A stretch of 64,000 nt of DNA from Saccharicrinis carchari (GTDB lineage: Bacteria; Bacteroidota; Bacteroidia; Bacteroidales; Marinilabiliaceae), in contig NZ_FXTB01000003.1 of the NCBI RefSeq assembly GCF_900182605.1, positions 186,001 to 250,000 on the forward strand, written 5' to 3'. Shown here one piece after another: positions 1-64,000 of this stretch; positions within the stretch are counted from its first letter, which is position 1; every line of letters begins with the position of its first letter. Both the position numbers and the translations under genes were made by a program. The notes below the pieces were generated by a model. It made no database searches, was not told the origin of the DNA, and saw nothing but the letters and a program-made list of their open reading frames with translations.

Positions 1-1
1 A

Positions 2-310
2 GAAGCGCAGCAAAAGGTAGATGAATGGATTAAAACCTATGGGGTTCGGTATTTTAACGAGCTCACCAACATGGCTATCCTGAGTGAAGAGGTGGGCGAA
101 CTGGCGCGTGTGATGGCACGTAAATATGGGGAGCAATCGTTTAAGCCCGGCGAAAACGACAATCTGGCCGATGAAATGGCCGATGTGCTTTGGGTATTGA
201 TTTGCCTGGCCAACCAAACAGGGGTGGACCTGAATCAGGCACTGATAGAAAACATGGCCAAAAAAACCGGAAGAGACAAAGACAGACATATCAACAATAA
301 AAAATTATAA
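2..310 (+). CDS. MazG-like nucleotide pyrophosphohydrolase (5' end outside the window)
   Basis: Small all-alpha MazG-type enzyme, expected to hydrolyse a nucleoside triphosphate to the monophosphate and pyrophosphate (house-cleaning role in the cytoplasm). The frame is open to base 2, well upstream of the first ATG at 71, and reads EAQQKVDEWIKTYGVRYF, so the true start lies outside the window. The two metal-binding helices are visible as EEVGE (EExxE pattern) and DEMAD (ExxD pattern), followed by VLWVLICLANQTG. The gene stops 2 bp before deoC, so the two are probably cotranscribed. The exact substrate cannot be told. Confidence 0.85.
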   Translation, partial: EAQQKVDEWIKTYGVRYFNELTNMAILSEEVGELARVMARKYGEQSFKPGENDNLADEMADVLWVLICLANQTGVDLNQALIENMAKKTGRDKDRHINNKKL

Positions 311-312
311 GG

Positions 313-1212
313 ATGATGGAATCAGGAAACCTATTAGACGGGTACAAAATGAATTTTAAAACGGATGAACTCAGTTCTGAGGTTGAACGAATTACCGCGA
401 CCTGCCAGCATCTGGAACAAGATGTCGAAGTGCTCAAAACCATATTTAGCTGCATTGATCTCACCACCCTAAAAGAGAGTGATTCGACTGAATCTGTGAC
501 CGCCTTTGTACAAAAAGTAAACGATTTTAAGACCCAATACCCCGATATGCCCTCTGTTGGTGCCGTATGTGTTTTTCCGGTGTTTGCGCCTATTATAAAT
601 CAATACCTGAAAGTAAACGAGGTGCAAAAAGCGGTGGTTGCCGGAGGTTTTCCTTCTTCACAAACATTTTTGGATATAAAGGTATTAGAAGTAAAAAAAG
701 CCGTAAGCTATGGTGCCAACGAAATTGATGTGGTGATTTCGGTAGGAGAGTTTTTAGAGGGTAACTACGAGTTTGTTTATGAGGAGATACGTCAGCTTAA
801 AGAGGCGTGTGGGGATGCACACCTGAAAGTAATATTGGAAACGGGTGCCATAGGCGATGCGCAACTCATTTGGAACGCTTCCATCATTGCTATGGATGCC
901 GGTGCCGACTTTATTAAAACCAGCACCGGAAAAATACCCACGGCTGCCACACTGGATGCCGCCTATGTAATGTGTAAGGCTATTAAAGCCTATCACAGCA
1001 AAACAGGTAAAAAGATAGGGTTTAAACCAGCCGGCGGAATTGCCGAAACCATAGAGGCCGTAAATTATTATGCGATTGTAAACGAAGTGCTGGGGCAGAA
1101 ATGGCTAAGCAATACTTTATTCAGGATTGGTGCCAGTAGATTGGCGAACAATTTATTGAGCGATATTTTAAGCTTAGAGGATAGCAGTATGGATAAGGTA
1201 AAGTTTTTTTAA
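313..1212 (+). CDS. deoC: deoxyribose-phosphate aldolase
   Basis: Class I aldolase that cleaves 2-deoxyribose 5-phosphate to glyceraldehyde 3-phosphate and acetaldehyde in deoxynucleoside catabolism. The E. coli-type signature DLTTL is near residue 50. The Schiff-base lysine lies in FIKTSTGK and the second active-site lysine in GFKPAGGI; EIDVVISVGEFLEGNY is also typical. Coding could begin at 313, 316 or 349 (MNFKTDELSS); the first gives 299 aa, longer than the roughly 260 aa of E. coli DeoC, so the N-terminal 12 residues are uncertain. It follows the pyrophosphohydrolase by 2 bp, suggesting one nucleotide-salvage transcript. Confidence 0.93.
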   Translation: MMESGNLLDGYKMNFKTDELSSEVERITATCQHLEQDVEVLKTIFSCIDLTTLKESDSTESVTAFVQKVNDFKTQYPDMPSVGAVCVFPVFAPIINQYLKVNEVQKAVVAGGFPSSQTFLDIKVLEVKKAVSYGANEIDVVISVGEFLEGNYEFVYEEIRQLKEACGDAHLKVILETGAIGDAQLIWNASIIAMDAGADFIKTSTGKIPTAATLDAAYVMCKAIKAYHSKTGKKIGFKPAGGIAETIEAVNYYAIVNEVLGQKWLSNTLFRIGASRLANNLLSDILSLEDSSMDKVKFF

Positions 1213-1546
1213 GCTTCTTTTTTTATCTAACCTGAATTAATAAAACAGACCAGTAACATTTTGTATTACAGGATTAAACGCACAAAATTTTCAAATACGC
1301 ACGGAGCCAATTCGTATATTCAATTTTTGAATTAATAGTCAATTGTCACAGACGAATTGGATAGCGTAGCAACAACCAAGCTCAGGCAATGCAAGCATTG
1401 ATATCCACATGCGGTAGGTCACTTTGTAATTTCAGCTCGATCTTAAGCTTTGACAAATAATATTCTAGCGTATTCTTTCCATTTTTAATTGGCTGTAGCC
1501 ATATGCCGTAATAATTGGTTCAAACTTTTAAATTATATCATTAAAA

Positions 1547-1566
1547 ACCGGTAAAAAACTACCGGT
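1547..1566. promoter_or_regulatory. candidate TetR operator: two ACCGGT palindromes
   Basis: ACCGGT occurs at 1547-1552 and again at 1561-1566, 14 bp apart start to start, about 70 bp upstream of the TetR-family gene that heads the efflux operon. TetR-family regulators commonly bind short dyads in front of their own gene, so this is a reasonable operator candidate. There is no direct evidence, and the site is a little far from the putative -7 box at 1625. Confidence 0.3.
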
Positions 1567-1624
1567 TACAGAAAACTTTAAAAACTTTTTGCATATAAAT
1601 AGTTTCCGACTGACATTTGTTTAT

Positions 1625-1632
1625 TACTTTTG
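1625..1632 (+). promoter_or_regulatory. putative -7 promoter box before the TetR gene
   Basis: TACTTTTG matches the Bacteroidota -7 consensus TAnnTTTG and ends 5 bp before the ATG at 1638, which would give an almost leaderless transcript. No convincing TTTG -33 box is seen at the usual spacing. Confidence 0.35.
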
Positions 1633-1637
1633 TCGGT

Positions 1638-2255
1638 ATGAGTGAAAAAGATCCATATATAGATAAAATAACGCCTCTTTTTTTGCAGTATGGCATAAAG
1701 AGCGTAAGCATGGACGATATTGCCGGAAAACTGGGAGTTTCAAAAAAAACACTGTACCAGATTTATACCGATAAAACCGAATTGGTGAAAAAAACCATGG
1801 CAAACATTAAGGCTTCCATGCAGCACATTATTAACGATTACAATAAATCGGATTTAAATGTGATTGAGAAAGAAATTGAGCAGCGGAAAAAGTATCTCAA
1901 AACCTACCGTGCGTTAAAACCCGGCTTTATCTACGATTTAAAAAAGTTTTATCCGGATCTATATAACGATTTCCACGCTTTTAAATCGGATTTTATAGGC
2001 CTATCAACCCAAAAATTTATTTCGGACGGACAAAAGCAGGGACTTTTGCGTGAGGATTTAGATACGGAGTTTATCAGCAAACTATCTATAACTTTATTTT
2101 CTGCGATGTTTTACCCCGAGATACAGGCATTTACCGAAGACGATTTAGTATCGAAAAAGTATTCCGACCAATTTTTTATCTATCATATGAATGGAGTCTG
2201 TTCAGAAAAGGGACGCCGTTTATTCAATGAACTTTTTAATAAAAAACACCTTTAA
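1638..2255 (+). CDS. TetR/AcrR family transcriptional regulator
   Basis: Ligand-responsive repressor, likely controlling the RND efflux operon that starts 21 bp downstream. The N-terminal HTH is clear: YGIKSVSMDDIAGKLGVSKK followed by TLYQIYTDKTELVKK (about residues 15-50). The rest is the all-helical ligand and dimerisation domain, too variable to name an effector. I start it at MSEKDPYIDK (1638) rather than the in-frame ATG at 1617, because the shorter start sits right behind the -7 box and matches normal TetR N-termini. About 205 aa is a usual family length. Confidence 0.88.
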   Translation: MSEKDPYIDKITPLFLQYGIKSVSMDDIAGKLGVSKKTLYQIYTDKTELVKKTMANIKASMQHIINDYNKSDLNVIEKEIEQRKKYLKTYRALKPGFIYDLKKFYPDLYNDFHAFKSDFIGLSTQKFISDGQKQGLLREDLDTEFISKLSITLFSAMFYPEIQAFTEDDLVSKKYSDQFFIYHMNGVCSEKGRRLFNELFNKKHL

Positions 2256-2276
2256 AGATTAATAAACCAAAAACAT

Positions 2277-3587
2277 ATGACAACTAAAATTAAGCGGCTA
2301 CTTGTGCCCTTATCCCTGTGCTTCTGCTCACTTAATTACGCCCAGTCCGATACGCTCGAAGTTACTTTAAATCAGGCCATGGCTTATGCTACCGAGTTTG
2401 GCTACCAGAGCATAAATGCCGAGCACGACATTGCCATTGCCCGTAAAAAGGTTAACGAAACCCTGGCTATCGGTCTGCCACAAATAAGCGGTAACGGCAC
2501 CTTTAATAAAAATTTACTCATACAGGAAATAGTGGCCCAAATAGGTGGACAGACGCAGCGTTTTAAAATGGGAACGGATTACAGCAGTACCCTTAGCGCC
2601 CGTGCCGATCAGCTTTTATTCGACGGTTCTTATCTGGTTGGCTTAAAGGCCAGTAAAGTGTATGTACGTTTATCGGAAAATGCAAAGGAAAAAACCGACA
2701 TAGAAATAAAACAGGCGGTGGCCGAGGTGTATTTTTTGGCCGCAATTGCTCAGGAAAATATCCGCGATTTTAAAACTAGTCTCGAAGCCAATAAGCAAAT
2801 CTACGAAGAAACAAAAGCATACTTTGAAAACGGATTGAAGGAAGACACCGATGTAGATCAGATAAAGCTGATGATAAACGAATCAAACCGTTTGTACCTC
2901 GAAGCCAAAAGACAACAAACGCTTACCATGGCCATTTTAAAATTTTCGATGGGATACGATATCGACAAGCCACTTAAAGTAAGTGATAATATTACCGAAT
3001 TACTGTCGCGCATTCCGGTAAACCCTTCGCCCGGTGAGAACGTTTTTAGCCATATCGATTACCGCAGCTTACTTACCCAAATGGATATACAAGGTCTGGA
3101 TATTAAAAACCAGAAAGCACTCGCTCTACCCAAATTAAGCGCTTTTGCCAGTTACGATTACACCATGCTGGGCGACGACCTGAGCGAGTTGATTAGCACT
3201 GATGGAGCCGTTATAGGTTTGAGTCTGAGTGTTCCCATTTTTTCGAGCGGACAACGGTCGGCACAATTAAAGCAAAAAAAGTTAGGACTTACCAAGCTTA
3301 ATATAGAAAGAAAAATGTTGGAGCAAAGTCTCGAAAGAGATAGGCTTATTGCCACAACCAACCTGGCCAATGCTAAGGAGCAGTATAACAATGCTGAGGA
3401 AGCACTCGAAATAGCCACACGCATTTACGATAAGGCATTGCTTAAATTTAAAAATGGTTTGGCATCGAGCCTTGAACTTTCGCAGAATGAAAATACGATG
3501 GTGGAGGCCATAATCGCCTTTAGGTCGGCTGCCACCAATTACTTTAACATGCACTTGAACTATCAAAAAGCTACAGCCCAATTATAA
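2277..3587 (+). CDS. TolC family outer membrane efflux protein
   Basis: Outer-membrane channel of a tripartite efflux pump. There is a signal peptide (LLVPLSLCFCSLNYAQS, cleavage expected about residue 24), then two long helical-hairpin repeats rich in heptad-like leucine, alanine and glutamate (for example EKTDIEIKQAVAEVYFLAA and the matching LIATTNLANAKEQYNNAEEA stretch), as in OEP/TolC domains. The 436 aa length is normal. The gene lies between the TetR gene and the membrane fusion protein gene with gaps of 21 and 16 bp, so it belongs to one efflux operon. Confidence 0.9.
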   Translation: MTTKIKRLLVPLSLCFCSLNYAQSDTLEVTLNQAMAYATEFGYQSINAEHDIAIARKKVNETLAIGLPQISGNGTFNKNLLIQEIVAQIGGQTQRFKMGTDYSSTLSARADQLLFDGSYLVGLKASKVYVRLSENAKEKTDIEIKQAVAEVYFLAAIAQENIRDFKTSLEANKQIYEETKAYFENGLKEDTDVDQIKLMINESNRLYLEAKRQQTLTMAILKFSMGYDIDKPLKVSDNITELLSRIPVNPSPGENVFSHIDYRSLLTQMDIQGLDIKNQKALALPKLSAFASYDYTMLGDDLSELISTDGAVIGLSLSVPIFSSGQRSAQLKQKKLGLTKLNIERKMLEQSLERDRLIATTNLANAKEQYNNAEEALEIATRIYDKALLKFKNGLASSLELSQNENTMVEAIIAFRSAATNYFNMHLNYQKATAQL

Positions 3588-3603
3588 TATTAACAATTTT
3601 ATT

Positions 3604-4740
3604 ATGAACTATCCAAAACAACTGATACTAACACCTGTTTTTTTCGTATTTATTTTATTGGCTACAAGCTGTGGCAACGAAGAAAATAAAACGGAAAAAC
3701 TGGCCGAGCACAAAAAAGAGTTGCTGGAATTAAAGAAGGAAATATCGGCACTCGAAGACGAGATAGAAGCGGAAAACGGAACCTCCGGAAGCATCGTTAA
3801 TGTTACTACCCGGATTGTAAGGCCCCAAACCTACAATCATTTTATTGAGGTAACCGGTAAAGTAAAAACCGACCAAAATACGATGGTCAGCCCTGAAGGT
3901 GGGGGTAAAATAACCCGCATTGTTGTTACGGAGGGAGAACGGGTAAGCAAAGGTCAGGTGTTGGCTCATCTGAATAACGATGCCATTGAAAGCCAAATTG
4001 AGCAGGTAAAAGCCGGGCTTCAGCTGGCTGTAACGACCTTTGAACGCCGTAAAAAGCTATGGGATCGTAACATTGGGTCGGAGATTGAATACCTGCAGGC
4101 AAAAGCCGAAATGGAAGCGCAGGAACAAAACCTAAAATCCTTACAGGCGCAGCAAGCCATGTCAACGGTTAAATCGCAAATCAATGGTATTGTGGACGAG
4201 ATATTCCAACGTAAAGGAGAAATAGCCGGTCCCAGTATTCCTTTTGCGCGTGTGGTAAATATAGATGAGGTGTATGTGAACGCCGAAGTGGGCGAACGTT
4301 TTGTGGGTATGATAAACGATGGCGACTCTGCCTCGGTGTTTTTTCCGGCTTTAGATAAAAACGTGCAGGCTACTATTTTCCGATCATCAACGGTTATTAA
4401 CGATATATCCCGAACCTTTAGGGTACGCATCAACCTTAAAAACTCCGGTAATAAAATAAAACCCAACCTTATTTCGGTGGTAAAGTTAAAAGTTTATTCA
4501 GCCGATAACTTATTAATTGTACCTTCCATTTTAGTGAAACAGGATTTTGACGGGGAGTTTTTGTTTGTAACAGAACAAAAAGAGGGTAAAACCTATGCCA
4601 AAAAGCAATATGTTAAATCTGTTTTTAACACAGATAATAAGTCTATCATCTCCGAAGGATTAAAGGACGGCGATACCATTGTTACCCAGGGTTACAACCA
4701 GATTGTGAACGGAACCGAAATTAAAATTGTTAATTCGTAA
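3604..4740 (+). CDS. RND efflux periplasmic adaptor (HlyD/AcrA-like), lipoprotein
   Basis: Membrane fusion subunit linking the RND pump to the TolC-like channel. A lipobox LLATSC gives lipidation at Cys23 or so. A short coiled coil follows (KKELLELKKEISALEDEIEAE), then the split lipoyl domain (GGGKITRIVVTEGERVSKGQ; INGIVDEIFQRKGEIAG), an alpha-hairpin between them, a beta-barrel domain and a membrane-proximal domain (KQYVKSVFNTDNKSIISEGL). It is flanked by the TolC and RND genes with gaps of 16 and 11 bp. Drug specificity cannot be read from the sequence. Confidence 0.92.
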   Translation: MNYPKQLILTPVFFVFILLATSCGNEENKTEKLAEHKKELLELKKEISALEDEIEAENGTSGSIVNVTTRIVRPQTYNHFIEVTGKVKTDQNTMVSPEGGGKITRIVVTEGERVSKGQVLAHLNNDAIESQIEQVKAGLQLAVTTFERRKKLWDRNIGSEIEYLQAKAEMEAQEQNLKSLQAQQAMSTVKSQINGIVDEIFQRKGEIAGPSIPFARVVNIDEVYVNAEVGERFVGMINDGDSASVFFPALDKNVQATIFRSSTVINDISRTFRVRINLKNSGNKIKPNLISVVKLKVYSADNLLIVPSILVKQDFDGEFLFVTEQKEGKTYAKKQYVKSVFNTDNKSIISEGLKDGDTIVTQGYNQIVNGTEIKIVNS

Positions 4741-4751
4741 GTAATACTTTT

Positions 4752-7700
4752 ATGTCCAACGAAAACGAAAAAGTGGCAAAGGTTGAAGAAAGGGAATACC
4801 GGAAATTTAAACCCACGTTTGTTGCTTTAAAAAATAAAAACACCATATATCTCCTTACTTTCTTTCTGTTTGTGGCGGGTATCTTATCCTACCAGAGCAT
4901 GGATCGCGAGCTTTTCCCCGAAATAGTGGTGCCTTTTATTATGGTGCGCACCCTGCATCCGGGTAACAGCCCTGCCGACATGGAGAACCTTATCACCCGT
5001 CCTATCGAGAAGGAACTAAAGGGGCTCAATGGGGTTAAAAAAATGTCTTCTTCATCGTATCAGGATTACAGTTTAATTGCCATTGAATTTGAAACTGATG
5101 TGGAGGTAAAGCAGGCCTTGCAAGATGTTAAGGATCAGGTGGACAAAGCCAAATCTGAGCTCCCCGACGATTTGGATCAGGAACCCATTGTGGATGATGT
5201 GGATTTTAATGAGTTCCCCATTCTCAATATCAACCTTTCGGGCGATTACTCTATCTATGAACTTAAAAAGTTTGCCGAGGACTTGCAGGATGAGTTTGAA
5301 GCACTACGCTCGGTACGAGAGGCCGACATTATTGGGGTAGATGAACGAGAGATACAGATAAATGTGGATCCTTTTCGTTTGGAGGCCATGGATCTTACTT
5401 TTTACGATGTAGAGCAAGCCCTGATTGCCGAAAACATAAACATAGGCGCCGGGGAGCTACGCGTAGATGGTACCCGCCGATCCATCACCACCCAGGCCGA
5501 TTACAAAACCATGGAGGAGATTGAGAATACTATTGTAAGCGCCAAGGATGGCCATATCAGATATTTGAAAGACGTGGCCGAAGTGGTAGATGGCTTTGAG
5601 GAAAAAACCTCAATCTCGGTATTGAACCGTCAGCCTGTGGTTAAATTATCCATTGTAAAACGTAGTGGCGAAAACCTGTTGGAAGCTACCGATGAGATAT
5701 ATAAAATTATAGAACAAAAGCAGGCCGACGGCTTATTGCCAAAAGACATTAAGATTGTAATTACCGACGACCAAAGTACCAGCATAAAAGAGCAGATTAG
5801 TAATCTGGAAAACAGCATTATAATGGGTATGCTGCTGGTAATTCTGGTGCTTTATATTTTTATGGGGATACGAAACGCCATGTTTTCGGGTCTGGCTATT
5901 CCCATGTCGATGTTTATTTCCTTTTGGCTGCTATCGCAATTTGGCTACACCATCAATACCATGATATTGTTTGGCTTGCTGCTGGCACTGGGTATGCTGG
6001 TTGATAATGCCATTGTGGTGGTCGAAAACGTGTATCGGCTGCACGAGGGAGGCATGAGTAAGATGGAGGCGGTAAAACGAGGGGTGAGTGAAATTGCCAT
6101 CCCCATCATTTCCTCTACTGCAACTACTTTAGCGGCCTTTGTACCGCTACTGTTCTGGCCCGGTATTGTGGGCGACTTTATGGGTTATTTACCCATCACC
6201 CTTATCATTGTTCTGGCTTCGTCGCTATTTGTGGCACTGGTATTGAATCCGGTTTTTGCAGCTGCTTTTATGAAAGTGGAGAATATCCGTGCCCAGGGGA
6301 ACCGCAAACGTACACTCACTTTTTTGGGGGCAATGGCTTTTATCGGCGTGTTATGCTATTTATTTGGGAATATACTTTGGGGTAACCTCTTGTTTATCCC
6401 ATTTCTTATTACCCTTATTAATATTTTCGCCGTAAAACCTTTTGCCATCTGGTTTCAGGAAAAAGGTATTCCTTTTATGGAAACACAATATGAGCGTACT
6501 TTACGCAAGGCGCTGGGCAATAATACTTCCGTGATGCTGCTCGTTTTGTCGGTTCTTTTGTTTGTGATGTCCATCGTATTTTTTGGAGCCAGCAACCCCA
6601 ATGTCATCTTTTTCCCGGAGAATGAACCCAAAACAATTTACGTAACCGCCGAACTACCCTTAGGTACCGATTTGGAGGTAACAGACTCGATAACGCATAA
6701 AGTAGAGGATAAAATTTACGATACCATCGATAAGTATGAGAATATTATTAAATCGGTGGGCATAACCATAGGTGCAGGTAAAGGTGGTATGTTCGAGGGC
6801 GACAGATCGCCCAACAAATCGCTTACCACTATTACGTTTGTTGAATATATCGACCGAGATGGCGTGAGTACGGCCCAGGTAATGAAGGAAATAACGGATT
6901 CGTTTGTGGGCTTTGTGGGAGCTAAAATTTTTGTAGAAAAGGAGGATAACGGACCTCCGGTAGGCAAGCCTATCAATATTGAAGTGTCGGGTAACGATTT
7001 TGAAAGGCTGATTGCCACTGTGCAGGATATGGTGCGCGTGATAAATGAGGACAGGATTCCCGGCATTGAGGAGTTGCAAATGGACATCAACCCCAACAAA
7101 CCCGAAATGGTGTTACAAATAGACCGCGAAAAAGCTCGTCGCTTTGGCTTATCTACCCAAATGATTGCAGGAACGATACGCACAGCCGTTTTTGGCAGCA
7201 ATGTGGATAAATACAAAGAAAAAGAAGATGAGTATGAGATAATGGTGCGCCTGGATAAAAAATACCGCAACAGCACCTCGCAGCTTCTTAATCTGAAATT
7301 AAGAATAGAGCACGACGGAATACCCTATTATGTGCCTATTTCGTCGGTGGCCGATTACAAATATTCCTCAACCTACGAGCAAATAAACCGCATCGATAAT
7401 TCCAGAGTTATAACGGTTTATTCTAATGTTAATGCAGGTTACAATGCCAATGCGATAAACGCACGTATAAAAGAACTGCTGGCCGATTATACAATGCCCG
7501 CCGGATATAAATGGAAAATGACCGGAGAGCAAGAACAACAAAACGAAACATCCGACTTTTTGATGGGTGCCCTGTTGCTGGCCATCGCACTTATTTCGAT
7601 GATACTGATAACGCAATTTAACTCTGCCGTAAAGCCTTTGATTATTCTTGGAACAGTACTGCTGAGCACCATAGGTGTGTTTTTAGGGCTGGGTGTTTTT

Positions 7701-8168
7701 AGGATGGACTTTGTAATACTAATGACGGGCGTGGGCATTGTATCCCTGGCCGGTATTGTGGTAAATAACGGCATTGTGCTTATTGATTATATCGATATTA
7801 TCCGTAAGCAAAAGAGGGCGGAATTGGGGCTTGGCGAGAATGGCAGGCTATCCTTGCAGGATGAGGTGGAGTGTATTATTTTAGGGGGTAAAACCAGATT
7901 GCGACCGGTGTTGCTCACGGCCATTACCACCGTGCTCGGACTGATACCCCTGGCGATAGGTTTTAACTTCGATTTTTATGGCCTGCTAACCGATTTAAAC
8001 CCACATATTTATTTTGGCGGCGATAACGCTGATTTTTGGTCGCCCATGTCGTGGACTGTAATCTTTGGATTGACCACCTCAACGGTTCTGACACTTATTA
8101 TGTCGCCCGTTATGTTTTTAGTGGCTGTGCGGGCACGAAACAAGTTTATAAAAGAAAGTAAAGCGTAG
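4752..8168 (+). CDS. RND family efflux permease (AcrB/MexB-type)
   Basis: Inner-membrane proton-driven pump of the tripartite system, 1138 aa, the usual RND size. The protein has TM1 near residue 30, a large periplasmic loop, the TM2-6 block, and the second half beginning near residue 590 (NTSVMLLVLSVLLFVMSIVF). The TM4 motif is GMLVDNAIVVVENV, so only one of the two acidic residues of AcrB TM4 (DD) is present, a pattern common in other RND branches. The C-terminal half carries GIVVNNGIVLIDYI. Last gene of the TetR-TolC-MFP-RND operon; a strong terminator follows within 30 bp. Confidence 0.95.
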   Translation: MSNENEKVAKVEEREYRKFKPTFVALKNKNTIYLLTFFLFVAGILSYQSMDRELFPEIVVPFIMVRTLHPGNSPADMENLITRPIEKELKGLNGVKKMSSSSYQDYSLIAIEFETDVEVKQALQDVKDQVDKAKSELPDDLDQEPIVDDVDFNEFPILNINLSGDYSIYELKKFAEDLQDEFEALRSVREADIIGVDEREIQINVDPFRLEAMDLTFYDVEQALIAENINIGAGELRVDGTRRSITTQADYKTMEEIENTIVSAKDGHIRYLKDVAEVVDGFEEKTSISVLNRQPVVKLSIVKRSGENLLEATDEIYKIIEQKQADGLLPKDIKIVITDDQSTSIKEQISNLENSIIMGMLLVILVLYIFMGIRNAMFSGLAIPMSMFISFWLLSQFGYTINTMILFGLLLALGMLVDNAIVVVENVYRLHEGGMSKMEAVKRGVSEIAIPIISSTATTLAAFVPLLFWPGIVGDFMGYLPITLIIVLASSLFVALVLNPVFAAAFMKVENIRAQGNRKRTLTFLGAMAFIGVLCYLFGNILWGNLLFIPFLITLINIFAVKPFAIWFQEKGIPFMETQYERTLRKALGNNTSVMLLVLSVLLFVMSIVFFGASNPNVIFFPENEPKTIYVTAELPLGTDLEVTDSITHKVEDKIYDTIDKYENIIKSVGITIGAGKGGMFEGDRSPNKSLTTITFVEYIDRDGVSTAQVMKEITDSFVGFVGAKIFVEKEDNGPPVGKPINIEVSGNDFERLIATVQDMVRVINEDRIPGIEELQMDINPNKPEMVLQIDREKARRFGLSTQMIAGTIRTAVFGSNVDKYKEKEDEYEIMVRLDKKYRNSTSQLLNLKLRIEHDGIPYYVPISSVADYKYSSTYEQINRIDNSRVITVYSNVNAGYNANAINARIKELLADYTMPAGYKWKMTGEQEQQNETSDFLMGALLLAIALISMILITQFNSAVKPLIILGTVLLSTIGVFLGLGVFRMDFVILMTGVGIVSLAGIVVNNGIVLIDYIDIIRKQKRAELGLGENGRLSLQDEVECIILGGKTRLRPVLLTAITTVLGLIPLAIGFNFDFYGLLTDLNPHIYFGGDNADFWSPMSWTVIFGLTTSTVLTLIMSPVMFLVAVRARNKFIKESKA

Positions 8169-8191
8169 TTTGAATTAAAGAAGAATAAAAA

Positions 8192-8231
8192 AGCCCGGAC
8201 GCGAGATGCATTACTCGTCCGGGCTTTTTTT
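8192..8231 (+). terminator. Rho-independent terminator of the RND operon
   Basis: Ten-base-pair stem AGCCCGGACG / CGTCCGGGCT (arms 8192-8201 and 8216-8225) with a 14-nt loop, followed by a run of T. It starts 24 bp after the RND stop codon. Confidence 0.92.
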
Positions 8232-8506
8232 ATATATACTTTATAAGCTGTTGTACCCTGGCATTCTTTTCAATGTTATTATCTAAAATGAGAATCATAT
8301 AAGCCACAAATATCATAAAGTGCTCCTTATTAGCAAGTTATTCAAGGCTTAGTGATTAGAGCATTTTAAGCCGTTGTGGTATCAAATCCCTCACTTCATT
8401 AATAAAGAACATATGTGTAGTTCAGTCAATTGTGCGCTTACTTAATAAACACAGCATAGCGTTAAAACTAAATTTATTATTCAGCCCTGCCAAACTACCC
8501 AAAACA

Positions 8507-8905
8507 CTAATCTTGATTCTCTTTTAGAATCACTTCTTTAGCAATTTTAAAACCTATTCCAGCAAATATCAGTATTATACCAAAAGTCAGATAATCCCAA
8601 TCGCCTTTTAAATTCATTAACGCTTTATTTCCACTATTTCTGGTGATTTGAGACAATATGATTTGTAATATATTCGCAATTACAAATCCAAAGCCAGATA
8701 GGTAAAATAACTTATTTAAAATACTCAACAAATCAACTATTTTGGGGTCTTTGCTAATGTTTTCCTTATTAAGGAATTTGTCACGAAAGAAATTTAATAA
8801 CAAGATGAATCCATAAAATAAGATAACTGCAAAAACAATTTTGATGAAAATTCCTGTGTACCCACCCCAAAAGTCAGCATTTAAATTGAATGATTGTTTG
8901 TCCAT
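8507..8905 (-). CDS. hypothetical three-helix membrane protein
   Basis: Not recognised. The 132 aa product has three predicted membrane helices: FIKIVFAVILFYGFILLLNF (about residues 20-40), LFYLSGFGFVIANILQIIL (about 65-85) and LTFGIILIFAGIGFKIAK (about 107-125), with charged linkers (FRDKFLNKENISKDPK). No signal peptide and no catalytic motif. It stands alone between the efflux operon terminator and a convergent-side acyl-CoA synthetase on the same strand, so the context gives no function. Coding is supported by the hydrophobic periodicity and by the A-rich region before its ATG. Confidence 0.6.
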   Translation of the reverse strand: MDKQSFNLNADFWGGYTGIFIKIVFAVILFYGFILLLNFFRDKFLNKENISKDPKIVDLLSILNKLFYLSGFGFVIANILQIILSQITRNSGNKALMNLKGDWDYLTFGIILIFAGIGFKIAKEVILKENQD

Positions 8906-8979
8906 AATTTTAAAAATAATTATTGAATATAAATGTCTGTTGAATTAGTGTCTTTATTTTTACAGTATCGTTCATATAC

Positions 8980-10617
8980 CTACTTAAGGTACTTGTACTT
9001 TTTAATGCTCTTTTTAGGCGTTTTTTCGAATTCCTCGGGGAAAACTGTTACTTTAGAAAGGTTCATGTATGCAGGCAGTTGGGCGTTTACGATGGTCTTT
9101 AGCCCTTCGATAAGGTCTGTTATTTCTATTTCGCTTAAATTTTCGGCGTCGGCACGTTCGTAATCCGGATATACCAGGGCTTCCAGTTTGCCATCGCCCA
9201 TGTCGCGCACCAGGCTTTCTTGCACATATTCCGTATTGTTAAGATGGGCTTCAATTTCTTCGGGATAAATATTCTGACCGGATGCACTCAGAATCATGTT
9301 TTTGCGGCGGCCTTTTATATAAATAAAATTTTCGCGGTCAATTACACCCAAATCGCCTGTATGCAGCCATCCGTCGGCATCAAATACAGCATCGGTAGCT
9401 TCTTTATTTTTGTAGTAGCCCAACATGGTTTTGGTGCCTTTAACCAATATCTCGCCTACCACATTGTAGGGGTCTTCGGAATCAATTTTCACTTCCATGC
9501 GATCTACCAATCTACCTGCCGAACGCAATTGGGTGGTCGCAGGTGGCTCGTAGCTTATCAGCGGGCCACACTCCGTCATACCGTATCCAATGGTAAAGGG
9601 GAAACCAATTTTGCGTAAAAAATCCTCTACGTCTTTGTTAAGGGCCGCACCACCTATCACTATCTGCTGAAACTCGCCCCCGAAAACTTCGGTGAGTTGT
9701 TTTTTCACCTTTTGATACACCACCTGGTTTAAGATGGGTATTTTACTCAATGTTTTAACCGGGTTCTTCTCCAGAACAGGCAAAATACGTTTCTTAAATA
9801 TTTTTTCGAGGATGAGCGGAACCGACAGTATTAAATGCGGACGTATAGCCTGAAAGGCTTCCGTTATAATTTGGGGCGAAGGGGTACGGCTCAGAAAAGT
9901 AATATGGCATCCTACCGTAAAAGGCCATAAAAACTCAAAAAGACAACCGTAGGCATGAGCCAGGGGCAAAAAGGAAACGATTCGGTTGCCCGGTTTCAAC
10001 TCTAAATGTTCCCGGGCATAGCGTACGTTGGACCATATGCTGCGATGTGGCAACATCACTCCTTTCGAAAAACCCGAAGTGCCGGAGGTATAGGACAATA
10101 CCATCAAGCTGTCTTTATCCACCTGAGCAAACTTAATCTGTTCTACCGTAAAATTGTCGGCGACTTTTATGGAGGCAATAACTTTTTCTAAATTCAGTTT
10201 GCAACTTACCAGGGGTTTAAAATCGTCGATGCTCACAATGCCTTTTATAGCAGGCATTTTACTTTCGTCAACCATACTAAAAATACGGTCGGTACTAAAA
10301 AGCAACCTGGATTCGGAATGGCAAACGATATGGTGTATCTCGTTACTGCCAAAATCGGGCAAAATGGGCACGATAACCGCACCGTACGAAACGGTGGCTA
10401 AATAGGTAATAGCAAAGTTACTTAAGTTTCGGCCTATCAGGGCAACCTTGTCGCCTTTTTTTATGTCGCACTTTTTAAGTAGCTCGTGAATCCAGAATAT
10501 CCTTTCGCCAACTTGATGATAAGTATATGTTTGACCCTTATAATCGCTAAAGGACGATTGGTTTTCGTGTGTTTTTAGGGCATGCTCAATCATGCCGATG
10601 AATCCGTTGTTATCCAT
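8980..10617 (-). CDS. AMP-dependent (long-chain fatty) acyl-CoA synthetase
   Basis: ANL-superfamily adenylating enzyme, probably activating fatty acids to acyl-CoA. Visible motifs: phosphate-binding loop SYTSGTSGFSKGVMLPHRS (about residues 173-192), adenine-binding GYGMTECGP, the GDLG/HTGDLG core (WLHTGDLGVIDRENF) and the C-terminal hinge region KGRRKNMILSASGQNIYP with the catalytic-lysine end EKTPKKSIKKYKY. The 545 aa length is normal for FadD-like proteins. It is monocistronic, reading away from the 643-bp gap upstream. The chain-length preference is not readable. Confidence 0.9.
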   Translation of the reverse strand: MDNNGFIGMIEHALKTHENQSSFSDYKGQTYTYHQVGERIFWIHELLKKCDIKKGDKVALIGRNLSNFAITYLATVSYGAVIVPILPDFGSNEIHHIVCHSESRLLFSTDRIFSMVDESKMPAIKGIVSIDDFKPLVSCKLNLEKVIASIKVADNFTVEQIKFAQVDKDSLMVLSYTSGTSGFSKGVMLPHRSIWSNVRYAREHLELKPGNRIVSFLPLAHAYGCLFEFLWPFTVGCHITFLSRTPSPQIITEAFQAIRPHLILSVPLILEKIFKKRILPVLEKNPVKTLSKIPILNQVVYQKVKKQLTEVFGGEFQQIVIGGAALNKDVEDFLRKIGFPFTIGYGMTECGPLISYEPPATTQLRSAGRLVDRMEVKIDSEDPYNVVGEILVKGTKTMLGYYKNKEATDAVFDADGWLHTGDLGVIDRENFIYIKGRRKNMILSASGQNIYPEEIEAHLNNTEYVQESLVRDMGDGKLEALVYPDYERADAENLSEIEITDLIEGLKTIVNAQLPAYMNLSKVTVFPEEFEKTPKKSIKKYKYLK

Positions 10618-11260
10618 AAGTTTAAATTTTACAGGCGGATTTGGTATGGTAAAAAAACAATTTCAGCCGCGCAAGATAGTACTTTTTTTATTATCGCTTT
10701 TTGGATTTGCTTTATACCGCAATTCCTTTGGCTATACTCAAGTACAAAAAAATAATCTTGAGTTACTCTCATTGTTCAATCAACATCATTTTACTGTCCG
10801 TATGTTAACCTCCAATGTTCAATATTACTTCGTCGGGTATCGCTTCGTCGCGCACTGTCTGCCAAAAAAATTTACGGATGCTCTTTGGAACAGATAAAGG
10901 CTGCTCGTCCTACTCGTCTGCTTTATCGGCCTGTTAGCACAAAACAAGGGTTATTGTAAACTTGCGGTTAATTCCTGCTCTTATTTCGGATACTTATTGC
11001 AGTAAAAGTGTTTGTGTTACAACTACAAATGCTGTAATACATATCCTTGCAGACTTTAAAAAAGTGGTTAAAGTTGTGCTCCTTGGTGTTTTACTAGTTA
11101 GCTGAACTAGCTACAACCACAAAATCAGCTTCGATAAAATTTAAAAGGTTATTAAAATCGCGGTATCTTGGCTCTCCTGTCCCGTCATTATAACGAAAAG
11201 GAAACCCTCCTAAGCTTTCCGAAGAAGAGGAGCTATAGATAGCAAAATATAAATAAAAGG
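10618..11260. other. intergenic region with a possible gene remnant
   Basis: About 640 bp between the divergent-facing acyl-CoA synthetase start and the OsmC stop. Apart from the minus-strand open stretch at 11094-11270 (listed separately) no coding sequence, repeat or clear terminator is seen. Confidence 0.55.
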
Positions 11261-11270
11261 CTATTTCTGC
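11094..11270 (-). pseudogene. possible 3' remnant of an unidentified gene downstream of osmC
   Basis: In the minus-strand frame ending at the stop 11096-11094, 58 codons are open back to a TGA overlapping the end of the OsmC gene, with no start codon. The product contains SLGGFPFRYNDGTGEPRYR and then DFNNLLNFIEADFVVVASSA, which is much more protein-like than random translation. I do not recognise the family. It could be the tail of a deleted gene. Low confidence. Confidence 0.25.
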
Positions 11271-11683
11271 TCATTTATCTTTATCTCAAAGCTAACCGGA
11301 ATTGCCATTTTGTAGAGGGCCGACACACCACAATATTGTTCTTCGGAAAGCTGAACCGCCCTTTTAAGCTTTTCCATGGGTAGCTTTTTTCCTTTAAAGT
11401 GGTAAATTATCTTCATCGAATCGTAATATTTGGGGTGTTCTTCTCTCATATTGGCCTCTACGGATATATTAAGGCTATCGTATTCCACCCTCATTTTATT
11501 TAAAATATTAACCACATCTATACCTGTGCATCCTGCCAATGCAACAAGCATCAGTGGTTTTGGGCGAATGCCGGAGTCATCCCCTCCGTTTTCTTTGCCG
11601 GCATCTATGGTGATGTCATGCCCATTTACTTTTCCTTTAAAGCTTATGTTCTTTATCCACTCTAAATTGATTGTTGTTTTCAT
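11261..11683 (-). CDS. OsmC family protein (thiol peroxidase-like)
   Basis: OsmC/Ohr-superfamily protein, probably a cysteine-based hydroperoxide reductase acting as a homodimer. The two conserved cysteines are present: Cys52 in LAGCTGIDV and Cys118 in EQYCGVSALYKMA. The 140 aa length and the ending IPVSFEIKINEQK fit the YhfA-like OsmC branch, where the physiological substrate is not established. It is transcribed alone on the minus strand. Confidence 0.88.
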   Translation of the reverse strand: MKTTINLEWIKNISFKGKVNGHDITIDAGKENGGDDSGIRPKPLMLVALAGCTGIDVVNILNKMRVEYDSLNISVEANMREEHPKYYDSMKIIYHFKGKKLPMEKLKRAVQLSEEQYCGVSALYKMAIPVSFEIKINEQK

Positions 11684-11832
11684 ATCTCACTATAATTATT
11701 GATTTATATTTGGTTTCGATGTGATGGAAGAACCTGCCAATAATACTTTCTTTATGGAAGAGGATACGCACAACGCCTGCCCCGACTTTTCGGAGCTTCG
11801 TTTCATATTCCTTAATTATTTAGACTGATGAT

Positions 11833-11888
11833 TTTAACAAATAAACATCTTTATTTATATCTTTGGTGTGTAATTTAACAAATAAACA
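11833..11888 (+). promoter_or_regulatory. crp-like promoter flanked by 15-bp direct repeats
   Basis: A -7 box TATCTTTG (11858-11865, consensus TAnnTTTG) lies 40 bp upstream of the Crp/Fnr gene. It is bracketed by two exact copies of TTTAACAAATAAACA at 11833-11847 and 11874-11888, 41 bp apart start to start (about four helical turns). Copies on both sides of the promoter suggest operator sites, perhaps autoregulatory. Confidence 0.5.
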
Positions 11889-11905
11889 CCAAAAAAATGT
11901 AAGGA

Positions 11906-12613
11906 ATGAAGAATGTTCAAAGTGTTCCATACAACGAGCCTGTCAATCTTCGTGATTTTAAGATATTTAAAGGTCTTTCGGACGAGGAGTTAGAAATGGT
12001 GGATCAGTCGATGATTAGCACCGTGCATAAACGGGGCAGTACCATTTACCACGAAGGGAGCCGCATAAACGGTACCTTTTTGATTGTTGACGGTGTTTTA
12101 AAAATTTTTAAAACGGGTTTCGATGGTAAAGAACAGATTATACGATTTGCCAAGCGAGGCGACCTGATAGGTTTCCGATCCGTAATCAGCGATGAGTTGG
12201 CTTGCAGCACCAGCAAGGTTATTCAAGATACGGTGATTTGTTATTTCCCGGGCGAAGTGCTTGGTTCGCTGCTGAAATCGAACCCGATCTTTTCGATGGC
12301 ATTGATGAAGCTCACTTGCAAAGAACTGGGCGAATCGAATAAGTTTTTAACCGATATAGCCCAAAAAACAGTACGCGAAAGATTGGCCGAAGTATTGTTG
12401 CTTCTTATGGATACTTTTGAGCTGGATCAGGATCATACTTTACAAATTTCGTTAACCCGCGAAGAGCTGGCCAATATGGTAGGAACGGCTACAGAATCTG
12501 TAATTCGTCTGTTGTCGGAGTTTAAAAATGATAAAATGATAGAATTAAACGGCAGAAAAATTAAACTGCTTAACATACCTAAACTGATAAAAATAGGAAA
12601 CGTTTATGTATGA
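11906..12613 (+). CDS. Crp/Fnr family transcriptional regulator
   Basis: Cyclic-nucleotide-binding-fold regulator with a C-terminal winged helix. The cNMP beta-roll spans about residues 20-130 (GSTIYHEGSRINGTFLIVDG, DGKEQIIRFAKRGDLIGFRS), and the HTH_Crp domain follows (ISLTREELANMVGTATESVIRLLSEFKNDKMI, about residues 180-215, shown here for its helix pattern TREELANMVGTATES). There is no Fnr-type N-terminal cysteine cluster, so it is not an FeS oxygen sensor. The effector is unknown. It has its own promoter with flanking direct repeats. Confidence 0.92.
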   Translation: MKNVQSVPYNEPVNLRDFKIFKGLSDEELEMVDQSMISTVHKRGSTIYHEGSRINGTFLIVDGVLKIFKTGFDGKEQIIRFAKRGDLIGFRSVISDELACSTSKVIQDTVICYFPGEVLGSLLKSNPIFSMALMKLTCKELGESNKFLTDIAQKTVRERLAEVLLLLMDTFELDQDHTLQISLTREELANMVGTATESVIRLLSEFKNDKMIELNGRKIKLLNIPKLIKIGNVYV

Positions 12614-12626
12614 TTTAGGTTACATA

Positions 12627-12658
12627 AGTAGCAAGTACAAAGTAGCAAGCACAAAGTA
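12627..12658. repeat. short tandem repeat, 14-bp unit
   Basis: Unit AGTAGCAAGYACAA occurs at 12627-12640 and 12641-12654, with a partial third copy AGTA at 12655-12658. It lies just after the Crp/Fnr gene. Two and a bit copies only; no function is evident. Confidence 0.6.
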
Positions 12659-12783
12659 TCTTATCCGGTCGACTGTGTAAATGCAGGTGCATGTTTACTA
12701 AGGGAAAGGTTTCTATGCGGAGCAATATTCTTCCAAAAATACGACAGAGTTGCCCGATAGCTTACTACAAAATTTAAATGGAG

Positions 12784-12810
12784 GCTGCCCGATGAAAGGC
12801 AGCTTTTTTT
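12784..12810 (+). terminator. Rho-independent terminator after the Crp/Fnr gene
   Basis: Stem GCTGCC / GGCAGC (12784-12789 and 12798-12803) with an 8-nt loop, followed by seven T. It overlaps the end of the convergent larC-like gene by two bases. Confidence 0.75.
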
Positions 12811-13624
12811 ATTTATTTAAATACAAACGCAAGGGGGGGATATCCAAATCTTTTCCTCCCCGCGCAGTTCCGTAATGCAACGGATTTTGCACATCAATAT
12901 TTTGATTTAGGCTGGAGCCAAGGGCAGCCAAAATAGCCGAACCGGTTGGTGTGCATAGCTCAACATCCAACGGGCCCATTGAATGGGCGATGGCATATTT
13001 ATCTATAATTATTTTTGTGGCCGGTGCCGGTACCGTCATTTCGCCATGGGAAAACCGGATTGTGCCTCCTCCGAGCGAAACCGGTTCCAATAGTGCAGCT
13101 ACAGTAGGTGCCTGCAACAATTGCAAGCCCATAGCTGCCCCCATTATGTCAATTAAAATATCCTGGGCTTCGTGCAACCATGCCTCCTCCTCCTTATCTT
13201 GAGAAGGAAGATGATTATGATGACTCTTATGATGGTGATGCGTATCCTTGTGACCATGGCCATGATGATGGTCGCTTAAAAAAGAATTTTCGGCATGGGC
13301 TTGTTTTTCGGCAGAAATTAATATTTCCAATACTTCAGTTGCGAAATGGGCATAAATGCCGGATATTTTTAAATCACTGCACAATTGTTTTAAAAGCACA
13401 CGGGCTTTTGATGCGGCCAGATGGCCGTGATTGTGCTTTATATTCATGATTAAGCGGGTTGCTCCATCCCGGGTTTTTTGCGTGCTGATGGTAGATTGTC
13501 CAATTTTATTAGCGGCCTGTAGCATCGCACGCAGCATCTTTTGTTCATGGGCTCCCATTGAAATCAATGCGGCTGCAAACATATCGCCGGCAACACCTCC
13601 CTTGGGATTTAATAGTAATTGCAT
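12809..13624 (-). CDS. larC: LarC1-like nickel-pincer cofactor protein (N-terminal domain only)
   Basis: Resembles the N-terminal domain of LarC (formerly DUF111), the cyclometallase that inserts nickel into the pincer nucleotide of lactate racemase. Seen: start MQLLLNPKGGVAGDMFAAAL, a histidine-rich insert (HHHGHGHKDTHHHHKSHHNH, about residues 119-138), PVSLGGGTIRFSHGEMTVPA, and CTPTGSAILAALG. Family proteins continue into a LarC2 domain; here coding ends at about 271 aa with no LarC2 reading nearby. I start it at 13624 because the upstream 23 codons (from 13693) lack family likeness. No larA, larB or larE gene is in the window, so the role is uncertain. Confidence 0.75.
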   Translation of the reverse strand: MQLLLNPKGGVAGDMFAAALISMGAHEQKMLRAMLQAANKIGQSTISTQKTRDGATRLIMNIKHNHGHLAASKARVLLKQLCSDLKISGIYAHFATEVLEILISAEKQAHAENSFLSDHHHGHGHKDTHHHHKSHHNHLPSQDKEEEAWLHEAQDILIDIMGAAMGLQLLQAPTVAALLEPVSLGGGTIRFSHGEMTVPAPATKIIIDKYAIAHSMGPLDVELCTPTGSAILAALGSSLNQNIDVQNPLHYGTARGGKDLDIPPLRLYLNK

Positions 13625-13747
13625 ATTTGAATAAGTTGTTAACTTACGTGAATATAGAAAAAATGATTTAACGAGCAGCAGCCCGCCATTCAATTAACAG
13701 TAATCAGTAGGCCGATAGTAAAATCGGCTACACCAATCGCAGCGTTT

Positions 13748-14479
13748 TTACTGATGTGTTTTACCAGAATCTGACACCAAACGATTTATCTCGTTCATTT
13801 CTTTTTGGCTTAGGTAGCGCCATTTTCCGATGGGTACATCCAGTTGAATATTCATAATGCGCACACGTTTAAGTTTCTTTACCCTGTAACCCAGATATTC
13901 GCTCATTCGCCTAATCTGGCGGTTGAGGCCTTGGGTGAGGATGATCCTAAACTCAAACTGACTTATACCTTCTACCAGGCATTTGTGGGTAATGGTGCCC
14001 AGGATAGGGAGGCCATTGCCCATTTTATGTATAAAATCGTCGCTTATGGGTTTGTTAACCCGCACGATATACTCTTTTTCGTGATTGTTGCGTGCACGTA
14101 ATATTTTATTGACAATATCGCCATCGCTGGTTAAAAAGATCAAACCTTCGCTCGGTTTGTCCAATCGGCCAATGGGGAAAATGCGCTTGGGATAATTGAT
14201 GTAATCAATAATGTTATTTTTTTCTCGACGTGTATCAGTGGTACAAACAATACCCACTGGTTTGTTGAAGGCCAGATAAACGTGCTTTTCCCTGGGCTCT
14301 GAAATGAGTTGGCCTTTTACACGCACCGTATCACCATACGCGATTTTGGTTCCCATCTCGGGCACCTTTCCGTTTATGGTTACTAACCCCGCCTCAATCA
14401 GTTTGTCAGCTTCCCTGCGCGAACAATAGCCCACTTCGCTAAGGTATTTATTTATACGGACCGATTCCTTATTTACCAT
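13748..14479 (-). CDS. rluF: 23S rRNA pseudouridine synthase, RluF type
   Basis: RsuA/RluB/E/F-family enzyme that isomerises a uridine of 23S rRNA (U2604 in E. coli). An S4 RNA-binding domain covers about residues 8-60 (RINKYLSEVGYCSRREADKL, INGKVPEMG). The catalytic motif IGRLDKPSEGLIFLTSDG contains the essential aspartate. The C-terminal LTQGLNRQIRRMSEYLGYRV is typical of RluF. The length of 243 aa is normal. It is divergent from the DksA-like gene, with a 56-bp shared promoter region. Confidence 0.9.
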   Translation of the reverse strand: MVNKESVRINKYLSEVGYCSRREADKLIEAGLVTINGKVPEMGTKIAYGDTVRVKGQLISEPREKHVYLAFNKPVGIVCTTDTRREKNNIIDYINYPKRIFPIGRLDKPSEGLIFLTSDGDIVNKILRARNNHEKEYIVRVNKPISDDFIHKMGNGLPILGTITHKCLVEGISQFEFRIILTQGLNRQIRRMSEYLGYRVKKLKRVRIMNIQLDVPIGKWRYLSQKEMNEINRLVSDSGKTHQ

Positions 14480-14535
14480 ATTGTTTACGTATTTTGTAAT
14501 CCGGATACAAAAATAACAAAACCAGATTCATTCAA

Positions 14536-14868
14536 ATGAAAATAGACAAGGAGGAAATAAAACAACTCATCGAAAAACAGCTAAGCATTGTGGAGCGAAA
14601 GATGTACAGCTTAAAAGAGCTGACCGGAGCCATTGCTCCCGACGATGCCATTGGCAGGGTAAGCCGGATGGATGCGATTAACAATAAAAGCGTAAACGAA
14701 GCTGCGCTTAGGCAAAGCGAAGCAAAGCTTAAAAAACTGCATTATGCACTGGATCACCTCAACGACGCTGATTTTGGTTTGTGCATTGATTGTAAAGCAC
14801 CCATACCCCCCGGGCGATTGGTGCTTATGCCCGAAAGTAGAAAGTGCGTACGCTGCGCACAGAAATAA
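14536..14868 (+). CDS. TraR/DksA-type zinc finger protein
   Basis: Small DksA/TraR-like protein with an N-terminal coiled coil (KEEIKQLIEKQLSIVERKM) and a C4 zinc finger: CIDC at about residues 83-86 and CVRC at about 104-107, spaced by a typical linker with PIPPGRLVLMP. DksA relatives bind the RNA polymerase secondary channel. This one lacks a DxxDxA-like tip that I can identify with certainty, so whether it acts on transcription is unclear. It is 110 aa, and divergent from rluF. Confidence 0.82.
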   Translation: MKIDKEEIKQLIEKQLSIVERKMYSLKELTGAIAPDDAIGRVSRMDAINNKSVNEAALRQSEAKLKKLHYALDHLNDADFGLCIDCKAPIPPGRLVLMPESRKCVRCAQK

Positions 14869-15294
14869 CAAGGCACCATGTTATGCTAAATTATTAACTA
14901 CGCCGAAGGTTATTTCCTAAGTCATTTTTGTTTTCGGTAACAACGGCGTTTTTCATCCCGTAAGAATATAGCGGGCCGGCTGTCGATTTTTAATTCACGT
15001 ATATTTTTTTCAAACATTAAAGTTCAGCACCGTATGGCTTAATCCCGAAAAAAAACGAGGTGCTGAGCTTTATTCTTATTTTCTATGTTTTAACGATATG
15101 CTTTTACAGTCCATTATCCCTTTACCCGACAATGAAAAAGATATTATATAATGGGGTTTTATTTTTAAAAAGCATCATATAGCCATTTTGTTGTGGCTAT
15201 ACATATGCTTATCTAATCCTATGATTGCGCTGTTTTACAAAAGCTACGGTAAAAACGAACCCTTTAACTGCTTTGCAGTTTGGTTTACTATTTT
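14869..15294. other. intergenic region without a gene
   Basis: About 425 bp between two convergent genes. A stem TCAGCACC / GGTGCTGA (15024-15031 and 15059-15066) with a 27-nt loop and a weak T-rich tail could be a terminator. Nothing else is recognisable. Confidence 0.5.
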
Positions 15295-16017
15295 TTAGTC
15301 ACAGTTACCATCCATGGAGCAACTTTCGCCATTAGTAACTTCGAAGTTAGACGGACTAGTGGCTTGTTGATCTTCGTTATAAGCCTTGGTTAGTATGTCG
15401 GTAAAGGTTTGGCTGTCATAGCTGCCCGATACAACATACTTACGGTTAACCAGAAAATGTGGAATCATCCTGATGTCTAATTCTTTTGCTTCCTGTATGT
15501 CTGCCTTTACATCAGCCAAATAGCTTTGCTTATCTAACGCGGTCTTGAACTCATCAGTACTTAAGCCCAGTTCGGTAACCAGTTGTAAAAGAGTGGAAGT
15601 GTTATCTATATTTTTACCATCAATAAAATAGGAGCGGAAGAGGAGTTCCTCTGCCTCGCTCTGCAGACTGTGCTTTTTAGCAAAATGGGCGAATTGATGG
15701 GCCTTTAAGGTGTTGGCCGGAATTACTTTATCCATGTTATAATGCAATCCTACCGTGGTTGCCTTTTTTACGGCACCCGTATTCATTTCTGCAGCTTCCT
15801 CTATGCTTACCCCTTTACGTTTGGCCATATACGCGTTCAGGCTTAATGTTTCATCGGTTTGTAGATTGGGATTGAGCTGAAAGCTCTTCCATACAACCTG
15901 TACTTTATCCTTATGGGCAAATTGTTCCAGACCCGCTTCAAACTTCTTTTTGCCAATGTAACAGAAGGGACACATAACATCTGTCCATATCTCAACCTTT
16001 ATCTTATTGTTATTCAT
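15295..16017 (-). CDS. DsbA family oxidoreductase, FrnE-like
   Basis: Thioredoxin-fold protein of the DsbA/FrnE/2-hydroxychromene-2-carboxylate isomerase group. The CxxC motif is Cys16-Pro-Phe-Cys19 (WTDVMCPFCYIG). The cis-proline region reads RMIPHFLVN. There is no signal peptide, so it is expected in the cytoplasm, as for FrnE. The C-terminal tail ends NGESCSMDGNCD, with two extra cysteines that FrnE-type proteins often carry. The 240 aa length is normal. The substrate is unknown. Confidence 0.9.
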   Translation of the reverse strand: MNNNKIKVEIWTDVMCPFCYIGKKKFEAGLEQFAHKDKVQVVWKSFQLNPNLQTDETLSLNAYMAKRKGVSIEEAAEMNTGAVKKATTVGLHYNMDKVIPANTLKAHQFAHFAKKHSLQSEAEELLFRSYFIDGKNIDNTSTLLQLVTELGLSTDEFKTALDKQSYLADVKADIQEAKELDIRMIPHFLVNRKYVVSGSYDSQTFTDILTKAYNEDQQATSPSNFEVTNGESCSMDGNCD

Positions 16018-16250
16018 AGCTAATCTTTTTCCTTATATAATACGATATTTTTTGCCCACCGGCACTATACGAACAACAGCCATTAGGGTGATATGTTTTA
16101 TAGATTTCTCAAGAGAGTAAGTTAAAAATAAATTTCTTCTCCTAATTAAATAATATTCAAAGCTTAAGCTGTGGTTGAAATATTTTAATAAGTGATCTGT
16201 ATATGTTGTACAATAGGAAAGTGAAGTCTAACAATATCATTAAAAAGTTA

Positions 16251-16258
16251 TACTTTTG
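16251..16258 (+). promoter_or_regulatory. putative -7 box upstream of the CoA-transferase gene
   Basis: TACTTTTG fits TAnnTTTG and lies 44 bp before the ATG at 16303. No clear -33 TTTG is seen at the standard distance. Confidence 0.4.
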
Positions 16259-16302
16259 CGCTTAAATTTTAATTAAAGAAAAATATCTCTAAATAAAATA
16301 AC

Positions 16303-17610
16303 ATGCAGTATAAAAGTGTAAGTGCCGAAGAAGCTGTAAAAGTAATTAAGTCGGGCGATAGGGTACACCTCAGTAGTGTAGCCGTAACACCGCACAAATT
16401 AATTAAGGCCATGGTAAACCGCGGTCGAAACAAAGAGTTTTACGATGTGAAAATTCAACATATCCACATCGAGAACAAAGTAGATTTTGCCGACCCTGAG
16501 TTTGAAGGCATATTTGTTTCGGAGCAGTTTTTTGTTGGTGGCAATTTGCGCAAGCAAACGCAAGCCGGATATGCCGATTATATTCCTGCTTTTTTGAGCG
16601 AGACACAGAAACTGATTCGCGAAGGCTATTTAAAAGTCAATGTAGCTTTGGTAATGGTATCTAAACCCGATAAGCATGGTTTTGTGTCCTTGGGAACTTC
16701 AGTTGACGCCACCAAAGCGGCCATTGAATGTGCTGATGTAGTTATTGCCCTGGTTAACTCTAATGTGCCACGTGCATGGGGCGATGCTATTTTTCACATG
16801 AACGAAATTGATTATTTTGTTGAGGACGATAGTCCACTTTATGTCCACGAAATGGGCGAACTTACCGAAACAGATATCGCCATTGGTAAAAATGTAGCCG
16901 AACTTATTGAGGATGGCGCGTGTTTGCAGATGGGAATTGGTGGTATACCCAATGCTGTTTTGGCTCAGTTGGGTAACCATAAGGACTTGGGTGTGCACAC
17001 AGAAATGTTTGCCGACGGTATATTACCCTTGGTAGAATCAGGTGTTGTAACCGGAAAACGCAAGCAGATAGATCAAGGTAAGATGGTGGCTTCCTTTTTA
17101 ATGGGCTCCAAGAAGCTTTATGATTTTATCGACGACAACCCTATGGTGGCCATGATGGACGTTAAGCATACCAACAGTGTGAATATTATCCGACAGAATG
17201 ATAAAGTAACTGCCATAAACTCTGCATTGGCTATCGATATTACCGGGCAAGTTTGCGCCGATTCTATTGGAACCACACATTACTCCGGAGTAGGTGGACA
17301 GATTGACTTTATACGTGGAGCCGGTTATTCAAAGGGTGGTCTGCCCATTATTGCCATGCCTTCGGTAACCGCAAAGGGTCTATCAAAAATATCGCCCACC
17401 TTATTGCCCGGTTCAGGTGTTGTAACTACTCGTGCCAACATGCATTGGTTTGTTACAGAGTTTGGCGCCGTTAACCTTTACGGAAAAACAATGCAAGAAA
17501 GAGCAAAGCAGATTATATCTGTTGCCCACCCTGATCACCAGGAAGAGCTGGACAAAGCAGCCTTTGAGCGTTTTGGCCCTCATTATCGCTTTGTTAACAA
17601 GAACGTATAG
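16303..17610 (+). CDS. acetyl-CoA hydrolase/CoA-transferase family protein
   Basis: Family I-like CoA transferase of the acetyl-CoA hydrolase/4-hydroxybutyrate CoA-transferase group, likely exchanging CoA between acetyl-CoA and a short carboxylic acid (fermentation end-product formation). The glutamate that forms the CoA thioester is Glu234 in GVHTEMFADGI. GIGGIPNAV and the C-terminal VTTRANMHWFVTEFGAVNLYGK are family signatures. The 435 aa length is normal. It is monocistronic, with a -7 box upstream and a strong terminator after the stop. The true acceptor acid cannot be told. Confidence 0.9.
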   Translation: MQYKSVSAEEAVKVIKSGDRVHLSSVAVTPHKLIKAMVNRGRNKEFYDVKIQHIHIENKVDFADPEFEGIFVSEQFFVGGNLRKQTQAGYADYIPAFLSETQKLIREGYLKVNVALVMVSKPDKHGFVSLGTSVDATKAAIECADVVIALVNSNVPRAWGDAIFHMNEIDYFVEDDSPLYVHEMGELTETDIAIGKNVAELIEDGACLQMGIGGIPNAVLAQLGNHKDLGVHTEMFADGILPLVESGVVTGKRKQIDQGKMVASFLMGSKKLYDFIDDNPMVAMMDVKHTNSVNIIRQNDKVTAINSALAIDITGQVCADSIGTTHYSGVGGQIDFIRGAGYSKGGLPIIAMPSVTAKGLSKISPTLLPGSGVVTTRANMHWFVTEFGAVNLYGKTMQERAKQIISVAHPDHQEELDKAAFERFGPHYRFVNKNV

Positions 17611-17631
17611 TAGATAATACAATGCAATAAT

Positions 17632-17662
17632 AAAGGCCGTCCAGTTATGGGCGGCCTTTTTT
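17632..17662 (+). terminator. Rho-independent terminator after the CoA-transferase gene
   Basis: Stem GGCCGTCC / GGGCGGCC (one mismatch) flanked by AAA on the 5' side and six T on the 3' side, 20 bp after the stop codon. Confidence 0.88.
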
Positions 17663-17691
17663 GAATATTTTCATCCCAAAGGCTACATCTC

Positions 17692-17943
17692 TCACAAAGG
17701 TTTGAGATCATCCAGATCGGGAGAGGCATGGACAACCGTAGAATAATTGATGAAGCCTTTTGATTTAACTTTTTTAAAAATGGCAATTCCGCTGCCAATA
17801 GCCAAGGCTACCAATACAATAAAAACAGATATTCCCCAAAAATTGGGCAGTTCGTTATAAACCAGCAATCCAATAATAAGGGCAAGCAAAAGTGGGCAGA
17901 GGCTGTAAAAAATGCCGGCCGCTATTCTAAATGCTTTTCTCAT
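17692..17943 (-). CDS. small hypothetical two-helix membrane protein
   Basis: Not recognised. The 83 aa protein has two predicted helices: FRIAAGIFYSLCPLLLALII (about residues 5-27) and GISVFIVLVALAIGSGIAIF (about 37-56), then a polar tail FKKVKSKGFINYSTVVHASP. It is convergent with the CoA-transferase gene across the terminator. The hydrophobic layout and an ATG in an AT-rich context support coding, but no function can be given. Confidence 0.5.
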   Translation of the reverse strand: MRKAFRIAAGIFYSLCPLLLALIIGLLVYNELPNFWGISVFIVLVALAIGSGIAIFKKVKSKGFINYSTVVHASPDLDDLKPL

Positions 17944-18102
17944 GATAGAAGTATTTAGTGGGTTAATAAAATAAGCAAAATAACAAACTCCCTATCACAT
18001 AGTACTACAACCGGAACCTGAACAACAATTTACGTATTTCACCAAAATAAACCTAATCGGGTCTGGTGTAAAAATCACCCACTTGATAAATAGATGAATC
18101 GT

Positions 18103-18600
18103 TCAGATTAGATTTTTTTCCCTTCTCTGCTCATCCCTATCAACATCACAGCCAACAGCCTCAATGGCTTTTAGGTATTCAGTAGGCAGGTTGTTTTCTT
18201 TGGCGCCCTTGAGCACGTAACGATGGTACCAGCAATAAGGTTTCAGATGGGCTTTTATCCTGTTTTTACTAGCCACATACACCCATGCCGTGGTTTGTAA
18301 TCCTTCCCTAAGCCAAACGGTAACTTGTTTTTCGTTGTAGGCGGAGCCCAACTCCTCATGGCCGTCCAAAATTATTTTATCTGCTTTGCTTATACCGATA
18401 AGGGTTCCCCAAACTACATCTTCGGTATGGTCCGTTTGGTAAGCATCGGCTTTGCCCGAGCCGTCGGTGCTTTGCATATGGAATTTTAATGCATGTCCGT
18501 TAATATAACCCACACCCATAAGGTGAACACTGGGGCATCGGGCTTTTATACGGCTCAAAAGCAGGTTGGAGCCGTAGCAAAATACATATATCGTAGTCAT
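18103..18600 (-). CDS. gamma-glutamylcyclotransferase-like (AIG2/GGCT) protein
   Basis: GGCT/AIG2-fold protein; characterised members convert gamma-glutamyl peptides to 5-oxoproline. The substrate-binding signature is FCYGSNLLLSRI near the N-terminus (YGSN), and the catalytic-glutamate region is ILDGHEELGSAYNEKQVTVW, followed by WVYVASKN. It is 165 aa, the usual size. It stands alone. Activity on a particular gamma-glutamyl compound is not shown by the sequence. Confidence 0.85.
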   Translation of the reverse strand: MTTIYVFCYGSNLLLSRIKARCPSVHLMGVGYINGHALKFHMQSTDGSGKADAYQTDHTEDVVWGTLIGISKADKIILDGHEELGSAYNEKQVTVWLREGLQTTAWVYVASKNRIKAHLKPYCWYHRYVLKGAKENNLPTEYLKAIEAVGCDVDRDEQRREKNLI

Positions 18601-19147
18601 GGAATCTTAAATAAAATGTTGCGTTAATTTTAGGGGTATTTATTACTTAGTAAGGGGCAGCGTGTATAGCCATGGTTAAAGGTGCTACCTGGCATTATTT
18701 TCATTGCTTTAATAATCATCATCAAAAGTAGTACTATCAACGCAACAAAAGTAAGTGATGTGTGCCTACTTTTTGCTCTCGGGATTGTATTTTTCAATCT
18801 TTATAAAGGCCCGTAATTTTTGGATAATTATTCAGGCTTAGGATAATACCCATTTTTCGATACAATCAGCAAAAAAGCAGTGCGAAAAAAAGATATTATC
18901 ATTAATATTGTTCACTTCTGCACTTTAAGCCATACTTAAGATGCGTTAAAATGATAGCTATGAAATAAAAATTGCAGAGATAGGCTGTGGTGTTTTTTTA
19001 TCGGATTGTAAAAATGTGCTTTCGGTGCATTGTTATAATTTAGACCGAAGGTTTGTGGAGGCAGAGCATAACTCGTTACAAGCTATGTCCTTTTTTTTAT
19101 CTTTGTCCTAACACTTAAAAGTTTCTTATTTTGTAACTCCATATTTT
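18601..19147. other. intergenic region with a promoter
   Basis: About 545 bp between the divergent cyclotransferase-like gene and the symporter. It contains the -7 box TATCTTTG at 19098-19105. No coding sequence or repeat is recognisable. Confidence 0.5.
19098..19105 (+). promoter_or_regulatory. putative -7 box of the symporter gene
   Basis: TATCTTTG, a perfect fit to TAnnTTTG, 42 bp upstream of the symporter ATG. Confidence 0.45.
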
Positions 19148-20608
19148 ATGACCCCATTATTCACCGGACTGCTGGTAGCCCTGTATTTTATTATCTTAAT
19201 GGTTATTTCGTATGTAACCGGACGTAAATCCGATAACGAAGATTTTTTTGTGGGAGGCAGGCAGTCGCCCTGGTACATCGTTTCAATTGGGATGATAGGT
19301 GCCAGTCTGTCGGGGGTAACATTTATATCGGTACCGGGGTGGGTTAATGCCACGCAGTTTAGTTACCTGCAAATGGTGGCAGGATACTTTTTGGGCTATC
19401 TCACCATTGCCCACGTGCTGCTTCCGGTCTACTATCGTTTAAACCTCACTTCTATATACTCGTATTTGCAAGGTCGCTTTGGCAACAACAGCTATAAAAC
19501 CGGAGCCTGGCTATTCCTGATTTCGCGTACCATTGGGGCATCGGCCCGCCTATATCTTATGGCCAATGTGTTGCAGATTAGCTTATTTAATGCACTGGGT
19601 ATTCCCTTTGCCATTACGGTATTTATCACCATCGCACTTATTTGGCTCTACACTTTCAGAGGAGGTATAAAAACCATTATCTGGACAGATACTTTGCAGA
19701 CCGTATTTATGCTCACCTCGGTTATAATTACCATGGTGTACATTGCCAAATCAATGGATTTGTCGGCAGTAGGTGTGATTGACCTAATAGGTAAAAGTGA
19801 ACTTTCAAAGGTATTTGTTTTTAACGATTGGAGCTCGAAACAACACTTTGTAAAGCAGTTTTTTAGCGGCGCCTTTATTACCATAGTAATGACGGGTTTA
19901 GATCAGGATATGATGCAAAAAAACCTATCGTGTAAAAACCTGAAAGAGGCCCAAAAAAATATGAAATGGTATGGTTTTGCCTTCGTGCCTACTAATGTTT
20001 TGTTTTTATCCTTGGGGGTGTTGTTGTATACTTTTGCCAGTCAACAAGGTATGGCCTTGCCCGAGCGTTCCGACGACTTGTTTCCCATGATAGTTAATAG
20101 TGGAGCCCTGCCTGCAGTAGTAGGTGTTTTTTTTATCATAGGTTTGGTGGCAGCGGCCTACAGCAGCGCCGATTCAGCACTCACCTCGCTTACTACCTCT
20201 TTTGCCGTAGACATATTAGGTACTTCGCGCAAAGGACGCACCTTATCCCGGAAAACACGCATAATCGTACACCTTACGTTTTCAATTTTGCTGATGGTGG
20301 TTATTATCCTGTTCAGGGTATTTAAAGCCGACAGCATTATCAGTACCATATTTACTCTGGCAGGATACACCTATGGCCCCCTCCTGGGTTTGTATGCATT
20401 TGGACTTTTCTTAAAAATTAAGCTGCGCGATAGTCTTGTACCGGTAATAGCTTTAATAGCCCCTGTGGTAACCGGCATATTAGATTTTAACGCTTTAAAC
20501 TGGTTTGGTTTTGAGCTGGGTTTCGAGAAGTTGATGTTAAACGGGGCACTCACTTTTGTGGGTTTGTTGCTTATTGCAAAGCCTCTGAAAAACGGAGTAA
20601 ATCGCTAA
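19148..20608 (+). CDS. sodium:solute symporter (SSS family)
   Basis: Sodium-coupled symporter of the inner membrane. At 486 aa it has about 13 predicted helices. The family core GRKSDNEDFFVGGRQSPWYIV, SIGMIGASLSGVTFISVPGW, and the AAAYSSADSALTSLTTSF stretch (sodium-site helix) are visible. The closest general resemblance is to the putative solute/Na+ symporters of Bacteroidota; the substrate cannot be deduced. Its stop codon lies 1 bp from the stop of the convergent potassium channel gene. Confidence 0.9.
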   Translation: MTPLFTGLLVALYFIILMVISYVTGRKSDNEDFFVGGRQSPWYIVSIGMIGASLSGVTFISVPGWVNATQFSYLQMVAGYFLGYLTIAHVLLPVYYRLNLTSIYSYLQGRFGNNSYKTGAWLFLISRTIGASARLYLMANVLQISLFNALGIPFAITVFITIALIWLYTFRGGIKTIIWTDTLQTVFMLTSVIITMVYIAKSMDLSAVGVIDLIGKSELSKVFVFNDWSSKQHFVKQFFSGAFITIVMTGLDQDMMQKNLSCKNLKEAQKNMKWYGFAFVPTNVLFLSLGVLLYTFASQQGMALPERSDDLFPMIVNSGALPAVVGVFFIIGLVAAAYSSADSALTSLTTSFAVDILGTSRKGRTLSRKTRIIVHLTFSILLMVVIILFRVFKADSIISTIFTLAGYTYGPLLGLYAFGLFLKIKLRDSLVPVIALIAPVVTGILDFNALNWFGFELGFEKLMLNGALTFVGLLLIAKPLKNGVNR

Positions 20609-20609
20609 G

Positions 20610-21407
20610 CTAACCCAATTTCTTCCCACAATATTTACAAAACACAGCATCCTTATCATGCCCTTTTTTTCCACAAAAGGAGCACGCCGGATGGATTATT
20701 TCAGCGCAGGGCTTTCGACCAAGTTCCACGGTAACAATGCCGGTGGGCACCGCTATTATAGCATAACCCATTATCATTACAATGCTGGCCAGGGTTTGAC
20801 CCAGGGCGGTTACCGGGGCAATGTCGCCATAACCTACCGTGGTTAAGGTTACTACCGACCAGTATATACTTATGGGGATGCTGGTAAAGCCACTTTCCTG
20901 ATTGGATTCTATAATGTACATCATCGTGCCCATTATAATAATCAGTACCACAACGGTAAAAATAAAAACTCCAATTTTTTTTCTACTGGCCACAAGTGCC
21001 CTCCAAAGCTGCGATCCTTCATCCATGTAGCGGGTAAGCTTTAATATCCTGAATATGCGGAGCAATCGGAGCGCGCGCAATACCACCAACATGTGTGTTC
21101 CGGAAAAAGCAAGACCTAAAAAAGAAGGGATAATAGCCAACAGGTCGATGATGCCGAGTGCACTGAAAATATAGCGCCATGGCTTACGTACAATCCAAAT
21201 GCGAACTATATACTCAACAAGAAATATGGATGTAACCACCCACTCCAGCACGTTTAAACGATAATAAAAAACATCTGATTTATCAGGAAGACTTTCCAGC
21301 ATAACGATGGTAATACTGAAAATAATTAAAACAATCAAAATCAAATCAAAGGCTTTACCCGGCTTTGTGTCTGCCCCAAATATAATCACAAATAATTTTT
21401 CGCGCAT
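20610..21407 (-). CDS. voltage-gated-type potassium channel with C-terminal zinc ribbon
   Basis: Six-helix ion channel. The S4 voltage sensor is seen as RALRLLRIFRILKLTR (about residues 87-102). The potassium selectivity filter TVGYGD follows in LTTVGYGDIAPVTALGQ. After the S6 helix the short cytoplasmic end has a four-cysteine zinc-ribbon-like motif: CSFCGKK then CKYCGKKLG. It is 265 aa, similar to the compact Kv-like channels of bacteria. It ends 1 bp from the convergent symporter gene. K+ selectivity follows from the filter; gating by voltage is inferred from S4. Confidence 0.9.
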   Translation of the reverse strand: MREKLFVIIFGADTKPGKAFDLILIVLIIFSITIVMLESLPDKSDVFYYRLNVLEWVVTSIFLVEYIVRIWIVRKPWRYIFSALGIIDLLAIIPSFLGLAFSGTHMLVVLRALRLLRIFRILKLTRYMDEGSQLWRALVASRKKIGVFIFTVVVLIIIMGTMMYIIESNQESGFTSIPISIYWSVVTLTTVGYGDIAPVTALGQTLASIVMIMGYAIIAVPTGIVTVELGRKPCAEIIHPACSFCGKKGHDKDAVFCKYCGKKLG

Positions 21408-21470
21408 AATTCAATTAGATGGATAAAACGATTGGTTAGAAATATATGATATAAGAACAAAATCACTTTG

Positions 21471-21478
21471 TATATTTG
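21471..21478 (+). promoter_or_regulatory. putative -7 box of gmhA
   Basis: TATATTTG fits TAnnTTTG and lies 18 bp before the ATG at 21497. The in-frame ATG at 21476 would fall inside the box, which argues for the later start. Confidence 0.45.
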
Positions 21479-21496
21479 TCAAAAATAGCAACAATA

Positions 21497-22075
21497 ATGA
21501 GTATAAACAGCATAAAGCAGAATTTTAACGATGCACAACGTTTGTTAGCGGCCTTTATCGACGACCAAAACAATTGGATTCAGATGGAGGCGGGTGGTAA
21601 GCTGATGGTGGATTGTTTAAAAAATGGGGGTAAAATTATTTCATGCGGAAATGGGGGATCCATGAGTGATGCCATGCACTTTGCCGAAGAGCTAAGCGGT
21701 CGTTTCCGCGACGATAGAAAAGGTCTGGCAGCTATTGCTATCTCCGACCCGACCCACATCACCTGTGTGGGTAACGATTATGGATTTGATTATATTTTTT
21801 CGAGATACGTTCAGGCTGTAGGCAAACCCGGCGATGTTTTATTGGCCATAAGCACAAGTGGTAACTCTGCCAACGTGTTAAAAGCAGCGCAGGAAGCACA
21901 GGGCAACGGAATCAAGGTGATTGCATTGACCGGCAAAAGCGGAGGCAAATTAAAGGACCATTGCGATGTAGAGATAAGAATCCCACACTACGAGTATTCT
22001 GATCGTATTCAGGAACTGCATATTCAAATAATTCACTCATTAATTCAATATATCGAATTGGAATATTTTAAATGA
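21497..22075 (+). CDS. gmhA: phosphoheptose isomerase (SIS domain)
   Basis: Converts sedoheptulose 7-phosphate to D-glycero-D-manno-heptose 7-phosphate, first step of ADP-heptose synthesis for the lipopolysaccharide core. The SIS fold is visible with CGNGGSMSDAMHFAEELSGR (substrate loop), AISTSGNSANVLKAA and ALTGKSGGKL. 192 aa from MSINSIKQNF is the usual GmhA length. The later pathway enzyme GmhB is also in this window (44904-45410), but not adjacent. Confidence 0.92.
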   Translation: MSINSIKQNFNDAQRLLAAFIDDQNNWIQMEAGGKLMVDCLKNGGKIISCGNGGSMSDAMHFAEELSGRFRDDRKGLAAIAISDPTHITCVGNDYGFDYIFSRYVQAVGKPGDVLLAISTSGNSANVLKAAQEAQGNGIKVIALTGKSGGKLKDHCDVEIRIPHYEYSDRIQELHIQIIHSLIQYIELEYFK

Positions 22076-22237
22076 TTTTTTCGTTGATTTGATATACTTT
22101 TTTATCATTTTGTTTGTTGTGTACATAGTAAACTTCCGTTACTGTGAATTAAATTCCGGAATAGTAACGGAAAGGTATGCATCGTTTTTCCTTGCTTGTA
22201 ATAATTACCTGTTACATTAGCATCTAACTACAAACAA

Positions 22238-22849
22238 ATGATTAATAAACATATACAACTCATAGGAGCCATTTGCATTATGCTGGTTACAGCGGCTTGT
22301 TTAAAAGAGGATATCAGTAAAATATCGCATCATTACCAGTGGAAGCCTACCTTATCTTTGCCCTTAAAATCGATTACATTTAACGCTGAAAATTATAATG
22401 GCTCAACTCCTATTCTGGATACGATGAGTACACCCGTTTTTAGTGAAAGTGTTGAATTTATATTCCCCGAAATATACACAACAAGCGAATATGTGGACAG
22501 CATGATGTTACGCTTGGAGATTAAAAATAATTTTCCGGCCCGTATTAAAGTATATGCTTACTTTATGAACCAGGAGGGCAGCATAATTGAAAGTATCCTA
22601 ACTGACTCCATACCAAAACCTGCTATCAGCGCGGATGGTTTTGTTACTCAAGCAGAAAAACTGCTTTACGATAAAACATTCTCTAAAGAAGATATACCTG
22701 CCCTGGAGCAAACCACAAGCATATTGCTAAGAGTACTGATAAAGGATTTGGAATACAGACCCGAGGTATTGGATAAGCTGAATGAGGGAAGTATTGATGT
22801 TACCATTGGCTTACGCTCAGCGGTAAATGTACCTATTGACGAAATTTAA
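22238..22849 (+). CDS. hypothetical lipoprotein
   Basis: Not recognised. The N-terminus is a lipoprotein signal: IGAICIMLVTAAC with lipobox VTAAC (Cys about residue 21), so the protein is probably attached to the outer membrane or exposed. The remainder (to 203 aa) is beta-rich with LRLEIKNNFPARIKVYAYFM and DSIPKPAISADGF, resembling immunoglobulin-like or LEA-like folds only in general style. It is followed 8 bp later by the outer-membrane DUF5723-like protein, so the two likely form an operon. Confidence 0.7.
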   Translation: MINKHIQLIGAICIMLVTAACLKEDISKISHHYQWKPTLSLPLKSITFNAENYNGSTPILDTMSTPVFSESVEFIFPEIYTTSEYVDSMMLRLEIKNNFPARIKVYAYFMNQEGSIIESILTDSIPKPAISADGFVTQAEKLLYDKTFSKEDIPALEQTTSILLRVLIKDLEYRPEVLDKLNEGSIDVTIGLRSAVNVPIDEI

Positions 22850-22857
22850 ACGACCCG

Positions 22858-24300
22858 ATGAGAAAGATATTTCTACTCCTTCTAACCATTTGGTTCTCAT
22901 CGCACTTAAAAGGGCAACAAAACAATACCTTGTTTTTGATGCACGACCTCCCGCAGGCAAATATTGTAAATCCGGCAGTAGCTATTGACTGTAAGTTGTT
23001 TATTGGGATTCCAGGCGTGGGATCTACTCACGTAAATGGGTATTCAACCGCATTTTCACACAACGATTTATTAGTGCCCGCCAATGGAGATTCCTTACGT
23101 TACGAATTAAACGGTGCTTTAAACAAATTTGGTAACAATGAAATGGTGGCCACACAAACGCACCTTTCGCTTTTATCGGTAGGCTATAAAACCGGTCGTA
23201 ATTATTTCACTTTTGGCCTTAACGAAAAGGTGCATTCGCATACTATTTTAAATAAAAACGCCGCTTTACTGGTGCATGGTGGCAATAGCCAGTTCGAAGG
23301 TCGGAACATTAAAATGAATGGCACACGACCCAATGCAATGCACTACCGCGAGTATGCATTGGGGATGGCCAGGCAGATAGACGAAAGAGTGCGCATTGGA
23401 TTCAGAGTTAAACTTTTGTTTGGCAAGGCAAATATTTATACCAAGTCCATTGACATGAGTCTGTATACCGACCCCATTACCTTTAATACCTTTGTAAGTG
23501 GTTCGGGCAATGCTTACACGTCGCTTCCGGTAGATGTGCTTATTGCACCCGATGGAACATTGGATCGGATGGACTGGCAAGAGAATATTACCGCACGTAA
23601 TTATTTAATGAACACAAAAAATATGGGCATAGGTACCGACTTTGGCTTTATTTATCAGCTAAACGAAAAAACCACTTTATCCGGAAGCTTGCTCGACATA
23701 GGTTTTATCAATTGGAAAAACGATGCCTATCGTTTAAGTGTAAATGGCTCCATGGATATTACTGCACAAGCCATTGAAGATGGTTTAAGCAACCTGGGCG
23801 ATGTAACAGATTCACTTAAAAATGTGTTTATGCCCCAAATTGAAAACCAGAGCTACCTCTCGCCATTAGTGCCTGCTTTGTATCTGGGCTTGTCGCGCAG
23901 AGCAAACGAATGGTTAAATGTAGGTGCTGTTTTTCATTCCGAAGTGTACCGCAACCGTATTCATCCCTCCTTAACTTTTTCGGGCAATGCAGTACTTACC
24001 CGGAATATTTATGGTAGCGTATCCTACACCCTGCAAAATGGTGAATTGAATAATCTGGGCGCCGGAATAGGAGCAAAATTTGGCATACTCCATCTTCATG
24101 CCATCAGCGACAATGTACCTGCTTTTTTTGATTTGGGATCTGCCCAAAGCGTTAATTTACGATTTGGTGTGAGCCTGTTGTTTGGGTGTGGACGCGAAAA
24201 AAAGAAAAAAATAAGCGATGACAATGGCATCAGGGCTTTACCTTGTTTTACCGATCCTTATAAATCAAAGGCTGGCAGGCAACGGAAAAAAAGGCGATAA
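22858..24300 (+). CDS. DUF5723-like outer membrane protein
   Basis: Probable outer-membrane beta-barrel of Bacteroidota. Signal peptide: KIFLLLLTIWFSSHLKGQ. The mature start LFLMHDLPQANIVNPAV matches the characteristic beginning of DUF5723-type proteins (MxxxPQxNxxNPA). Many alternating amphipathic strands follow (YGSVSYTLQNGELNNLGAGI, SVNLRFGVSLLFGCG). The basic tail after CGREKKKK is unusual for a barrel C-terminus. It is cotranscribed with the lipoprotein upstream. The family assignment is from memory of the motif and has moderate confidence; function unknown. Confidence 0.65.
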   Translation: MRKIFLLLLTIWFSSHLKGQQNNTLFLMHDLPQANIVNPAVAIDCKLFIGIPGVGSTHVNGYSTAFSHNDLLVPANGDSLRYELNGALNKFGNNEMVATQTHLSLLSVGYKTGRNYFTFGLNEKVHSHTILNKNAALLVHGGNSQFEGRNIKMNGTRPNAMHYREYALGMARQIDERVRIGFRVKLLFGKANIYTKSIDMSLYTDPITFNTFVSGSGNAYTSLPVDVLIAPDGTLDRMDWQENITARNYLMNTKNMGIGTDFGFIYQLNEKTTLSGSLLDIGFINWKNDAYRLSVNGSMDITAQAIEDGLSNLGDVTDSLKNVFMPQIENQSYLSPLVPALYLGLSRRANEWLNVGAVFHSEVYRNRIHPSLTFSGNAVLTRNIYGSVSYTLQNGELNNLGAGIGAKFGILHLHAISDNVPAFFDLGSAQSVNLRFGVSLLFGCGREKKKKISDDNGIRALPCFTDPYKSKAGRQRKKRR

Positions 24301-24404
24301 GCCGTACTTTGCTATAATCCGGCGTAACAAACCACTTGAAAACACAGCTATTCACAACTCAACTGGAATAATATAAGATTAGAGCCAGCTCACTATTTTT
24401 CACT

Positions 24405-25730
24405 TTACAGCTTAGTCAAAAAATTATCTAAGATATCGGCTAAATCGGGTTTGCCAATTTCTTGCAGGCTGTAATGCACACGGGTATGCGGCTTTTCAAT
24501 GTTCAGTACCCGCCCTAAATCGATGGGTGTGGCAATAACTACTCCGTCGCACGGGGTATTGGCAATGGTAGCTTCTAAGTCCTTTATTTGCTGTCGGCTA
24601 TAACCCATGGCGGGCAATACTTGTCCTGTGTCCGGATATTTTAGGTAGGTATCTTTTATGCTACCAACGGCATACTCCCTTGGATCAACCAACTCGGCAG
24701 CACCAAATTTTTGGCAGGCAATAACACCTGCACCTATTTTCATTTCGCCGTGGGTAAGGCTTGGACCATCTTCCACAACCAATATGCTTTTATCTGTAAT
24801 AATATCCGGATTGTCTACCTCAATGGGCGATGCGGCATCCACGATACTTGCATTGGGGTTGATTTGCATAATGTTTTTGCGTAGTTGATGGATGTCACGG
24901 GCATTGGCACTATCCATTTTATTAATAATTACCACATCCGACATGCGCACGTTCACCTCACTGGGGTAATAAGTCAATTCATGTCCCACCCTATGCGGAT
25001 CGGCCACTGTAATCATTAAGTCGGGACGGTAAAAAGGCATGTCGTTATTTCCACCATCCCAAACAATTATATCACAACCATTATCGTCATCTTCGGCTGC
25101 GCGCAAAATATCGTGGTAATCTATTCCGGAGTAAATCACGTTACCGTTTACGATATGTGGTTCGTATTCCTCCATCTCTTCAATGGTGCATTGGTGTGTG
25201 CTAAGATCGGCCAAAGTAGAGAACCGCTGTACAATTTGCTTTTTTAAATTTCCGTAGGGCATAGGATGGCGGATAGCCACCACTTTTTTACCCTGGTGCA
25301 TCAGGTAATCGATAACTTTGCGCGATGTTTGGCTTTTGCCGCATCCTGTGCGGGTAGCACAAACGGCAATAATGGGTTTTAGGCTTTTTAGCATGCTGTT
25401 GTTGGGGCCTAAAATCCTAAAATCGGCTCCGGCAGCCTGAACAACGGAAGCCAGGCTCATCATATGCTGGTAGGATATGTCGCTATACGAAAAAACGCAC
25501 ACATCTACGTTCAGTTTTTTAATCAAATAAGGTAAATCTGCTTGCTCCTTGATGGGTATACCATATGGATATTGCCTGCCGGTTAACTCAATGGGATAGA
25601 TACGATTTTCGATATGGGGGATTTGCGTAGCCGTAAATGCCACCACCTTATAATCGGGGTTGTTTTTAAAATACACATTAAAGTTATGGAAATCGCGCCC
25701 GGCGGCACCCAAAATAATTACGTTTTTCAT
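24405..25730 (-). CDS. cyclic 2,3-diphosphoglycerate synthetase-like GTPase
   Basis: P-loop protein related to archaeal cyclic 2,3-diphosphoglycerate synthetase. N-terminal Rossmann-like part VIILGAAGRDFHNFNVYF; P-loop CATRTGCGKSQTSRKV (about residues 127-142); VVAIRHPMPYGNL; guanine-type motif VIINKMDSANARD. It is 441 aa, the usual length of the bacterial homologues, whose real product is not established (cyclic DPG is an archaeal compound). It is monocistronic, convergent with the DUF5723-like gene. Confidence 0.8.
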   Translation of the reverse strand: MKNVIILGAAGRDFHNFNVYFKNNPDYKVVAFTATQIPHIENRIYPIELTGRQYPYGIPIKEQADLPYLIKKLNVDVCVFSYSDISYQHMMSLASVVQAAGADFRILGPNNSMLKSLKPIIAVCATRTGCGKSQTSRKVIDYLMHQGKKVVAIRHPMPYGNLKKQIVQRFSTLADLSTHQCTIEEMEEYEPHIVNGNVIYSGIDYHDILRAAEDDDNGCDIIVWDGGNNDMPFYRPDLMITVADPHRVGHELTYYPSEVNVRMSDVVIINKMDSANARDIHQLRKNIMQINPNASIVDAASPIEVDNPDIITDKSILVVEDGPSLTHGEMKIGAGVIACQKFGAAELVDPREYAVGSIKDTYLKYPDTGQVLPAMGYSRQQIKDLEATIANTPCDGVVIATPIDLGRVLNIEKPHTRVHYSLQEIGKPDLADILDNFLTKL

Positions 25731-26173
25731 ATACTCATTATAAATATTTGTCCTTTACTAGTATTCCCTGGAACTCGCCAAAAATCACCTCCCCTCCCGC
25801 TTTGGCGAGACAGGTAGTGTGTGTGTGAAAACTTTCATGGCTTGCCTCGTCCCTTCGGGAGCTCGTTTTACGTGTTTTAGTTTAGTATTAAGATATGAGC
25901 ATCATCTATACCCACCGCTGCAACAGAAAAAGATATCCAATTGGGAATAGCCCATTTTTGCTATTCCGGATTAAATTCTGATTCCCCGAAACATTTTATC
26001 ATCCGCTTGTTACTTTATATCTTATACCGATTTTAACAATTAAAGTTAGCCTTAACGATTAAATAAATTCATAAAAACAGGAATAAAGTTCACATTAGTC
26101 CCCGCTTAGCCAAAGTTAAGCTTTTAATGGCATCTGCATGTGAATTAATTAGCTATAATGATAACTTTGTATT
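25731..26173. other. intergenic region with divergent promoters
   Basis: About 440 bp between divergent genes. It holds the -7 box TAACTTTG (26162-26169) right before acpH. No gene or repeat is recognisable. Confidence 0.5.
26162..26169 (+). promoter_or_regulatory. putative -7 box of acpH
   Basis: TAACTTTG fits TAnnTTTG; the ATG follows after 4 bp, implying a leaderless or nearly leaderless mRNA. Confidence 0.4.
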
Positions 26174-26755
26174 ATGAACTTTTTGGCACATATTTATTTA
26201 TCGGGCAATCCCGGACCGCTGATGATTGGCAATTTTATAGCCGACTTTGTAAAAGGGAAGCAGGTGGAACGCTTTGCTCCTGAAATACAGGACGGCATAC
26301 GCCTTCACCGTAAAATAGATGCCTTCACGGATAGCCATCCTGTTGTAAAGCAAAGTTCGGTCCGGTTTAAACCCTGCTATCAGCGCTATTCTTCTGTTGT
26401 TGTGGATGTGATTTACGATCATTTTTTAGCCAAAAACTGGCAGCAATACTCGCCTGTGCCTCTACACACCTATGTGAGCCAAGTGCACACCTATTTACTG
26501 AAAAATTACTTTGTGCTCCCTAACCGGGTAAAAGGCTTTTTGCCATTTTTAATTAAAAGCCGGCGTTTAGAGAACTATCAGCATATGTGGGGCATTCAAA
26601 AATCCTTGTCCCTTATGGCCAATCATAGCTCCTTGCCTGCAGAATCGGAATGCGGTATGAAAATAATGTCTGAACAATATGCAGCCTTAGAAAAAGAATT
26701 CAAATTCTTTTTTACGGAGTTGAGGCAGATGGTGGAAAAAGAGCTAGCTAAATAG
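26174..26755 (+). CDS. acpH: acyl carrier protein phosphodiesterase
   Basis: AcpH-type hydrolase (HD-like fold) that removes the 4'-phosphopantetheine arm from acyl carrier protein. Signature start MNFLAHIYLSGNPGPLMIGN then FIADFVKGKQ; IRLHRKIDAFTDSHPVV and VDVIYDHFLAKNW carry the conserved His/Asp residues. It is 193 aa, as in E. coli AcpH. It is convergent with prmC. Confidence 0.9.
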   Translation: MNFLAHIYLSGNPGPLMIGNFIADFVKGKQVERFAPEIQDGIRLHRKIDAFTDSHPVVKQSSVRFKPCYQRYSSVVVDVIYDHFLAKNWQQYSPVPLHTYVSQVHTYLLKNYFVLPNRVKGFLPFLIKSRRLENYQHMWGIQKSLSLMANHSSLPAESECGMKIMSEQYAALEKEFKFFFTELRQMVEKELAK

Positions 26756-26879
26756 CTACGAAAGTTCATGCCATCTGCAATAGCCTTTTAATGTTTATGG
26801 CTGGGATCTGAGATTAGATTTAAAGCAGTATTTTTTGTTTTTCGTGAATTTATAAATAGTTAGAATTAAAATTTATGAT

Positions 26880-27737
26880 TTACAGACTACCCTTTACCAT
26901 TCTGTTTTTGCCAAAAATATCATTACCTAACTCCACCTCTTTAAAACCCATGTTGCGCATCAAGTGGCTCGTTTGTTTTCCCAGGGCTTCATTTATCTCA
27001 AAATAGAGCCTACCGTTTGCATTAAGCGCTTGGGTAGCAAGTTTACTTATGGCACGGTAAAATAGTAAGGGGTCGTTGTCCTTTACAAAAAGAGCCAGGT
27101 GGGGTTCATGTTTCAACACGTTATCCTGCATTATTTTTTTTTCGAGCTCCCGCACATAAGGTGGGTTGCTCACAATAATATCGTATTTTCTGCTGATTTC
27201 GATGTTAGGAGCAAGAACGTCCTGTAAATTAAAGTCTATTTCCACATTATTGGCTTTGGCATTCCTTTTGGCAAGGGTAATAGCTTTTGGCGAAATATCC
27301 CACGCGGTAACTTTTGCCTGGGGCATATGTTTTTTTAAGGCAATAGGAATACAGCCCGAGCCGGTGCCAATATCTAATATTGCCGGTGCGGTAAATTCAG
27401 TATCCTGGATAATCCATTGCACCAGCTCTTCGGTTTCGGGGCGGGGTATTAACACATTTTTATCTACATAAAAGGTTAAGCCATAAAACAGGGTATGTCC
27501 CACAATATATTGGATGGGTACCTGCTGTTTTAGTTTAAGTAAGGCATCCATGCAAAAGCGCCTATCGGCCTCTCCCAACTCATAGTCCGTTTTTATCAAC
27601 ATATCGGTACGCGAAAAACCCAGCAAATGGGCTAAAATGATACCGGTAAAATTTCTTATCTCTTCTTTGGGATAAAAGGATTCAAGTTCCTGATTAAAGC
27701 TATTGATAAGCTGTTTAACGGTGCGGCAGTTCATCAT
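26880..27737 (-). CDS. prmC: peptide chain release factor N5-glutamine methyltransferase
   Basis: Methylates the GGQ glutamine of release factors RF1 and RF2 using S-adenosylmethionine. SAM-binding motif ILDIGTGSGCIPIALK, catalytic NPPY motif in IVSNPPYVRE, and PRPETEELVQWI are diagnostic of HemK/PrmC. It is 285 aa. Two ATGs are adjacent at the start (27737 and 27734). It is divergent from ribD, sharing a roughly 140-bp promoter region. Confidence 0.95.
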   Translation of the reverse strand: MMNCRTVKQLINSFNQELESFYPKEEIRNFTGIILAHLLGFSRTDMLIKTDYELGEADRRFCMDALLKLKQQVPIQYIVGHTLFYGLTFYVDKNVLIPRPETEELVQWIIQDTEFTAPAILDIGTGSGCIPIALKKHMPQAKVTAWDISPKAITLAKRNAKANNVEIDFNLQDVLAPNIEISRKYDIIVSNPPYVRELEKKIMQDNVLKHEPHLALFVKDNDPLLFYRAISKLATQALNANGRLYFEINEALGKQTSHLMRNMGFKEVELGNDIFGKNRMVKGSL

Positions 27738-27878
27738 TTACAATTAATAATTTTTGTGGTGCCGCAAAAATAACCATTTTTGTATAGCTAAGGGCTAATA
27801 TGGAGTAGATGTGTTGGCTGCACGCCCTAAAAAATGATTATATTTAAGAACCCATGGGTACGCATTTTATTTATTAAT

Positions 27879-28925
27879 ATGGATGAAAAATATATGCAGC
27901 GTTGCCTGCAATTGGCAAAAATAGGATTAGGCAATACCTACCCCAACCCCATGGTAGGTTCCGTTATTGTGCATGGGGGTAAAATTATTGGTGAGGGGTT
28001 CCATCATAAGGCAGGGGAGGCACACGCAGAGGTAAATGCAATTAGGTCGGTGCACAACAAAGAGTTACTTAAAGAGTCTACCTTGTATGTCAATCTGGAA
28101 CCTTGTGCACATTACGGAAAAACACCACCTTGTGCCTTGCTTATTCAGCAGAGCGGCATACCCAGAGTAGTTATTGGCTGTACCGATAGTTTTTCACAGG
28201 TGGCAGGAAAGGGAATAAGCCTATTAAGAGATGCCGGGGTGGATGTGACGGTGGGCCTTTTGGAAAAAGAAAGCAGGGAACTCAACAAGCGTTTTTTTAC
28301 ATTTCACGAAAAAAGAAGACCTTATATTATTTTAAAATGGGCACAAACGCTCGATGGCTTTATCGATGTAAACCGAAGCAGGGACAATTATGGTCAGCCT
28401 ACATGGATTACTAATAATATAAGTAAAAAACTGGTGCATAAATGGCGTAGCCAGGAGCAGGCCATTTTGGTGGGCGTAAAAACAGCATTAAAGGATAATC
28501 CATCGCTCACCACGCGCGAATGGGCCGGCCAAAGTCCGGTGAGGATATTGATAGACCGACATGGAATAATTCCGAAATCATTTCGTATTTTAAACGGCGA
28601 AGTGCCAAGCATTGTTTTTACCGCCAAAAAGCGGACAGACGAAAAAAACATTCGCTATGTGCCTATTTCCTTAACACAGGATTTAGTTCCTCAGATTTTG
28701 AATGCTTTGTATGAATTTAACCTGCAATCGCTTATTGTAGAGGGTGGGCGGCAAGTGTTGCAAAGTTTTATCGATGCCAATTATTGGGACGAAGCCCATT
28801 TGTTTGTTGGCCATAAAATGTTTGTATCAGGCGTTAAGGCGCCCAAAATTAGTGGTTCTATTATGTTGGAAGAAAAACTGGACGACACACGACTTTTTTA
28901 TTACAGAAACTATATGGCCAGGTAG
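27879..28925 (+). CDS. ribD: bifunctional diaminohydroxyphosphoribosylaminopyrimidine deaminase / 5-amino-6-(5-phosphoribosylamino)uracil reductase
   Basis: Second and third steps of riboflavin synthesis. The deaminase domain has the zinc site HAEVNAI and EPCAHYGKTPPC (about residues 49-90). The reductase domain follows with ILKWAQTLDGFID, TRILVGVKTAL-like (QAILVGVKTALKDNP) and SLIVEGGRQVLQSF. I start at 27879 (MDEKYMQRCLQLA), where family proteins begin, instead of 27834. Its end is close to the cardiolipin synthase gene (46 bp gap), so they may share a transcript. Confidence 0.93.
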   Translation: MDEKYMQRCLQLAKIGLGNTYPNPMVGSVIVHGGKIIGEGFHHKAGEAHAEVNAIRSVHNKELLKESTLYVNLEPCAHYGKTPPCALLIQQSGIPRVVIGCTDSFSQVAGKGISLLRDAGVDVTVGLLEKESRELNKRFFTFHEKRRPYIILKWAQTLDGFIDVNRSRDNYGQPTWITNNISKKLVHKWRSQEQAILVGVKTALKDNPSLTTREWAGQSPVRILIDRHGIIPKSFRILNGEVPSIVFTAKKRTDEKNIRYVPISLTQDLVPQILNALYEFNLQSLIVEGGRQVLQSFIDANYWDEAHLFVGHKMFVSGVKAPKISGSIMLEEKLDDTRLFYYRNYMAR

Positions 28926-28971
28926 GCCATCGGCAACACAGTACTATAGTTATGCTCTAAATATTTTGCCT

Positions 28972-30435
28972 ATGTGGTTTATAGATAATCTATCTTTTAT
29001 CATCTATACCTTTGTAATCGTATCCTATGCCATATCGATACTGGTGATTATTAGCATTATGATTCTGGAAAACCGAAATCCCTTAAAATCACTTTCATGG
29101 ATACTGGTGCTGCTGCTATTACCCATGATAGGTATTGCATTGTACATTTTTTTTGGCCAGAATCTGCGTAAGCAAAAAATAATAAATCGCAAAGGACTCG
29201 AAAACCATGATTACCTGCTTTCTGTTGCCAGCGAGCAAACCAAAGACCTATCGCAATTTTATGGCTTAAACAACCATTTGCTGGCAGAGAAAGAACGAAT
29301 TATGCAGCTCCAACTATTTAACAGTAATTCCGTGCTAACGGCGGGTAATAAGGTGCAGCTGCTCCATAACGGGCGCGACAAGTTTAATGTAATGTTTGAA
29401 GCACTCCGTGGCGCCAAAAAATTTATCCATCTGCAATATTACATCATCGAAAAAGATGAGATAGGCAAAAGTTTGATGGAGCTGCTGGTTCAAAAAGTTC
29501 GTGAAGGAGTAGAGGTAAGGGTTATTGTAGATGACGTGGGCTCGTGGGAATTTAAAGACAAAGATTTTAAAAAGCTAAGAGCCGAAGGAATAGAGATTTA
29601 TTCGTTTTTAACCGTTCGCTTTCCCTCTTTCACCAGTAAGCTCAACTATCGCAATCATCGTAAAATAGTAATTGTTGACGGACTGATAGGCTTTCTGGGC
29701 GGCGTAAACGTGGCCGATCGCTACATTCATGGTAGTCCGGTTTATGGCATCTGGCGCGATACACATTTAAAAATTGAAGGCGATGCCGTAAACACCCTCC
29801 AGACCATTTTTTCGATCGACTGGTATTTTGTGAGCCAGGTAGAATTGCTCGACAAAAAATATTATCCCGCAAGGGAACCGATAGGTGATAAGTTGGTGCA
29901 GATTTCGTCCAGCGGTCCCGATACCGATTGGCCCGGTATAATGATGGGCTTTTTTAAGCTGATCACCACCGCAAAAAAATATGTTTATATCACTACGCCT
30001 TATTTTATGCCCAACGATAGCATATCTATGGCCTTAAAAACTGCGGCAATGGCGGGTGTGGATGTACGTATAATCATACCCGGAAAATCGGACGCTTACC
30101 TCACCAGGCTTTCCTCACTATCCTATTTAAAAGAGATGATGCTGGCCAATGTTAAAATTTATTTCTACCAAAAAGGTTTTATGCACAGCAAGGTAATGGT
30201 ATCCGACGATATGGTGTCTTCGGTAGGTTCGGCCAATATGGACTTCAGAAGTTTTGAGCAAAATTTTGAGGTCACCGCCTTTGTTTATAATACTGCCTTT
30301 GCCCTGGAATTAAAAGAACAATTTAATCAGGATTTTGCCGACAGCAAAAGGCTTGTGCTGAGCGAATGGAAGAAACGCCCCTTGCGGCAAAAAGCCAAGG
30401 AGTCGCTGGCACGTTTATTTAGTCCCTTGCTGTAG
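28972..30435 (+). CDS. cls: cardiolipin synthase
   Basis: Phospholipase D-superfamily enzyme making cardiolipin in the inner membrane. Two N-terminal helices (FIIYTFVIVSYAISILVIIS; SLSWILVLLLLPMIGIALYI) are followed by two HKD motifs: NHRKIVIVDG (about residue 229) and MHSKVMVSDD (about residue 404). It is 487 aa from MWFIDNLSF, the expected size. The frame is also open upstream to 28744, inside ribD, but that part is a shadow of ribD. Confidence 0.92.
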   Translation: MWFIDNLSFIIYTFVIVSYAISILVIISIMILENRNPLKSLSWILVLLLLPMIGIALYIFFGQNLRKQKIINRKGLENHDYLLSVASEQTKDLSQFYGLNNHLLAEKERIMQLQLFNSNSVLTAGNKVQLLHNGRDKFNVMFEALRGAKKFIHLQYYIIEKDEIGKSLMELLVQKVREGVEVRVIVDDVGSWEFKDKDFKKLRAEGIEIYSFLTVRFPSFTSKLNYRNHRKIVIVDGLIGFLGGVNVADRYIHGSPVYGIWRDTHLKIEGDAVNTLQTIFSIDWYFVSQVELLDKKYYPAREPIGDKLVQISSSGPDTDWPGIMMGFFKLITTAKKYVYITTPYFMPNDSISMALKTAAMAGVDVRIIIPGKSDAYLTRLSSLSYLKEMMLANVKIYFYQKGFMHSKVMVSDDMVSSVGSANMDFRSFEQNFEVTAFVYNTAFALELKEQFNQDFADSKRLVLSEWKKRPLRQKAKESLARLFSPLL

Positions 30436-30540
30436 ATAGAGGTGTGCTCGGATATTTTTAGCAAAAAAAATCATGTTTGACTTCTTTTTTTACCGATTCA
30501 CTTGATTGGAATATACGGTGTAGTAATATCAAAAAGTACC

Positions 30541-31698
30541 CTACCAATTCTTCAGCCGTGTTGCGGCATCAATAAGTGTTTCGTCCGATAGTGATAAATT
30601 CACCCTCAGATATCTCTTTTTGCTTTTTTCGTGATAGTAAAAACGGATGGGCACGGTAGCCAAATTTAATTCGTACATCAGGGTATGTGCCAATTCTATA
30701 TCCGATTTATCGCCCTGTGGCTCCATACAAATTAGCTGAAAATAAGTACCCTTACTGGGTATGGCCTTAAACCTTGAATCATTGAGGATGTTTAAAAACA
30801 AATCGCGTTTGCCCTGATAAAAGGAAGCCAGGTGGTTAAAATGATTGTTTTCGTTAATAAAATCGGCTATGGCCATTTGGTAGGGACAATTGACCCCTTC
30901 GCCAAGGGTGGTGAATACTTCCCGTATCCCTTTCATCAAATGAGCCGGAGCCATGCAATAGCCCACATGCCAATTGGGAATATGTAAGGTTTCGTTGAAG
31001 GAGGAAACAATAACACTGCGTTCCCTTAAAAAAGGATACAGGGCAACACTTTGATGCATTTCGCCATCGAACACCACATGCTCAAACGACTCGTCGCTCA
31101 GTACCATGATATTGGTGCCGTTCAGTAATTTTTGAAGCCGGATCATGTCGAGCTCCGACAAGGATGTGCCCGTAGGGAAATGTGGTGAATTAATAATCAC
31201 CATCCTGGTTTTGTTGGTGACCTGCATATGTACTTGTTCCCATTCAATACCAAAATCGGGAGCTTTTAAGGTAACGTAAACCGGCCGTGCACCGGCCATC
31301 TTTATGGCGGCATCGTAACTTTTATGGGCCGGCTCAAAAATTAATACTTCGTCGCCTTCCTTTAGTAAGGACATTACGGTTGCAGATATACCCTGCTTTA
31401 CCCCGGTGGCGATGGTAACTTCCGTATCAGGATCATAAGTATGATCGTATAGCCTGGCCGTTTTTTTCGAAATAGCCGATCTGAGTTCGGGTAAGCCAAA
31501 TTGAGGAGCGGCAACATTTGCGTTCAGAAGTATGTAGTGATGTAACTTTTGCTCTAACCTGGCATCAACTTGCAGTGCCGAATAATTTTCGGCCAGGTTA
31601 ATGAGCCCATTATCCCGGGCATACTCTGCTATGGCCTTGGGTGTTGTTAGCATATCGGTGTTGTGTGTAGTCATGGCAAACAATAGTTCAGATAACAA
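30541..31698 (-). CDS. aminotransferase class I/II-fold protein lacking the PLP lysine
   Basis: Overall clearly a fold-type I aminotransferase of the YbdL/methionine-aminotransferase kind: GLPELRSAI, ATGVKQGISATVMSLLKEGD, FEPAHKSYDAAIKMAGARPV, PTGTSLSEL, LSDESFEHVVFDG and NWHVGYCMAP align with that family. The expected Schiff-base lysine region (SFGKTxHxTGWKxGY) reads SFNETLHIPNWHVGY: lysine is replaced by Glu236 (codon 30991-30993, numbering from 31698). The NPxNPTG motif reads SPHFPTG. The PLP-ring aspartate (SDES) and a C-terminal arginine remain. It may be a non-catalytic protein or use another chemistry. The start may be the second ATG (residue 9). It is convergent with cls. Confidence 0.85.
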   Translation of the reverse strand: MLSELLFAMTTHNTDMLTTPKAIAEYARDNGLINLAENYSALQVDARLEQKLHHYILLNANVAAPQFGLPELRSAISKKTARLYDHTYDPDTEVTIATGVKQGISATVMSLLKEGDEVLIFEPAHKSYDAAIKMAGARPVYVTLKAPDFGIEWEQVHMQVTNKTRMVIINSPHFPTGTSLSELDMIRLQKLLNGTNIMVLSDESFEHVVFDGEMHQSVALYPFLRERSVIVSSFNETLHIPNWHVGYCMAPAHLMKGIREVFTTLGEGVNCPYQMAIADFINENNHFNHLASFYQGKRDLFLNILNDSRFKAIPSKGTYFQLICMEPQGDKSDIELAHTLMYELNLATVPIRFYYHEKSKKRYLRVNLSLSDETLIDAATRLKNW

Positions 31699-31845
31699 AT
31701 TTGGCGGCTTTAACTTTGTGCTTTACTCAGCCATTCCATATGGGGTCTATAATATTACCCCTTCAATTTACGAAACATTTTCTTATATATCCTTTCATTC
31801 GGGCATATGTGCCCATATTTTACGTTAACGCTCTATATTCTTATA

Positions 31846-32574
31846 CTATCGGAATATTTCCTTTAATACCTCAAAGGACTTAATCTTAGAAAATCCACTT
31901 ATGTGCCAATGAAAATAGAGCAATATTTTTTGTATAAGGCCATTTCTTTGTGCACTATTCATTTTTATCGTATCCAATTGTTCTATACCCGTGTTTTGTA
32001 ATTGCAACAATATAGCCGTTTCAAACGTATTTAAATAATCGGGATAGGCAGGTTCTGTATGGCAGAACATACCTGTGCGTAAGTCAAAATATTTAAGCCC
32101 CTCATTACTTGTAAAATGAGGATAGAATCCCAAGGGACGAGTGAGCCTGAACAACATAAAAAGATGAAAGTTTTGCAAGCCGGGCAGCTCATTGTCTAAA
32201 ACACAAATGGATTGGTGCAAAAAATCAAATAATGCATCGTCCCTTTTATCTTCGAGCCTCAGTGCTTTGCTCAAAACCTCGGCAATAAAAAAAGCAAGGC
32301 TTCTGCGCACCGGTTCAAATGGTATTTGAGTAAGCGGAGGGTTTGCCCTAAAATCCTTTATACGGTGTACGCTCTTCTTCTCAGAGTGGTACACCTCTAA
32401 ATCAAGCAGCGCCAAAGGCTGCATAAAAATGCCTTTTCCTCTACTTTTGCGACTGCGCGCTCCATTCACTATATACGATTGCAGCCCTAGTTTTTCGGTA
32501 TAAACCTGCGAAATAACACTGGTTTCGGCATATCGTGTGTTAGTGAGCACGATACCTCGGGTGGACTCTATCAT
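31846..32574 (-). CDS. recO: DNA repair protein RecO
   Basis: RecF-pathway mediator that binds single-stranded DNA and RecR. The N-terminal OB-fold begins IESTRGIVLTNTRYAETSVI (function from family), followed by IVNGARSRKSRGKGIFMQPL and the helical C-terminal domain (FFIAEVLSKALRLEDKRDDA). It is 242 aa, the normal size. It lies 8 bp from the CBS gene on the same strand, which reads into it. Confidence 0.9.
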   Translation of the reverse strand: MIESTRGIVLTNTRYAETSVISQVYTEKLGLQSYIVNGARSRKSRGKGIFMQPLALLDLEVYHSEKKSVHRIKDFRANPPLTQIPFEPVRRSLAFFIAEVLSKALRLEDKRDDALFDFLHQSICVLDNELPGLQNFHLFMLFRLTRPLGFYPHFTSNEGLKYFDLRTGMFCHTEPAYPDYLNTFETAILLQLQNTGIEQLDTIKMNSAQRNGLIQKILLYFHWHISGFSKIKSFEVLKEIFR

Positions 32575-32582
32575 GCGGGTTT

Positions 32583-33248
32583 TTAAATGTTCAGGTATCG
32601 TATAAGTGCGTCGTAATTTTTCTTTACCACTTCATCAACGGCACTGTACTCCGAGTAGGATGCCGTTACATTATATTCGTATCGGTCAAAGGCACGCAAC
32701 ACCGGGGTGATGTCTTCGCGGTTTAACTTAATGGTAATGTTGAGCATATTACTGTTCTCGTGCTGCGACACATAAAAACTTAAAACTTTCGTATCCGAAT
32801 CCTCAATGATCCTTGTTATGGCAGAAATAGAATAGTCGTAGGAAGGCACCTCAATTTCCACAATGCCACCCGGTGTGTGGGCAGCTATCAATTCTGCAAA
32901 GTTTTTCAGCAGGTCGGTTTGTGTTATTAAGCCCAAATACTCCTTATTTTCCTTTAGTACCGGAACCACGCTTAACTTAAGCCGCGATGCAAGCTCTATA
33001 ATCGAATAAATGTGCTGGTTGTAATACACATAAGGCGACATCAACGATAACTGATGATTTCCTAATGGCTCTTCGGGCGCGTTGAGATCATAAATATCTG
33101 TATCGCTCACCAATCCTAAAAAACTATTGTTGTTTACTATAGGTAGATGCGAAACCCTAAAAGCCTCCATCCAATTCAAAGCCTCGGAGCCTGTATTGGA
33201 GGTGCGCAATGCCGGAACTGTTTCTGATATCAAATCTTTGGCTATCAT
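32583..33248 (-). CDS. CBS domain-containing protein (AcuB-like)
   Basis: Two tandem CBS domains (about residues 1-60 and 70-125: VSHLPIVNNNSFLGLVSDTD; LSVVPVLKENKEYLGLITQT) followed by an ACT-like C-terminal region (GGIVEIEVPSYDYSISAITR). This layout resembles the AcuB-type proteins, whose ligand is probably an adenosine nucleotide. It is first gene of a likely operon with recO (8-bp gap). A specific role is not readable. Confidence 0.85.
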   Translation of the reverse strand: MIAKDLISETVPALRTSNTGSEALNWMEAFRVSHLPIVNNNSFLGLVSDTDIYDLNAPEEPLGNHQLSLMSPYVYYNQHIYSIIELASRLKLSVVPVLKENKEYLGLITQTDLLKNFAELIAAHTPGGIVEIEVPSYDYSISAITRIIEDSDTKVLSFYVSQHENSNMLNITIKLNREDITPVLRAFDRYEYNVTASYSEYSAVDEVVKKNYDALIRYLNI

Positions 33249-33271
33249 AGGTCACTTTAGATAAATACTTT

Positions 33272-33279
33272 TAACTTTG
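33272..33279 (+). promoter_or_regulatory. putative -7 box in the CBS/pdxJ divergent region
   Basis: TAACTTTG matches TAnnTTTG, 155 bp upstream of pdxJ. The distance leaves a long 5' leader, so the assignment is weak. Confidence 0.25.
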
Positions 33280-33433
33280 TGGACGGTTCGGTTGTTCCTT
33301 TGTCCACGTTTAATTTGCTTGCTATTAACAACACTATTAAAGATAGTGGCTTATGCTGAAACAACCAAACGATTGATTGGTTTATTGTATGCCCTATAGT
33401 AAACACACACCTGATTTAACAAATTAATATCCT

Positions 33434-34150
33434 ATGGCTAAACTAAGTGTAAATATTAATAAAATTGCCACCTTGCGAAATGCTCGTGGTGGTAATGAGC
33501 CCAACGTACTAAAGGCAGCTATCGATGTGCAGGAGTTTGGAGCCGACGGCGTTACCGTACATCCGCGCCCCGATGGCAGACACATCCGCTATCAGGATGT
33601 GTGGGACATTAAACCCATCATAAAAACCGAGTTTAACATTGAAGGATATCCGTCAAAGGAATTTATGGATTTAGTAAAAAAGGTGAAGCCGCATCAGGTT
33701 ACCCTGGTTCCGGATCCGCCGGAAGCCCTTACCTCCAATGCCGGCTGGGACACCATCAAAAATAAATCGTTTTTACAGGAAATTATTGCTGATTTAAGCG
33801 ATGCAGGTATCCGCACTTCCATTTTTATCGACACAGATTTAAATAATATTGCCCATGCCGTAAAAACAAATACCGACCGTATTGAGCTGTACACTGAACC
33901 CTATGCTGTAATGTATGCAAAAAATAAAGAAACAGCTATTGCACCATTTATAGCCGCTGCCGAAGTAGCTCGAAAAGTAGGATTGAAAATTAATGCCGGT
34001 CACGACCTGAGCCTCGAAAACCTGAAATATTTCTCCGATAATATATCTTTTCTATCAGAAGTATCAATTGGGCATGCCCTAATTAGCGATGCACTTTATT
34101 TTGGGCTGGAAAAAACCATCAAGTTATACAAACAACAATTGATAAAATAG
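33434..34150 (+). CDS. pdxJ: pyridoxine 5'-phosphate synthase
   Basis: Condenses 1-deoxyxylulose 5-phosphate with 3-amino-2-oxopropyl phosphate to make pyridoxine 5'-phosphate. Signatures: LSVNINKIATLRNARGGNEP, GADGVTVHPRPDGRHIRYQD, VTLVPDPPEALTSNAGWD, INAGHDLSLEN and VSIGHALISDALYFGL. It is 238 aa, as in E. coli. It is followed after 1 bp by an alpha/beta hydrolase gene, so the two are cotranscribed. Confidence 0.95.
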   Translation: MAKLSVNINKIATLRNARGGNEPNVLKAAIDVQEFGADGVTVHPRPDGRHIRYQDVWDIKPIIKTEFNIEGYPSKEFMDLVKKVKPHQVTLVPDPPEALTSNAGWDTIKNKSFLQEIIADLSDAGIRTSIFIDTDLNNIAHAVKTNTDRIELYTEPYAVMYAKNKETAIAPFIAAAEVARKVGLKINAGHDLSLENLKYFSDNISFLSEVSIGHALISDALYFGLEKTIKLYKQQLIK

Positions 34151-34151
34151 T

Positions 34152-34958
34152 ATGGAACTCTTCTTTCGCGAATTGGGTAAAGGGGATAAAAATCTGATTA
34201 TAATACATGGTTTATATGGCTCGTCGGACAATTGGCTGAGCGTGGCGCGTATGCTCGAAGATAAGTTCAGGATTTTTATTGTGGATCAGCGAAACCATGG
34301 ACAAAGCCCCCATAGCAATGAGATGGATTACAACAGCATGGCCGAAGACATTAAAACATTTATGCAGCAGCGGCAGTTAAAAAAAGCCAACATAATGGGT
34401 CATTCAATGGGGGGTAAGACAGCTATGCTTTTTGCGCTTAAAAATCCCTTAATGGTGGATAAATTAGTGGTGTTGGATATTGCACCCAAGTATTATAATC
34501 AGGAGACCAACTATGGCCGGATTACCAGCGACCATCGAGCCATTGTAGATGCCCTGCTCGCTGTTGATCCTTCGGAACATAGCTCGCGCAATGCCATTGG
34601 CAAAGTGCTGAAACAAAGCATCCCCAACAATATGGTGCGTAGTTTCCTGCTTAAAAATGTTGAGCGTGGCAAGGATAAACAATATTACTGGAAGCTTAAT
34701 GTTCAGGCCATATCGGATAACTTAGATAAGATAATGAATGGTGTGCCGGAGTTTGAAGATACAGAGGAATTTCCATCCCAAAAAACAGTAGTGATGATAA
34801 GAGGCGCCAAATCACCGTATGTGCAGGACGAGGACATGCAACTTGTACGCAAATATTTCCCCTCGGCCCAACTGGCCGACATTCCTGATGCCGGACATTG
34901 GCTTCATACAGATCAGCCTGATCTGTTTATTAAAACACTAGATTATTTTTTATCGTGA
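34152..34958 (+). CDS. alpha/beta hydrolase (YbfF-like esterase)
   Basis: Serine hydrolase with the nucleophile elbow GHSMGGKTAML (Ser about residue 84), oxyanion region IIHGLYGSSDNWL and the catalytic His near the end in IPDAGHWLHTDQP. It most resembles the acyl-CoA/ester hydrolases of the YbfF group. It starts 1 bp after pdxJ, so it is in the same operon. The natural substrate is not known. Confidence 0.88.
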   Translation: MELFFRELGKGDKNLIIIHGLYGSSDNWLSVARMLEDKFRIFIVDQRNHGQSPHSNEMDYNSMAEDIKTFMQQRQLKKANIMGHSMGGKTAMLFALKNPLMVDKLVVLDIAPKYYNQETNYGRITSDHRAIVDALLAVDPSEHSSRNAIGKVLKQSIPNNMVRSFLLKNVERGKDKQYYWKLNVQAISDNLDKIMNGVPEFEDTEEFPSQKTVVMIRGAKSPYVQDEDMQLVRKYFPSAQLADIPDAGHWLHTDQPDLFIKTLDYFLS

Positions 34959-35144
34959 GATAGTAAGCTAGGCCAGGCAAAGAGATCTTAAATCAATTTT
35001 ACCTTTTGACATTTCTGTATACGTATTTGCGGGTTTTAATAGCAATACTACCCGGTTTAATTATGCTGTATTGTATGGTTAATGTGGTTTTTTCCCCTGC
35101 CTTCAGTTTATTTTAAAAATGCGGAATGATGCAGTATCTGCACA

Positions 35145-35900
35145 TTATAGCTTTGGAATGTCAAATAAACTCCTCAAATACTGTTTGAATTCTACTTCAT
35201 CTTTTATTTCGTGCTCCGTTGTTGAGTCTGACGCATTTATTTTCAAATTATTTCCGCTAATGGTAATTCTTCCATTCGTTGTTGGTAATGAGATTAATCT
35301 ATTCCGCGTAAAATTTGACTCGGGACTGGTTTGGTGGTAAGCGCACATTTCTTGAAACTCCTTAAAATTTCTCCCGCTCGTCTGGAAAATATATTTGGGA
35401 GTGGTTTTTCCTTTTTCCGTTTTATTTACGCTAAAATAAGTATCGTTATACTTATCCACAAGGTAAGTGCCGCGTTCGTCATATTGAATTTTACCAATAT
35501 CTATTTTGAGGGGCTCAAAAGTAAAATCGCCAAATCCAACATCTGTTAAATATTCATTATCGTCAATTCTAACTATAATTGCCATATGGTCAAACTCTTT
35601 CCCATACCCTTTTTCTTTGTTATAAACACGAGCAGAGATTTGTCTGGCCTCAAAGTTTAGTGCAATCAACAGTTTAAAAAACAGCCCGTTTAATTCATAA
35701 CAAAATCCTCCACGCTTGTTGAGTACGATCTTTTTGTAAATTCGGTCAATATCCAATTTAATCGGAACATTATAATGTATATCCAGATTCTCAAACGGCA
35801 CATGCAAAAGATGCTGTTTTTGTAGTTTTTTTAATAAATCCAAATTGGGTGTTGACTTTCCTCTATGTTTAATTCTATCGAGATATTTTTCTATGTTCAT
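35145..35900 (-). CDS. arylamine N-acetyltransferase
   Basis: NAT-family enzyme transferring acetyl from acetyl-CoA to arylamines or hydrazines. The Cys-His-Asp triad is visible: Cys in KRGGFCYELNG, His in EFDHMAIIV and Asp in LTDVGFGDF. The N-terminal LHVPFENLDIHYNVPIKLD is a family hallmark. It is 251 aa, slightly shorter than the roughly 275 aa norm. It is monocistronic; low G+C compared with its neighbours hints at later acquisition. Confidence 0.92.
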   Translation of the reverse strand: MNIEKYLDRIKHRGKSTPNLDLLKKLQKQHLLHVPFENLDIHYNVPIKLDIDRIYKKIVLNKRGGFCYELNGLFFKLLIALNFEARQISARVYNKEKGYGKEFDHMAIIVRIDDNEYLTDVGFGDFTFEPLKIDIGKIQYDERGTYLVDKYNDTYFSVNKTEKGKTTPKYIFQTSGRNFKEFQEMCAYHQTSPESNFTRNRLISLPTTNGRITISGNNLKINASDSTTEHEIKDEVEFKQYLRSLFDIPKL

Positions 35901-36249
35901 TTCTATGTGTCCTTAGTTTGTTTCTTATTCTGTACAGGGCATGAGTAGCCGTAAGTACGGCTGTAAGTTGTTTATAAAGTTCAAAAATACAAACTATCTT
36001 CAACAAACTATGGCTGTAGTCTGTTATAACCGGAAGACGTCAATTATGCACGCCGCTTGTTACGTTACAAGCATGTTTAAAAGGCAGTTCTGCATCTTTT
36101 AACTGAGCGCATCCTTTAACCCAATTATATGTGTGGCTAAAATGTATGCGGCTAACTTCCTATTTCCATTACGTATCTCTTTTTTGATTTAGTTTATTTA
36201 AACCGAGGGGATGATCGTTTTATGACGTCAAAATACAGAGAACAAAAAA
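35901..36249. other. intergenic region without a gene
   Basis: About 350 bp between divergent NAT and TonB-receptor genes. A small dyad GCTTGT/ACAAGC sits near 36055-36072. No box matching the -7 consensus is convincing. Confidence 0.5.
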
Positions 36250-38712
36250 ATGAGGACAGAAAAGAAATTTTTTATGAATGCGACAAAGAAAAAATGGGGC
36301 TTGATATGTTGGGCTCTTCTTATGGTTTTTGGCCCGGCCTTGGCCAACCCAACAAACGAAATAAGTGAAAAAGGAGTATTGAAAGGGCATGTTTATGATA
36401 GTAAAACCGGGCAGGCTGTTGAGTATGCAACCATAGCCGTTTACAAGAGCCGGGATAACTCGTTGGTTACCGGAGAAATTAGCGATGCGGATGGAGCATT
36501 TGCCATAAAAGGGCTGGAGGCCGGAGAGTTTTATGTTACCATATCCTTTTTGGGCTACGATGCCGTACGGTACGACAAAATAACGGTGGAACCGGGCAGG
36601 GACGTGGTAAATCTGGGCGACATCATGCTCGACGGCTCATCCCGTTCCCTCGACGAAGTGGAGGTGGTAGCGGACCGCCAATCCATCGAGTTTAAAATTG
36701 ATAAGAAAGTAGTGTCCGTAGGGGAGCAAATGACTTCTGCATCCCTGTCGGCCGTGGAAGTGTTGGAGAATGTACCTTCCATACGGGTGGATATCGAAGG
36801 TAATGTATCGTTGCGTGGGAGTACCGGTTTTACGGTGCTCATCGATGGTAAACCAACGGTGCTTGATCCGTCCGATGCTTTGCGCCAGACACCGGCTTCC
36901 ACCATCGAAAATATCGAAATTATCACCAATCCTTCGGCCAAGTACCAACCCGACGGTACGGGCGGCATCATCAATATCATCTCCAAAAAAAACAGGATGC
37001 AAGGTATTCAGGGGCTGGTAAATGTTAAGGGTGGCTCTTTTAGTCAATACGGGGGCGATATATTGCTTAATTGGCGCCAAAAAAACACTAATTTTTATGT
37101 GGGCGGCGATTACAACAACCGTCCTTTTCCGGGAGAATCATTTAGCGAACGCCGTACAGTGAACAATGGTATTACCACCACAAAAATATCCGAGGGAGAA
37201 AACGAACGAAGTTTCAATGGGGGATCTTTTAGAGCCGGTTTTGATTGGGATATCACCGAAAAGGATTTCTTTTCAATCGGGATTCGTACCGGTAAATATA
37301 ACATGGACAGCGAGTCGGATCTGTATTACACAACAAGGCAAACACCCGGAAATACCATCCTGAGTGAGTTCAATAGGAGCGACGCATATAGGGGCGGTTC
37401 GTATTATTCACTTACCGGAAACTACCAAAGAAAGTTTGCACAAGAGGGTCACGAACTTTCGGCCCAGCTCAACTATCGTTCCCGCGAGGGTGAAGAATGG
37501 AGCGAGAACAGGTTATATTCAGAAAATAAGAACCAGATAAATTCCGGAACACGAACGACGGAAGACGGTCCTTCCGCGCGCTGGGAGATGCGTTTGGACT
37601 ATACTAAACCCATAGGCGAGAAGGATCGTTTCGAGGCCGGTTTTCAGGGGCGCAGCAGCGAGAGCGACGACATCACTACCCTGTCGGTTTATGACCAGAC
37701 CATTGGCGAGATGCTTTTGCAAGAAGATAAAAGCAATGAAATCAATTATTCGCGCAATATATATGCCTTGTATTCTACTTATAACGGACAATTGGGCGAT
37801 TTTGGCTATCAACTGGGCTTGCGCGGTGAATATACGCTGCGCGACATCCTCAATATAGCGGGGGACGAGAAATATACCCTGGATAGGTGGGATTACTTTC
37901 CCACCCTTCATCTCTCGTACCAACTACCCAAGGACCATCAGCTTATGGCCAGTTATTCCCGACGTATCGATAGGCCCAGGGGATATTATTTAGAGCCATT
38001 TATTACCTGGCAAGATATGTACAATGTGAGGCAGGGGAACCCTAATATGGATCCTGAATATATCGATGCTATGGAATTGGGCTACCTTAAAAAGTGGGAA
38101 TTGGCTCAGCTGTCGTTGGAGGGCTATTATAGGGTAACGCACAACAAAGTAGAAAGGATACAGAGCGTTTACGAAGAGGGTATATTGTTGACAGCGTTTG
38201 CCAACGTGGGCACCGATTATTCCTTTGGGCTGGATGCGACCTACAGCGTGCCGTTGTTTAAATGGTGGGAAGTAAACCTAATGGGGAACATGTACGATTA
38301 TAGGGTAGAGGGATCGCTGAACGAAAAGAGTTTTGAGCGTAGTTCTTTTAACTGGAGCTCCCGCCTTAACAGCACTTTCCGCGTGATGAAAACTGTACAG
38401 TTGCAACTGGATGGCAACTACAACAGCCCTACCGTGACCTCGCAAGGCGAAACCGAGGGCTATTACACTATGAATGGTGCGCTGCGGATGGACTTTTTGG
38501 ATAGAAAACTCTCGGCAGTGGTGCAGGTAAGGGATATTTTTGCTACTGCCCGCCGCGTATCCGAAACCCAGGATGCCGACTTTTATAATTACCAAAAATG
38601 GGAAAGAAAGGCTCCCCTTGTTTCGTTTACCTTGAGCTATCGTATCAATAATTTTATGCCCAAGCGCAATAACAGAGGTAACGGTGAAGATATGGGTGAC
38701 GAAGAGTTTTAG
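36250..38712 (+). CDS. TonB-dependent receptor-like outer membrane protein
   Basis: Outer-membrane beta-barrel receptor of the Bacteroidota type. Signal peptide (KKWGLICWALLMVFGPALAN), N-terminal carboxypeptidase-regulatory-like domain (LKGHVYDSKTGQAVEYATIA to about residue 122), plug domain (VLENVPSIRVDIEGNVSLRG, VLIDGKPTVL, IENIEIITNPSAKYQPDGTG) and a C-terminal barrel with the terminal strand near LVSFTLSYRINNFMP. It is 820 aa. The start could also be the ATG at 36274. There is no adjacent SusD gene, so it is not a SusC/SusD pair. The ligand is unknown. Confidence 0.92.
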   Translation: MRTEKKFFMNATKKKWGLICWALLMVFGPALANPTNEISEKGVLKGHVYDSKTGQAVEYATIAVYKSRDNSLVTGEISDADGAFAIKGLEAGEFYVTISFLGYDAVRYDKITVEPGRDVVNLGDIMLDGSSRSLDEVEVVADRQSIEFKIDKKVVSVGEQMTSASLSAVEVLENVPSIRVDIEGNVSLRGSTGFTVLIDGKPTVLDPSDALRQTPASTIENIEIITNPSAKYQPDGTGGIINIISKKNRMQGIQGLVNVKGGSFSQYGGDILLNWRQKNTNFYVGGDYNNRPFPGESFSERRTVNNGITTTKISEGENERSFNGGSFRAGFDWDITEKDFFSIGIRTGKYNMDSESDLYYTTRQTPGNTILSEFNRSDAYRGGSYYSLTGNYQRKFAQEGHELSAQLNYRSREGEEWSENRLYSENKNQINSGTRTTEDGPSARWEMRLDYTKPIGEKDRFEAGFQGRSSESDDITTLSVYDQTIGEMLLQEDKSNEINYSRNIYALYSTYNGQLGDFGYQLGLRGEYTLRDILNIAGDEKYTLDRWDYFPTLHLSYQLPKDHQLMASYSRRIDRPRGYYLEPFITWQDMYNVRQGNPNMDPEYIDAMELGYLKKWELAQLSLEGYYRVTHNKVERIQSVYEEGILLTAFANVGTDYSFGLDATYSVPLFKWWEVNLMGNMYDYRVEGSLNEKSFERSSFNWSSRLNSTFRVMKTVQLQLDGNYNSPTVTSQGETEGYYTMNGALRMDFLDRKLSAVVQVRDIFATARRVSETQDADFYNYQKWERKAPLVSFTLSYRINNFMPKRNNRGNGEDMGDEEF

Positions 38713-39018
38713 TGTTATTTTATAAAGGCCGCCTACATACCTGCTCAACGGTGTAAAAAATTTAAAGGTAGATAGTTAGGCTCTTAAAAAGCAGCTAACG
38801 CCAACATATTAACGATAATTTTCTTCATATTTTTGTTGCATACGCGAACCTTTACGGTATCCTCCAAATACGGGCACCGACATCAGCAACGCAGCTTGGG
38901 ACCCACTTGTTGAAGAGGATGGAAGGACAGAAAGCTGTTTGAGCGCAGTGAGTTCCTTCTGGCCCATCGTCGAGACATTAGTGGGTAAGCGAGTGGTGCA
39001 GTCGGCGGGCTTTTTTTG

Positions 39019-39050
39019 TTTACTTTTTTTGGCTGTAGAAAAAAAGTAAA
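39019..39050. repeat. perfect 12-bp inverted repeat
   Basis: TTTACTTTTTTT at 39019-39030 and its exact complement at 39039-39050 with loop GGCTGTAG. It may act as a terminator in either direction or belong to a dispersed element. Confidence 0.6.
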
Positions 39051-39256
39051 AGCCACTCCGGCTTGAGGAGAGTAGAGAGGTTTAAAGTAATAGAGTTGTA
39101 ATTATCTGTGCGGAATCCCCCGAAGGGCTTTTGCCGCTTTGGGAAACCTAAATGCTTACTAATTTTAACTTTAGGGTTCCACAACAATCATAAATTTCAT
39201 GACGATAATTTCGGGGCTAATTACGGTGTACCAAAAAAACACGTTTTTATAACTAT

Positions 39257-39308
39257 GCACGGCATTTGCTCCTCCGCTAAAGCTATGGCGGCACGCGGAA
39301 TGCCGTGC
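39257..39308 (-). terminator. hairpin at the end of the split membrane gene
   Basis: GCACGGCATT (39257-39266) pairs perfectly with AATGCCGTGC (39299-39308), and an inner CCGC/GCGG pair extends it. It ends 1 bp before the stop codon of the minus-strand gene at 39310, as expected for its terminator, although a T run is missing. Confidence 0.5.
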
Positions 39309-39309
39309 T

Positions 39310-39843
39310 TTAATTCGTCCTGAGATTGGCGACCACATAATAATATAGGCCTAAAGTAAAAATGGAATAAAACACAAGATTGGTAGCTCCCGGAAAATTT
39401 AATATTACGCTCAACCCAAAGCATAGCATTACAAAAGTTATAATGGTTATATAAATTGCCAGTATTAGGTAAAAGGGATACTTTTTTAAACTGAATTCAC
39501 TTTTTATTAAACTGACAACCAGTAGGATGGGAACTGATAATTCCATTAGCCCTAAAAAATAGATAAAGGGATTGATACCTCCGGGAAGTTTTGATAGAAA
39601 GGAGTTACTGAAAAGATTTATATACCTTCCCATTACTTGCGCACTGTTCATTATTTTTTCCCAGCCCGGAAAACCCATGGTGTAAAACAACATAAAGTAC
39701 AAGGGCAATATTCTGATATGATTAAAAAGCTTTAAGCTGTTGTTGCTGGATTGTCTTTCAAGCCACCACAGTAAAAAATACAATAGGGAAACGAAGAAAA
39801 ACAAGTTGGCGCTTCCACCATGATTGGAAAGTAGCCGCAGCAT
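39310..39843 (-). CDS. C-terminal part of a frameshifted membrane protein (DoxX-like repeat architecture)
   Basis: 177 aa from the ATG at 39843, hydrophobic throughout. Together with the ORF at 39876-40175 it appears to form one eight-helix protein made of two related halves. Its second half (LPLYFMLFYTMGFPGW, MELSVPILLVVSLIKSEFSL, GLSVILNFPGATN, LVFYSIFTLGLYYYVVANLR) repeats the first (ILLPIYVVLIFSMSINGW, VLQLLVPVLLMYSLLKKEFL, MLRLLSNHGGSAN, LFFFVSLLYFLLWWLER). The four-helix unit is DoxX-like in style. Joining needs one extra base in the C6 run at 39882-39887. It is listed as coding because either part could be translated. Confidence 0.55.
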   Translation of the reverse strand: MLRLLSNHGGSANLFFFVSLLYFLLWWLERQSSNNSLKLFNHIRILPLYFMLFYTMGFPGWEKIMNSAQVMGRYINLFSNSFLSKLPGGINPFIYFLGLMELSVPILLVVSLIKSEFSLKKYPFYLILAIYITIITFVMLCFGLSVILNFPGATNLVFYSIFTLGLYYYVVANLRTN

Positions 39844-39875
39844 AAATCCGTAAATGGTAATTGATGTGATGGAAA

Positions 39876-40175
39876 TTAAAACCCCCCACTTAAAATATGT
39901 GAAGCCTTATTTTTTAAAAACTCTTTTTTGAGCAACGAATACATAAGAAGAACAGGAACCAATAACTGCAGTACTGCGGTAAGGGTTAATAGCAGGTTGT
40001 AATAATCGGGATAGCTACCTATGGTGGCTTTGTTGTATATATTGAGATATTGCAGGTGGATATCATTACTACCTGCAAGCAGGTTCCAACCGTTGATGGA
40101 CATGGAAAAAATAAGGACTACATAAATTGGCAGTAGTATTACAGCGTTAAAATTTAAAGGCTTCAATCGACTCAT
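39876..40175 (-). CDS. N-terminal part of the same frameshifted membrane protein
   Basis: 99 aa with two helices (VILLPIYVVLIFSM and LLLTLTAVLQLLVPVLLMYS), starting MSRLKPLNFNAV. The frame stops just after a run of six G (minus strand, 39887-39882). With seven G it would read on as SGGVLISITSITIYGFMLRL directly into the downstream ORF, restoring helix 3 of the first four-helix half. The whole protein would be about 288 aa. A single-base deletion, phase variation or a sequencing error would all explain it. Confidence 0.55.
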   Translation of the reverse strand: MSRLKPLNFNAVILLPIYVVLIFSMSINGWNLLAGSNDIHLQYLNIYNKATIGSYPDYYNLLLTLTAVLQLLVPVLLMYSLLKKEFLKNKASHILSGGF

Positions 40176-40991
40176 AAGTATATAGTTTTAAACGAAAACA
40201 CACAAAGCAAAACAATCAATTGTTTATTGGGTTCAGCAAGCCGCGCCATTTGCCCGGAACAAATAGGGTATCAATTTATGATATCCACCCATTGACCTTA
40301 CCACCTATCAATCTATATACCTGCTATGCAAAGCTCCCCGCACAGCATTAAATCTCCTCAAGCGCTTCGCATTTAAAAATGTCACTTTGGCGCTTATCGT
40401 TACGATACCTGATGCAAGGTATGTTTTCGTCCCAATCGTCCAGATGAATTTTTTTGGCAGATGATGCACAGCCCCGGAGAGGGCACTGAACCGGAATCCA
40501 TTTTTGTTTTATCGCCGATAAGTTGTTGTATGTAGCGTTTTGTAAGGGACGGTATAAAGCGTTTTTTTAATGCTATTTTCATCTAAAATTAAGATTCGGC
40601 TGGGAAGGAGCTAGCTGAAGTGGCCGTATCTGCGGATGCCGTTTTTATTGAAATGGTGGTTTACGGTTTGAACTGCGGTTGCTCGCAGGCGGTAGCCAAA
40701 GCGGTAGAATAATTAACAATGTGCAACGGGTAAAAGCCAGCCATAGCGAAGCCAGCCGAATGTTGCGCTTAACAGGTATCAATCTTATACTGCTGCGCTT
40801 GGGAAGATAATTGTTGACACCCGATATGGTGTTGGCGTTATAGCTTTACAAATAGATAGGGATGAGTAGTATATGCCTAAAATGCTAAGAATCATTTTAC
40901 CAACCCGGTAGCGATGGGGCTATCTTGCTGCTTACCATTTATACGAATGTGCTTGCAGCCTTTTACCTGCCTCCTATTGTACGGTGCTACA
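40176..40991. other. long intergenic region with a degenerate HMA-like fragment
   Basis: About 815 bp without an intact gene. The plus strand around 40605-40810 carries a decayed metal-binding-domain-like sequence (listed separately). The minus-strand 60-codon ORF at 40400-40582 has no recognisable features and is not called. Confidence 0.5.
40605..40810 (+). pseudogene. possible remnant of a heavy-metal-associated (HMA) domain
   Basis: Frame one (40605-40712) reads VVYGLNCGCSQAVAKAVE, similar to the GMxCxxCxxxVxKAL loop of HMA domains but with CxC in place of CxxC. A shift of frame (40709-40810) continues IINNVQRVKASHSEASRM, which fits the next HMA strand (VxxVKxSHxEAxV). Two frames, no start codon and a damaged metal site suggest decay of a copper-handling gene. 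Low confidence. Confidence 0.3.
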
Positions 40992-41381
40992 CTACCCTTG
41001 AACTGTTCTTCTTTCTTCCACAATCATCAAGGCTTCTTCACGGATAACCATGGGCAGTTCTATACCCCGCAGTTGTATGCTCTTTAGCCAGCCGGTTACT
41101 TCGTGTTCCTTCAAAGTATATAATACATCGCGAAACTCTTCAATGTGTATGGATGAATAGTCACTGGCTTCCGTTCCTTTAAAACGATCCAACTCTTCGT
41201 CGTTATAATATTCTATTGCATCGCTGACGCTCAGCAGGCTGTCGGCCTCACATACTTCATGCGCTCCACAGCAATCATCGGGTACCTCTTTCGTTTGTGC
41301 AGAATCTGCCTCATCTCCTCCCCGCGAAGTAAACCATGCCACAATTAATGCGGCTACAATAAGTAATACAATATAAATCAT
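40992..41381 (-). CDS. conserved membrane-anchored protein with CCGAHEVC motif
   Basis: 129 aa with one N-terminal helix (IYIVLLIVAALIVAWFT) and a soluble part containing CCGAHEVCE (about residues 37-45), YYNDEELDRFKGTEASDYSS and YTLKEHEVTGWLKSIQLRGI followed by ELP. I know this arrangement as a conserved Bacteroidota protein of unknown function. The Cys-Cys-x-x-His-x-x-Cys cluster could bind a metal. It is divergent from the SRAP gene. Confidence 0.75.
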   Translation of the reverse strand: MIYIVLLIVAALIVAWFTSRGGDEADSAQTKEVPDDCCGAHEVCEADSLLSVSDAIEYYNDEELDRFKGTEASDYSSIHIEEFRDVLYTLKEHEVTGWLKSIQLRGIELPMVIREEALMIVEERRTVQG

Positions 41382-41464
41382 AATGCAAAATTATAAAAAA
41401 AGTAGTGTTAATGTGCTTTTGCTCACTTAATAAACCTTAACTTTTGGATTTTAAAAAATGAGCA

Positions 41465-42172
41465 ATGTGCTTTACAGTAAAATATATTACCCAAAAAAAG
41501 CTTATATACGCAAAGCGCCGAAGCGATTCGATTGGTGAAATAAACCGGATCGAAAGCGAACTCAAGGAATTAACCATCGGTATGAAGCCGCAGTTTTCTG
41601 CTTCGGGTTTTGCCCATCCGCCATTACTTGTATTTAGGAACGTACATCCCCTGCGTCCTGAAATGTTTCAATGGGGGCTTGTGCCTCATTGGGTTAAGGA
41701 TCAGAAAGAAGCCGGCCGGATACGTAAAAAAACCCTTAACGCCCGAGGCGAAAGCATTTTTGAAAAACCTTCGTTTAAAAAAGCTGCAAGCCATCAGCGT
41801 TGTTTAGTAATGGTAGATGGCTTTTACGATTATCACTATAGTAACAATAAAGCCTTTCCCTGCCTTTTTCAACACAGAAATAAAACACCTATGGTGCTGG
41901 CCGGATTATGGGATCAGTGCCGTACCAACAACCATAATGTTTGGAACACGGTTACCATTGTTACAACTCCGGCCCATGGATTGATTAAAGAAATGCAAAA
42001 TAATCCGAAAAAAAAGGAGCAACGTTCGCCCCTTATTCTCAATAAGCATACCGAAAATATTTGGCTTGGCAACACCCCTCGGAAGCAATTGGATGAACTC
42101 GTGTACAGTAAAGCTAATCCCGACCTTGAGGTTTCGTGTAAAATTGATAGGATGCCGGGTTTATGGGATTGA
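41465..42172 (+). CDS. SOS response-associated peptidase (YedK/HMCES-like) with altered active site
   Basis: SRAP-domain protein; characterised members crosslink to abasic sites in single-stranded DNA through Cys2. Cys2 (start MCFTVKY) and the asparagine (Asn92 in NARGES) are present. The conserved glutamate (usual GFYEW) is Asp122 in DGFYDYHY, and the histidine of the usual HNxxxRMPVIL motif is Gln178 in EMQNNPKKKEQRSPLIL. The fold is otherwise complete (235 aa), so DNA binding is probable but crosslinking or lysis may differ. Confidence 0.85.
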   Translation: MCFTVKYITQKKLIYAKRRSDSIGEINRIESELKELTIGMKPQFSASGFAHPPLLVFRNVHPLRPEMFQWGLVPHWVKDQKEAGRIRKKTLNARGESIFEKPSFKKAASHQRCLVMVDGFYDYHYSNNKAFPCLFQHRNKTPMVLAGLWDQCRTNNHNVWNTVTIVTTPAHGLIKEMQNNPKKKEQRSPLILNKHTENIWLGNTPRKQLDELVYSKANPDLEVSCKIDRMPGLWD

Positions 42173-42201
42173 TTCAAACATAATTAATCCGGATATCTGT
42201 A

Positions 42202-42238
42202 TAAATTTGCATTAAACCTTACCCGACCGCCCGGTCGG
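42202..42238 (+). promoter_or_regulatory. promoter box and dyad upstream of the AMP nucleosidase gene
   Basis: A -7 box TAAATTTG (42202-42209) is followed by the dyad CCGACC / GGTCGG (42223-42228 and 42233-42238). The dyad would fall at the start of the transcript and could be an operator for a TetR-like repressor or a small hairpin. No terminator-like T run follows directly. Confidence 0.35.
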
Positions 42239-42304
42239 ATTTTAATCTTCTGTTTTTTTGTTTTAATTTTAAAAAAAATAAAATCAAATGGATAAAGTAT
42301 CGCT

Positions 42305-43081
42305 ATGAAAACAAAAAAAGATATTGTGGACAACTGGTTGCCACGCTACACCCACCGTAAGTTAGCGGATTTTACTTCGTATATTTTACTTACTAACTTT
42401 CAACATTATGTCGATTTATTTGCGGAGTGGCACCAGGTGCCCGTAGTAGGCGAAGATAGTAATATGCCCAATGCAAGTGCCGATGGAGTAACCATAATTA
42501 ATTTTGGGATGGGGAGTCCCAATGCGGCTACCATCATGGATTTGCTAAGTGCCATTGATCCTAAAGCGGTTTTGTTTTTGGGTAAATGCGGCGGACTGAA
42601 AAAGAAAAACCAGCTGGGCGATTTAATCCTTCCTATCGCTGCCATCCGTAACGAGGGAACTTCTAACGATTATTTACCTGCCGAGGTGCCTGCGCTACCT
42701 GCTTTTAGCCTTCAGCGTGCTGTTTCTACCACTATACGCGATTATGGACGCGATTATTGGACGGGCACGGTTTTTACTACCAACAAAAGAGTATGGGAAT
42801 ACGACGAACGCTTTAAAAAATATTTGGTAAAAACCCGCACCATGGCCATCGATATGGAAACCGCCACCATATTTACTGTAGGTTTTGCCAACGAGATACC
42901 CGTAGGTGCCTTGTTGCTTGTGTCTGATCAGCCCATGATTAGTGCCGGTATAAAAACCGATGCCAGCGACAAAAAGGTGACGGCCGAATACGTAGAACAA
43001 CATCTGCAAATCGGTATCGATTCGCTCAAGGAAATCATCAACGGTGGAAAATCGGTGAAGCACCTGTTGTTTGATAATTAA
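42305..43081 (+). CDS. amn: AMP nucleosidase
   Basis: Cleaves AMP to adenine and ribose 5-phosphate, in the nucleoside phosphorylase superfamily. Signatures: INFGMGSPNAATIMDLLSAI, VLFLGKCGGLKKKNQLGDLI, IDMETATIFTVGFANEIPVG and LLVSDQPM. At 258 aa it is the short Bacteroidota form without the N-terminal domain of E. coli Amn. It is followed after 29 bp by holA, probably on the same transcript. Confidence 0.9.
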   Translation: MKTKKDIVDNWLPRYTHRKLADFTSYILLTNFQHYVDLFAEWHQVPVVGEDSNMPNASADGVTIINFGMGSPNAATIMDLLSAIDPKAVLFLGKCGGLKKKNQLGDLILPIAAIRNEGTSNDYLPAEVPALPAFSLQRAVSTTIRDYGRDYWTGTVFTTNKRVWEYDERFKKYLVKTRTMAIDMETATIFTVGFANEIPVGALLLVSDQPMISAGIKTDASDKKVTAEYVEQHLQIGIDSLKEIINGGKSVKHLLFDN

Positions 43082-43110
43082 TCGTATTTTTGGGGCAAAG
43101 TAATTTTTGT

Positions 43111-44115
43111 ATGACCGAATTTAAGCAGATAATGACGGATTTGAAAAACCGTCGTTTTAAACCCATTTATTTTTTGATGGGCGAAGAGACTTACTATATA
43201 GATGCCATCACCAATTATATTGTGGACAATGTTTTAACCGAGGAGGAGAAAGGATTTAATCAAACCGTGTATTATGGTAAGGATGTGGATGCGGCTACCG
43301 TTGTAATGGCTTCGCGCCGCTATCCAATGATGTCGAAATACCAGGTAGTGGTGGTAAAAGAAGCACAGGATATTGAGAATATCGACGAATTACAACATTA
43401 TGCGAGTGCCCCTTTAAACTCTACCATTCTGGTTGTCAACTACAAATATAAAACCCTTGACCGACGCAAGAAATTAGGATCGATCTTAAAAAAGAACAAT
43501 GCTATTTTTGAGTTCAAAAAATTGTACGACAATCAGGTAGGTGCATGGCTTACACAGTATTTGAAAGATCAGGGCCTTACCATTGATGTAAAGGCCGGGG
43601 CGTTAATGACGGATTATCTGGGCACAAATCTGTCAAAGATGGTTAAAGAAATTGATAAGTTAAAGGTGGCTGTAGGCCCGGGCCTTAAGCATATTACGCC
43701 CGATCATATCGAGAAAAATATCGGTATGAGCAAAGATTATAATAGTTTTGAGCTCCAAAAAGCACTAATTACCAAAGATGTGCTTAAAGCCAACCGTATT
43801 ATAAAGGTCTTTGGAAAAGACCCCAAGAGTCACCCCATTCAGGCGGTTATTTCAGTGCTGTTCAATTACTTTTCAAAACTGATGGTGTATTATTACTTAC
43901 CCGATAAAGCAAAGGGAAATGTAGCCCGCGAACTGGGTATCCGTGAGTTTTTTGTGCAGGACTACAGCATGGGGGCACGTAACTATCCGGCACGTAAGGT
44001 GGTAAGCATCATTTCGGTGCTTCGCGAATACGACATGAAAAGTAAAGGCTTTGGAAATGTATCGGCCAACAACGGCGAATTACTCAAAGAAATGGTTTTT
44101 AAAATATTGCATTAA
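43111..44115 (+). CDS. holA: DNA polymerase III subunit delta
   Basis: Clamp-loader subunit that opens the beta clamp. N-terminal AAA-like part KPIYFLMGEETYYIDAITNY; RRYPMMSKYQVVVVKEAQDI is the typical second motif; the C-terminal helical collar domain contains NYPARKVVSIISVLREYDMK. It is 334 aa from MTEFKQIM, which I prefer over 43090 since family proteins begin shortly before FYFLxGEE. It is an essential replication gene, downstream of amn. Confidence 0.9.
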   Translation: MTEFKQIMTDLKNRRFKPIYFLMGEETYYIDAITNYIVDNVLTEEEKGFNQTVYYGKDVDAATVVMASRRYPMMSKYQVVVVKEAQDIENIDELQHYASAPLNSTILVVNYKYKTLDRRKKLGSILKKNNAIFEFKKLYDNQVGAWLTQYLKDQGLTIDVKAGALMTDYLGTNLSKMVKEIDKLKVAVGPGLKHITPDHIEKNIGMSKDYNSFELQKALITKDVLKANRIIKVFGKDPKSHPIQAVISVLFNYFSKLMVYYYLPDKAKGNVARELGIREFFVQDYSMGARNYPARKVVSIISVLREYDMKSKGFGNVSANNGELLKEMVFKILH

Positions 44116-44276
44116 TTTAGTTCGGTAGATATTGAGATAATTAGCAATTGATAAAAAATCAACTCCCAGTTCCCCATGAGTGATGATTTAAGAATTTCTC
44201 ATATCAAGATCTTTGATCTATAAACAGATTGTATAAATATCTCTTATCTATCAGTCTCTTATCTAATTTTAAACAC

Positions 44277-44891
44277 ATGAATGCACTAGTAATATTGATA
44301 GGCGCAATAGTAATTGTAAGCGCAACGGCTTTCAGTCAGCCACAAATTTTTGACAAATATAAGTTTAATGCCTATCAGATAGTGCACCGCAAAGAATATA
44401 TCCGTTTACTCTCGCATGGCTTTTTGCACGGTTCGTGGACGCATCTTTTGGTTAATATGTTTGTGCTCTACTCATTCGGAAGGGCGGTTATATACTATTT
44501 CGATAGCGTATTTCCGGGCAGGGGGCAACTTATGTTTTTGCTGTTGTTTTTTTCGTCACTGATATTTTCGAGTCTGTATTCGCTATTTAAAGAAAAGGAC
44601 AATGTTTATTACAGTGCGGTAGGTGCTTCAGGAGCGGTTTCGGCAGTGCTTTTTACCAGTATATTTTTTGCCCCTTATAACTTACTGTATCTGTTTGCAG
44701 TGATACCTATACCGGGTATTGTGTTTGGTGTGGCGTATTTGATTTATACCAAAATAATGGCTAAAAAAAATATCGACAACATTGGCCACGATGCCCACTT
44801 TTGGGGCGCTGTTTTTGGATTTGTTTTTCCCCTCATCTATAAGCCCTCTTTGTTTATGCATTTTATTAGCGAATTGCTTCCCTTTATTTAA
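44277..44891 (+). CDS. rhomboid family intramembrane serine protease
   Basis: Six-helix membrane protease. The serine motif is GASGAVSAVLF and the catalytic histidine lies in GHDAHFWGAVFGF. The oxyanion-supporting histidine/asparagine helix is THLLVNMFVLYSFG. It is 204 aa from MNALVILIG. The ORF extends to 44229, but the later start gives the usual short N-terminus. It is followed 12 bp later by gmhB. The substrate is unknown. Confidence 0.88.
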   Translation: MNALVILIGAIVIVSATAFSQPQIFDKYKFNAYQIVHRKEYIRLLSHGFLHGSWTHLLVNMFVLYSFGRAVIYYFDSVFPGRGQLMFLLLFFSSLIFSSLYSLFKEKDNVYYSAVGASGAVSAVLFTSIFFAPYNLLYLFAVIPIPGIVFGVAYLIYTKIMAKKNIDNIGHDAHFWGAVFGFVFPLIYKPSLFMHFISELLPFI

Positions 44892-44903
44892 ATATACAAT
44901 TAC

Positions 44904-45410
44904 ATGAACAAGGCGGTTTTTATTGATAGGGATGGTGTGGTTAATAGTGATGAAGGCCATTATTATGTGTATAGGGTAGAGGATTTTGTTTTTAATCCGG
45001 ATATCGAAATGGCTTTGTCGCTATTAAAAAAGGCAGGTTTTAAAACCATACTTGTTACCAATCAGGGCGGGGTGGCCAAGGGCGAGTATGATATGGAGGA
45101 GGTGCAGTTGTTGCACAATTATATGCAGGCACAGCTTGAAAAATACGGCGCTCAATTCAATGCCATCTATGTTTGCCCACATCATCATTCGGTATCGGTT
45201 TGTGATTGCCGAAAACCAAAACCTGGCATGATATATCAGGGTATACGTGATTTGAACATTGACCCACGGAAATCGTTTTTAATAGGGGACGCGGACAGGG
45301 ACATACAAGCCGGACAAGCCGCCGGGCTCAGGGCCTGTTTTAAGGTGAAAAAAAACAGCTCGATACTTGCACAGGTAGAACACATTATATCCATAAGCGA
45401 TAAGGCATGA
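44904..45410 (+). CDS. gmhB: D-glycero-alpha/beta-D-manno-heptose-1,7-bisphosphate 7-phosphatase-like HAD phosphatase
   Basis: HAD-superfamily phosphatase of the GmhB/HisB-N kind in ADP-heptose synthesis. Nucleophile motif FIDRDGVVN (Asp8/Asp10), motif II VTNQGGVAKGEY, zinc loop CPHHHSVSVCDCRKPKPGM, and motif IV FLIGDADRDIQAG. It is 168 aa. Its stop codon overlaps the start of the aminotransferase IV gene (ATGA at 45407). GmhA is elsewhere in the window. Confidence 0.88.
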   Translation: MNKAVFIDRDGVVNSDEGHYYVYRVEDFVFNPDIEMALSLLKKAGFKTILVTNQGGVAKGEYDMEEVQLLHNYMQAQLEKYGAQFNAIYVCPHHHSVSVCDCRKPKPGMIYQGIRDLNIDPRKSFLIGDADRDIQAGQAAGLRACFKVKKNSSILAQVEHIISISDKA

Positions 45411-46261
45411 TTGACTTTGTAATATATAACGGACAAACGTTTAACGCCAGGCAGGTGCCCTTAGATTATAACAACCGGGCGTTTAGGTATGGCGATGCTT
45501 TTTTTGAAAGCATAAAATGTAACGGCCATTACCCTTTACATTTCCATTTGCATTACAAGCGTATGGTAAAGGCCATGCTAAGCCTTAAAATGGATATCGC
45601 TTCATTTCCTGACGAGGAAGAATGGAAGGGGCTCATTGCTAAGTTACTGCAAAAAAACAAATCCTTTGGGGCATCGCGTGTACGCATCCAGGTGTTCAGA
45701 AGGGGCGAAGGTTTGTACACGGCACAAACCAACAAAGTAAGTTATCTTATTGAGTCCTTACCCTTAAATTCTGTTGCCTATCAGTTAAACAGCAAAGGTT
45801 TGTTGGTGGATGTGTATGACGACATGAAAAAGCAATACAGCCCCTTGTCGTTTTTTAAAAATTCAAATGCGCTTCATTACGTGCTTGCCGCAGGTTATAA
45901 AAACGAAAAAGCTATTGACGATTGCTTGCTTGTTAACGACCAAAACAAAATTATAGAAGCTGGCAGTTCTAATTTATTTTGGCTTAAAGACGGCGTTATT
46001 TTTACTCCATCTGTTTTTACAAGCTGTATCGATGGTGTTATGCGCGCCGTGATATTGGGTATATTAGAGAAGCACAATGTGTTTCAATTGATAGAAACCC
46101 GGGGAGCCACTTCGCAGGAGCTACTACAAGCCGATGAGGTTTTTATTACCAATGCCATCCAGGGTATCCAATGGGTAGTAGGCTTTAAAGAAAAACGTTA
46201 TTATTGTCAGATGTCTAAGAAACTGGTGGAGCTGTTGAATACGGAAACATTTGGAGCATAA
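45407..46261 (+). CDS. aminotransferase class IV (4-amino-4-deoxychorismate lyase-like)
   Basis: Fold-type IV PLP enzyme of the branched-chain aminotransferase/ADC lyase group. N-terminal FRYGDAFFESIKCNG, PLP lysine in SFFKNSNALHYVLAA (Lys about residue 148), and EAGSSNLFWLKDG plus TPSVFTSCIDGVMR. It is 284 aa. The translational overlap with gmhB shows one operon; a terminator follows. PabC-like folate function is possible but not proven; other options are branched-chain or D-amino acid transamination. Confidence 0.85.
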   Translation: MIDFVIYNGQTFNARQVPLDYNNRAFRYGDAFFESIKCNGHYPLHFHLHYKRMVKAMLSLKMDIASFPDEEEWKGLIAKLLQKNKSFGASRVRIQVFRRGEGLYTAQTNKVSYLIESLPLNSVAYQLNSKGLLVDVYDDMKKQYSPLSFFKNSNALHYVLAAGYKNEKAIDDCLLVNDQNKIIEAGSSNLFWLKDGVIFTPSVFTSCIDGVMRAVILGILEKHNVFQLIETRGATSQELLQADEVFITNAIQGIQWVVGFKEKRYYCQMSKKLVELLNTETFGA

Positions 46262-46291
46262 AAAAAAGGCAAGCCACAGGCTGCCTTTTTT
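46262..46291 (+). terminator. Rho-independent terminator after the gmhB operon
   Basis: AAAAAAGGC then AGCC-ACA-GGCT then GCCTTTTTT forms a long stem with a small bulge and a T run. Its A/T flanks also let it serve the convergent glyS gene. Confidence 0.85.
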
Positions 46292-46323
46292 ATATTCACA
46301 AATCTTTTTCCTTTTATCGAATG

Positions 46324-47877
46324 CTAAACCAGTGATTTAAGCAAATTCTTCATACTTACCTTCTCCTCCAAAATATTATTCAGGTCGGCTATGTTTACAC
46401 GTTCCTGTTCCATGGTATCGCGGTAACGGATAGTAACGGTATTGTCCTCCAGGGTTTGATGATCAACCGTTATGCAGAAGGGCGTTCCAATGGCGTCCTG
46501 ACGACGGTAGCGCTTGCCTATGGAATCTTTTTCGTCGTACTGAAGGTTGAAATCGAATTTCAGGCTGTCTACAATTTCCCGTGCTTTTTCGGGCAAGCCG
46601 GCTTTCTTTAGCAAGGGCAATACGGCCATCTTTATAGGTGCCAGGATGGCAGGCAACTTCAACAACACACGCGTCTCCTTTTTACCTTTGGTATCTACCA
46701 CCTCGTCTTCGGTATAAGCACCGGCCAAAATACTCAGGAACATGCGGTCTACACCAATGGAGGTTTCTACCACATAAGGCACGTAACTTTTGTTAAGTTC
46801 CGGATCGAAATATTGTAGCTTTTTACCCGAATATTCCTGATGCTGCGCCAGGTCGTAATCGGTGCGTGAGTGAATCCCCTCTACCTCTTTAAAGCCAAAA
46901 GGCATGCGATATTCAATATCAGTGGCGGCATTGGCATAGTGTGCCAGCTTTTCGTGGTCGTGAAAACGGTAGTTCTCGTCGCCCATCCCCAGCGATTTAT
47001 GCCATTTCATGCGAAAGTCCTTCCAATACTCAAACCACTGCATCTCATCGCCGGGACGCACAAAAAACTGCAGCTCCATTTGCTCAAACTCTCGCATGCG
47101 AAAAATAAACTGACGGGCTACTATCTCGTTCCTGAAAGCCTTACCTATCTGTGCAATGCCAAAAGGAATCTTCATGCGTCCGGTTTTCTGAACGTTCAGG
47201 TAATTAACAAATATGCCCTGCGCTGTTTCGGGGCGCAGATAAATTTTACTGGCACCCTCGGCGGTAGAACCAATCTCGGTAGAGAACATCAGGTTAAACT
47301 GACGCACATCAGTCCAGTTTTTAGTGCCCGAAATAGGACAGGCAATTTCATAATCGATAATAATCTGTTTTAAATCCTCCAGATCGTTATTGTTTAATGC
47401 TGCCGAAAAACGAGTGTGTATCTCGTTTATCTTCTCCTGGTTGGCCAGCACACGCGGGTTGGTGCTTTTAAACTGGTCCTCGTCGAAGGACTCCCCAAAA
47501 CGCTTTTGGGCTTTACTCACCTCTTTTTCTATTTTTACCTCAAACTTCTGTATTAAATCCTCGATAAGCACATCGGCACGATAGCGTTTTTTACTTTCTT
47601 TGTTGTCAATCAGCGGGTCGTTAAAGGCATCTACATGCCCCGAGGCTTTCCAGGTGGTAGGGTGCATAAATATGGCAGAATCGAGTCCCACCACGTTTTC
47701 GTTGAGTTTAACCATGGAATCGTACCAATACTTTTTTATGTTGTTTTTTAATTCAACACCCATTTGCCCATAGTCGTACACGGCACTTAATCCGTCGTAA
47801 ATCTCGCTACTCTGAAACACGAAGCCATACTCTTTACAGTGGGCTACCAATTTTTTAAATACATCCTCCTGCGCCAT
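46324..47877 (-). CDS. glyS: glycine--tRNA ligase (dimeric class II)
   Basis: Charges tRNA-Gly; single-chain alpha2 type. Motif 1/2/3 regions: IYDGLSAVYDYGQMGVELKN, RPETAQGIFVNYLNVQKTGR, GKAFRNEIVARQFIFRMREF and GVDRMFLSILAGAYTED, and an anticodon-binding domain (AILAPIKMAVLPLLKKAGL, YRRQDAIGTPFCITVD). It is 517 aa. It is transcribed leftward, convergent with the gmhB operon and divergent from nadB. Confidence 0.96.
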   Translation of the reverse strand: MAQEDVFKKLVAHCKEYGFVFQSSEIYDGLSAVYDYGQMGVELKNNIKKYWYDSMVKLNENVVGLDSAIFMHPTTWKASGHVDAFNDPLIDNKESKKRYRADVLIEDLIQKFEVKIEKEVSKAQKRFGESFDEDQFKSTNPRVLANQEKINEIHTRFSAALNNNDLEDLKQIIIDYEIACPISGTKNWTDVRQFNLMFSTEIGSTAEGASKIYLRPETAQGIFVNYLNVQKTGRMKIPFGIAQIGKAFRNEIVARQFIFRMREFEQMELQFFVRPGDEMQWFEYWKDFRMKWHKSLGMGDENYRFHDHEKLAHYANAATDIEYRMPFGFKEVEGIHSRTDYDLAQHQEYSGKKLQYFDPELNKSYVPYVVETSIGVDRMFLSILAGAYTEDEVVDTKGKKETRVLLKLPAILAPIKMAVLPLLKKAGLPEKAREIVDSLKFDFNLQYDEKDSIGKRYRRQDAIGTPFCITVDHQTLEDNTVTIRYRDTMEQERVNIADLNNILEEKVSMKNLLKSLV

Positions 47878-47988
47878 AATATTTTATATAAGATATGAAT
47901 AGATTAAATTTAATTAGCTCATCCTTTCCGGGAGCCGTCATTGAATATAAGTTGTTTGCGGATGCAAAAATAGTCCAAATTTCGTTTT

Positions 47989-48032
47989 TTCCGAATTATT
48001 CCCGATTCGGAATAGCTAAATAGCTATATTTG
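47989..48032 (+). promoter_or_regulatory. nadB promoter with an adjacent inverted repeat
   Basis: TTCCGAAT (47989-47996) and ATTCGGAA (48005-48012) form a perfect 8-bp dyad with an 8-bp spacer, ending 12 bp before the -7 box TATATTTG (48025-48032). The position covers the -33 region, as expected for a repressor operator. Confidence 0.45.
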
Positions 48033-48074
48033 TTGCATATAATGCGATAAAATAAGGGGAAATACAATTTTGGT

Positions 48075-49649
48075 ATGAGAAAAAAAGTTGATTTTCTGGT
48101 CATTGGTTCCGGAATAGCCGGTTTGAGCTTCGCACTTAAAGTGGCACCATACGGAAAGGTGTTGGTGATCAGTAAAACCAAGCTGGCCGAGACCAATACA
48201 GCCTATGCACAAGGAGGTATTGCCGCTGTAACCTATAAACCGGATGATTTTAAGAAGCATATGGAGGACACGATGGTTGCAGGTGATCATCTCTCGAATC
48301 CGGATGCCGTAAAAATGGTAATCGAAAACGCACCACAACAAATAAAACAGCTGGTGGAGTGGGGCACCGGTTTCGATAAAACCGAAGATGGAAAATACGA
48401 TTTGCATAAAGAGGGCGGACATTCCGAATACCGTATCCTGCATCATCTCGATAATACCGGTCATGAAATACAACGTGCTTTGCTTGAAAAAGCCAGGCAA
48501 CATCACAATATTGAGTTTGCCGAAAATTTTTATGCCGTAGATATTATCACACAGCACCATTTGGGCGAGATTACCTTTCGCTGGCGCACCGATGTAAAGT
48601 GTTTTGGTGCTTATGTGTTGAATGAAAAAACAGGTAAGGTAGATACCATACTGTCTAAAATAACGATGATGGCCACCGGGGGTATTGGGAATATTTACCA
48701 AACCACCACCAACCCTACCATTGCTACGGGCGATGGCATTGCAATGGTATATCGTGCCAAGGGGATAATTGAAAATATGGAGTTTGTGCAGTTCCATCCT
48801 ACCTCCTTGTATAATCCCAAAGAACGTCCTTCGTTTTTAATTACTGAGGCCATGCGCGGTTATGGTGCCATATTAAAAAAAGGTAATGGCCAGGCCTTTA
48901 TGGAAAAATATGATCCGCGCGGAAGTCTGGCTCCCCGCGATATTGTGGCTCGGGCTATCGACAGCGAAATGAAAAATACGGGCGAAGATTTCGTTTATTT
49001 GGATGTAACACATAAAAATGCCGAAGAAACAAAGATGCATTTTCCTACCATCTACCATAAATGCCTGGAGCTGGGTATCGATATTACTAAGGATATGATT
49101 CCGGTGGTACCCGCGGCGCATTACCTGTGTGGGGGTATCAAAGTGGATTTAAAGGGACGTACCTCGATACTTAATATGTATGCTGCAGGCGAGTGTTCTT
49201 CAACGGGTTTGCACGGTGCCAACCGCCTGGCCAGCAATTCGTTGCTTGAAGCCATTGTGTATGCCGATGTGGCAGCTGAAGATGCCGCGCGGCAGGTACG
49301 TACCATTAGGCATAAAACACAGATACCCAGTTGGAACGATGAGGGAACTACGCACAACGAGGAAATGGTGCTGATAACGCAAACCAACAAGGAAGTAGAG
49401 CAGATTATGAGCAACTATGTGGGTATAGTGCGATCCAACCTTCGCTTAAAAAGAGCCTTAGACAGATTGGAGCTGATTTATCGTGAAACGGAAACGCTTT
49501 TCGACGATTCCATCGTAACCAGGGAGCTGTGCCAGTTGCGTAACAAGATAAATGTGGGCTACCTTGTTATCCGTATGGCCATGATGCGCAAGGAGAGTCG
49601 CGGCTTACATTATACTGTAGACCAGAACAAGCTGCGTACTAAACGATAA
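48075..49649 (+). CDS. nadB: L-aspartate oxidase
   Basis: FAD-dependent oxidation of aspartate to iminoaspartate, first step of de novo NAD synthesis. FAD-binding motif DFLVIGSGIAGLSFALKVA (residues 6-24), NTAYAQGGIAAVTY, EGGHSEYRILHHLDNTGHEI, VQFHPTSLY, and the FAD-contact GLHGANRLASNSLLE. It is 524 aa. nadA and nadC are not adjacent, and the next genes are glycosyltransferases, so the gene probably stands alone. Confidence 0.95.
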   Translation: MRKKVDFLVIGSGIAGLSFALKVAPYGKVLVISKTKLAETNTAYAQGGIAAVTYKPDDFKKHMEDTMVAGDHLSNPDAVKMVIENAPQQIKQLVEWGTGFDKTEDGKYDLHKEGGHSEYRILHHLDNTGHEIQRALLEKARQHHNIEFAENFYAVDIITQHHLGEITFRWRTDVKCFGAYVLNEKTGKVDTILSKITMMATGGIGNIYQTTTNPTIATGDGIAMVYRAKGIIENMEFVQFHPTSLYNPKERPSFLITEAMRGYGAILKKGNGQAFMEKYDPRGSLAPRDIVARAIDSEMKNTGEDFVYLDVTHKNAEETKMHFPTIYHKCLELGIDITKDMIPVVPAAHYLCGGIKVDLKGRTSILNMYAAGECSSTGLHGANRLASNSLLEAIVYADVAAEDAARQVRTIRHKTQIPSWNDEGTTHNEEMVLITQTNKEVEQIMSNYVGIVRSNLRLKRALDRLELIYRETETLFDDSIVTRELCQLRNKINVGYLVIRMAMMRKESRGLHYTVDQNKLRTKR

Positions 49650-49668
49650 ACGCTATACATCATTTGCC

Positions 49669-50946
49669 ATGAAAGTACTGATTATTAATAAATCCTTACA
49701 CAAAGGAGGCGCTGCCATTGCTGCCAAAAGGCTGTTCGATGCCCTAAAAGGCAATGGAGTTGATGTGAAGATGCTGGTAGAGGAGGGAGCAGTAGATATT
49801 TCTGGCGAAGCGGAATATATAAAATGTATCGCCAACAGCAAGTCCAGGAGATGGAAAGCATTTTTTCGCTTTGCATTGGAGCGATTGTATTTTTTGCCCC
49901 ACGAAAAAAACAAGTCCGTCCGTTATCAGTTTTCGCCGGCCAAGGTTGGGGTGGATATCAGCCGGCATCCCTGGGTGCAGGAAGCTGACATCATCCATCT
50001 GCATTGGATCAATCATGGTTTTTTGTCGTTGAGCGGATTGCAAAAGCTTTTTGCACTGAACAAACCCATTGTGTGGACCATGCACGATATGTGGCCTTTT
50101 ACGGGTGGTTGCCACTACGCCGGTAATTGTAACAGGTTTACCAAGGCCTGTGGTAATTGTCCGCTGCTCGGCTCACCCCAACAGGACGATCTATCGGCAG
50201 GTAATTATCAGGATAAAAAAAATATATGGAACCAAGCGCACATACATGCAGTTGGTTGCAGTCAGTGGATGGCCAAGCTGGCACAAAAAAGCGGATTGAT
50301 GCAGCAACAGCAGGTGAGCGCTATTCCCAATCCCATCGACACGGATGTTTTTAAACCCCTGAATAAAAAGGAGTGCCGCGAGGCATACGGCTTTCCGGCG
50401 GATAAAAAATTGCTGTTGTTTGGTGCAGCCAATATTAACGATCCCCGTAAAGGAGTGAAGCATCTGATACAGGCGTTGTCTGTTTTAAACCATAATCATC
50501 CGCATTTACGCAAAGAAATGGAGTTGGTGGTTTTTGGAAAGTGTAACGAACAGCTATTGAACAACTTGCCCTACAAGTGGCACAATATTGCATTTTTGAA
50601 TGATGTGCATAAAATTGTGCGGCTTTATAATTGTGCCGATGCTTTTGTGCTTCCTTCGTTAGAAGATAACCTGCCCAATACCGTGATGGAATCGCTGGCG
50701 TGTGGAGTTCCGGTAGTCGCTTTTAACATTGGCGGGGTGCCCCAAATGGTACAATCCGGCACCACCGGATACCTGGCCAAGTCAAAAAACAATGATGATC
50801 TGGCACAGGGTATCTATCATATTTTGTATGAAAATGAATCCGAAAAACTACTGCGTTCGGCGCGGGAGTTTGTTATCCAAAATTACTCGAACAAAGTTAT
50901 TGCACAACGCTACAACGCTTTATACACCTCGCTTTTTAATAAATAA
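49669..50946 (+). CDS. glycosyltransferase family 4 protein
   Basis: GT-B fold sugar transferase. Start KVLIINKSLHKGGAAIAAKR; the C-terminal nucleotide-sugar domain has LLLFGAANINDPRKGVKHLI and the EX7E signature in PSLEDNLPNTVMESLACGVP, then FNIGGVPQMVQSGTTGYLAK. A cysteine-containing stretch GGCHYAGNCNRFTKACGNCP is typical of a subgroup of WcaC-like transferases. It is 425 aa. It is followed immediately by a GT2 gene, so both probably build an extracellular or surface polysaccharide. Confidence 0.9.
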   Translation: MKVLIINKSLHKGGAAIAAKRLFDALKGNGVDVKMLVEEGAVDISGEAEYIKCIANSKSRRWKAFFRFALERLYFLPHEKNKSVRYQFSPAKVGVDISRHPWVQEADIIHLHWINHGFLSLSGLQKLFALNKPIVWTMHDMWPFTGGCHYAGNCNRFTKACGNCPLLGSPQQDDLSAGNYQDKKNIWNQAHIHAVGCSQWMAKLAQKSGLMQQQQVSAIPNPIDTDVFKPLNKKECREAYGFPADKKLLLFGAANINDPRKGVKHLIQALSVLNHNHPHLRKEMELVVFGKCNEQLLNNLPYKWHNIAFLNDVHKIVRLYNCADAFVLPSLEDNLPNTVMESLACGVPVVAFNIGGVPQMVQSGTTGYLAKSKNNDDLAQGIYHILYENESEKLLRSAREFVIQNYSNKVIAQRYNALYTSLFNK

Positions 50947-50947
50947 A

Positions 50948-51697
50948 ATGCCCACTCCTCCTAAAATATCCATCATCACCGTAGTGTATAACGGAGCCGC
51001 CACATTGGAAGCCACCATAAAAAGCATCGCTTGTCAAACGTACAAAAACGTGGAGTATATTGTGGTGGATGGAAATTCTACCGATACCACCCTCGACATA
51101 ATTAAAACCTACGCTGAGGTTATTGATAAATGGATAAGCGAAGACGACAAAGGTATTTACGATGCCATGAACAAAGGTATGGACCTGGCTACCGGCGATT
51201 ACTTGTGGTTTATGAATTCGGGCGACCGGATAGCTCAACCCACCACCCTGAAGCAAGCCATAGATAGTATGCCCGATGCGGATATTTATTATGGCGAAAC
51301 CGTGATGATAGGCAGTGACGGAAAAGAAATAGGCGATAGACGATTAAAAATACCGGATTCATTGACTTTTGAGAGTTTTAAGCGCGGTATGCTGGTCAGC
51401 CATCAATCGTTTATCGTAAAAAGCAGTCTGGTACAACACTACGATGTAAAATACAATTACTCGGCCGATTTTCAGTGGTGCCTGCAAGCCATAAAAAAAG
51501 CTCAAACCATTTGTAACACCCGGTTGGTGCTCTCTGAATTTTTAGATGGCGGTTTTACCAAACAAAACATTGTACCCGGTTTAAAAGAACGTTTCCGCAT
51601 CATGGTTCAACATTACGGACTGGCCTCAACTCTCTACCATCATGTTTTTATCGCCCTTAAATTTTTTGGTTTCGTAATACGCCATAAACGGTTTTAA
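50948..51697 (+). CDS. glycosyltransferase family 2 protein (WcaA/colanic-type)
   Basis: GT-A fold transferase. ISIITVVYNGAATLEATIKS, the donor motif EYIVVDGNSTDTTLDII and DYLWFMNSGDRI (metal-binding DxD-like) are visible, followed by GMLVSHQSFIVKSS. 249 aa from MPTPPKISII. The same frame is open upstream to 50729, inside the GT4 gene, but that part is a shadow. The start is 1 bp after the GT4 stop. Sugar and acceptor are unknown. Confidence 0.9.
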   Translation: MPTPPKISIITVVYNGAATLEATIKSIACQTYKNVEYIVVDGNSTDTTLDIIKTYAEVIDKWISEDDKGIYDAMNKGMDLATGDYLWFMNSGDRIAQPTTLKQAIDSMPDADIYYGETVMIGSDGKEIGDRRLKIPDSLTFESFKRGMLVSHQSFIVKSSLVQHYDVKYNYSADFQWCLQAIKKAQTICNTRLVLSEFLDGGFTKQNIVPGLKERFRIMVQHYGLASTLYHHVFIALKFFGFVIRHKRF

Positions 51698-52043
51698 AGC
51701 CTATTATTTATTCATTGTAGCTTTTATTACAACCTTTGTAATTTAATTAAGTACCAGTGCTGTATTTTTGTGCTTATTTAACGGAGTTGTCGAACGTAAT
51801 TCCGTTATTATACACCCTAATTTACCTCTTCTTATTTAATTTGAACACTAAATTACTAATTATTTTTACGGTAATATGTTATTATTAATTGCTATACAAT
51901 GCAGGTAATGAGTGCTTTGAAGTTTGTCACGCTTTTGTCACGTAAAAAAATTGCTTTTTAGTATTTATTTTTAGAGTTTTGCCTATGTATATATATGATA
52001 AATGCATAAAAATACGTTAAACGCTGTGATCATTAACATATAT
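51698..52043. other. AT-rich upstream region of the peptide-export locus
   Basis: Marks the change from core genes to the accessory region. It contains a possible -7 box TATTTTTG (51763-51770) and two exact TTTGTCACG repeats one helical turn apart (51923-51942, listed separately). No gene is seen. Confidence 0.55.
51923..51942. promoter_or_regulatory. direct repeats TTTGTCACG, 11 bp apart
   Basis: TTTGTCACG at 51923-51931 and 51934-51942, exact copies separated by one helical turn, about 105 bp upstream of the first HTH-GG gene. A partial match (TTTTTTTCACG) occurs in the HlyD-ABC intergenic region near 53628. Spacing on one DNA face suits binding of a dimer or two monomers of a regulator. 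Confidence 0.4.
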
Positions 52044-52046
52044 ATG

Positions 52047-52361
52047 ATGACCTTAAACGACAAAAGCGAACAAATTGACTTTCTGGCTACTTTGATCGTG
52101 AGAAAAAGAAACGGAAAGGCCTGCCAATTGGCCAAAAGAATTAACGTTTTGAGGAGCAAACTGTATGATATGTTTAATGACCTAAAACTATTGGGCGTTG
52201 ATATTAAATACGACAGGAGGTTGAACACTTTTTATTATGGCAACAACCTACGGGTAAAGGTAAATATACCTATTGAGATTATTAGCGAAAAAGAAATAGG
52301 GACGATAAATGGCGGTAAGTTTTACCGATCTCCCTCTAAGGATTTACTTTTTTTAAACTGA
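52047..52361 (+). CDS. HTH protein with C-terminal double-glycine leader motif and tail (first copy)
   Basis: 104 aa from MTLNDKSEQI; the frame is open from 52002, with other ATGs at 52044 and 52002. Residues about 10-45 form a helix-turn-helix (RKRNGKACQLAKRINVLRSK, LYDMFNDLKLLGVDIKYDRR), ending like winged-helix HTH_11 proteins with LNTFYYG. The C-terminus is IISEKEIGTINGG (a class II bacteriocin/GG leader signature, GG at about 89-90) followed by a 14-residue tail KFYRSPSKDLLFLN. It is first gene of the export locus, before HlyD (33-bp gap). The tail is probably cut off and exported by the C39 transporter. This is inferred. Confidence 0.75.
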   Translation: MTLNDKSEQIDFLATLIVRKRNGKACQLAKRINVLRSKLYDMFNDLKLLGVDIKYDRRLNTFYYGNNLRVKVNIPIEIISEKEIGTINGGKFYRSPSKDLLFLN

Positions 52362-52394
52362 GCTTAATTCTATTTACAGCATAAAACCTCTACG

Positions 52395-53561
52395 ATGTAC
52401 AAGCAAATTTTCCCTGCCGAAATAGTTCAGCATACCGCAGAGTATCAGTATGCAAAGAACGATAAGCCATTTATTTACATCTATCTTTCATTGATGCTTT
52501 TGTTACTGGGGTTTATTATTGTACTTCCTCTAATCCATATCGACATCACTACACAAGGTAGAGGAATTATTAAAACTCGCCTTGAAAGTAGTTCGATACA
52601 AACCGGTACATACGGATTGGTTGAGCACTGTTGGCTACGTGAAGGACAAAAAGTTTTTAAAGGCGATACGCTTTTAATATTGAACACGGATAATATTAAA
52701 GAGCAGATTAATCATATTACAAAATCAATTGCGGACAATAAAATTTTTATAAACGATCTAAGCAAGCTCATTCTCAATAAGCAAAAGTTACAATCGCCCA
52801 AGTATCGCCAGGAATTCATTCAATTTCAGGCAAAAGTGCAAGAGTACGACATAAAGCTAAAGTTATTAAAAAAGGATTTTGCTATGTCGGAACACCTCTT
52901 TAACGAAGAGGTAATTGCAGAAATGGAGTTTTTGCAAAAAAAGAGTGCTTATGAGACCTTGCTGGCCGAGAAAAAATTGTTTGAACGGCAAAAAATAAAC
53001 CAATGGCAAGCAGAAAAAACAAACCTTGAATTTGAAAATAAAGAGTTGGCATCGAATTTAACGAAACAGGTTAAAAATGAAAAACAATATGTGGTAACAG
53101 CCCCCACCACCGGCACAATTTTTCAAACCAAGGGTATTCAATCAGGTAGTTTCTTATCACCGGGACAAGTTATAGCACAAATTTCGCCCGATGAAGAAAT
53201 AATTGCAGAATGTTACATTTCCCCCTCCGATATAGGTTTTATTAATATGGACCAAGGGGTCAGTTTTCAAATTGACGCCTTCAATTATAATCAATGGGGA
53301 CTTATTGAGGGTAAGGTGATCGGTATTTCTGAAGATATAATAAGTATCGATAATTCGCCGGTTTTTAAAATTCAATGCCAACTCGCTGCTAAAAATCTCC
53401 AATTAAAATCAGGGCATAAAGGATACCTTAAAAAAGGAATGACTTTAACGGGTCGTTTCTTTTTGAACGAAAGAACTTTATACCAATTACTGTACGACAA
53501 AATGGATGATTGGCTGAACCCCAACTTGGCCAAGCTAAAACCAATAAAGGGTTTAGCTTGA
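52395..53561 (+). CDS. HlyD family secretion protein (adaptor of peptide exporter)
   Basis: Periplasmic adaptor for type I-like peptide export. One N-terminal membrane helix (FIYIYLSLMLLLLGFIIVLP, about residues 25-45), barrel-sandwich halves (TTQGRGIIKTRLESSSIQTG; VVTAPTTGTIFQTKGIQSGS), a long coiled-coil hairpin between (EMEFLQKKSAYETLLAEKKL), and a C-terminal region GYLKKGMTLTGRFFLNERTL. It is 388 aa. It precedes the C39 ABC transporter by 191 bp, a region full of inverted repeats. A diverged 138-bp copy of its 5' part is at 62047-62184. An outer-membrane partner is not in the window. Confidence 0.9.
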   Translation: MYKQIFPAEIVQHTAEYQYAKNDKPFIYIYLSLMLLLLGFIIVLPLIHIDITTQGRGIIKTRLESSSIQTGTYGLVEHCWLREGQKVFKGDTLLILNTDNIKEQINHITKSIADNKIFINDLSKLILNKQKLQSPKYRQEFIQFQAKVQEYDIKLKLLKKDFAMSEHLFNEEVIAEMEFLQKKSAYETLLAEKKLFERQKINQWQAEKTNLEFENKELASNLTKQVKNEKQYVVTAPTTGTIFQTKGIQSGSFLSPGQVIAQISPDEEIIAECYISPSDIGFINMDQGVSFQIDAFNYNQWGLIEGKVIGISEDIISIDNSPVFKIQCQLAAKNLQLKSGHKGYLKKGMTLTGRFFLNERTLYQLLYDKMDDWLNPNLAKLKPIKGLA

Positions 53562-53716
53562 CCAAGTTGCTCGGCAAAATTTAAAAACGCATATTATAAA
53601 ATTATGAGGTTTAATATTAATGTTTTTTTCACGTCAACAACGATGCGTTTTAAATTTTGCTTACGTGCCTTTTCTCTAATATTCTGCCATTTTTTGGCAG
53701 AATATTAGAGAAAAGG
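53522..53716. repeat. three consecutive inverted repeats between hlyD and the ABC transporter
   Basis: IR1: arms about 53522-53539 and 53552-53569 (18 bp with a mismatch), overlapping the hlyD stop codon. IR2: arms 53574-53592 and 53643-53660 (18 bp plus one bulged base) enclosing 50 bp. IR3: arms 53668-53689 and 53695-53716, a perfect 22-bp stem with a T5 loop. None is followed by a T run. The block covers the intergenic space, suggesting a structured RNA that sets the level of transporter expression or protects upstream mRNA. Confidence 0.8.
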
Positions 53717-53752
53717 AAACAACCCAATTAACCGAACTTAAAAAAAACAGCC

Positions 53753-55921
53753 ATGTCGATAAAAATAAAACAAAGAGATATAACCGATTGTGGAGCAGCC
53801 TGCTTGGCTTCCATTTCCGAACATTACAAATTAAAATTACCGGTTTCTAAAATCAGACAAATGGCCGGGACGGATAAAAAGGGGACGAATGTTTTGGGCT
53901 TAATCAAAGCCGCTGAAAAATTAGGTTTTACTGCCAAAGGAGTTAAAGGAGGAAATGATGCGCTACCCAAGATTCCCTTACCTGCCATAGCGCATGTTAT
54001 TGTAAAAGAAGTGCTGCATCATTATATTGTTATTTACAAAGTAAGTAAAGATGTTGTTGAATATATGGATCCCGCCGATGGACAGATTCATAAATTGTCT
54101 GTTGAAGAGTTTGCGAAAATATGGACGGGGGTGTTGGTACTGATGGTACCCAACGAAGATTTTACAACGGGGAATAATAAAGTTTCAAATATAAAACGAT
54201 TTGTCTTTTTGCTGAAACCTCATAAAGGTATTTTATCGCAAGCGCTGGTCGGTGCTATCCTTTACACCGTTCTTGGACTTTCCACATCCATATACATCCA
54301 AAAGATAACAGATTTTGTATTGATTGATAAAAATAGCAATCTGCTAAATCTCCTAAGTGTTGCGATGATAATAATTTTGCTCTTCCAAATTTTTATTGGC
54401 GCTGCAAAATCTATTTTAATGCTGCGAACCGGACAAAAAATTGATGCCCAGCTTATTTTGGGCTACTACAAACACTTGCTAAAACTCCCTCAGCGCTTTT
54501 TTGATACCATGCGTGTGGGCGAAATAATTTCGCGGGTAAACGATGCGGTAAAAATAAGGGCATTTATAAACGACACGGCCATTTCGTTAATCGTAAACAT
54601 TTTTATTATTGTATTCTCGTACAGCCTGATGTTTGCTTACAGTTGGAAACTGGCATTGATTATGACCCTTATCCTCCCGCTATACGCCATCACCTATGCC
54701 ATCACCAACAAGCTGAACAAAAAACGGGAGCGTAAGCTAATGGAAAACGCCGCCGAACTCGAAAGCCAATTGGTTGAATCGCTGAACTCCGTTAAAACCA
54801 TTAAGCAATTTGGTTTAGAAGGTTTTGCCAATATTAAAACCGAAACACGATTTATCACTTTACTGCAGTCCATCTATAAATCGGGCATCAATTCCATCTT
54901 TTCCGGCAATTCGTCCGAGTTTATCAGCCGCTTGTTTACCATCATACTGCTATGGAGCGGTTCCTATTTTGTTATACGACAAGACATAACGCCGGGAGAG
55001 CTTTTATCCTTTTATGCCTTGATAGGATACCTTACCGGGCCCGCAAGTTCTTTGGTAACGATGAACAAAACCATACAAAATGCTTTGATAGCTGCCGACC
55101 GCTTGTTCGAAATAATGGATTTGGAAAGAGAGGATGACGAGAATAAAATTGATCTGCGCGAAGATTTGATTGGCGACATTCAATTCGAAGACCTTGATTT
55201 TACCTACGGAACACGAACCGAGGTGTTTAAGGGTTTTAATTTGACCATACCCAAAGGCCGGCTAACCGCCATTATTGGAGAGAGCGGTTCCGGTAAAACC
55301 ACTCTGGCTTCGTTACTGCAGAATTTATATCCAATTAACAAAGGTAAAATAAGCATTGGGGATTGCAGCATCAATTACTACACCAACAGTAGTCTGCGTA
55401 AGCTTATTGCTTGTGTGCCCCAAAAATTGGATTTGTTTGCCGGTAATGTAATCGAAAATATTGCCGTGGGGGAGTTCAACCCCGATATGGAAAAGGTGCT
55501 CGATATATGTAAATGCATCGGTATCCTACCATTTATCGAAAGCCTGCCCCAAGGTTTTGGTACCTACCTGGGCGAAAACGGCGCCAGCCTGTCCGGCGGA
55601 CAAAAGCAGCGCCTGGCCATTGCACGTGCCTTGTACAAAGACCCGAAAATTTTAATTATAGATGAGGCCACTTCTTCGTTAGACTCTGAATCGGAGGCCT
55701 TTGTACAAAATGCCATTGATAAGCTAAAAGCAGATGGAAAAACCATTATTCTTATTGCGCACAGACTAAGCACGGTAATGAACGCCGATAAGATAGTGGT
55801 GCTTCAAAACGGAAAATTAATAGAAGAAGGCACACACCATAAACTGTTCGATAGCAAAGGAAACTATTACCAGATGTGGCAAAAACAATTTCCAAAAGCA
55901 AAAGAATTGGTCATGCGGTAA
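53753..55921 (+). CDS. ABC transporter with N-terminal C39 peptidase (PCAT), exporter of double-glycine peptides
   Basis: Inner-membrane exporter that cleaves GG-type leaders and pumps out the product. Residues 1-130 are a peptidase C39 domain: Cys13 (TDCGAACLASISEHY), His90 (EVLHHYIVIYK) and Asp106 (EYMDPADG). Six membrane helices follow (about residues 160-440). The ATPase domain has Walker A GESGSGKTTLASLL, signature LSGGQKQRLAIARALY, Walker B ILIIDEATSSLDSESE and H-loop IAHRLSTV. It is 722 aa, full length for the family. Surrounded by GG-leader peptides, its expected substrates. No modification enzymes are seen nearby. Confidence 0.95.
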   Translation: MSIKIKQRDITDCGAACLASISEHYKLKLPVSKIRQMAGTDKKGTNVLGLIKAAEKLGFTAKGVKGGNDALPKIPLPAIAHVIVKEVLHHYIVIYKVSKDVVEYMDPADGQIHKLSVEEFAKIWTGVLVLMVPNEDFTTGNNKVSNIKRFVFLLKPHKGILSQALVGAILYTVLGLSTSIYIQKITDFVLIDKNSNLLNLLSVAMIIILLFQIFIGAAKSILMLRTGQKIDAQLILGYYKHLLKLPQRFFDTMRVGEIISRVNDAVKIRAFINDTAISLIVNIFIIVFSYSLMFAYSWKLALIMTLILPLYAITYAITNKLNKKRERKLMENAAELESQLVESLNSVKTIKQFGLEGFANIKTETRFITLLQSIYKSGINSIFSGNSSEFISRLFTIILLWSGSYFVIRQDITPGELLSFYALIGYLTGPASSLVTMNKTIQNALIAADRLFEIMDLEREDDENKIDLREDLIGDIQFEDLDFTYGTRTEVFKGFNLTIPKGRLTAIIGESGSGKTTLASLLQNLYPINKGKISIGDCSINYYTNSSLRKLIACVPQKLDLFAGNVIENIAVGEFNPDMEKVLDICKCIGILPFIESLPQGFGTYLGENGASLSGGQKQRLAIARALYKDPKILIIDEATSSLDSESEAFVQNAIDKLKADGKTIILIAHRLSTVMNADKIVVLQNGKLIEEGTHHKLFDSKGNYYQMWQKQFPKAKELVMR

Positions 55922-56033
55922 GGTCTATAAAGATGGGGAATTTATAAGTTAGGTTTAAACTATCCCAATAAACAAAACTCGCGTACTTTTCCTAAAACAA
56001 TTTAAAATAACAGAACACTTAAAAAACATAACC

Positions 56034-56369
56034 ATGGCAAAACTAACCAAAACCATTGAATTAATGGAACGTATTGATAAGATGATAGCAAGAAAGGCAA
56101 CCGGCTCACCACAAGAACTGGCCGAACGCTTGAATATATCACGAGCCTCGCTTCATAGGGTAATCGATGTAATGAAGTTTTTTGGAGCACCTATTGAATA
56201 CCGCATTTCAAGTCAAAGTTATGTTTATACATGTGACGTTGCTTTTTATTGTGGCTTTTATGCAAAAAAGCTATCCGGAGAGGAGTTGCAAGCGGTTAAT
56301 GGCGGCTTTGCGAAATTCAAAACCTTAACAAATATTAACACAATGCAGGGGCTCAGTCTCAAAAAATGA
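56034..56369 (+). CDS. HTH protein with C-terminal double-glycine leader motif and tail (second, full-length)
   Basis: 111 aa, same architecture as the gene at 52047. HTH at about residues 23-47 (ATGSPQELAERLNISRASLH, RVIDVMKFFGAPIEYRISS), then a beta hairpin SYVYTCDVAFYCGFYA, then the leader signature KKLSGEELQAVNGG with GG at 90-91, then a 20-residue tail FAKFKTLTNINTMQGLSLKK. Classic GG leaders read LSxEELxxVxGG, so the match is close. It sits 113 bp after the C39 transporter. Its 3' 230 bp are duplicated at 58592 onward. Whether the HTH still binds DNA is untested. Confidence 0.8.
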   Translation: MAKLTKTIELMERIDKMIARKATGSPQELAERLNISRASLHRVIDVMKFFGAPIEYRISSQSYVYTCDVAFYCGFYAKKLSGEELQAVNGGFAKFKTLTNINTMQGLSLKK

Positions 56370-56609
56370 GACTGGTATGTTTTAATATTGTATCTGTAAC
56401 GTTACGGTACCGGAGTATTGTTTTTCAAATGCCGGTATAAATACCCCGATGGACGTCCTTGCAAAACAGTTCCACCGGGGCGCAGGATTATCTCCTGCAC
56501 AAAATTAACTTTTTTATTAACAATTTTAAATTTTGTGATTATGAAGAATTTAAATGATTTGGGCGTTCAGGAAATGGACGTTAGAGAAATGAAAGAAGAA
56601 AATGGAGGA
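56143..56609 (+). repeat. direct repeat copy 1 (467 bp)
   Basis: Covers the last two thirds of the HTH-GG gene, the 171-bp leader and the leader-peptide part of GG peptide 1. It is nearly identical to 58592-59056 except for scattered substitutions and a 2-bp length difference near 56520. Divergence begins exactly after the GG codons, where the mature peptides differ. Confidence 0.9.
56354..56498 (+). promoter_or_regulatory. structured leader upstream of GG peptide 1
   Basis: Three hairpins: CAGTCTCA/TGAGACTG (56354-56374, overlapping the HTH-GG stop codon); CCCCGATGGA/TCCACCGGGG (56444-56480, one mismatch); GCAGGA/TCCTGC (56482-56498). The same layout occurs in copy 2 (58803-58947), where the last stem reads GCAGGTT/AACCTGC, a compensatory change. 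This supports a selected RNA structure in the peptide mRNA leader. Confidence 0.7.
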
Positions 56610-56681
56610 ACTTTTACGTTTCTTAACTGGATTAAAATCAGTAGAAGTTGGAGAACCGACTATGATTACTATAATGCCTAA
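56541..56681 (+). CDS. double-glycine leader peptide 1 (candidate bacteriocin or signal peptide)
   Basis: 46 aa. Leader MKNLNDLGVQEMDVREMKEE then NGG; mature part about 23 aa beginning TFTFLNWIKISRSWRTDYDY, aromatic and basic, without cysteine. I start at 56541 because the same leader occurs in peptide 2; the frame also opens at 56418 inside the structured leader. It is expected to be cleaved and exported by the C39 transporter 0.6 kb upstream. No modification enzymes are present, so an unmodified class II-type bacteriocin or a signalling peptide is likely. Confidence 0.8.
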   Translation: MKNLNDLGVQEMDVREMKEENGGTFTFLNWIKISRSWRTDYDYYNA

Positions 56682-56702
56682 CATAGTCCATTGAAAGTTA
56701 GT

Positions 56703-56736
56703 ATGGCAATTGTTCATTAAGTTGAACAATTGCCAT
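56703..56736 (+). terminator. strong hairpin after GG peptide 1
   Basis: Perfect 14-bp stem ATGGCAATTGTTCA / TGAACAATTGCCAT with a 6-nt loop, 21 bp after the stop codon. A T run is weak, so it may be an attenuator or RNA-stabilising element instead of a full terminator. Confidence 0.55.
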
Positions 56737-56786
56737 CTATCATGGATAAGTATTAGTTTATTAGTGCAATAGTTAAATGGTTTAAT

Positions 56787-58574
56787 ATGAAAGAAAAAGC
56801 TCGCTTGGTTTATACAACAGAATTGGAAAAAACAAAGAAAGAGATTACTTGTAGGGAGATAAAAGATAAAAACAATGGGTATTTTAGACTCGTATTGTTT
56901 TTATTAATAATAAGTTGTAGTTTTTTTCTTTCAAAATATTTTTACATATGTGTTACAATTCTATGTGTAATATTCACCTGTATTGTTGTTTCCAATCTTA
57001 TAAACAAAAATAAGCTGAATTACCATAAAGCCCTATACAAATTATACAATTTTGAGCTGAATCATAATTCAACAAAAATAAATTTGTTCGACAATGGCTT
57101 AACTTATATTGACCCTAAGCATCTTTATTCTAACGATCTGGATTTATTTGGCAAGAACTCCATTTTTGAATTTATAAACCGATGCCATAGTGAAATTGGT
57201 TCCAAGACTTTGGCCAATTGGCTTCTATATCCGGGAACATCGAAAGTTATCAAAGACAGGCAGTTGGCAGTAGAAGAGCTTTCCCAAAAATTAGAATTCA
57301 GAAAAAAAGTTGGTGTATCAGGAATTCTAAACACAGAAAATAAGCATATCCAAAAATGGAGAGGGGATCCTGAGTCGGTTAGAAAATTGCGTATAATAAA
57401 ATTTAAAGGATTAGCACTTTCAATTATTAATGTTAGCCTTCTGTTTATTTCAGTAATTTATGGTGTTGTACTTCCCTTTTTTGTGATAAGCATTACCTTT
57501 TCATATTTCTATATGTATAGTTTTCAATGGAAAAAAATTGAAACTTTATATAAAGAGATTTCTAAGTTAGATGGTGACTTAAAATATTTTAGAAAATATA
57601 TCGCTGCTATAGAAAATGAAAGTTTCTCAAGTGTATTGTTAAATAACCTAAAAAATGAGATAAGCCTAAACAATATATCAGGAATTAAAACAACTAAAAA
57701 ATTACAAAAATACATACAGATTACTGATTTAAGACTCAATTATGTATTCTTATTGTTCGTGAACACATTTTTTTATGTCGACATATTGATGCTTTATAAA
57801 ATTGAAAAATGGAAATTAGAAAATGGGAAACAGCTTACAATGTGGCAAAAAATCATTGGTAAGTATGAAGCATTAATGAGCTTATCCATTCTTCATTTTA
57901 ATAACAACTGGTGCTTTCCTACAATTGCTGACGAATTTAATATTGAAATTGTAAATGCAGGTCACCCTTTAATTCCTGTTGAAAAATGCGTAACAAATAG
58001 TTATAAAATGGACGCATTAGGACGTGTTGACATATTAACGGGGTCAAACATGTCCGGTAAAAGTACCTTTTTGCGCAGCGTTGGGGTTAATATTGTACTT
58101 GCACTTGCAGGGGCTCCAGTATTTGCGGTAGAAATGACAATATCTCCATTGCAGTTAATGACGTATATGCGCATTGAAGACAATTTACAGGAGAATACAT
58201 CAACATTCTATGCTGAGATCATAAGATTAAGGACTATTTTAGAAAATATTAGAAATAATAGCTATTCATTCTTATTACTTGATGAACTATTAAGAGGAAC
58301 AAACAGCAGCGATAAAAAGCAAGGAAGTATTGCTATTATTGAACATATATTAAAAAACAATTCATCTTCAATAATTGCCACCCACGATTTATCAATAGCT
58401 AAACTGTATGAGGGCACAAGTAATGCAATCAGAAATTACCATTTTGACATCAAGGTTAACAATAAAACAATGAGTTTCGATTATAAGTTATGCACAGGAA
58501 TTTGTAATTCAAGCAATGCAACTCTCTTGTTAAAAGAAATAGGGCTTAATGTGCCTAAAAAACCTGCTATATAA
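56787..58574 (+). CDS. membrane-anchored MutS-family ATPase
   Basis: 595 aa. The C-terminal third is a MutS domain V ATPase: Walker A ILTGSNMSGKSTFLRSVGVN (about residues 415-434), Walker B FLLLDELLRGTNSSDKK (about 495) and the IIATHDLSIAKLYEG switch. In the N-terminal two thirds, hydrophobic pairs (about residues 33-68 and 207-245) and one near 325-345 predict membrane helices; no mismatch-recognition domain is present. Such membrane MutS relatives exist in Bacteroidota with unknown function. Here it lies between two GG-peptide cassettes and is visibly AT-richer than the core genes. A role in peptide immunity or export is only contextual. Confidence 0.8.
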   Translation: MKEKARLVYTTELEKTKKEITCREIKDKNNGYFRLVLFLLIISCSFFLSKYFYICVTILCVIFTCIVVSNLINKNKLNYHKALYKLYNFELNHNSTKINLFDNGLTYIDPKHLYSNDLDLFGKNSIFEFINRCHSEIGSKTLANWLLYPGTSKVIKDRQLAVEELSQKLEFRKKVGVSGILNTENKHIQKWRGDPESVRKLRIIKFKGLALSIINVSLLFISVIYGVVLPFFVISITFSYFYMYSFQWKKIETLYKEISKLDGDLKYFRKYIAAIENESFSSVLLNNLKNEISLNNISGIKTTKKLQKYIQITDLRLNYVFLLFVNTFFYVDILMLYKIEKWKLENGKQLTMWQKIIGKYEALMSLSILHFNNNWCFPTIADEFNIEIVNAGHPLIPVEKCVTNSYKMDALGRVDILTGSNMSGKSTFLRSVGVNIVLALAGAPVFAVEMTISPLQLMTYMRIEDNLQENTSTFYAEIIRLRTILENIRNNSYSFLLLDELLRGTNSSDKKQGSIAIIEHILKNNSSSIIATHDLSIAKLYEGTSNAIRNYHFDIKVNNKTMSFDYKLCTGICNSSNATLLLKEIGLNVPKKPAI

Positions 58575-58620
58575 TTTTATTTTCTTTGCTTGAGCTTCGC
58601 TTCATAGGGTAATCGATGTA

Positions 58621-58818
58621 ATGAAGTTTTTTGGGGCACCTATTGAATACCGCATTTCAAGTCAAAGTTATATTTATACCTCCGTAGTCGCTTTTTACTG
58701 TGGTTTTTATGCAAAAAAGCTATCCGGAGAGGAGTTGCAAGCGCTTAATGGCGGCTTTGCGAAATTCAATACTTTAACAAATATTAACACGGCGCAGGGG
58801 TTCAGTCTCAAAAAATGA
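58621..58818 (+). CDS. HTH-less copy of the HTH-GG protein (truncated)
   Basis: 65 aa from an internal ATG: MKFFGAPIEYRISSQSYIYT, then CGFYAKKLSGEELQALNGG and the tail FAKFNTLTNINTAQGFSLKK. It lacks the first 47 residues of the 56034 protein, hence the HTH. The GG leader and tail are intact, with conservative changes (V to L before GG, K to N, M to A, L to F). It may be a pseudogene, or a now plain GG-leader peptide that still delivers the tail. No own promoter is evident. Confidence 0.55.
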   Translation: MKFFGAPIEYRISSQSYIYTSVVAFYCGFYAKKLSGEELQALNGGFAKFNTLTNINTAQGFSLKK

Positions 58819-58947
58819 GACTGGTATGTTTTAATATTGTATCTGTAGCGTTACGGTACCGGAGTATTATTTTTCAAATGCCGATATAAATACCCCGATG
58901 GACGTCCTTGCAAAACAGTTCCACCGGGGCGCAGGTTAAGAACCTGC
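58803..58947 (+). promoter_or_regulatory. structured leader upstream of GG peptide 2
   Basis: Counterpart of 56354-56498: CAGTCTCA/TGAGACTG at 58803-58823, CCCCGATGGA/TCCACCGGGG at 58893-58929, and GCAGGTT/AACCTGC at 58931-58947. The last stem differs from copy 1 by an A-T to T-A swap that keeps pairing. Confidence 0.7.
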
Positions 58948-58987
58948 ACAAAATTAACTTTTTTATTAAATTTTAGATTTTGTGATT

Positions 58988-59158
58988 ATGAAGAATTTGA
59001 ATGATTTGGGCGTTCAGGAAATGGACGCTATGGAAATGAAGAAAACAGATGGTGGATTCAATTATTTGGTATTGCAAGTTGCAATCTGGGCCGTTGGGGA
59101 ATACCATGATATGAAACGAGGATGTGAAGATGCGTTAAGGGAATGGGCAGAACAATAA
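58988..59158 (+). CDS. double-glycine leader peptide 2
   Basis: 56 aa. Leader MKNLNDLGVQEMDAMEMKKT then DGG, nearly that of peptide 1; mature part about 33 aa beginning FNYLVLQVAIWAVGEYHDMK and ending CEDALREWAEQ, with one cysteine and an amphipathic character. The leader is duplicated but the mature part is unrelated to peptide 1, as if the core had been exchanged at the GG junction. It is a substrate candidate for the C39 transporter. It is followed 19 bp later by peptide 3. Confidence 0.8.
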   Translation: MKNLNDLGVQEMDAMEMKKTDGGFNYLVLQVAIWAVGEYHDMKRGCEDALREWAEQ

Positions 59159-59177
59159 CTTTAAAAAAAACATTAAA

Positions 59178-59318
59178 ATGAAAGATTTAAACGAAAAGGA
59201 ACTTAAAACAATTAATGGAGGTAGTCAATTCGGTTATTACCTTGGTTATTATTGGACTAAAGGAATGACTAAAATTATGGATGGTATCGACTGGGTTAAT
59301 GAACAGGTAGGTCTGTAG
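59178..59318 (+). CDS. double-glycine leader peptide 3
   Basis: 46 aa. Very short leader MKDLNEKELKTINGG (GG at 14-15), then a 31-residue part SQFGYYLGYYWTKGMTKIMD continuing to DWVNEQVGL. Glycine- and tyrosine-rich start typical of class II two-peptide bacteriocins (repeated GxxxG-like spacing: GYYLGYYWTKG). It is paired with peptide 2 in one transcript that ends in a terminator, so the two could act together, as two-peptide bacteriocins do. This is inference. Confidence 0.8.
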   Translation: MKDLNEKELKTINGGSQFGYYLGYYWTKGMTKIMDGIDWVNEQVGL

Positions 59319-59326
59319 TTAAAATA

Positions 59327-59360
59327 AAATAATAGGGTAATTTTTTTTACCCTATTATTT
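59327..59360 (+). terminator. Rho-independent terminator after GG peptide 3
   Basis: AAATAATAGGGTAA (59327-59340) and TTACCCTATTATTT (59347-59360), perfect 14-bp stem with a T6 loop and a T-rich exit. Confidence 0.85.
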
Positions 59361-59427
59361 TATAGCGTAACAAGTTAGGTTATGTTAAATTTTTGAGCGT
59401 AGTAGGTGTATAATTAATACATTATAA

Positions 59428-59826
59428 ATGGTAAAAGAAAAACAAAACGTATTGTCGATTGCTGGATTGGTGGCTTCGATTACTTTAGTGACATTGTTTT
59501 TTAAAAACAACATTAGTGACGTGCTCTATGGGAAGAATGAAAGTTACAGCACTATATTTTTATATGCGGCCTTGTTACTTTATGCTGCCATTACGTATTA
59601 TTATAGAAGAAAATCAGCCAGTTTAGAGTTTACAGAAAATAATGAGCGTAAGTCAAAAAAGCAGGTACAGTATAACTTGCAAAAAACAGTTTTGCTTATA
59701 GTGGTTTATTGGATCTTGCTTATCCGCTATGCTATTACAGCGGAGTACATTGATTTGGCGGCGGTATTTATAGCGCTTGCTGCAATTGCATACGGTATGT
59801 GGCAACACGTCTCATCAAGAAGTTAG
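59428..59826 (+). CDS. hypothetical four-helix membrane protein (possible immunity protein)
   Basis: 132 aa, not recognised. Predicted helices: LSIAGLVASITLVTLFF (about 9-25), IFLYAALLLYAAITYYY (about 43-59), TVLLIVVYWILLIRYAI (about 87-104) and LAAVFIALAAIAYGMWQ (about 112-127), with charged loops (RRKSASLEFTENNERKSKKQ). Small polytopic proteins next to GG peptides are often immunity factors, which is the only basis for that suggestion. It directly follows the terminator of the peptide 2/3 unit. Confidence 0.6.
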   Translation: MVKEKQNVLSIAGLVASITLVTLFFKNNISDVLYGKNESYSTIFLYAALLLYAAITYYYRRKSASLEFTENNERKSKKQVQYNLQKTVLLIVVYWILLIRYAITAEYIDLAAVFIALAAIAYGMWQHVSSRS

Positions 59827-59898
59827 CGCTATTAAAAAAAATCGATTGTTTTAAAAACTACGATTTGTTTCGCCATCATAATAAGATGAAAAGTTGCA

Positions 59899-61131
59899 AT
59901 GCTAAAGAAAATACTGTTAGGAATTGGCGTGTTGTTACTATTGGTTGTTATTCTAATTGCCGGGGTAATTTACAATACGATATCTCAATTCAAAAAACTC
60001 GATCAGGGCGAATTGGTTACACAATTTGTTACTGATACCATACCCTTTACCTATTCCGCATCCGGTCATATTATAATACCTGTTAAAATTAATGGCAGTA
60101 AAAAAGCGTATTCTTTCATTTTAGATAGTGGTGCTTCAAATTTTGTTTTCAGTAACACCCAGGCCGGATGTAAATTGGAAAGCAGTGGGTTTGCCATATC
60201 AATGGGCTCAAAAGAAAATGGGTTCCTAACCAAAATTAGGAAGATTAACGCGCTGCAAATTGGAGGTTTGGAGTTTGTGAATCTAAACGCAAAAGAAACT
60301 GAGATGAATTTCGATTGCATGGAGGAGGTTTATGGTTTGATGGGGACAGGCCTCATGCGCCATTTGGTATGGCAATTAGATTTTGATAAACAGGTTATTA
60401 TTGTTGCAAAACGTTTGGATGAACTCAAGTTTCAAGATGATAAAATTGAAATTCCGCTTTACGAAAACAAATATGGGCATCATTTAAGCACACACGTAAA
60501 ATTTGGTAAACAGGAAAAAGCAAAAGAGCTTATGATAGACTTAGGAAGTAATAGTACTTTATCTCTTAAAGAAAGTTCTTTACTTATGGACTCTTTAAAT
60601 CTCAAAAGCAAGAGAATCAATGGGATGGCAAGTCGGGGTTTAGGAGAGCATGTTAAGGAAATAACATCTGTTTACAGGTACTATTTACTGGATAGCCTAC
60701 TATTTAACAATTCACCGTACTTGGCCAAAAATATACCCATTGGCACAAGTACGAATAGCCTAAACCTACTTGGCCTTGGCTTTTTTGAAAAATTTAAAAC
60801 TACCATTAGCTGGAAAGATAAGATATTGATATTGGAACCATACGGCAGTATTCCAGATTTTATATGGAAGACCTCGGGGTTTTCAACCAAGTACGATAAG
60901 GAAATGAATAAAGTTCTGATTGGAACTGTTACTGAAAATACGCCTGCTTCACGAATGAAAATTCCGTTACATGCAGAAGTGGTTTCTATTGATAAGTTCT
61001 CATTTTCCGATGCCGCATCATACTGTAATTATAGAAATAGTACATTGGTAAATGATACTACCCATTTAAAAATTAGAGTGGATGGTTTGATAAAGGAATA
61101 TCAATTAATTAAAGAGTCCATTTTTAACTAA
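59899..61131 (+). CDS. membrane-anchored aspartic protease (retropepsin-like) with PDZ-like C-terminus
   Basis: 410 aa. One N-terminal helix (LLGIGVLLLLVVILIAGVIY, about residues 6-25), then two retropepsin-like lobes: Asp76 in FILDSGASNFVF and Asp214 in MIDLGSNSTLSL. The C-terminal 90 residues have PDZ features (VLIGTVTENTPASRMKIPLH, AEVVSIDKFSFSDA). The catalytic part should lie in the periplasm. The second site is DLG instead of DTG/DSG. Bacteroidota have many such proteases of unknown target; here it could process or degrade exported peptides, but that is contextual only. Confidence 0.8.
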   Translation: MLKKILLGIGVLLLLVVILIAGVIYNTISQFKKLDQGELVTQFVTDTIPFTYSASGHIIIPVKINGSKKAYSFILDSGASNFVFSNTQAGCKLESSGFAISMGSKENGFLTKIRKINALQIGGLEFVNLNAKETEMNFDCMEEVYGLMGTGLMRHLVWQLDFDKQVIIVAKRLDELKFQDDKIEIPLYENKYGHHLSTHVKFGKQEKAKELMIDLGSNSTLSLKESSLLMDSLNLKSKRINGMASRGLGEHVKEITSVYRYYLLDSLLFNNSPYLAKNIPIGTSTNSLNLLGLGFFEKFKTTISWKDKILILEPYGSIPDFIWKTSGFSTKYDKEMNKVLIGTVTENTPASRMKIPLHAEVVSIDKFSFSDAASYCNYRNSTLVNDTTHLKIRVDGLIKEYQLIKESIFN

Positions 61132-61157
61132 CTACTTAGGATGAAAATCAGCAAGAC

Positions 61158-61253
61158 ATGAATATATTAAAAAAAAAGACTTTTATCGAAGGCTTAATTA
61201 TTGGTTTAGCACATGGTATTATTGTCGGAATAATACATTTCTTTATTAACTAA
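61158..61253 (+). CDS. 31-residue membrane peptide
   Basis: MNILKKKTFIEGLIIGLAHG then IIVGIIHFFIN: a basic N-terminus and a single glycine-spaced helix (GLIIGLAHGIIVG, small-xxx-small pattern). It could be a toxin-like, immunity or holin-like small membrane peptide. It is 26 bp after the protease gene. Coding is plausible from composition but no relatives are recognised. Confidence 0.45.
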   Translation: MNILKKKTFIEGLIIGLAHGIIVGIIHFFIN

Positions 61254-61313
61254 GGAGTATTCGTTATAAGAAGTAAAAAATTATAATCATAACTAAGATG
61301 GACAGAAGCTAAG

Positions 61314-61430
61314 ATGGACAAAAACAAAAAACTCAAATTAAGAATTGTACTTATTGTAGCAACTGTGTTTATCAGTTACTATTTCTTTTCCAATTGGGAT
61401 TATTTCAAGTCATTGATTTTCTCATTTTAA
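61314..61430 (+). CDS. 38-residue membrane peptide with FSNW motif
   Basis: MDKNKKLKLRIVLIVATVFI then SYYFFSNWDYFKSLIFSF. A lysine-rich start, one helix, and the motif YYFFSNWDYFKSL. The peptide at 62692-62814 has the same design (FYYLFSNWNDLEQFL), which supports both as real genes of one small family. The short ATG just upstream (61298, MDRS stop) shares the same preceding sequence, so it may be a duplicated start region. Confidence 0.55.
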   Translation: MDKNKKLKLRIVLIVATVFISYYFFSNWDYFKSLIFSF

Positions 61431-61431
61431 T

Positions 61432-62106
61432 GTGATTAGAATTATAAAGAAAATAATTTTACCTTCCGATAGGATTGAGGTGTTTTTAGAAAGAGATATT
61501 AAAGAACTTCCAGAGATAAAAGTATCTGGAAGTTATGGTTTTAAAATGTTTTCATAATACTCCCAAAATACCTACAACAAGCTAAGGGAAAAATATTTAT
61601 CAAGGTCGTATTGGAGTGGTTTCGATATTGTCAACAATGACACAATTTGCCAAGTTGACATAGATTTTGATGTTAAACAAAAAAGCCTAAATAAATTAGG
61701 CAAAGAGGCGTATATGCAGCTTAGAAAAATTCAGGAGCGCATAGTATATAAGGTTGATAAGTACACAGAGGATTGGGGATTAAACTATCGGGTTAGAGTT
61801 CAGCCTCCTGAAAATAACTTTTTAATATATAAAGATTTCGTGAATGAATATGTATGTTTGATACAAGAGGATTCTATACGAATCAAGTCGTATTTTTACC
61901 CTAAGAGTTCTGTAGAGAAAGGTTATAACAATATTGAGGTAGCTATTTGGAAAAACAATTTATGTATTGATTATATTGCTTCGTGCACAGCCGGGTCGAA
62001 ACAACAATATACAGGCAAGGGAACTGTTTCGGGCAATGATATTTTCATTACTTGGATTTATCATTGTTCTTCCTCTAATTCATATCGACATCACTACACA
62101 AGGTAG
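61432..62106 (+). pseudogene. hypothetical protein interrupted by an in-frame stop and truncated by a HlyD fragment
   Basis: From a possible GTG at 61432 the frame reads IILPSDRIEVFLERDIKELP and stops at TAA 61555-61557, then continues in frame YSQNTYNKLREKYLSRSYWS to the region of the ATG at 61714 and on to EVAIWKNNLCIDYIASC before running into HlyD-derived DNA at about 62047, where it ends in another frame at 62106. Not recognised. The internal stop plus foreign 3' end mark it as decayed; the part from 61714 (130 aa) could still be translated. Confidence 0.6.
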
Positions 62107-62184
62107 AGGAATTATTAAAACTCGCCTTGAAAGTAGTTCGATACAAACCGATACATACGGATTGGTTGAGCACTATTGGCTATG
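62047..62184 (+). pseudogene. 138-bp fragment of a second, diverged hlyD
   Basis: Matches 52503-52640 inside the intact hlyD. In the frame from 61967 it encodes LGFIIVLPLIHIDITTQGRG, IIKTRLESSSIQTDTYGLVE and HYWL, i.e. HlyD residues about 36-82, with mostly silent changes (for example ATC/ATT and CTT/CTA codons) and G to D and C to Y replacements. Silent divergence suggests descent from a once functional second adaptor gene. It is joined to an unrelated broken ORF. Confidence 0.8.
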
Positions 62185-62226
62185 CTATAGGTTTATTTAG
62201 GTAAAATGTAAGTCCTTTGATAACAA

Positions 62227-62254
62227 GGAGCGAATAAGATTTAATTTTCGCTCC
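62227..62254 (+). terminator. hairpin after the HlyD fragment
   Basis: GGAGCGAA (62227-62234) pairs with TTCGCTCC (62247-62254), loop 12 nt, followed by CCTTTAAAT. A weak T tail; plausible terminator. Confidence 0.55.
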
Positions 62255-62270
62255 CCTTTAAATAATTAAA

Positions 62271-62423
62271 ATGCTAAAATATCTATCATTTATGTTGAGT
62301 TTTGTAGGATTACTGGTTATCCTGCTTTCAATCTTTGTTTTTGAAATAGTACCGCTTATGTTTGCCGGGGTCGTGTTGATATCAGTTTCACTTTTCATGG
62401 GACTTAGGTATTCAAAAAAATAG
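62271..62423 (+). CDS. 50-residue two-helix membrane protein
   Basis: MLKYLSFMLSFVGLLVILLS, then IFVFEIVPLMFAGVVLISVS, ending LFMGLRYSKK. Two hydrophobic segments with a basic end. Not recognised; small membrane proteins of this kind accompany peptide toxins as immunity proteins, but no partner is intact here. It stops 10 bp before the leaderless peptide remnant. Confidence 0.5.
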   Translation: MLKYLSFMLSFVGLLVILLSIFVFEIVPLMFAGVVLISVSLFMGLRYSKK

Positions 62424-62433
62424 CCTTTAGTAA

Positions 62434-62604
62434 TCCACCCCCGATGCAAAGATTAAGTCTGGTTTTGCTGTTGGTTGTGCCATTGCTGCTTTTGCTTATA
62501 GAATAGGTCAAGCTTTGGCCATTATGTACGATTTGGGTTTGGACGGAACTGCATATTTAGATACCACTGGAGGTATTAATGCGGTATGCGATTGGTTTTA
62601 TTGA
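62434..62604 (+). pseudogene. bacteriocin-like core peptide without leader or start codon
   Basis: In-frame from a TAA at 62431 the DNA reads STPDAKIKSGFAVGCAIAAF, AYRIGQALAIMYDLGLDG, TAYLDTTGGINAVCDWFY, stop. The first part looks like a small, alanine- and glycine-rich bacteriocin core. There is no upstream ATG in frame and no GG leader, so the leader part seems deleted at the junction next to 62423. Confidence 0.5.
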
Positions 62605-62614
62605 TTTAAAAATT

Positions 62615-62677
62615 GTGGCTATCTTATCTCGGGATTACATGTACTTTTAACCTATAAAAACGTATTGAGATAGCCAC
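62615..62677 (+). terminator. hairpin after the core remnant
   Basis: GTGGCTATCT (62615-62624) and AGATAGCCAC (62668-62677), perfect 10-bp stem but a 43-nt loop, followed by TTTAAATTTTATTT. It may be an old terminator of the remnant gene. Confidence 0.4.
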
Positions 62678-62691
62678 TTTAAATTTTATTT

Positions 62692-62814
62692 ATGAATACA
62701 AAATTAAAAGACAAAAAGGCAGTTGTAATTATTGGCATCAGTTTTATTTTGTTCTACTATTTGTTCTCAAATTGGAATGACCTCGAACAATTTTTAAAAG
62801 AACTGCTAAAATAG
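62692..62814 (+). CDS. 40-residue membrane peptide with FSNW motif (second copy)
   Basis: MNTKLKDKKAVVIIGISFIL then FYYLFSNWNDLEQFLKELLK. Same layout as the 61314 peptide: lysine-rich start, one helix, then YYxFSNWxxxxxxL. Conservation of this motif despite different surroundings supports coding. A role in immunity to the neighbouring peptide toxins is possible but unproven. Confidence 0.55.
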   Translation: MNTKLKDKKAVVIIGISFILFYYLFSNWNDLEQFLKELLK

Positions 62815-62818
62815 GGCG

Positions 62819-62875
62819 GGATTATGCTTTACAGCTTATGCAGCAGGTTATATGACAGACAAAGCACTTTTTTAA
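62819..62875 (+). pseudogene. possible second core-peptide remnant
   Basis: Open frame reading GLCFTAYAAGYMTDKALF to a stop at 62873-62875, right after the FSNW peptide gene. The composition resembles the end of a GG-type bacteriocin core, but there is no leader or start. Low confidence. Confidence 0.25.
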
Positions 62876-62882
62876 ACGAACA

Positions 62883-62920
62883 ACCATTGGGGGTAATTAC
62901 CTCCAATGGTCTTTATTTTT
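62883..62920 (+). terminator. Rho-independent terminator
   Basis: Near-palindromic ACCATTGG...CCAATGGT (62883-62910), with inner GGTAATTACC, followed by a T-rich run (62911-62920). Confidence 0.75.
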
Positions 62921-62928
62921 TATAAGAT

Positions 62929-63108
62929 ATGAGATATATTAAAAGAATATTATTAGCTATTTTAATTATTTTAAATGTAATAATGATAGCAGCAACATTT
63001 ATAGTATATAAGCAGGATAGAGAAATGATTTATATTGTTTTCTGTATAACCATTTGTATTACCTCAATAGTTTCAATGCTTCCTCTTTTCCTAAAAAAGG
63101 ATTCTTAA
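62929..63108 (+). CDS. 59-residue two-helix membrane protein
   Basis: MRYIKRILLAILIILNVIMI, AATFIVYKQDREMIYIVFCI, then TICITSIVSMLPLFLKKDS. Two helices joined by a charged turn (YKQDRE). Directly behind a terminator. Not recognised; a candidate small immunity-type protein by context only. Confidence 0.5.
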   Translation: MRYIKRILLAILIILNVIMIAATFIVYKQDREMIYIVFCITICITSIVSMLPLFLKKDS

Positions 63109-63112
63109 TTAG

Positions 63113-63313
63113 GGCAATTACTTTATACCTTCCAAAACCGAGGACATTATCATTTTGCAGGAACGCTCCGGATTTTTCATCGGTCGGAAAAAAGCAAACG
63201 AAAAAATATCAAATGCAGATATCCAGTACAGCATCAATGGCCAGCCAAGTTTAAAAAGTGGACTGAAAAATAAAAAATGGAGCGTGATGGTGGGGATTAC
63301 GATGAAAATGTAA
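63113..63313 (+). pseudogene. 3' remnant of an outer-membrane-type protein
   Basis: Open frame after a TAG at 63110, no start codon. It ends with SINGQPSLKSGLKNKKWSVM then VGITMKM and a stop. Alternating polar/hydrophobic residues finishing in a W-S-V-M-V-G-I-T-M-K-M strand look like the last strand of a beta-barrel protein. The rest of the gene is missing. It may be the tail of a protein like the PAP2/barrel gene beginning just downstream. Confidence 0.4.
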
Positions 63314-63443
63314 AGTTTTTTGATGTAAGTTGATGGTTTTTCTTATTGTGACTATATTGAGTTGTTGATTTTATTAAAATTTTCACCAAAAACTAAATCA
63401 GACGGTATTGATAGACCTGGAAGTGGTTTAACAAAAAATAAAA
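63314..63443. other. short spacer before the PAP2 gene
   Basis: 130 bp, AT-rich, with no recognisable gene. The -7 box could not be placed with confidence. Confidence 0.4.
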
Positions 63444-63467
63444 ATGGGAAGCAAATTATCCTATTAT

Positions 63468-64000
63468 ATGAAAATATTGTTGGGCATAATAATGAGTATA
63501 CTGCTTTATGGCGTAGTAGTTTATGCACAAAGTGACGCTTTAGGACACGAGAAGTGGGAATATGTATTGGAAGACTCAGGTGATATTTTACAAATTGCCA
63601 TTCCTGTTTCTGCGGGGCTGATAACACTTTTAAAAGAGGATTATAAAGGAACAAAAAGTCTGGCCTTGTCGTATGGAACAACTTTAGCGCTATCCTATAC
63701 TTTTAAACATATCACTAAATTAAAAAGACCCGAAGGAAGAAATAGGTTCGATTCTTTTCCATCGGCACACACCTCTTCTGCATTTTCCGGTGCTTCTTTC
63801 CTGCAACGAAGATATGGATGGAACTATGGATGGCCTGCCTACTTATTAGCCACCATTGTAGCGGTTAGCAGAACCGAAGGGCCGGATGGGTACCACACAG
63901 TATGGGATGTTTTGGGAGGGGCTGCAATGGGAATCGGGAGTACCTATTTATTTACCAAGCCGTATGAAAACCCAAAACTGGAATTTGGATTATCTGTAAA
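63468..64000 (+). CDS. PAP2 superfamily phosphatase (3' end outside the window)
   Basis: Membrane or exported acid phosphatase/lipid phosphatase of the PAP2 type. All three motifs are visible: KLKRPEGRNRF (KxxxxxxRP-like), FPSAHTSSAFSG (PSGH-like with catalytic His) and SRTEGPDGYHTVWDVLGGAA (SRxxxxxHxxxD). Signal peptide KILLGIIMSILLYGVVVYAQ, starting at ATG 63468; the frame opens at 63444. The gene runs off the window near KPYENPKLEFGLSV, where Bacteroidota members often add a beta-barrel-like tail. Confidence 0.85.
   Translation, partial: MKILLGIIMSILLYGVVVYAQSDALGHEKWEYVLEDSGDILQIAIPVSAGLITLLKEDYKGTKSLALSYGTTLALSYTFKHITKLKRPEGRNRFDSFPSAHTSSAFSGASFLQRRYGWNYGWPAYLLATIVAVSRTEGPDGYHTVWDVLGGAAMGIGSTYLFTKPYENPKLEFGLSV

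Follow-up and report, generated by a model that had tools for sequence, protein, structure and literature searches.

The small proteins described here, hereafter HTH-GG, combine a putative winged helix-turn-helix (HTH) domain with a C-terminal double-glycine (GG) leader, and they are confirmed as a real, recurrent family in other Bacteroidota rather than an accident of one locus. The comparison of the loci revealed this architecture and its recurrence, an association with genes for C39 exporters and GG-leader peptides, and the position of an inverted repeat at the 3' end of many of the genes. In our judgement, the chances are about evenly balanced that these proteins are regulators of peptide-export loci, carrying a C-terminal C39 tag through which export would feed back on transcription. 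If true, this would represent a new class of gene control, in which a DNA-binding protein is tagged as a substrate of the secretion machine that it helps to control; to our knowledge, little is known about the control of exported-peptide genes in Bacteroidota.

The window (i.e., the whole stretch of 64,000 nucleotides that was analyzed) corresponds to C3:186001-250000 of the 4.64-Mb genome of Saccharicrinis carchari, and the features of the locus are listed in Table 1. The original prediction, according to which two small HTH proteins ending in a GG leader plus 14 or 20 residues flank a HlyD and a C39-ABC gene, was borne out by sequence, homology, and profile matches: protein 1 ends in IISEKEIGTINGG followed by 14 residues, protein 2 in KKLSGEELQAVNGG followed by 20 residues, and the HlyD and C39 ABC genes sit between the two. 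A Carboxylicivirga metagenome assembly encodes a relative of protein 2 that is 73% identical. The window also embeds features that had not been listed before, namely a third, 5'-truncated copy and the GG-leader ORFs at 56541, 58988, and 59178; by reading, each of these three peptides has at most one Cys.

Table 1. Coordinates of the features of the HTH-GG locus, numbered along the window.
Feature	Position	Strand	Basis or remark
HTH-GG protein 1, 104 aa	52047..52361	+	HTH by homology; directly 5' of the HlyD gene
GG leader of protein 1	52275-52316	+	
14-residue tail of protein 1	52317-52358	+	
HlyD-type adaptor	52395..53561	+	Pfam HlyD_3, E 1.7e-13
C39 peptidase-ABC exporter	53753..55921	+	Peptidase_C39, E 4.1e-36; TIGR01193 above cut-off
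HTH-GG protein 2, 111 aa, predicted winged HTH	56034..56369	+	Directly 3' of the C39 gene
GG leader of protein 2	56265-56306	+	
20-residue tail of protein 2	56307-56366	+	
Inverted repeat CAGTCTCA-N5-TGAGACTG	56354..56374	.	Overlaps the end of the protein 2 gene (tail codons, stop); putative operator or RNA hairpin
TAATATTG, -7-like promoter box	56383..56390	+	Conserved in alignment; putative promoter role
Palindrome GTAACGTTAC	56396..56405	.	Between protein 2 and GG peptide
Structured 5' leader of GG-peptide gene	56440..56545	+	Three stems
Short ORF, GG leader (MKNLNDLGVQEMDVREMKEENGG...)	56541..56681	+	By reading; no family match
5'-truncated copy of protein 2	58594..58818	+	Homology to protein 2; wing, GG leader, and tail retained
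Second copy of the inverted repeat	58803..58823	.	Before the second GG peptide
Short ORF, GG leader (MKNLNDLGVQEMDAMEMKKTDGG...)	58988..59158	+	
Short ORF, GG leader (MKDLNEKELKTINGG...)	59178..59318	+	TIGR01847 above cut-off (17.8 vs 15.7 bits)

As regards the HTH domain, protein 2 matches Pfam HTH_11 with 28.7 bits (cut-off 25; E 1.2e-6), and the same profile is matched by 14 of 24 family members at E <= 0.01. The AlphaFold model of protein 2, built from only four sequences in the alignment and with a mean pLDDT of 63, has a winged HTH and a short leader helix (residues 82-88), with low confidence from residue 90; with this model, Foldseek returned a probability of 1.0 for 1j5y and 7cv0 at an E-value of only 0.04, none being below 0.001. 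A sequence search of the PDB retrieved no credible HTH match. The HTH_11 score above the cut-off, together with the low-confidence model and its Foldseek matches, points to a winged-HTH fold. For protein 1, all its own Pfam HTH matches are sub-threshold (the best is TrmB, E 0.022); protein 2 used as query finds it at E 7.8e-6 with 25% identity, and it also aligns with the family. The predicted winged-HTH fold is shared with HTH_11-type regulators, such as NiaR and the N-terminal domain of BirA; unlike these, HTH-GG proteins lack an effector domain and have the C39 tag in its place.

C39 peptidases cut after the GG of LSxxELxxVxGG-like motifs and export what follows. Among 54 GG motifs of the family, a hydrophobic residue occupies position -12 in 81%, -7 in 59%, and -4 in 69%, and D or E is found at -8 in 67%. 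By reading, both window proteins possess hydrophobic residues at -4, -7, and -12 and glycines at -2 and -1, and the window exporter keeps the catalytic residues Q7/C13/H90/D106. In the case of LahT, residues -4, -7, and -12 fill a hydrophobic groove, and the recognition motif is confined to the last 13 leader residues, as stated in the accessible part of PMC6363468; the positions of the 54 HTH-GG motifs agree with these groove residues. On paper, the HTH-GG leader is a good C39 substrate. The conservation of the groove-filling residues upstream of GG (same part of PMC6363468) also fits docking without cleavage, in which the GG helix would tether the regulator to the C39 domain, and off the DNA, until cargo displaces it; the tails, which are weakly conserved as protein, agree with this as well. 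However, no feature of the tag is as constant as GG, where the cut is made, and we consider a purely docking function quite unlikely.

Homologues of protein 2 were found in 36 out of 71 genomes of the same family (E <= 0.01). A profile of the 24 GG-bearing members matched 57 out of 392 genomes of the phylum (E <= 1e-4), many via the HTH alone; this profile includes GG, so the phylum set leans towards GG, and the family search used the whole of protein 2. A class-level scan, run at the genome level only and kept outside all the other counts, matched 46 of 396 genomes. The ORFs of the fetched regions (60 from the family search and 34 from the phylum search) and of the window were searched with an HTH-only model, which gave 105 matches at E <= 1e-12, 59 of them with GG or AG. 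Weaker matches (window 58594-58815 and L156) were excluded before counting; five AG cases were counted by hand with GG, L051 ("GA", not a leader) as GG-less, and the stop-broken genes L039 and L138 also as GG-less, and the list of 24 HTH-GG genomes was likewise compiled by hand. GG or AG stands at the leader end in 58 out of 62 homologues of at least 95 residues versus one out of 43 shorter ones. The sole short bearer (L132) has its stop codon immediately after GG, GD, GS, or no motif is found in the four long exceptions, and the GG-less proteins of L067, L071, L076, L086, L087, and L091 end right where the leader would start. The leader is a C-terminal module, whole or absent, since almost all the long homologues and one short homologue carry GG or AG and GG-less proteins end at the leader start. 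Thus, the motif is not free to vary among the long homologues, in line with the original prediction; GG-less homologues are nevertheless common.

This all-or-none distribution has a bearing on whether the tag has any function in the regulator, given that HTH genes might have been repeatedly fused to the leader of a neighboring GG-peptide gene, leaving a mere relic. On the HTH tree the GG state changes at least 16 times (the tree has few columns and many unresolved forks; L074 3629-3829 and one row with a domain below 55 residues were left out), and the GG-less relatives, besides stopping at the leader start, occupy other places, e.g., Bacteroides plasmids, where proteins of 80 and 83 aa are encoded next to tra genes, all of which would agree with such fusions. 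On the other hand, the long proteins retain GG or AG in all but the four cases above, and the leader, pooled over 13 disjoint pairs, has a pN of 0.16 against a pS of 0.50; a functionless tag therefore appears very unlikely.

Both C39 genes and genes for ordinary GG-leader peptides tend to accompany the GG forms. A C39 match is present in 21 out of 24 genomes having HTH-GG versus 17 out of 47 without it (p 4e-5, kinship ignored). A C39 gene lies within 7 kb of 26/36 GG/AG versus 14/36 GG-less genes in the family set (p 0.009) and of 18/23 versus 4/10 in the phylum set (p 0.05), kinship being ignored in both comparisons. Moreover, a GG-leader ORF lies within 4 kb on the same strand in 43 of 59 GG cases versus 7 of 44 others, the corresponding figure for the opposite strand being 3 of 103; being often followed by a short GG-leader ORF, HTH-GG genes can serve as markers of exported-peptide loci. 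Considering distances of up to 500 bases on the same strand, HlyD is the next gene downstream in 10 of the 59 GG genes and C39 the next upstream in 20. The expected co-occurrence with C39 transporters thus held as a link between GG forms and C39 genes, but not for every gene: for 15 of the 59 GG/AG genes, the fetched DNA contains no C39 gene within 7 kb (seven of them lie less than 3 kb from an end of the stretch), and three genomes with HTH-GG (G003, G037, and G039) have no C39 match; G038, a relative of the last two, has GD. Tree-based pair tests (five pairs, without power) gave a median p of 0.5 for C39 and of 1 for GG peptides.

Ten GG-less HTH genes directly precede HlyD in loci where C39 follows at a greater distance and a GG-pattern ORF is absent from the nearest 4 kb; this suggests that the exporter can be regulated without GG. 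The idea that C39 might be inactive in these loci was rejected, as the catalytic residues are present in all ten.

The different parts of the HTH-GG proteins evolve differently. Over the same 13 pairs, the HTH is the most constrained part (pN 0.11, pS 0.57), and the tails (pN 0.21, pS 0.33) show a faster protein change and a slower silent-site change than the HTH (p 1e-7). The combination of slow silent sites and fast protein change in the tails points to an overlapping DNA function, and an inverted repeat does lie over or beside the stop codon of HTH-GG genes. Perfect arms of at least seven bases occur in 25/59 GG loci versus 2.7 expected from shuffles, and in 4/46 GG-less loci versus 1.9. 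With a mismatch-tolerant score, 26/59 GG loci and 1/46 others exceed the 95% shuffle threshold, no repeat above it being found in the remaining 33 GG loci; these loci are not independent, the 26 repeats collapsing to 14 rows under 75% identity. The protein 1 gene lacks such an inverted repeat at its 3' end. The half-sites differ by clade, i.e., CAGTCTCA in the clade of the window, TTCCGTCC in the L126-L132 clade, TTCCGTGC in L068 and L059, and CACTCCA in L046 and L053; similar half-sites seem to accompany similar recognition helices, but not to a significant extent (Mantel test on 14 rows, r 0.18, p 0.083).

By reading, the tail motifs SLKK-stop, PCFFSARN, and RPILLDG are the repeat DNA translated in frame. 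The repeat is found again before GG-leader ORFs that lack an intact HTH-GG gene, at 58803 in the window, at 16227 in L129, and at 276-300 in L059 (where the leader that follows is imperfect); a further copy, at 11921 in L129, lies before a small ORF that has no GG leader. In the whole S. carchari genome, with up to three mismatches, the window repeat matches two sites only, both exactly and each before a GG-leader ORF; a reversed control pattern likewise gave two matches. These data indicate that the conservation of the tails is in part that of an overlapping DNA inverted repeat, which is a candidate operator or, alternatively, an RNA hairpin. As a caution, a conserved tail after GG need not mean a bioactive peptide.

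The same data allow the two readings of the original prediction to be weighed, i.e., a regulator linked to cleavage and export, or a giant leader. In the latter, the HTH would be a mere carrier and the tail, cut off after GG by C39, the active exported product. The precedent would be the nitrile-hydratase-type NHLP (TIGR03793) and Nif11-type N11P (TIGR03798) precursors, which have a domain-sized conserved part ending in GG, a short variable tail, and a C39 exporter, as described in the accessible part of PMC2887384. Within the limits of that source, these are the nearest in shape to HTH-GG, which shares the same layout: about 90 conserved residues lead to GG and a short variable tail. GG-leader ORFs and C39 close by, and tails alike within clades, also speak for a giant leader. 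Against this, the HTH is strongly constrained, the tails show the reverse pattern in protein and silent sites, their motifs overlap a DNA repeat that recurs outside the gene, and L132 stops right after GG. Furthermore, the HTH-GG domain, unlike those of NHLP and Nif11, has a predicted DNA-binding fold and a candidate DNA site nearby, and the NHLP leader no longer has the catalytic residues of the enzyme from which it derives. Pfam and NCBIfam gave no nitrile hydratase alpha, NHLP, or Nif11 match for the window proteins (E <= 1) or for the 24 members (E <= 0.01). Because the HTH is the most constrained part and the tail conservation is partly the inverted repeat, the regulator reading is preferred and the giant leader seems unlikely. 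Neither the literature matches listed, which cover few subscription papers, nor NCBIfam include an HTH protein with a C-terminal GG leader, so the statement that no HTH-type leader had been described holds within these sources, which is no proof of novelty.

Several elements lie between protein 2 and the peptide gene. In the clade of the window, the order 3' of the repeat is a -7-like box, a palindrome, a structured 5' leader, and the peptide gene. The box, TAATATTG, resembles what we take to be the Bacteroidetes -7 promoter consensus. The palindrome GTAACGTTAC lies right after HTH-GG in 7 of 11 related regions, at one site each; in the L124-L132 clade, TTCTCGAGAA occupies the corresponding place in five of six loci, and L129 has a second TTCTCGAGAA before another GG-leader ORF. 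Perfect palindromes downstream of the HTH gene occur in 18/59 GG loci versus 7.5 in shuffles (GG-less, 3/46 versus 5.8), and upstream in 4 versus 8.3 (GG-less, 6 versus 6.2). As a genome-wide regulon, GTAACGTTAC was rejected, in that up to one mismatch of TGTAACGTTACA gave 13 sites versus 7 for the control, and its position alone counts. A structured RNA in the conserved blocks from HTH-GG to the peptide gene of other clades was also unsupported (z from -2.1 to +1.0, seven sequences), and Rfam gave only sub-threshold microRNA matches, with none at the gathering level in seven loci.

A further repeat, at 51923-51942, had been proposed as the regulator's own target. An exact copy precedes protein 1 both in the window and in L056, whereas in L080 it is not exactly conserved, and the same element stands beside TPR-LuxR genes in L158, L168, L173, and L175. 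It has 8 matches in its own genome versus 6 for a reversed control (three mismatches) and 22 versus 2 in five other genomes (two mismatches); the half-site by itself shows no enrichment in the window. Genome G047 harbors the element yet has no homologue (E <= 0.01) and no C39 match. Because the element also precedes other genes, the proposal is unsupported; the repeat was rejected as HTH-GG-specific evidence and is instead a genus-wide element.

Overall, the comparison suggests that, in many Bacteroidota, the exporter may bind or cut the regulators of its own genes and thereby signal its load. The likeliest target of protein 2 would be the inverted repeat at the 3' end of its own gene, through which it would affect the promoter of the downstream GG-peptide genes, and that of protein 1 its own HlyD-C39 transcript; since protein 1 precedes HlyD-C39 and protein 2 the peptides, exporter and cargo would perhaps be set separately. 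The C39 domain of the exporter would bind the GG helix that the regulator carries and would probably cut after GG. From the known action of C39, we infer that, with a C-terminal tag, a cut would keep the DNA-binding part in the cell. Since the regulator and ordinary GG peptides would have to share one C39 peptidase, they would compete for it, and the proportions of regulator that are free, docked, or cut would track the exporter load and report it to transcription; the cut would either free or silence the regulator, giving the feedback one sign or the other. The full scenario, an export-sensing transcription factor widespread in Bacteroidota, in which competition between cargo and regulator for C39 sets cargo transcription through an operator placed in the tail codons and repeated before further cargo genes, is put forward tentatively, with somewhat less than even confidence. 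If the C39 exporter does process or hold the regulator, shipping the cargo and tuning its expression would both fall to one peptidase, in a compact feedback loop.

FlgM and similar regulators are exported by the machine that they control, so the export state is read by a regulator that is itself a substrate. The HTH-GG proteins would work like FlgM, which however uses a different exporter, undergoes no C39 cleavage, and has no DNA-binding domain.

Among the described peptide loci of Bacteroidota, the bacteroidetocin locus comprises genes for a TM protein, a Cys-containing GG peptide, a thiol oxidoreductase, and a C39 ABC protein; it shares the GG-leader peptides and the C39 exporter with the HTH-GG loci and differs from them in that no HTH-GG gene appears among its four genes, as far as the accessible part of PMC6671954 describes it. 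According to the available text of a survey of Bacteroidales RiPPs (PMC10352776), C39 exporters occur together with GG precursors, and one HTH gene may encode a regulator. HTH-GG loci are also found on plasmids: a Persicobacter plasmid has HlyD, C39, HTH-GG, and two GG-pattern ORFs, and in plasmid pAT7 of Aureibacter tunicatorum, HTH-GG (WP_309943463.1), TolC, HlyD, C39, and a 49-residue ORF with a GG-like leader stand in a row, with four GG-pattern ORFs on its other side, in the opposite direction.

The analysis of the homologues of the helix-turn-helix (HTH) proteins that lack the C-terminal double-glycine (GG) leader revealed that in ten of the fetched Bacteroidota regions (L057, L072, L077, L078, L081, L082, L085, L088, L089, and L092) such a gene lies immediately upstream of hlyD and of an intact C39 exporter gene; a search for ORFs with the GG pattern within 4 kb of these ten loci did not retrieve any.

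A predicted structured 5′ leader, with a fold z of −3.0, precedes GG-leader ORFs twice in the window and also in L033–L039 and L075. The alignment of 12 copies from nine loci comprised 22 pairs, six of which were changed on both sides, with a covariation term of just −0.21; stem 1 is missing from some of the copies, and the comparison with Rfam did not retrieve any matching family. A second strongly conserved noncoding block (CCCGGCCGGAAA...) is located between the gene for the HTH protein with a GG leader (HTH-GG) and the GG-leader ORF in L046, L053, L054, L058, L064, and L070; its folding was not significant.

In the window, L059, and L045, a gene coding for a MutS-like membrane ATPase lies immediately 3′ of a GG-leader ORF; in the window, it is flanked by a duplication embedding part of the second HTH-GG gene and its downstream region. 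The other features are listed in the table.

Coordinates of the features considered
Feature	Region	Positions
TTTGTCACG repeat, 11-base spacing	window	51923-51942
Perfect inverted repeat (21-base arms, 5-base loop), between HlyD and C39	window	53669-53715
Predicted structured 5′ leaders	window	56440-56545; 58889-58992
Duplication (approximate)	window	56143-56540; 58593-58975
MutS-like membrane ATPase	window	56787-58574
MutS-like membrane ATPase	L059	389-2176
MutS-like membrane ATPase	L045	10249-11787
Tandem-unit small protein	L158	1589-1933

The TTTGTCACG repeat, shared with L158, L168, L169, L170, L173, and L175, is a genus-wide element, frequently placed 60–90 bases upstream of start codons. 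Adjoining a TPR-LuxR gene, L158 also encodes a small protein that contains tandem copies of a unit resembling NKVEREDPIIIMC and probably carries a signal peptide; this protein may represent a multi-copy peptide precursor. Moreover, a complete HTH-GG/TolC/HlyD/C39/GG-leader set is carried by the 15.4 kb plasmid pAT7 of Aureibacter tunicatorum (L178, NZ_AP025312.1), where its neighbors are replication and partition genes and a gene for a CHAT-domain protein.
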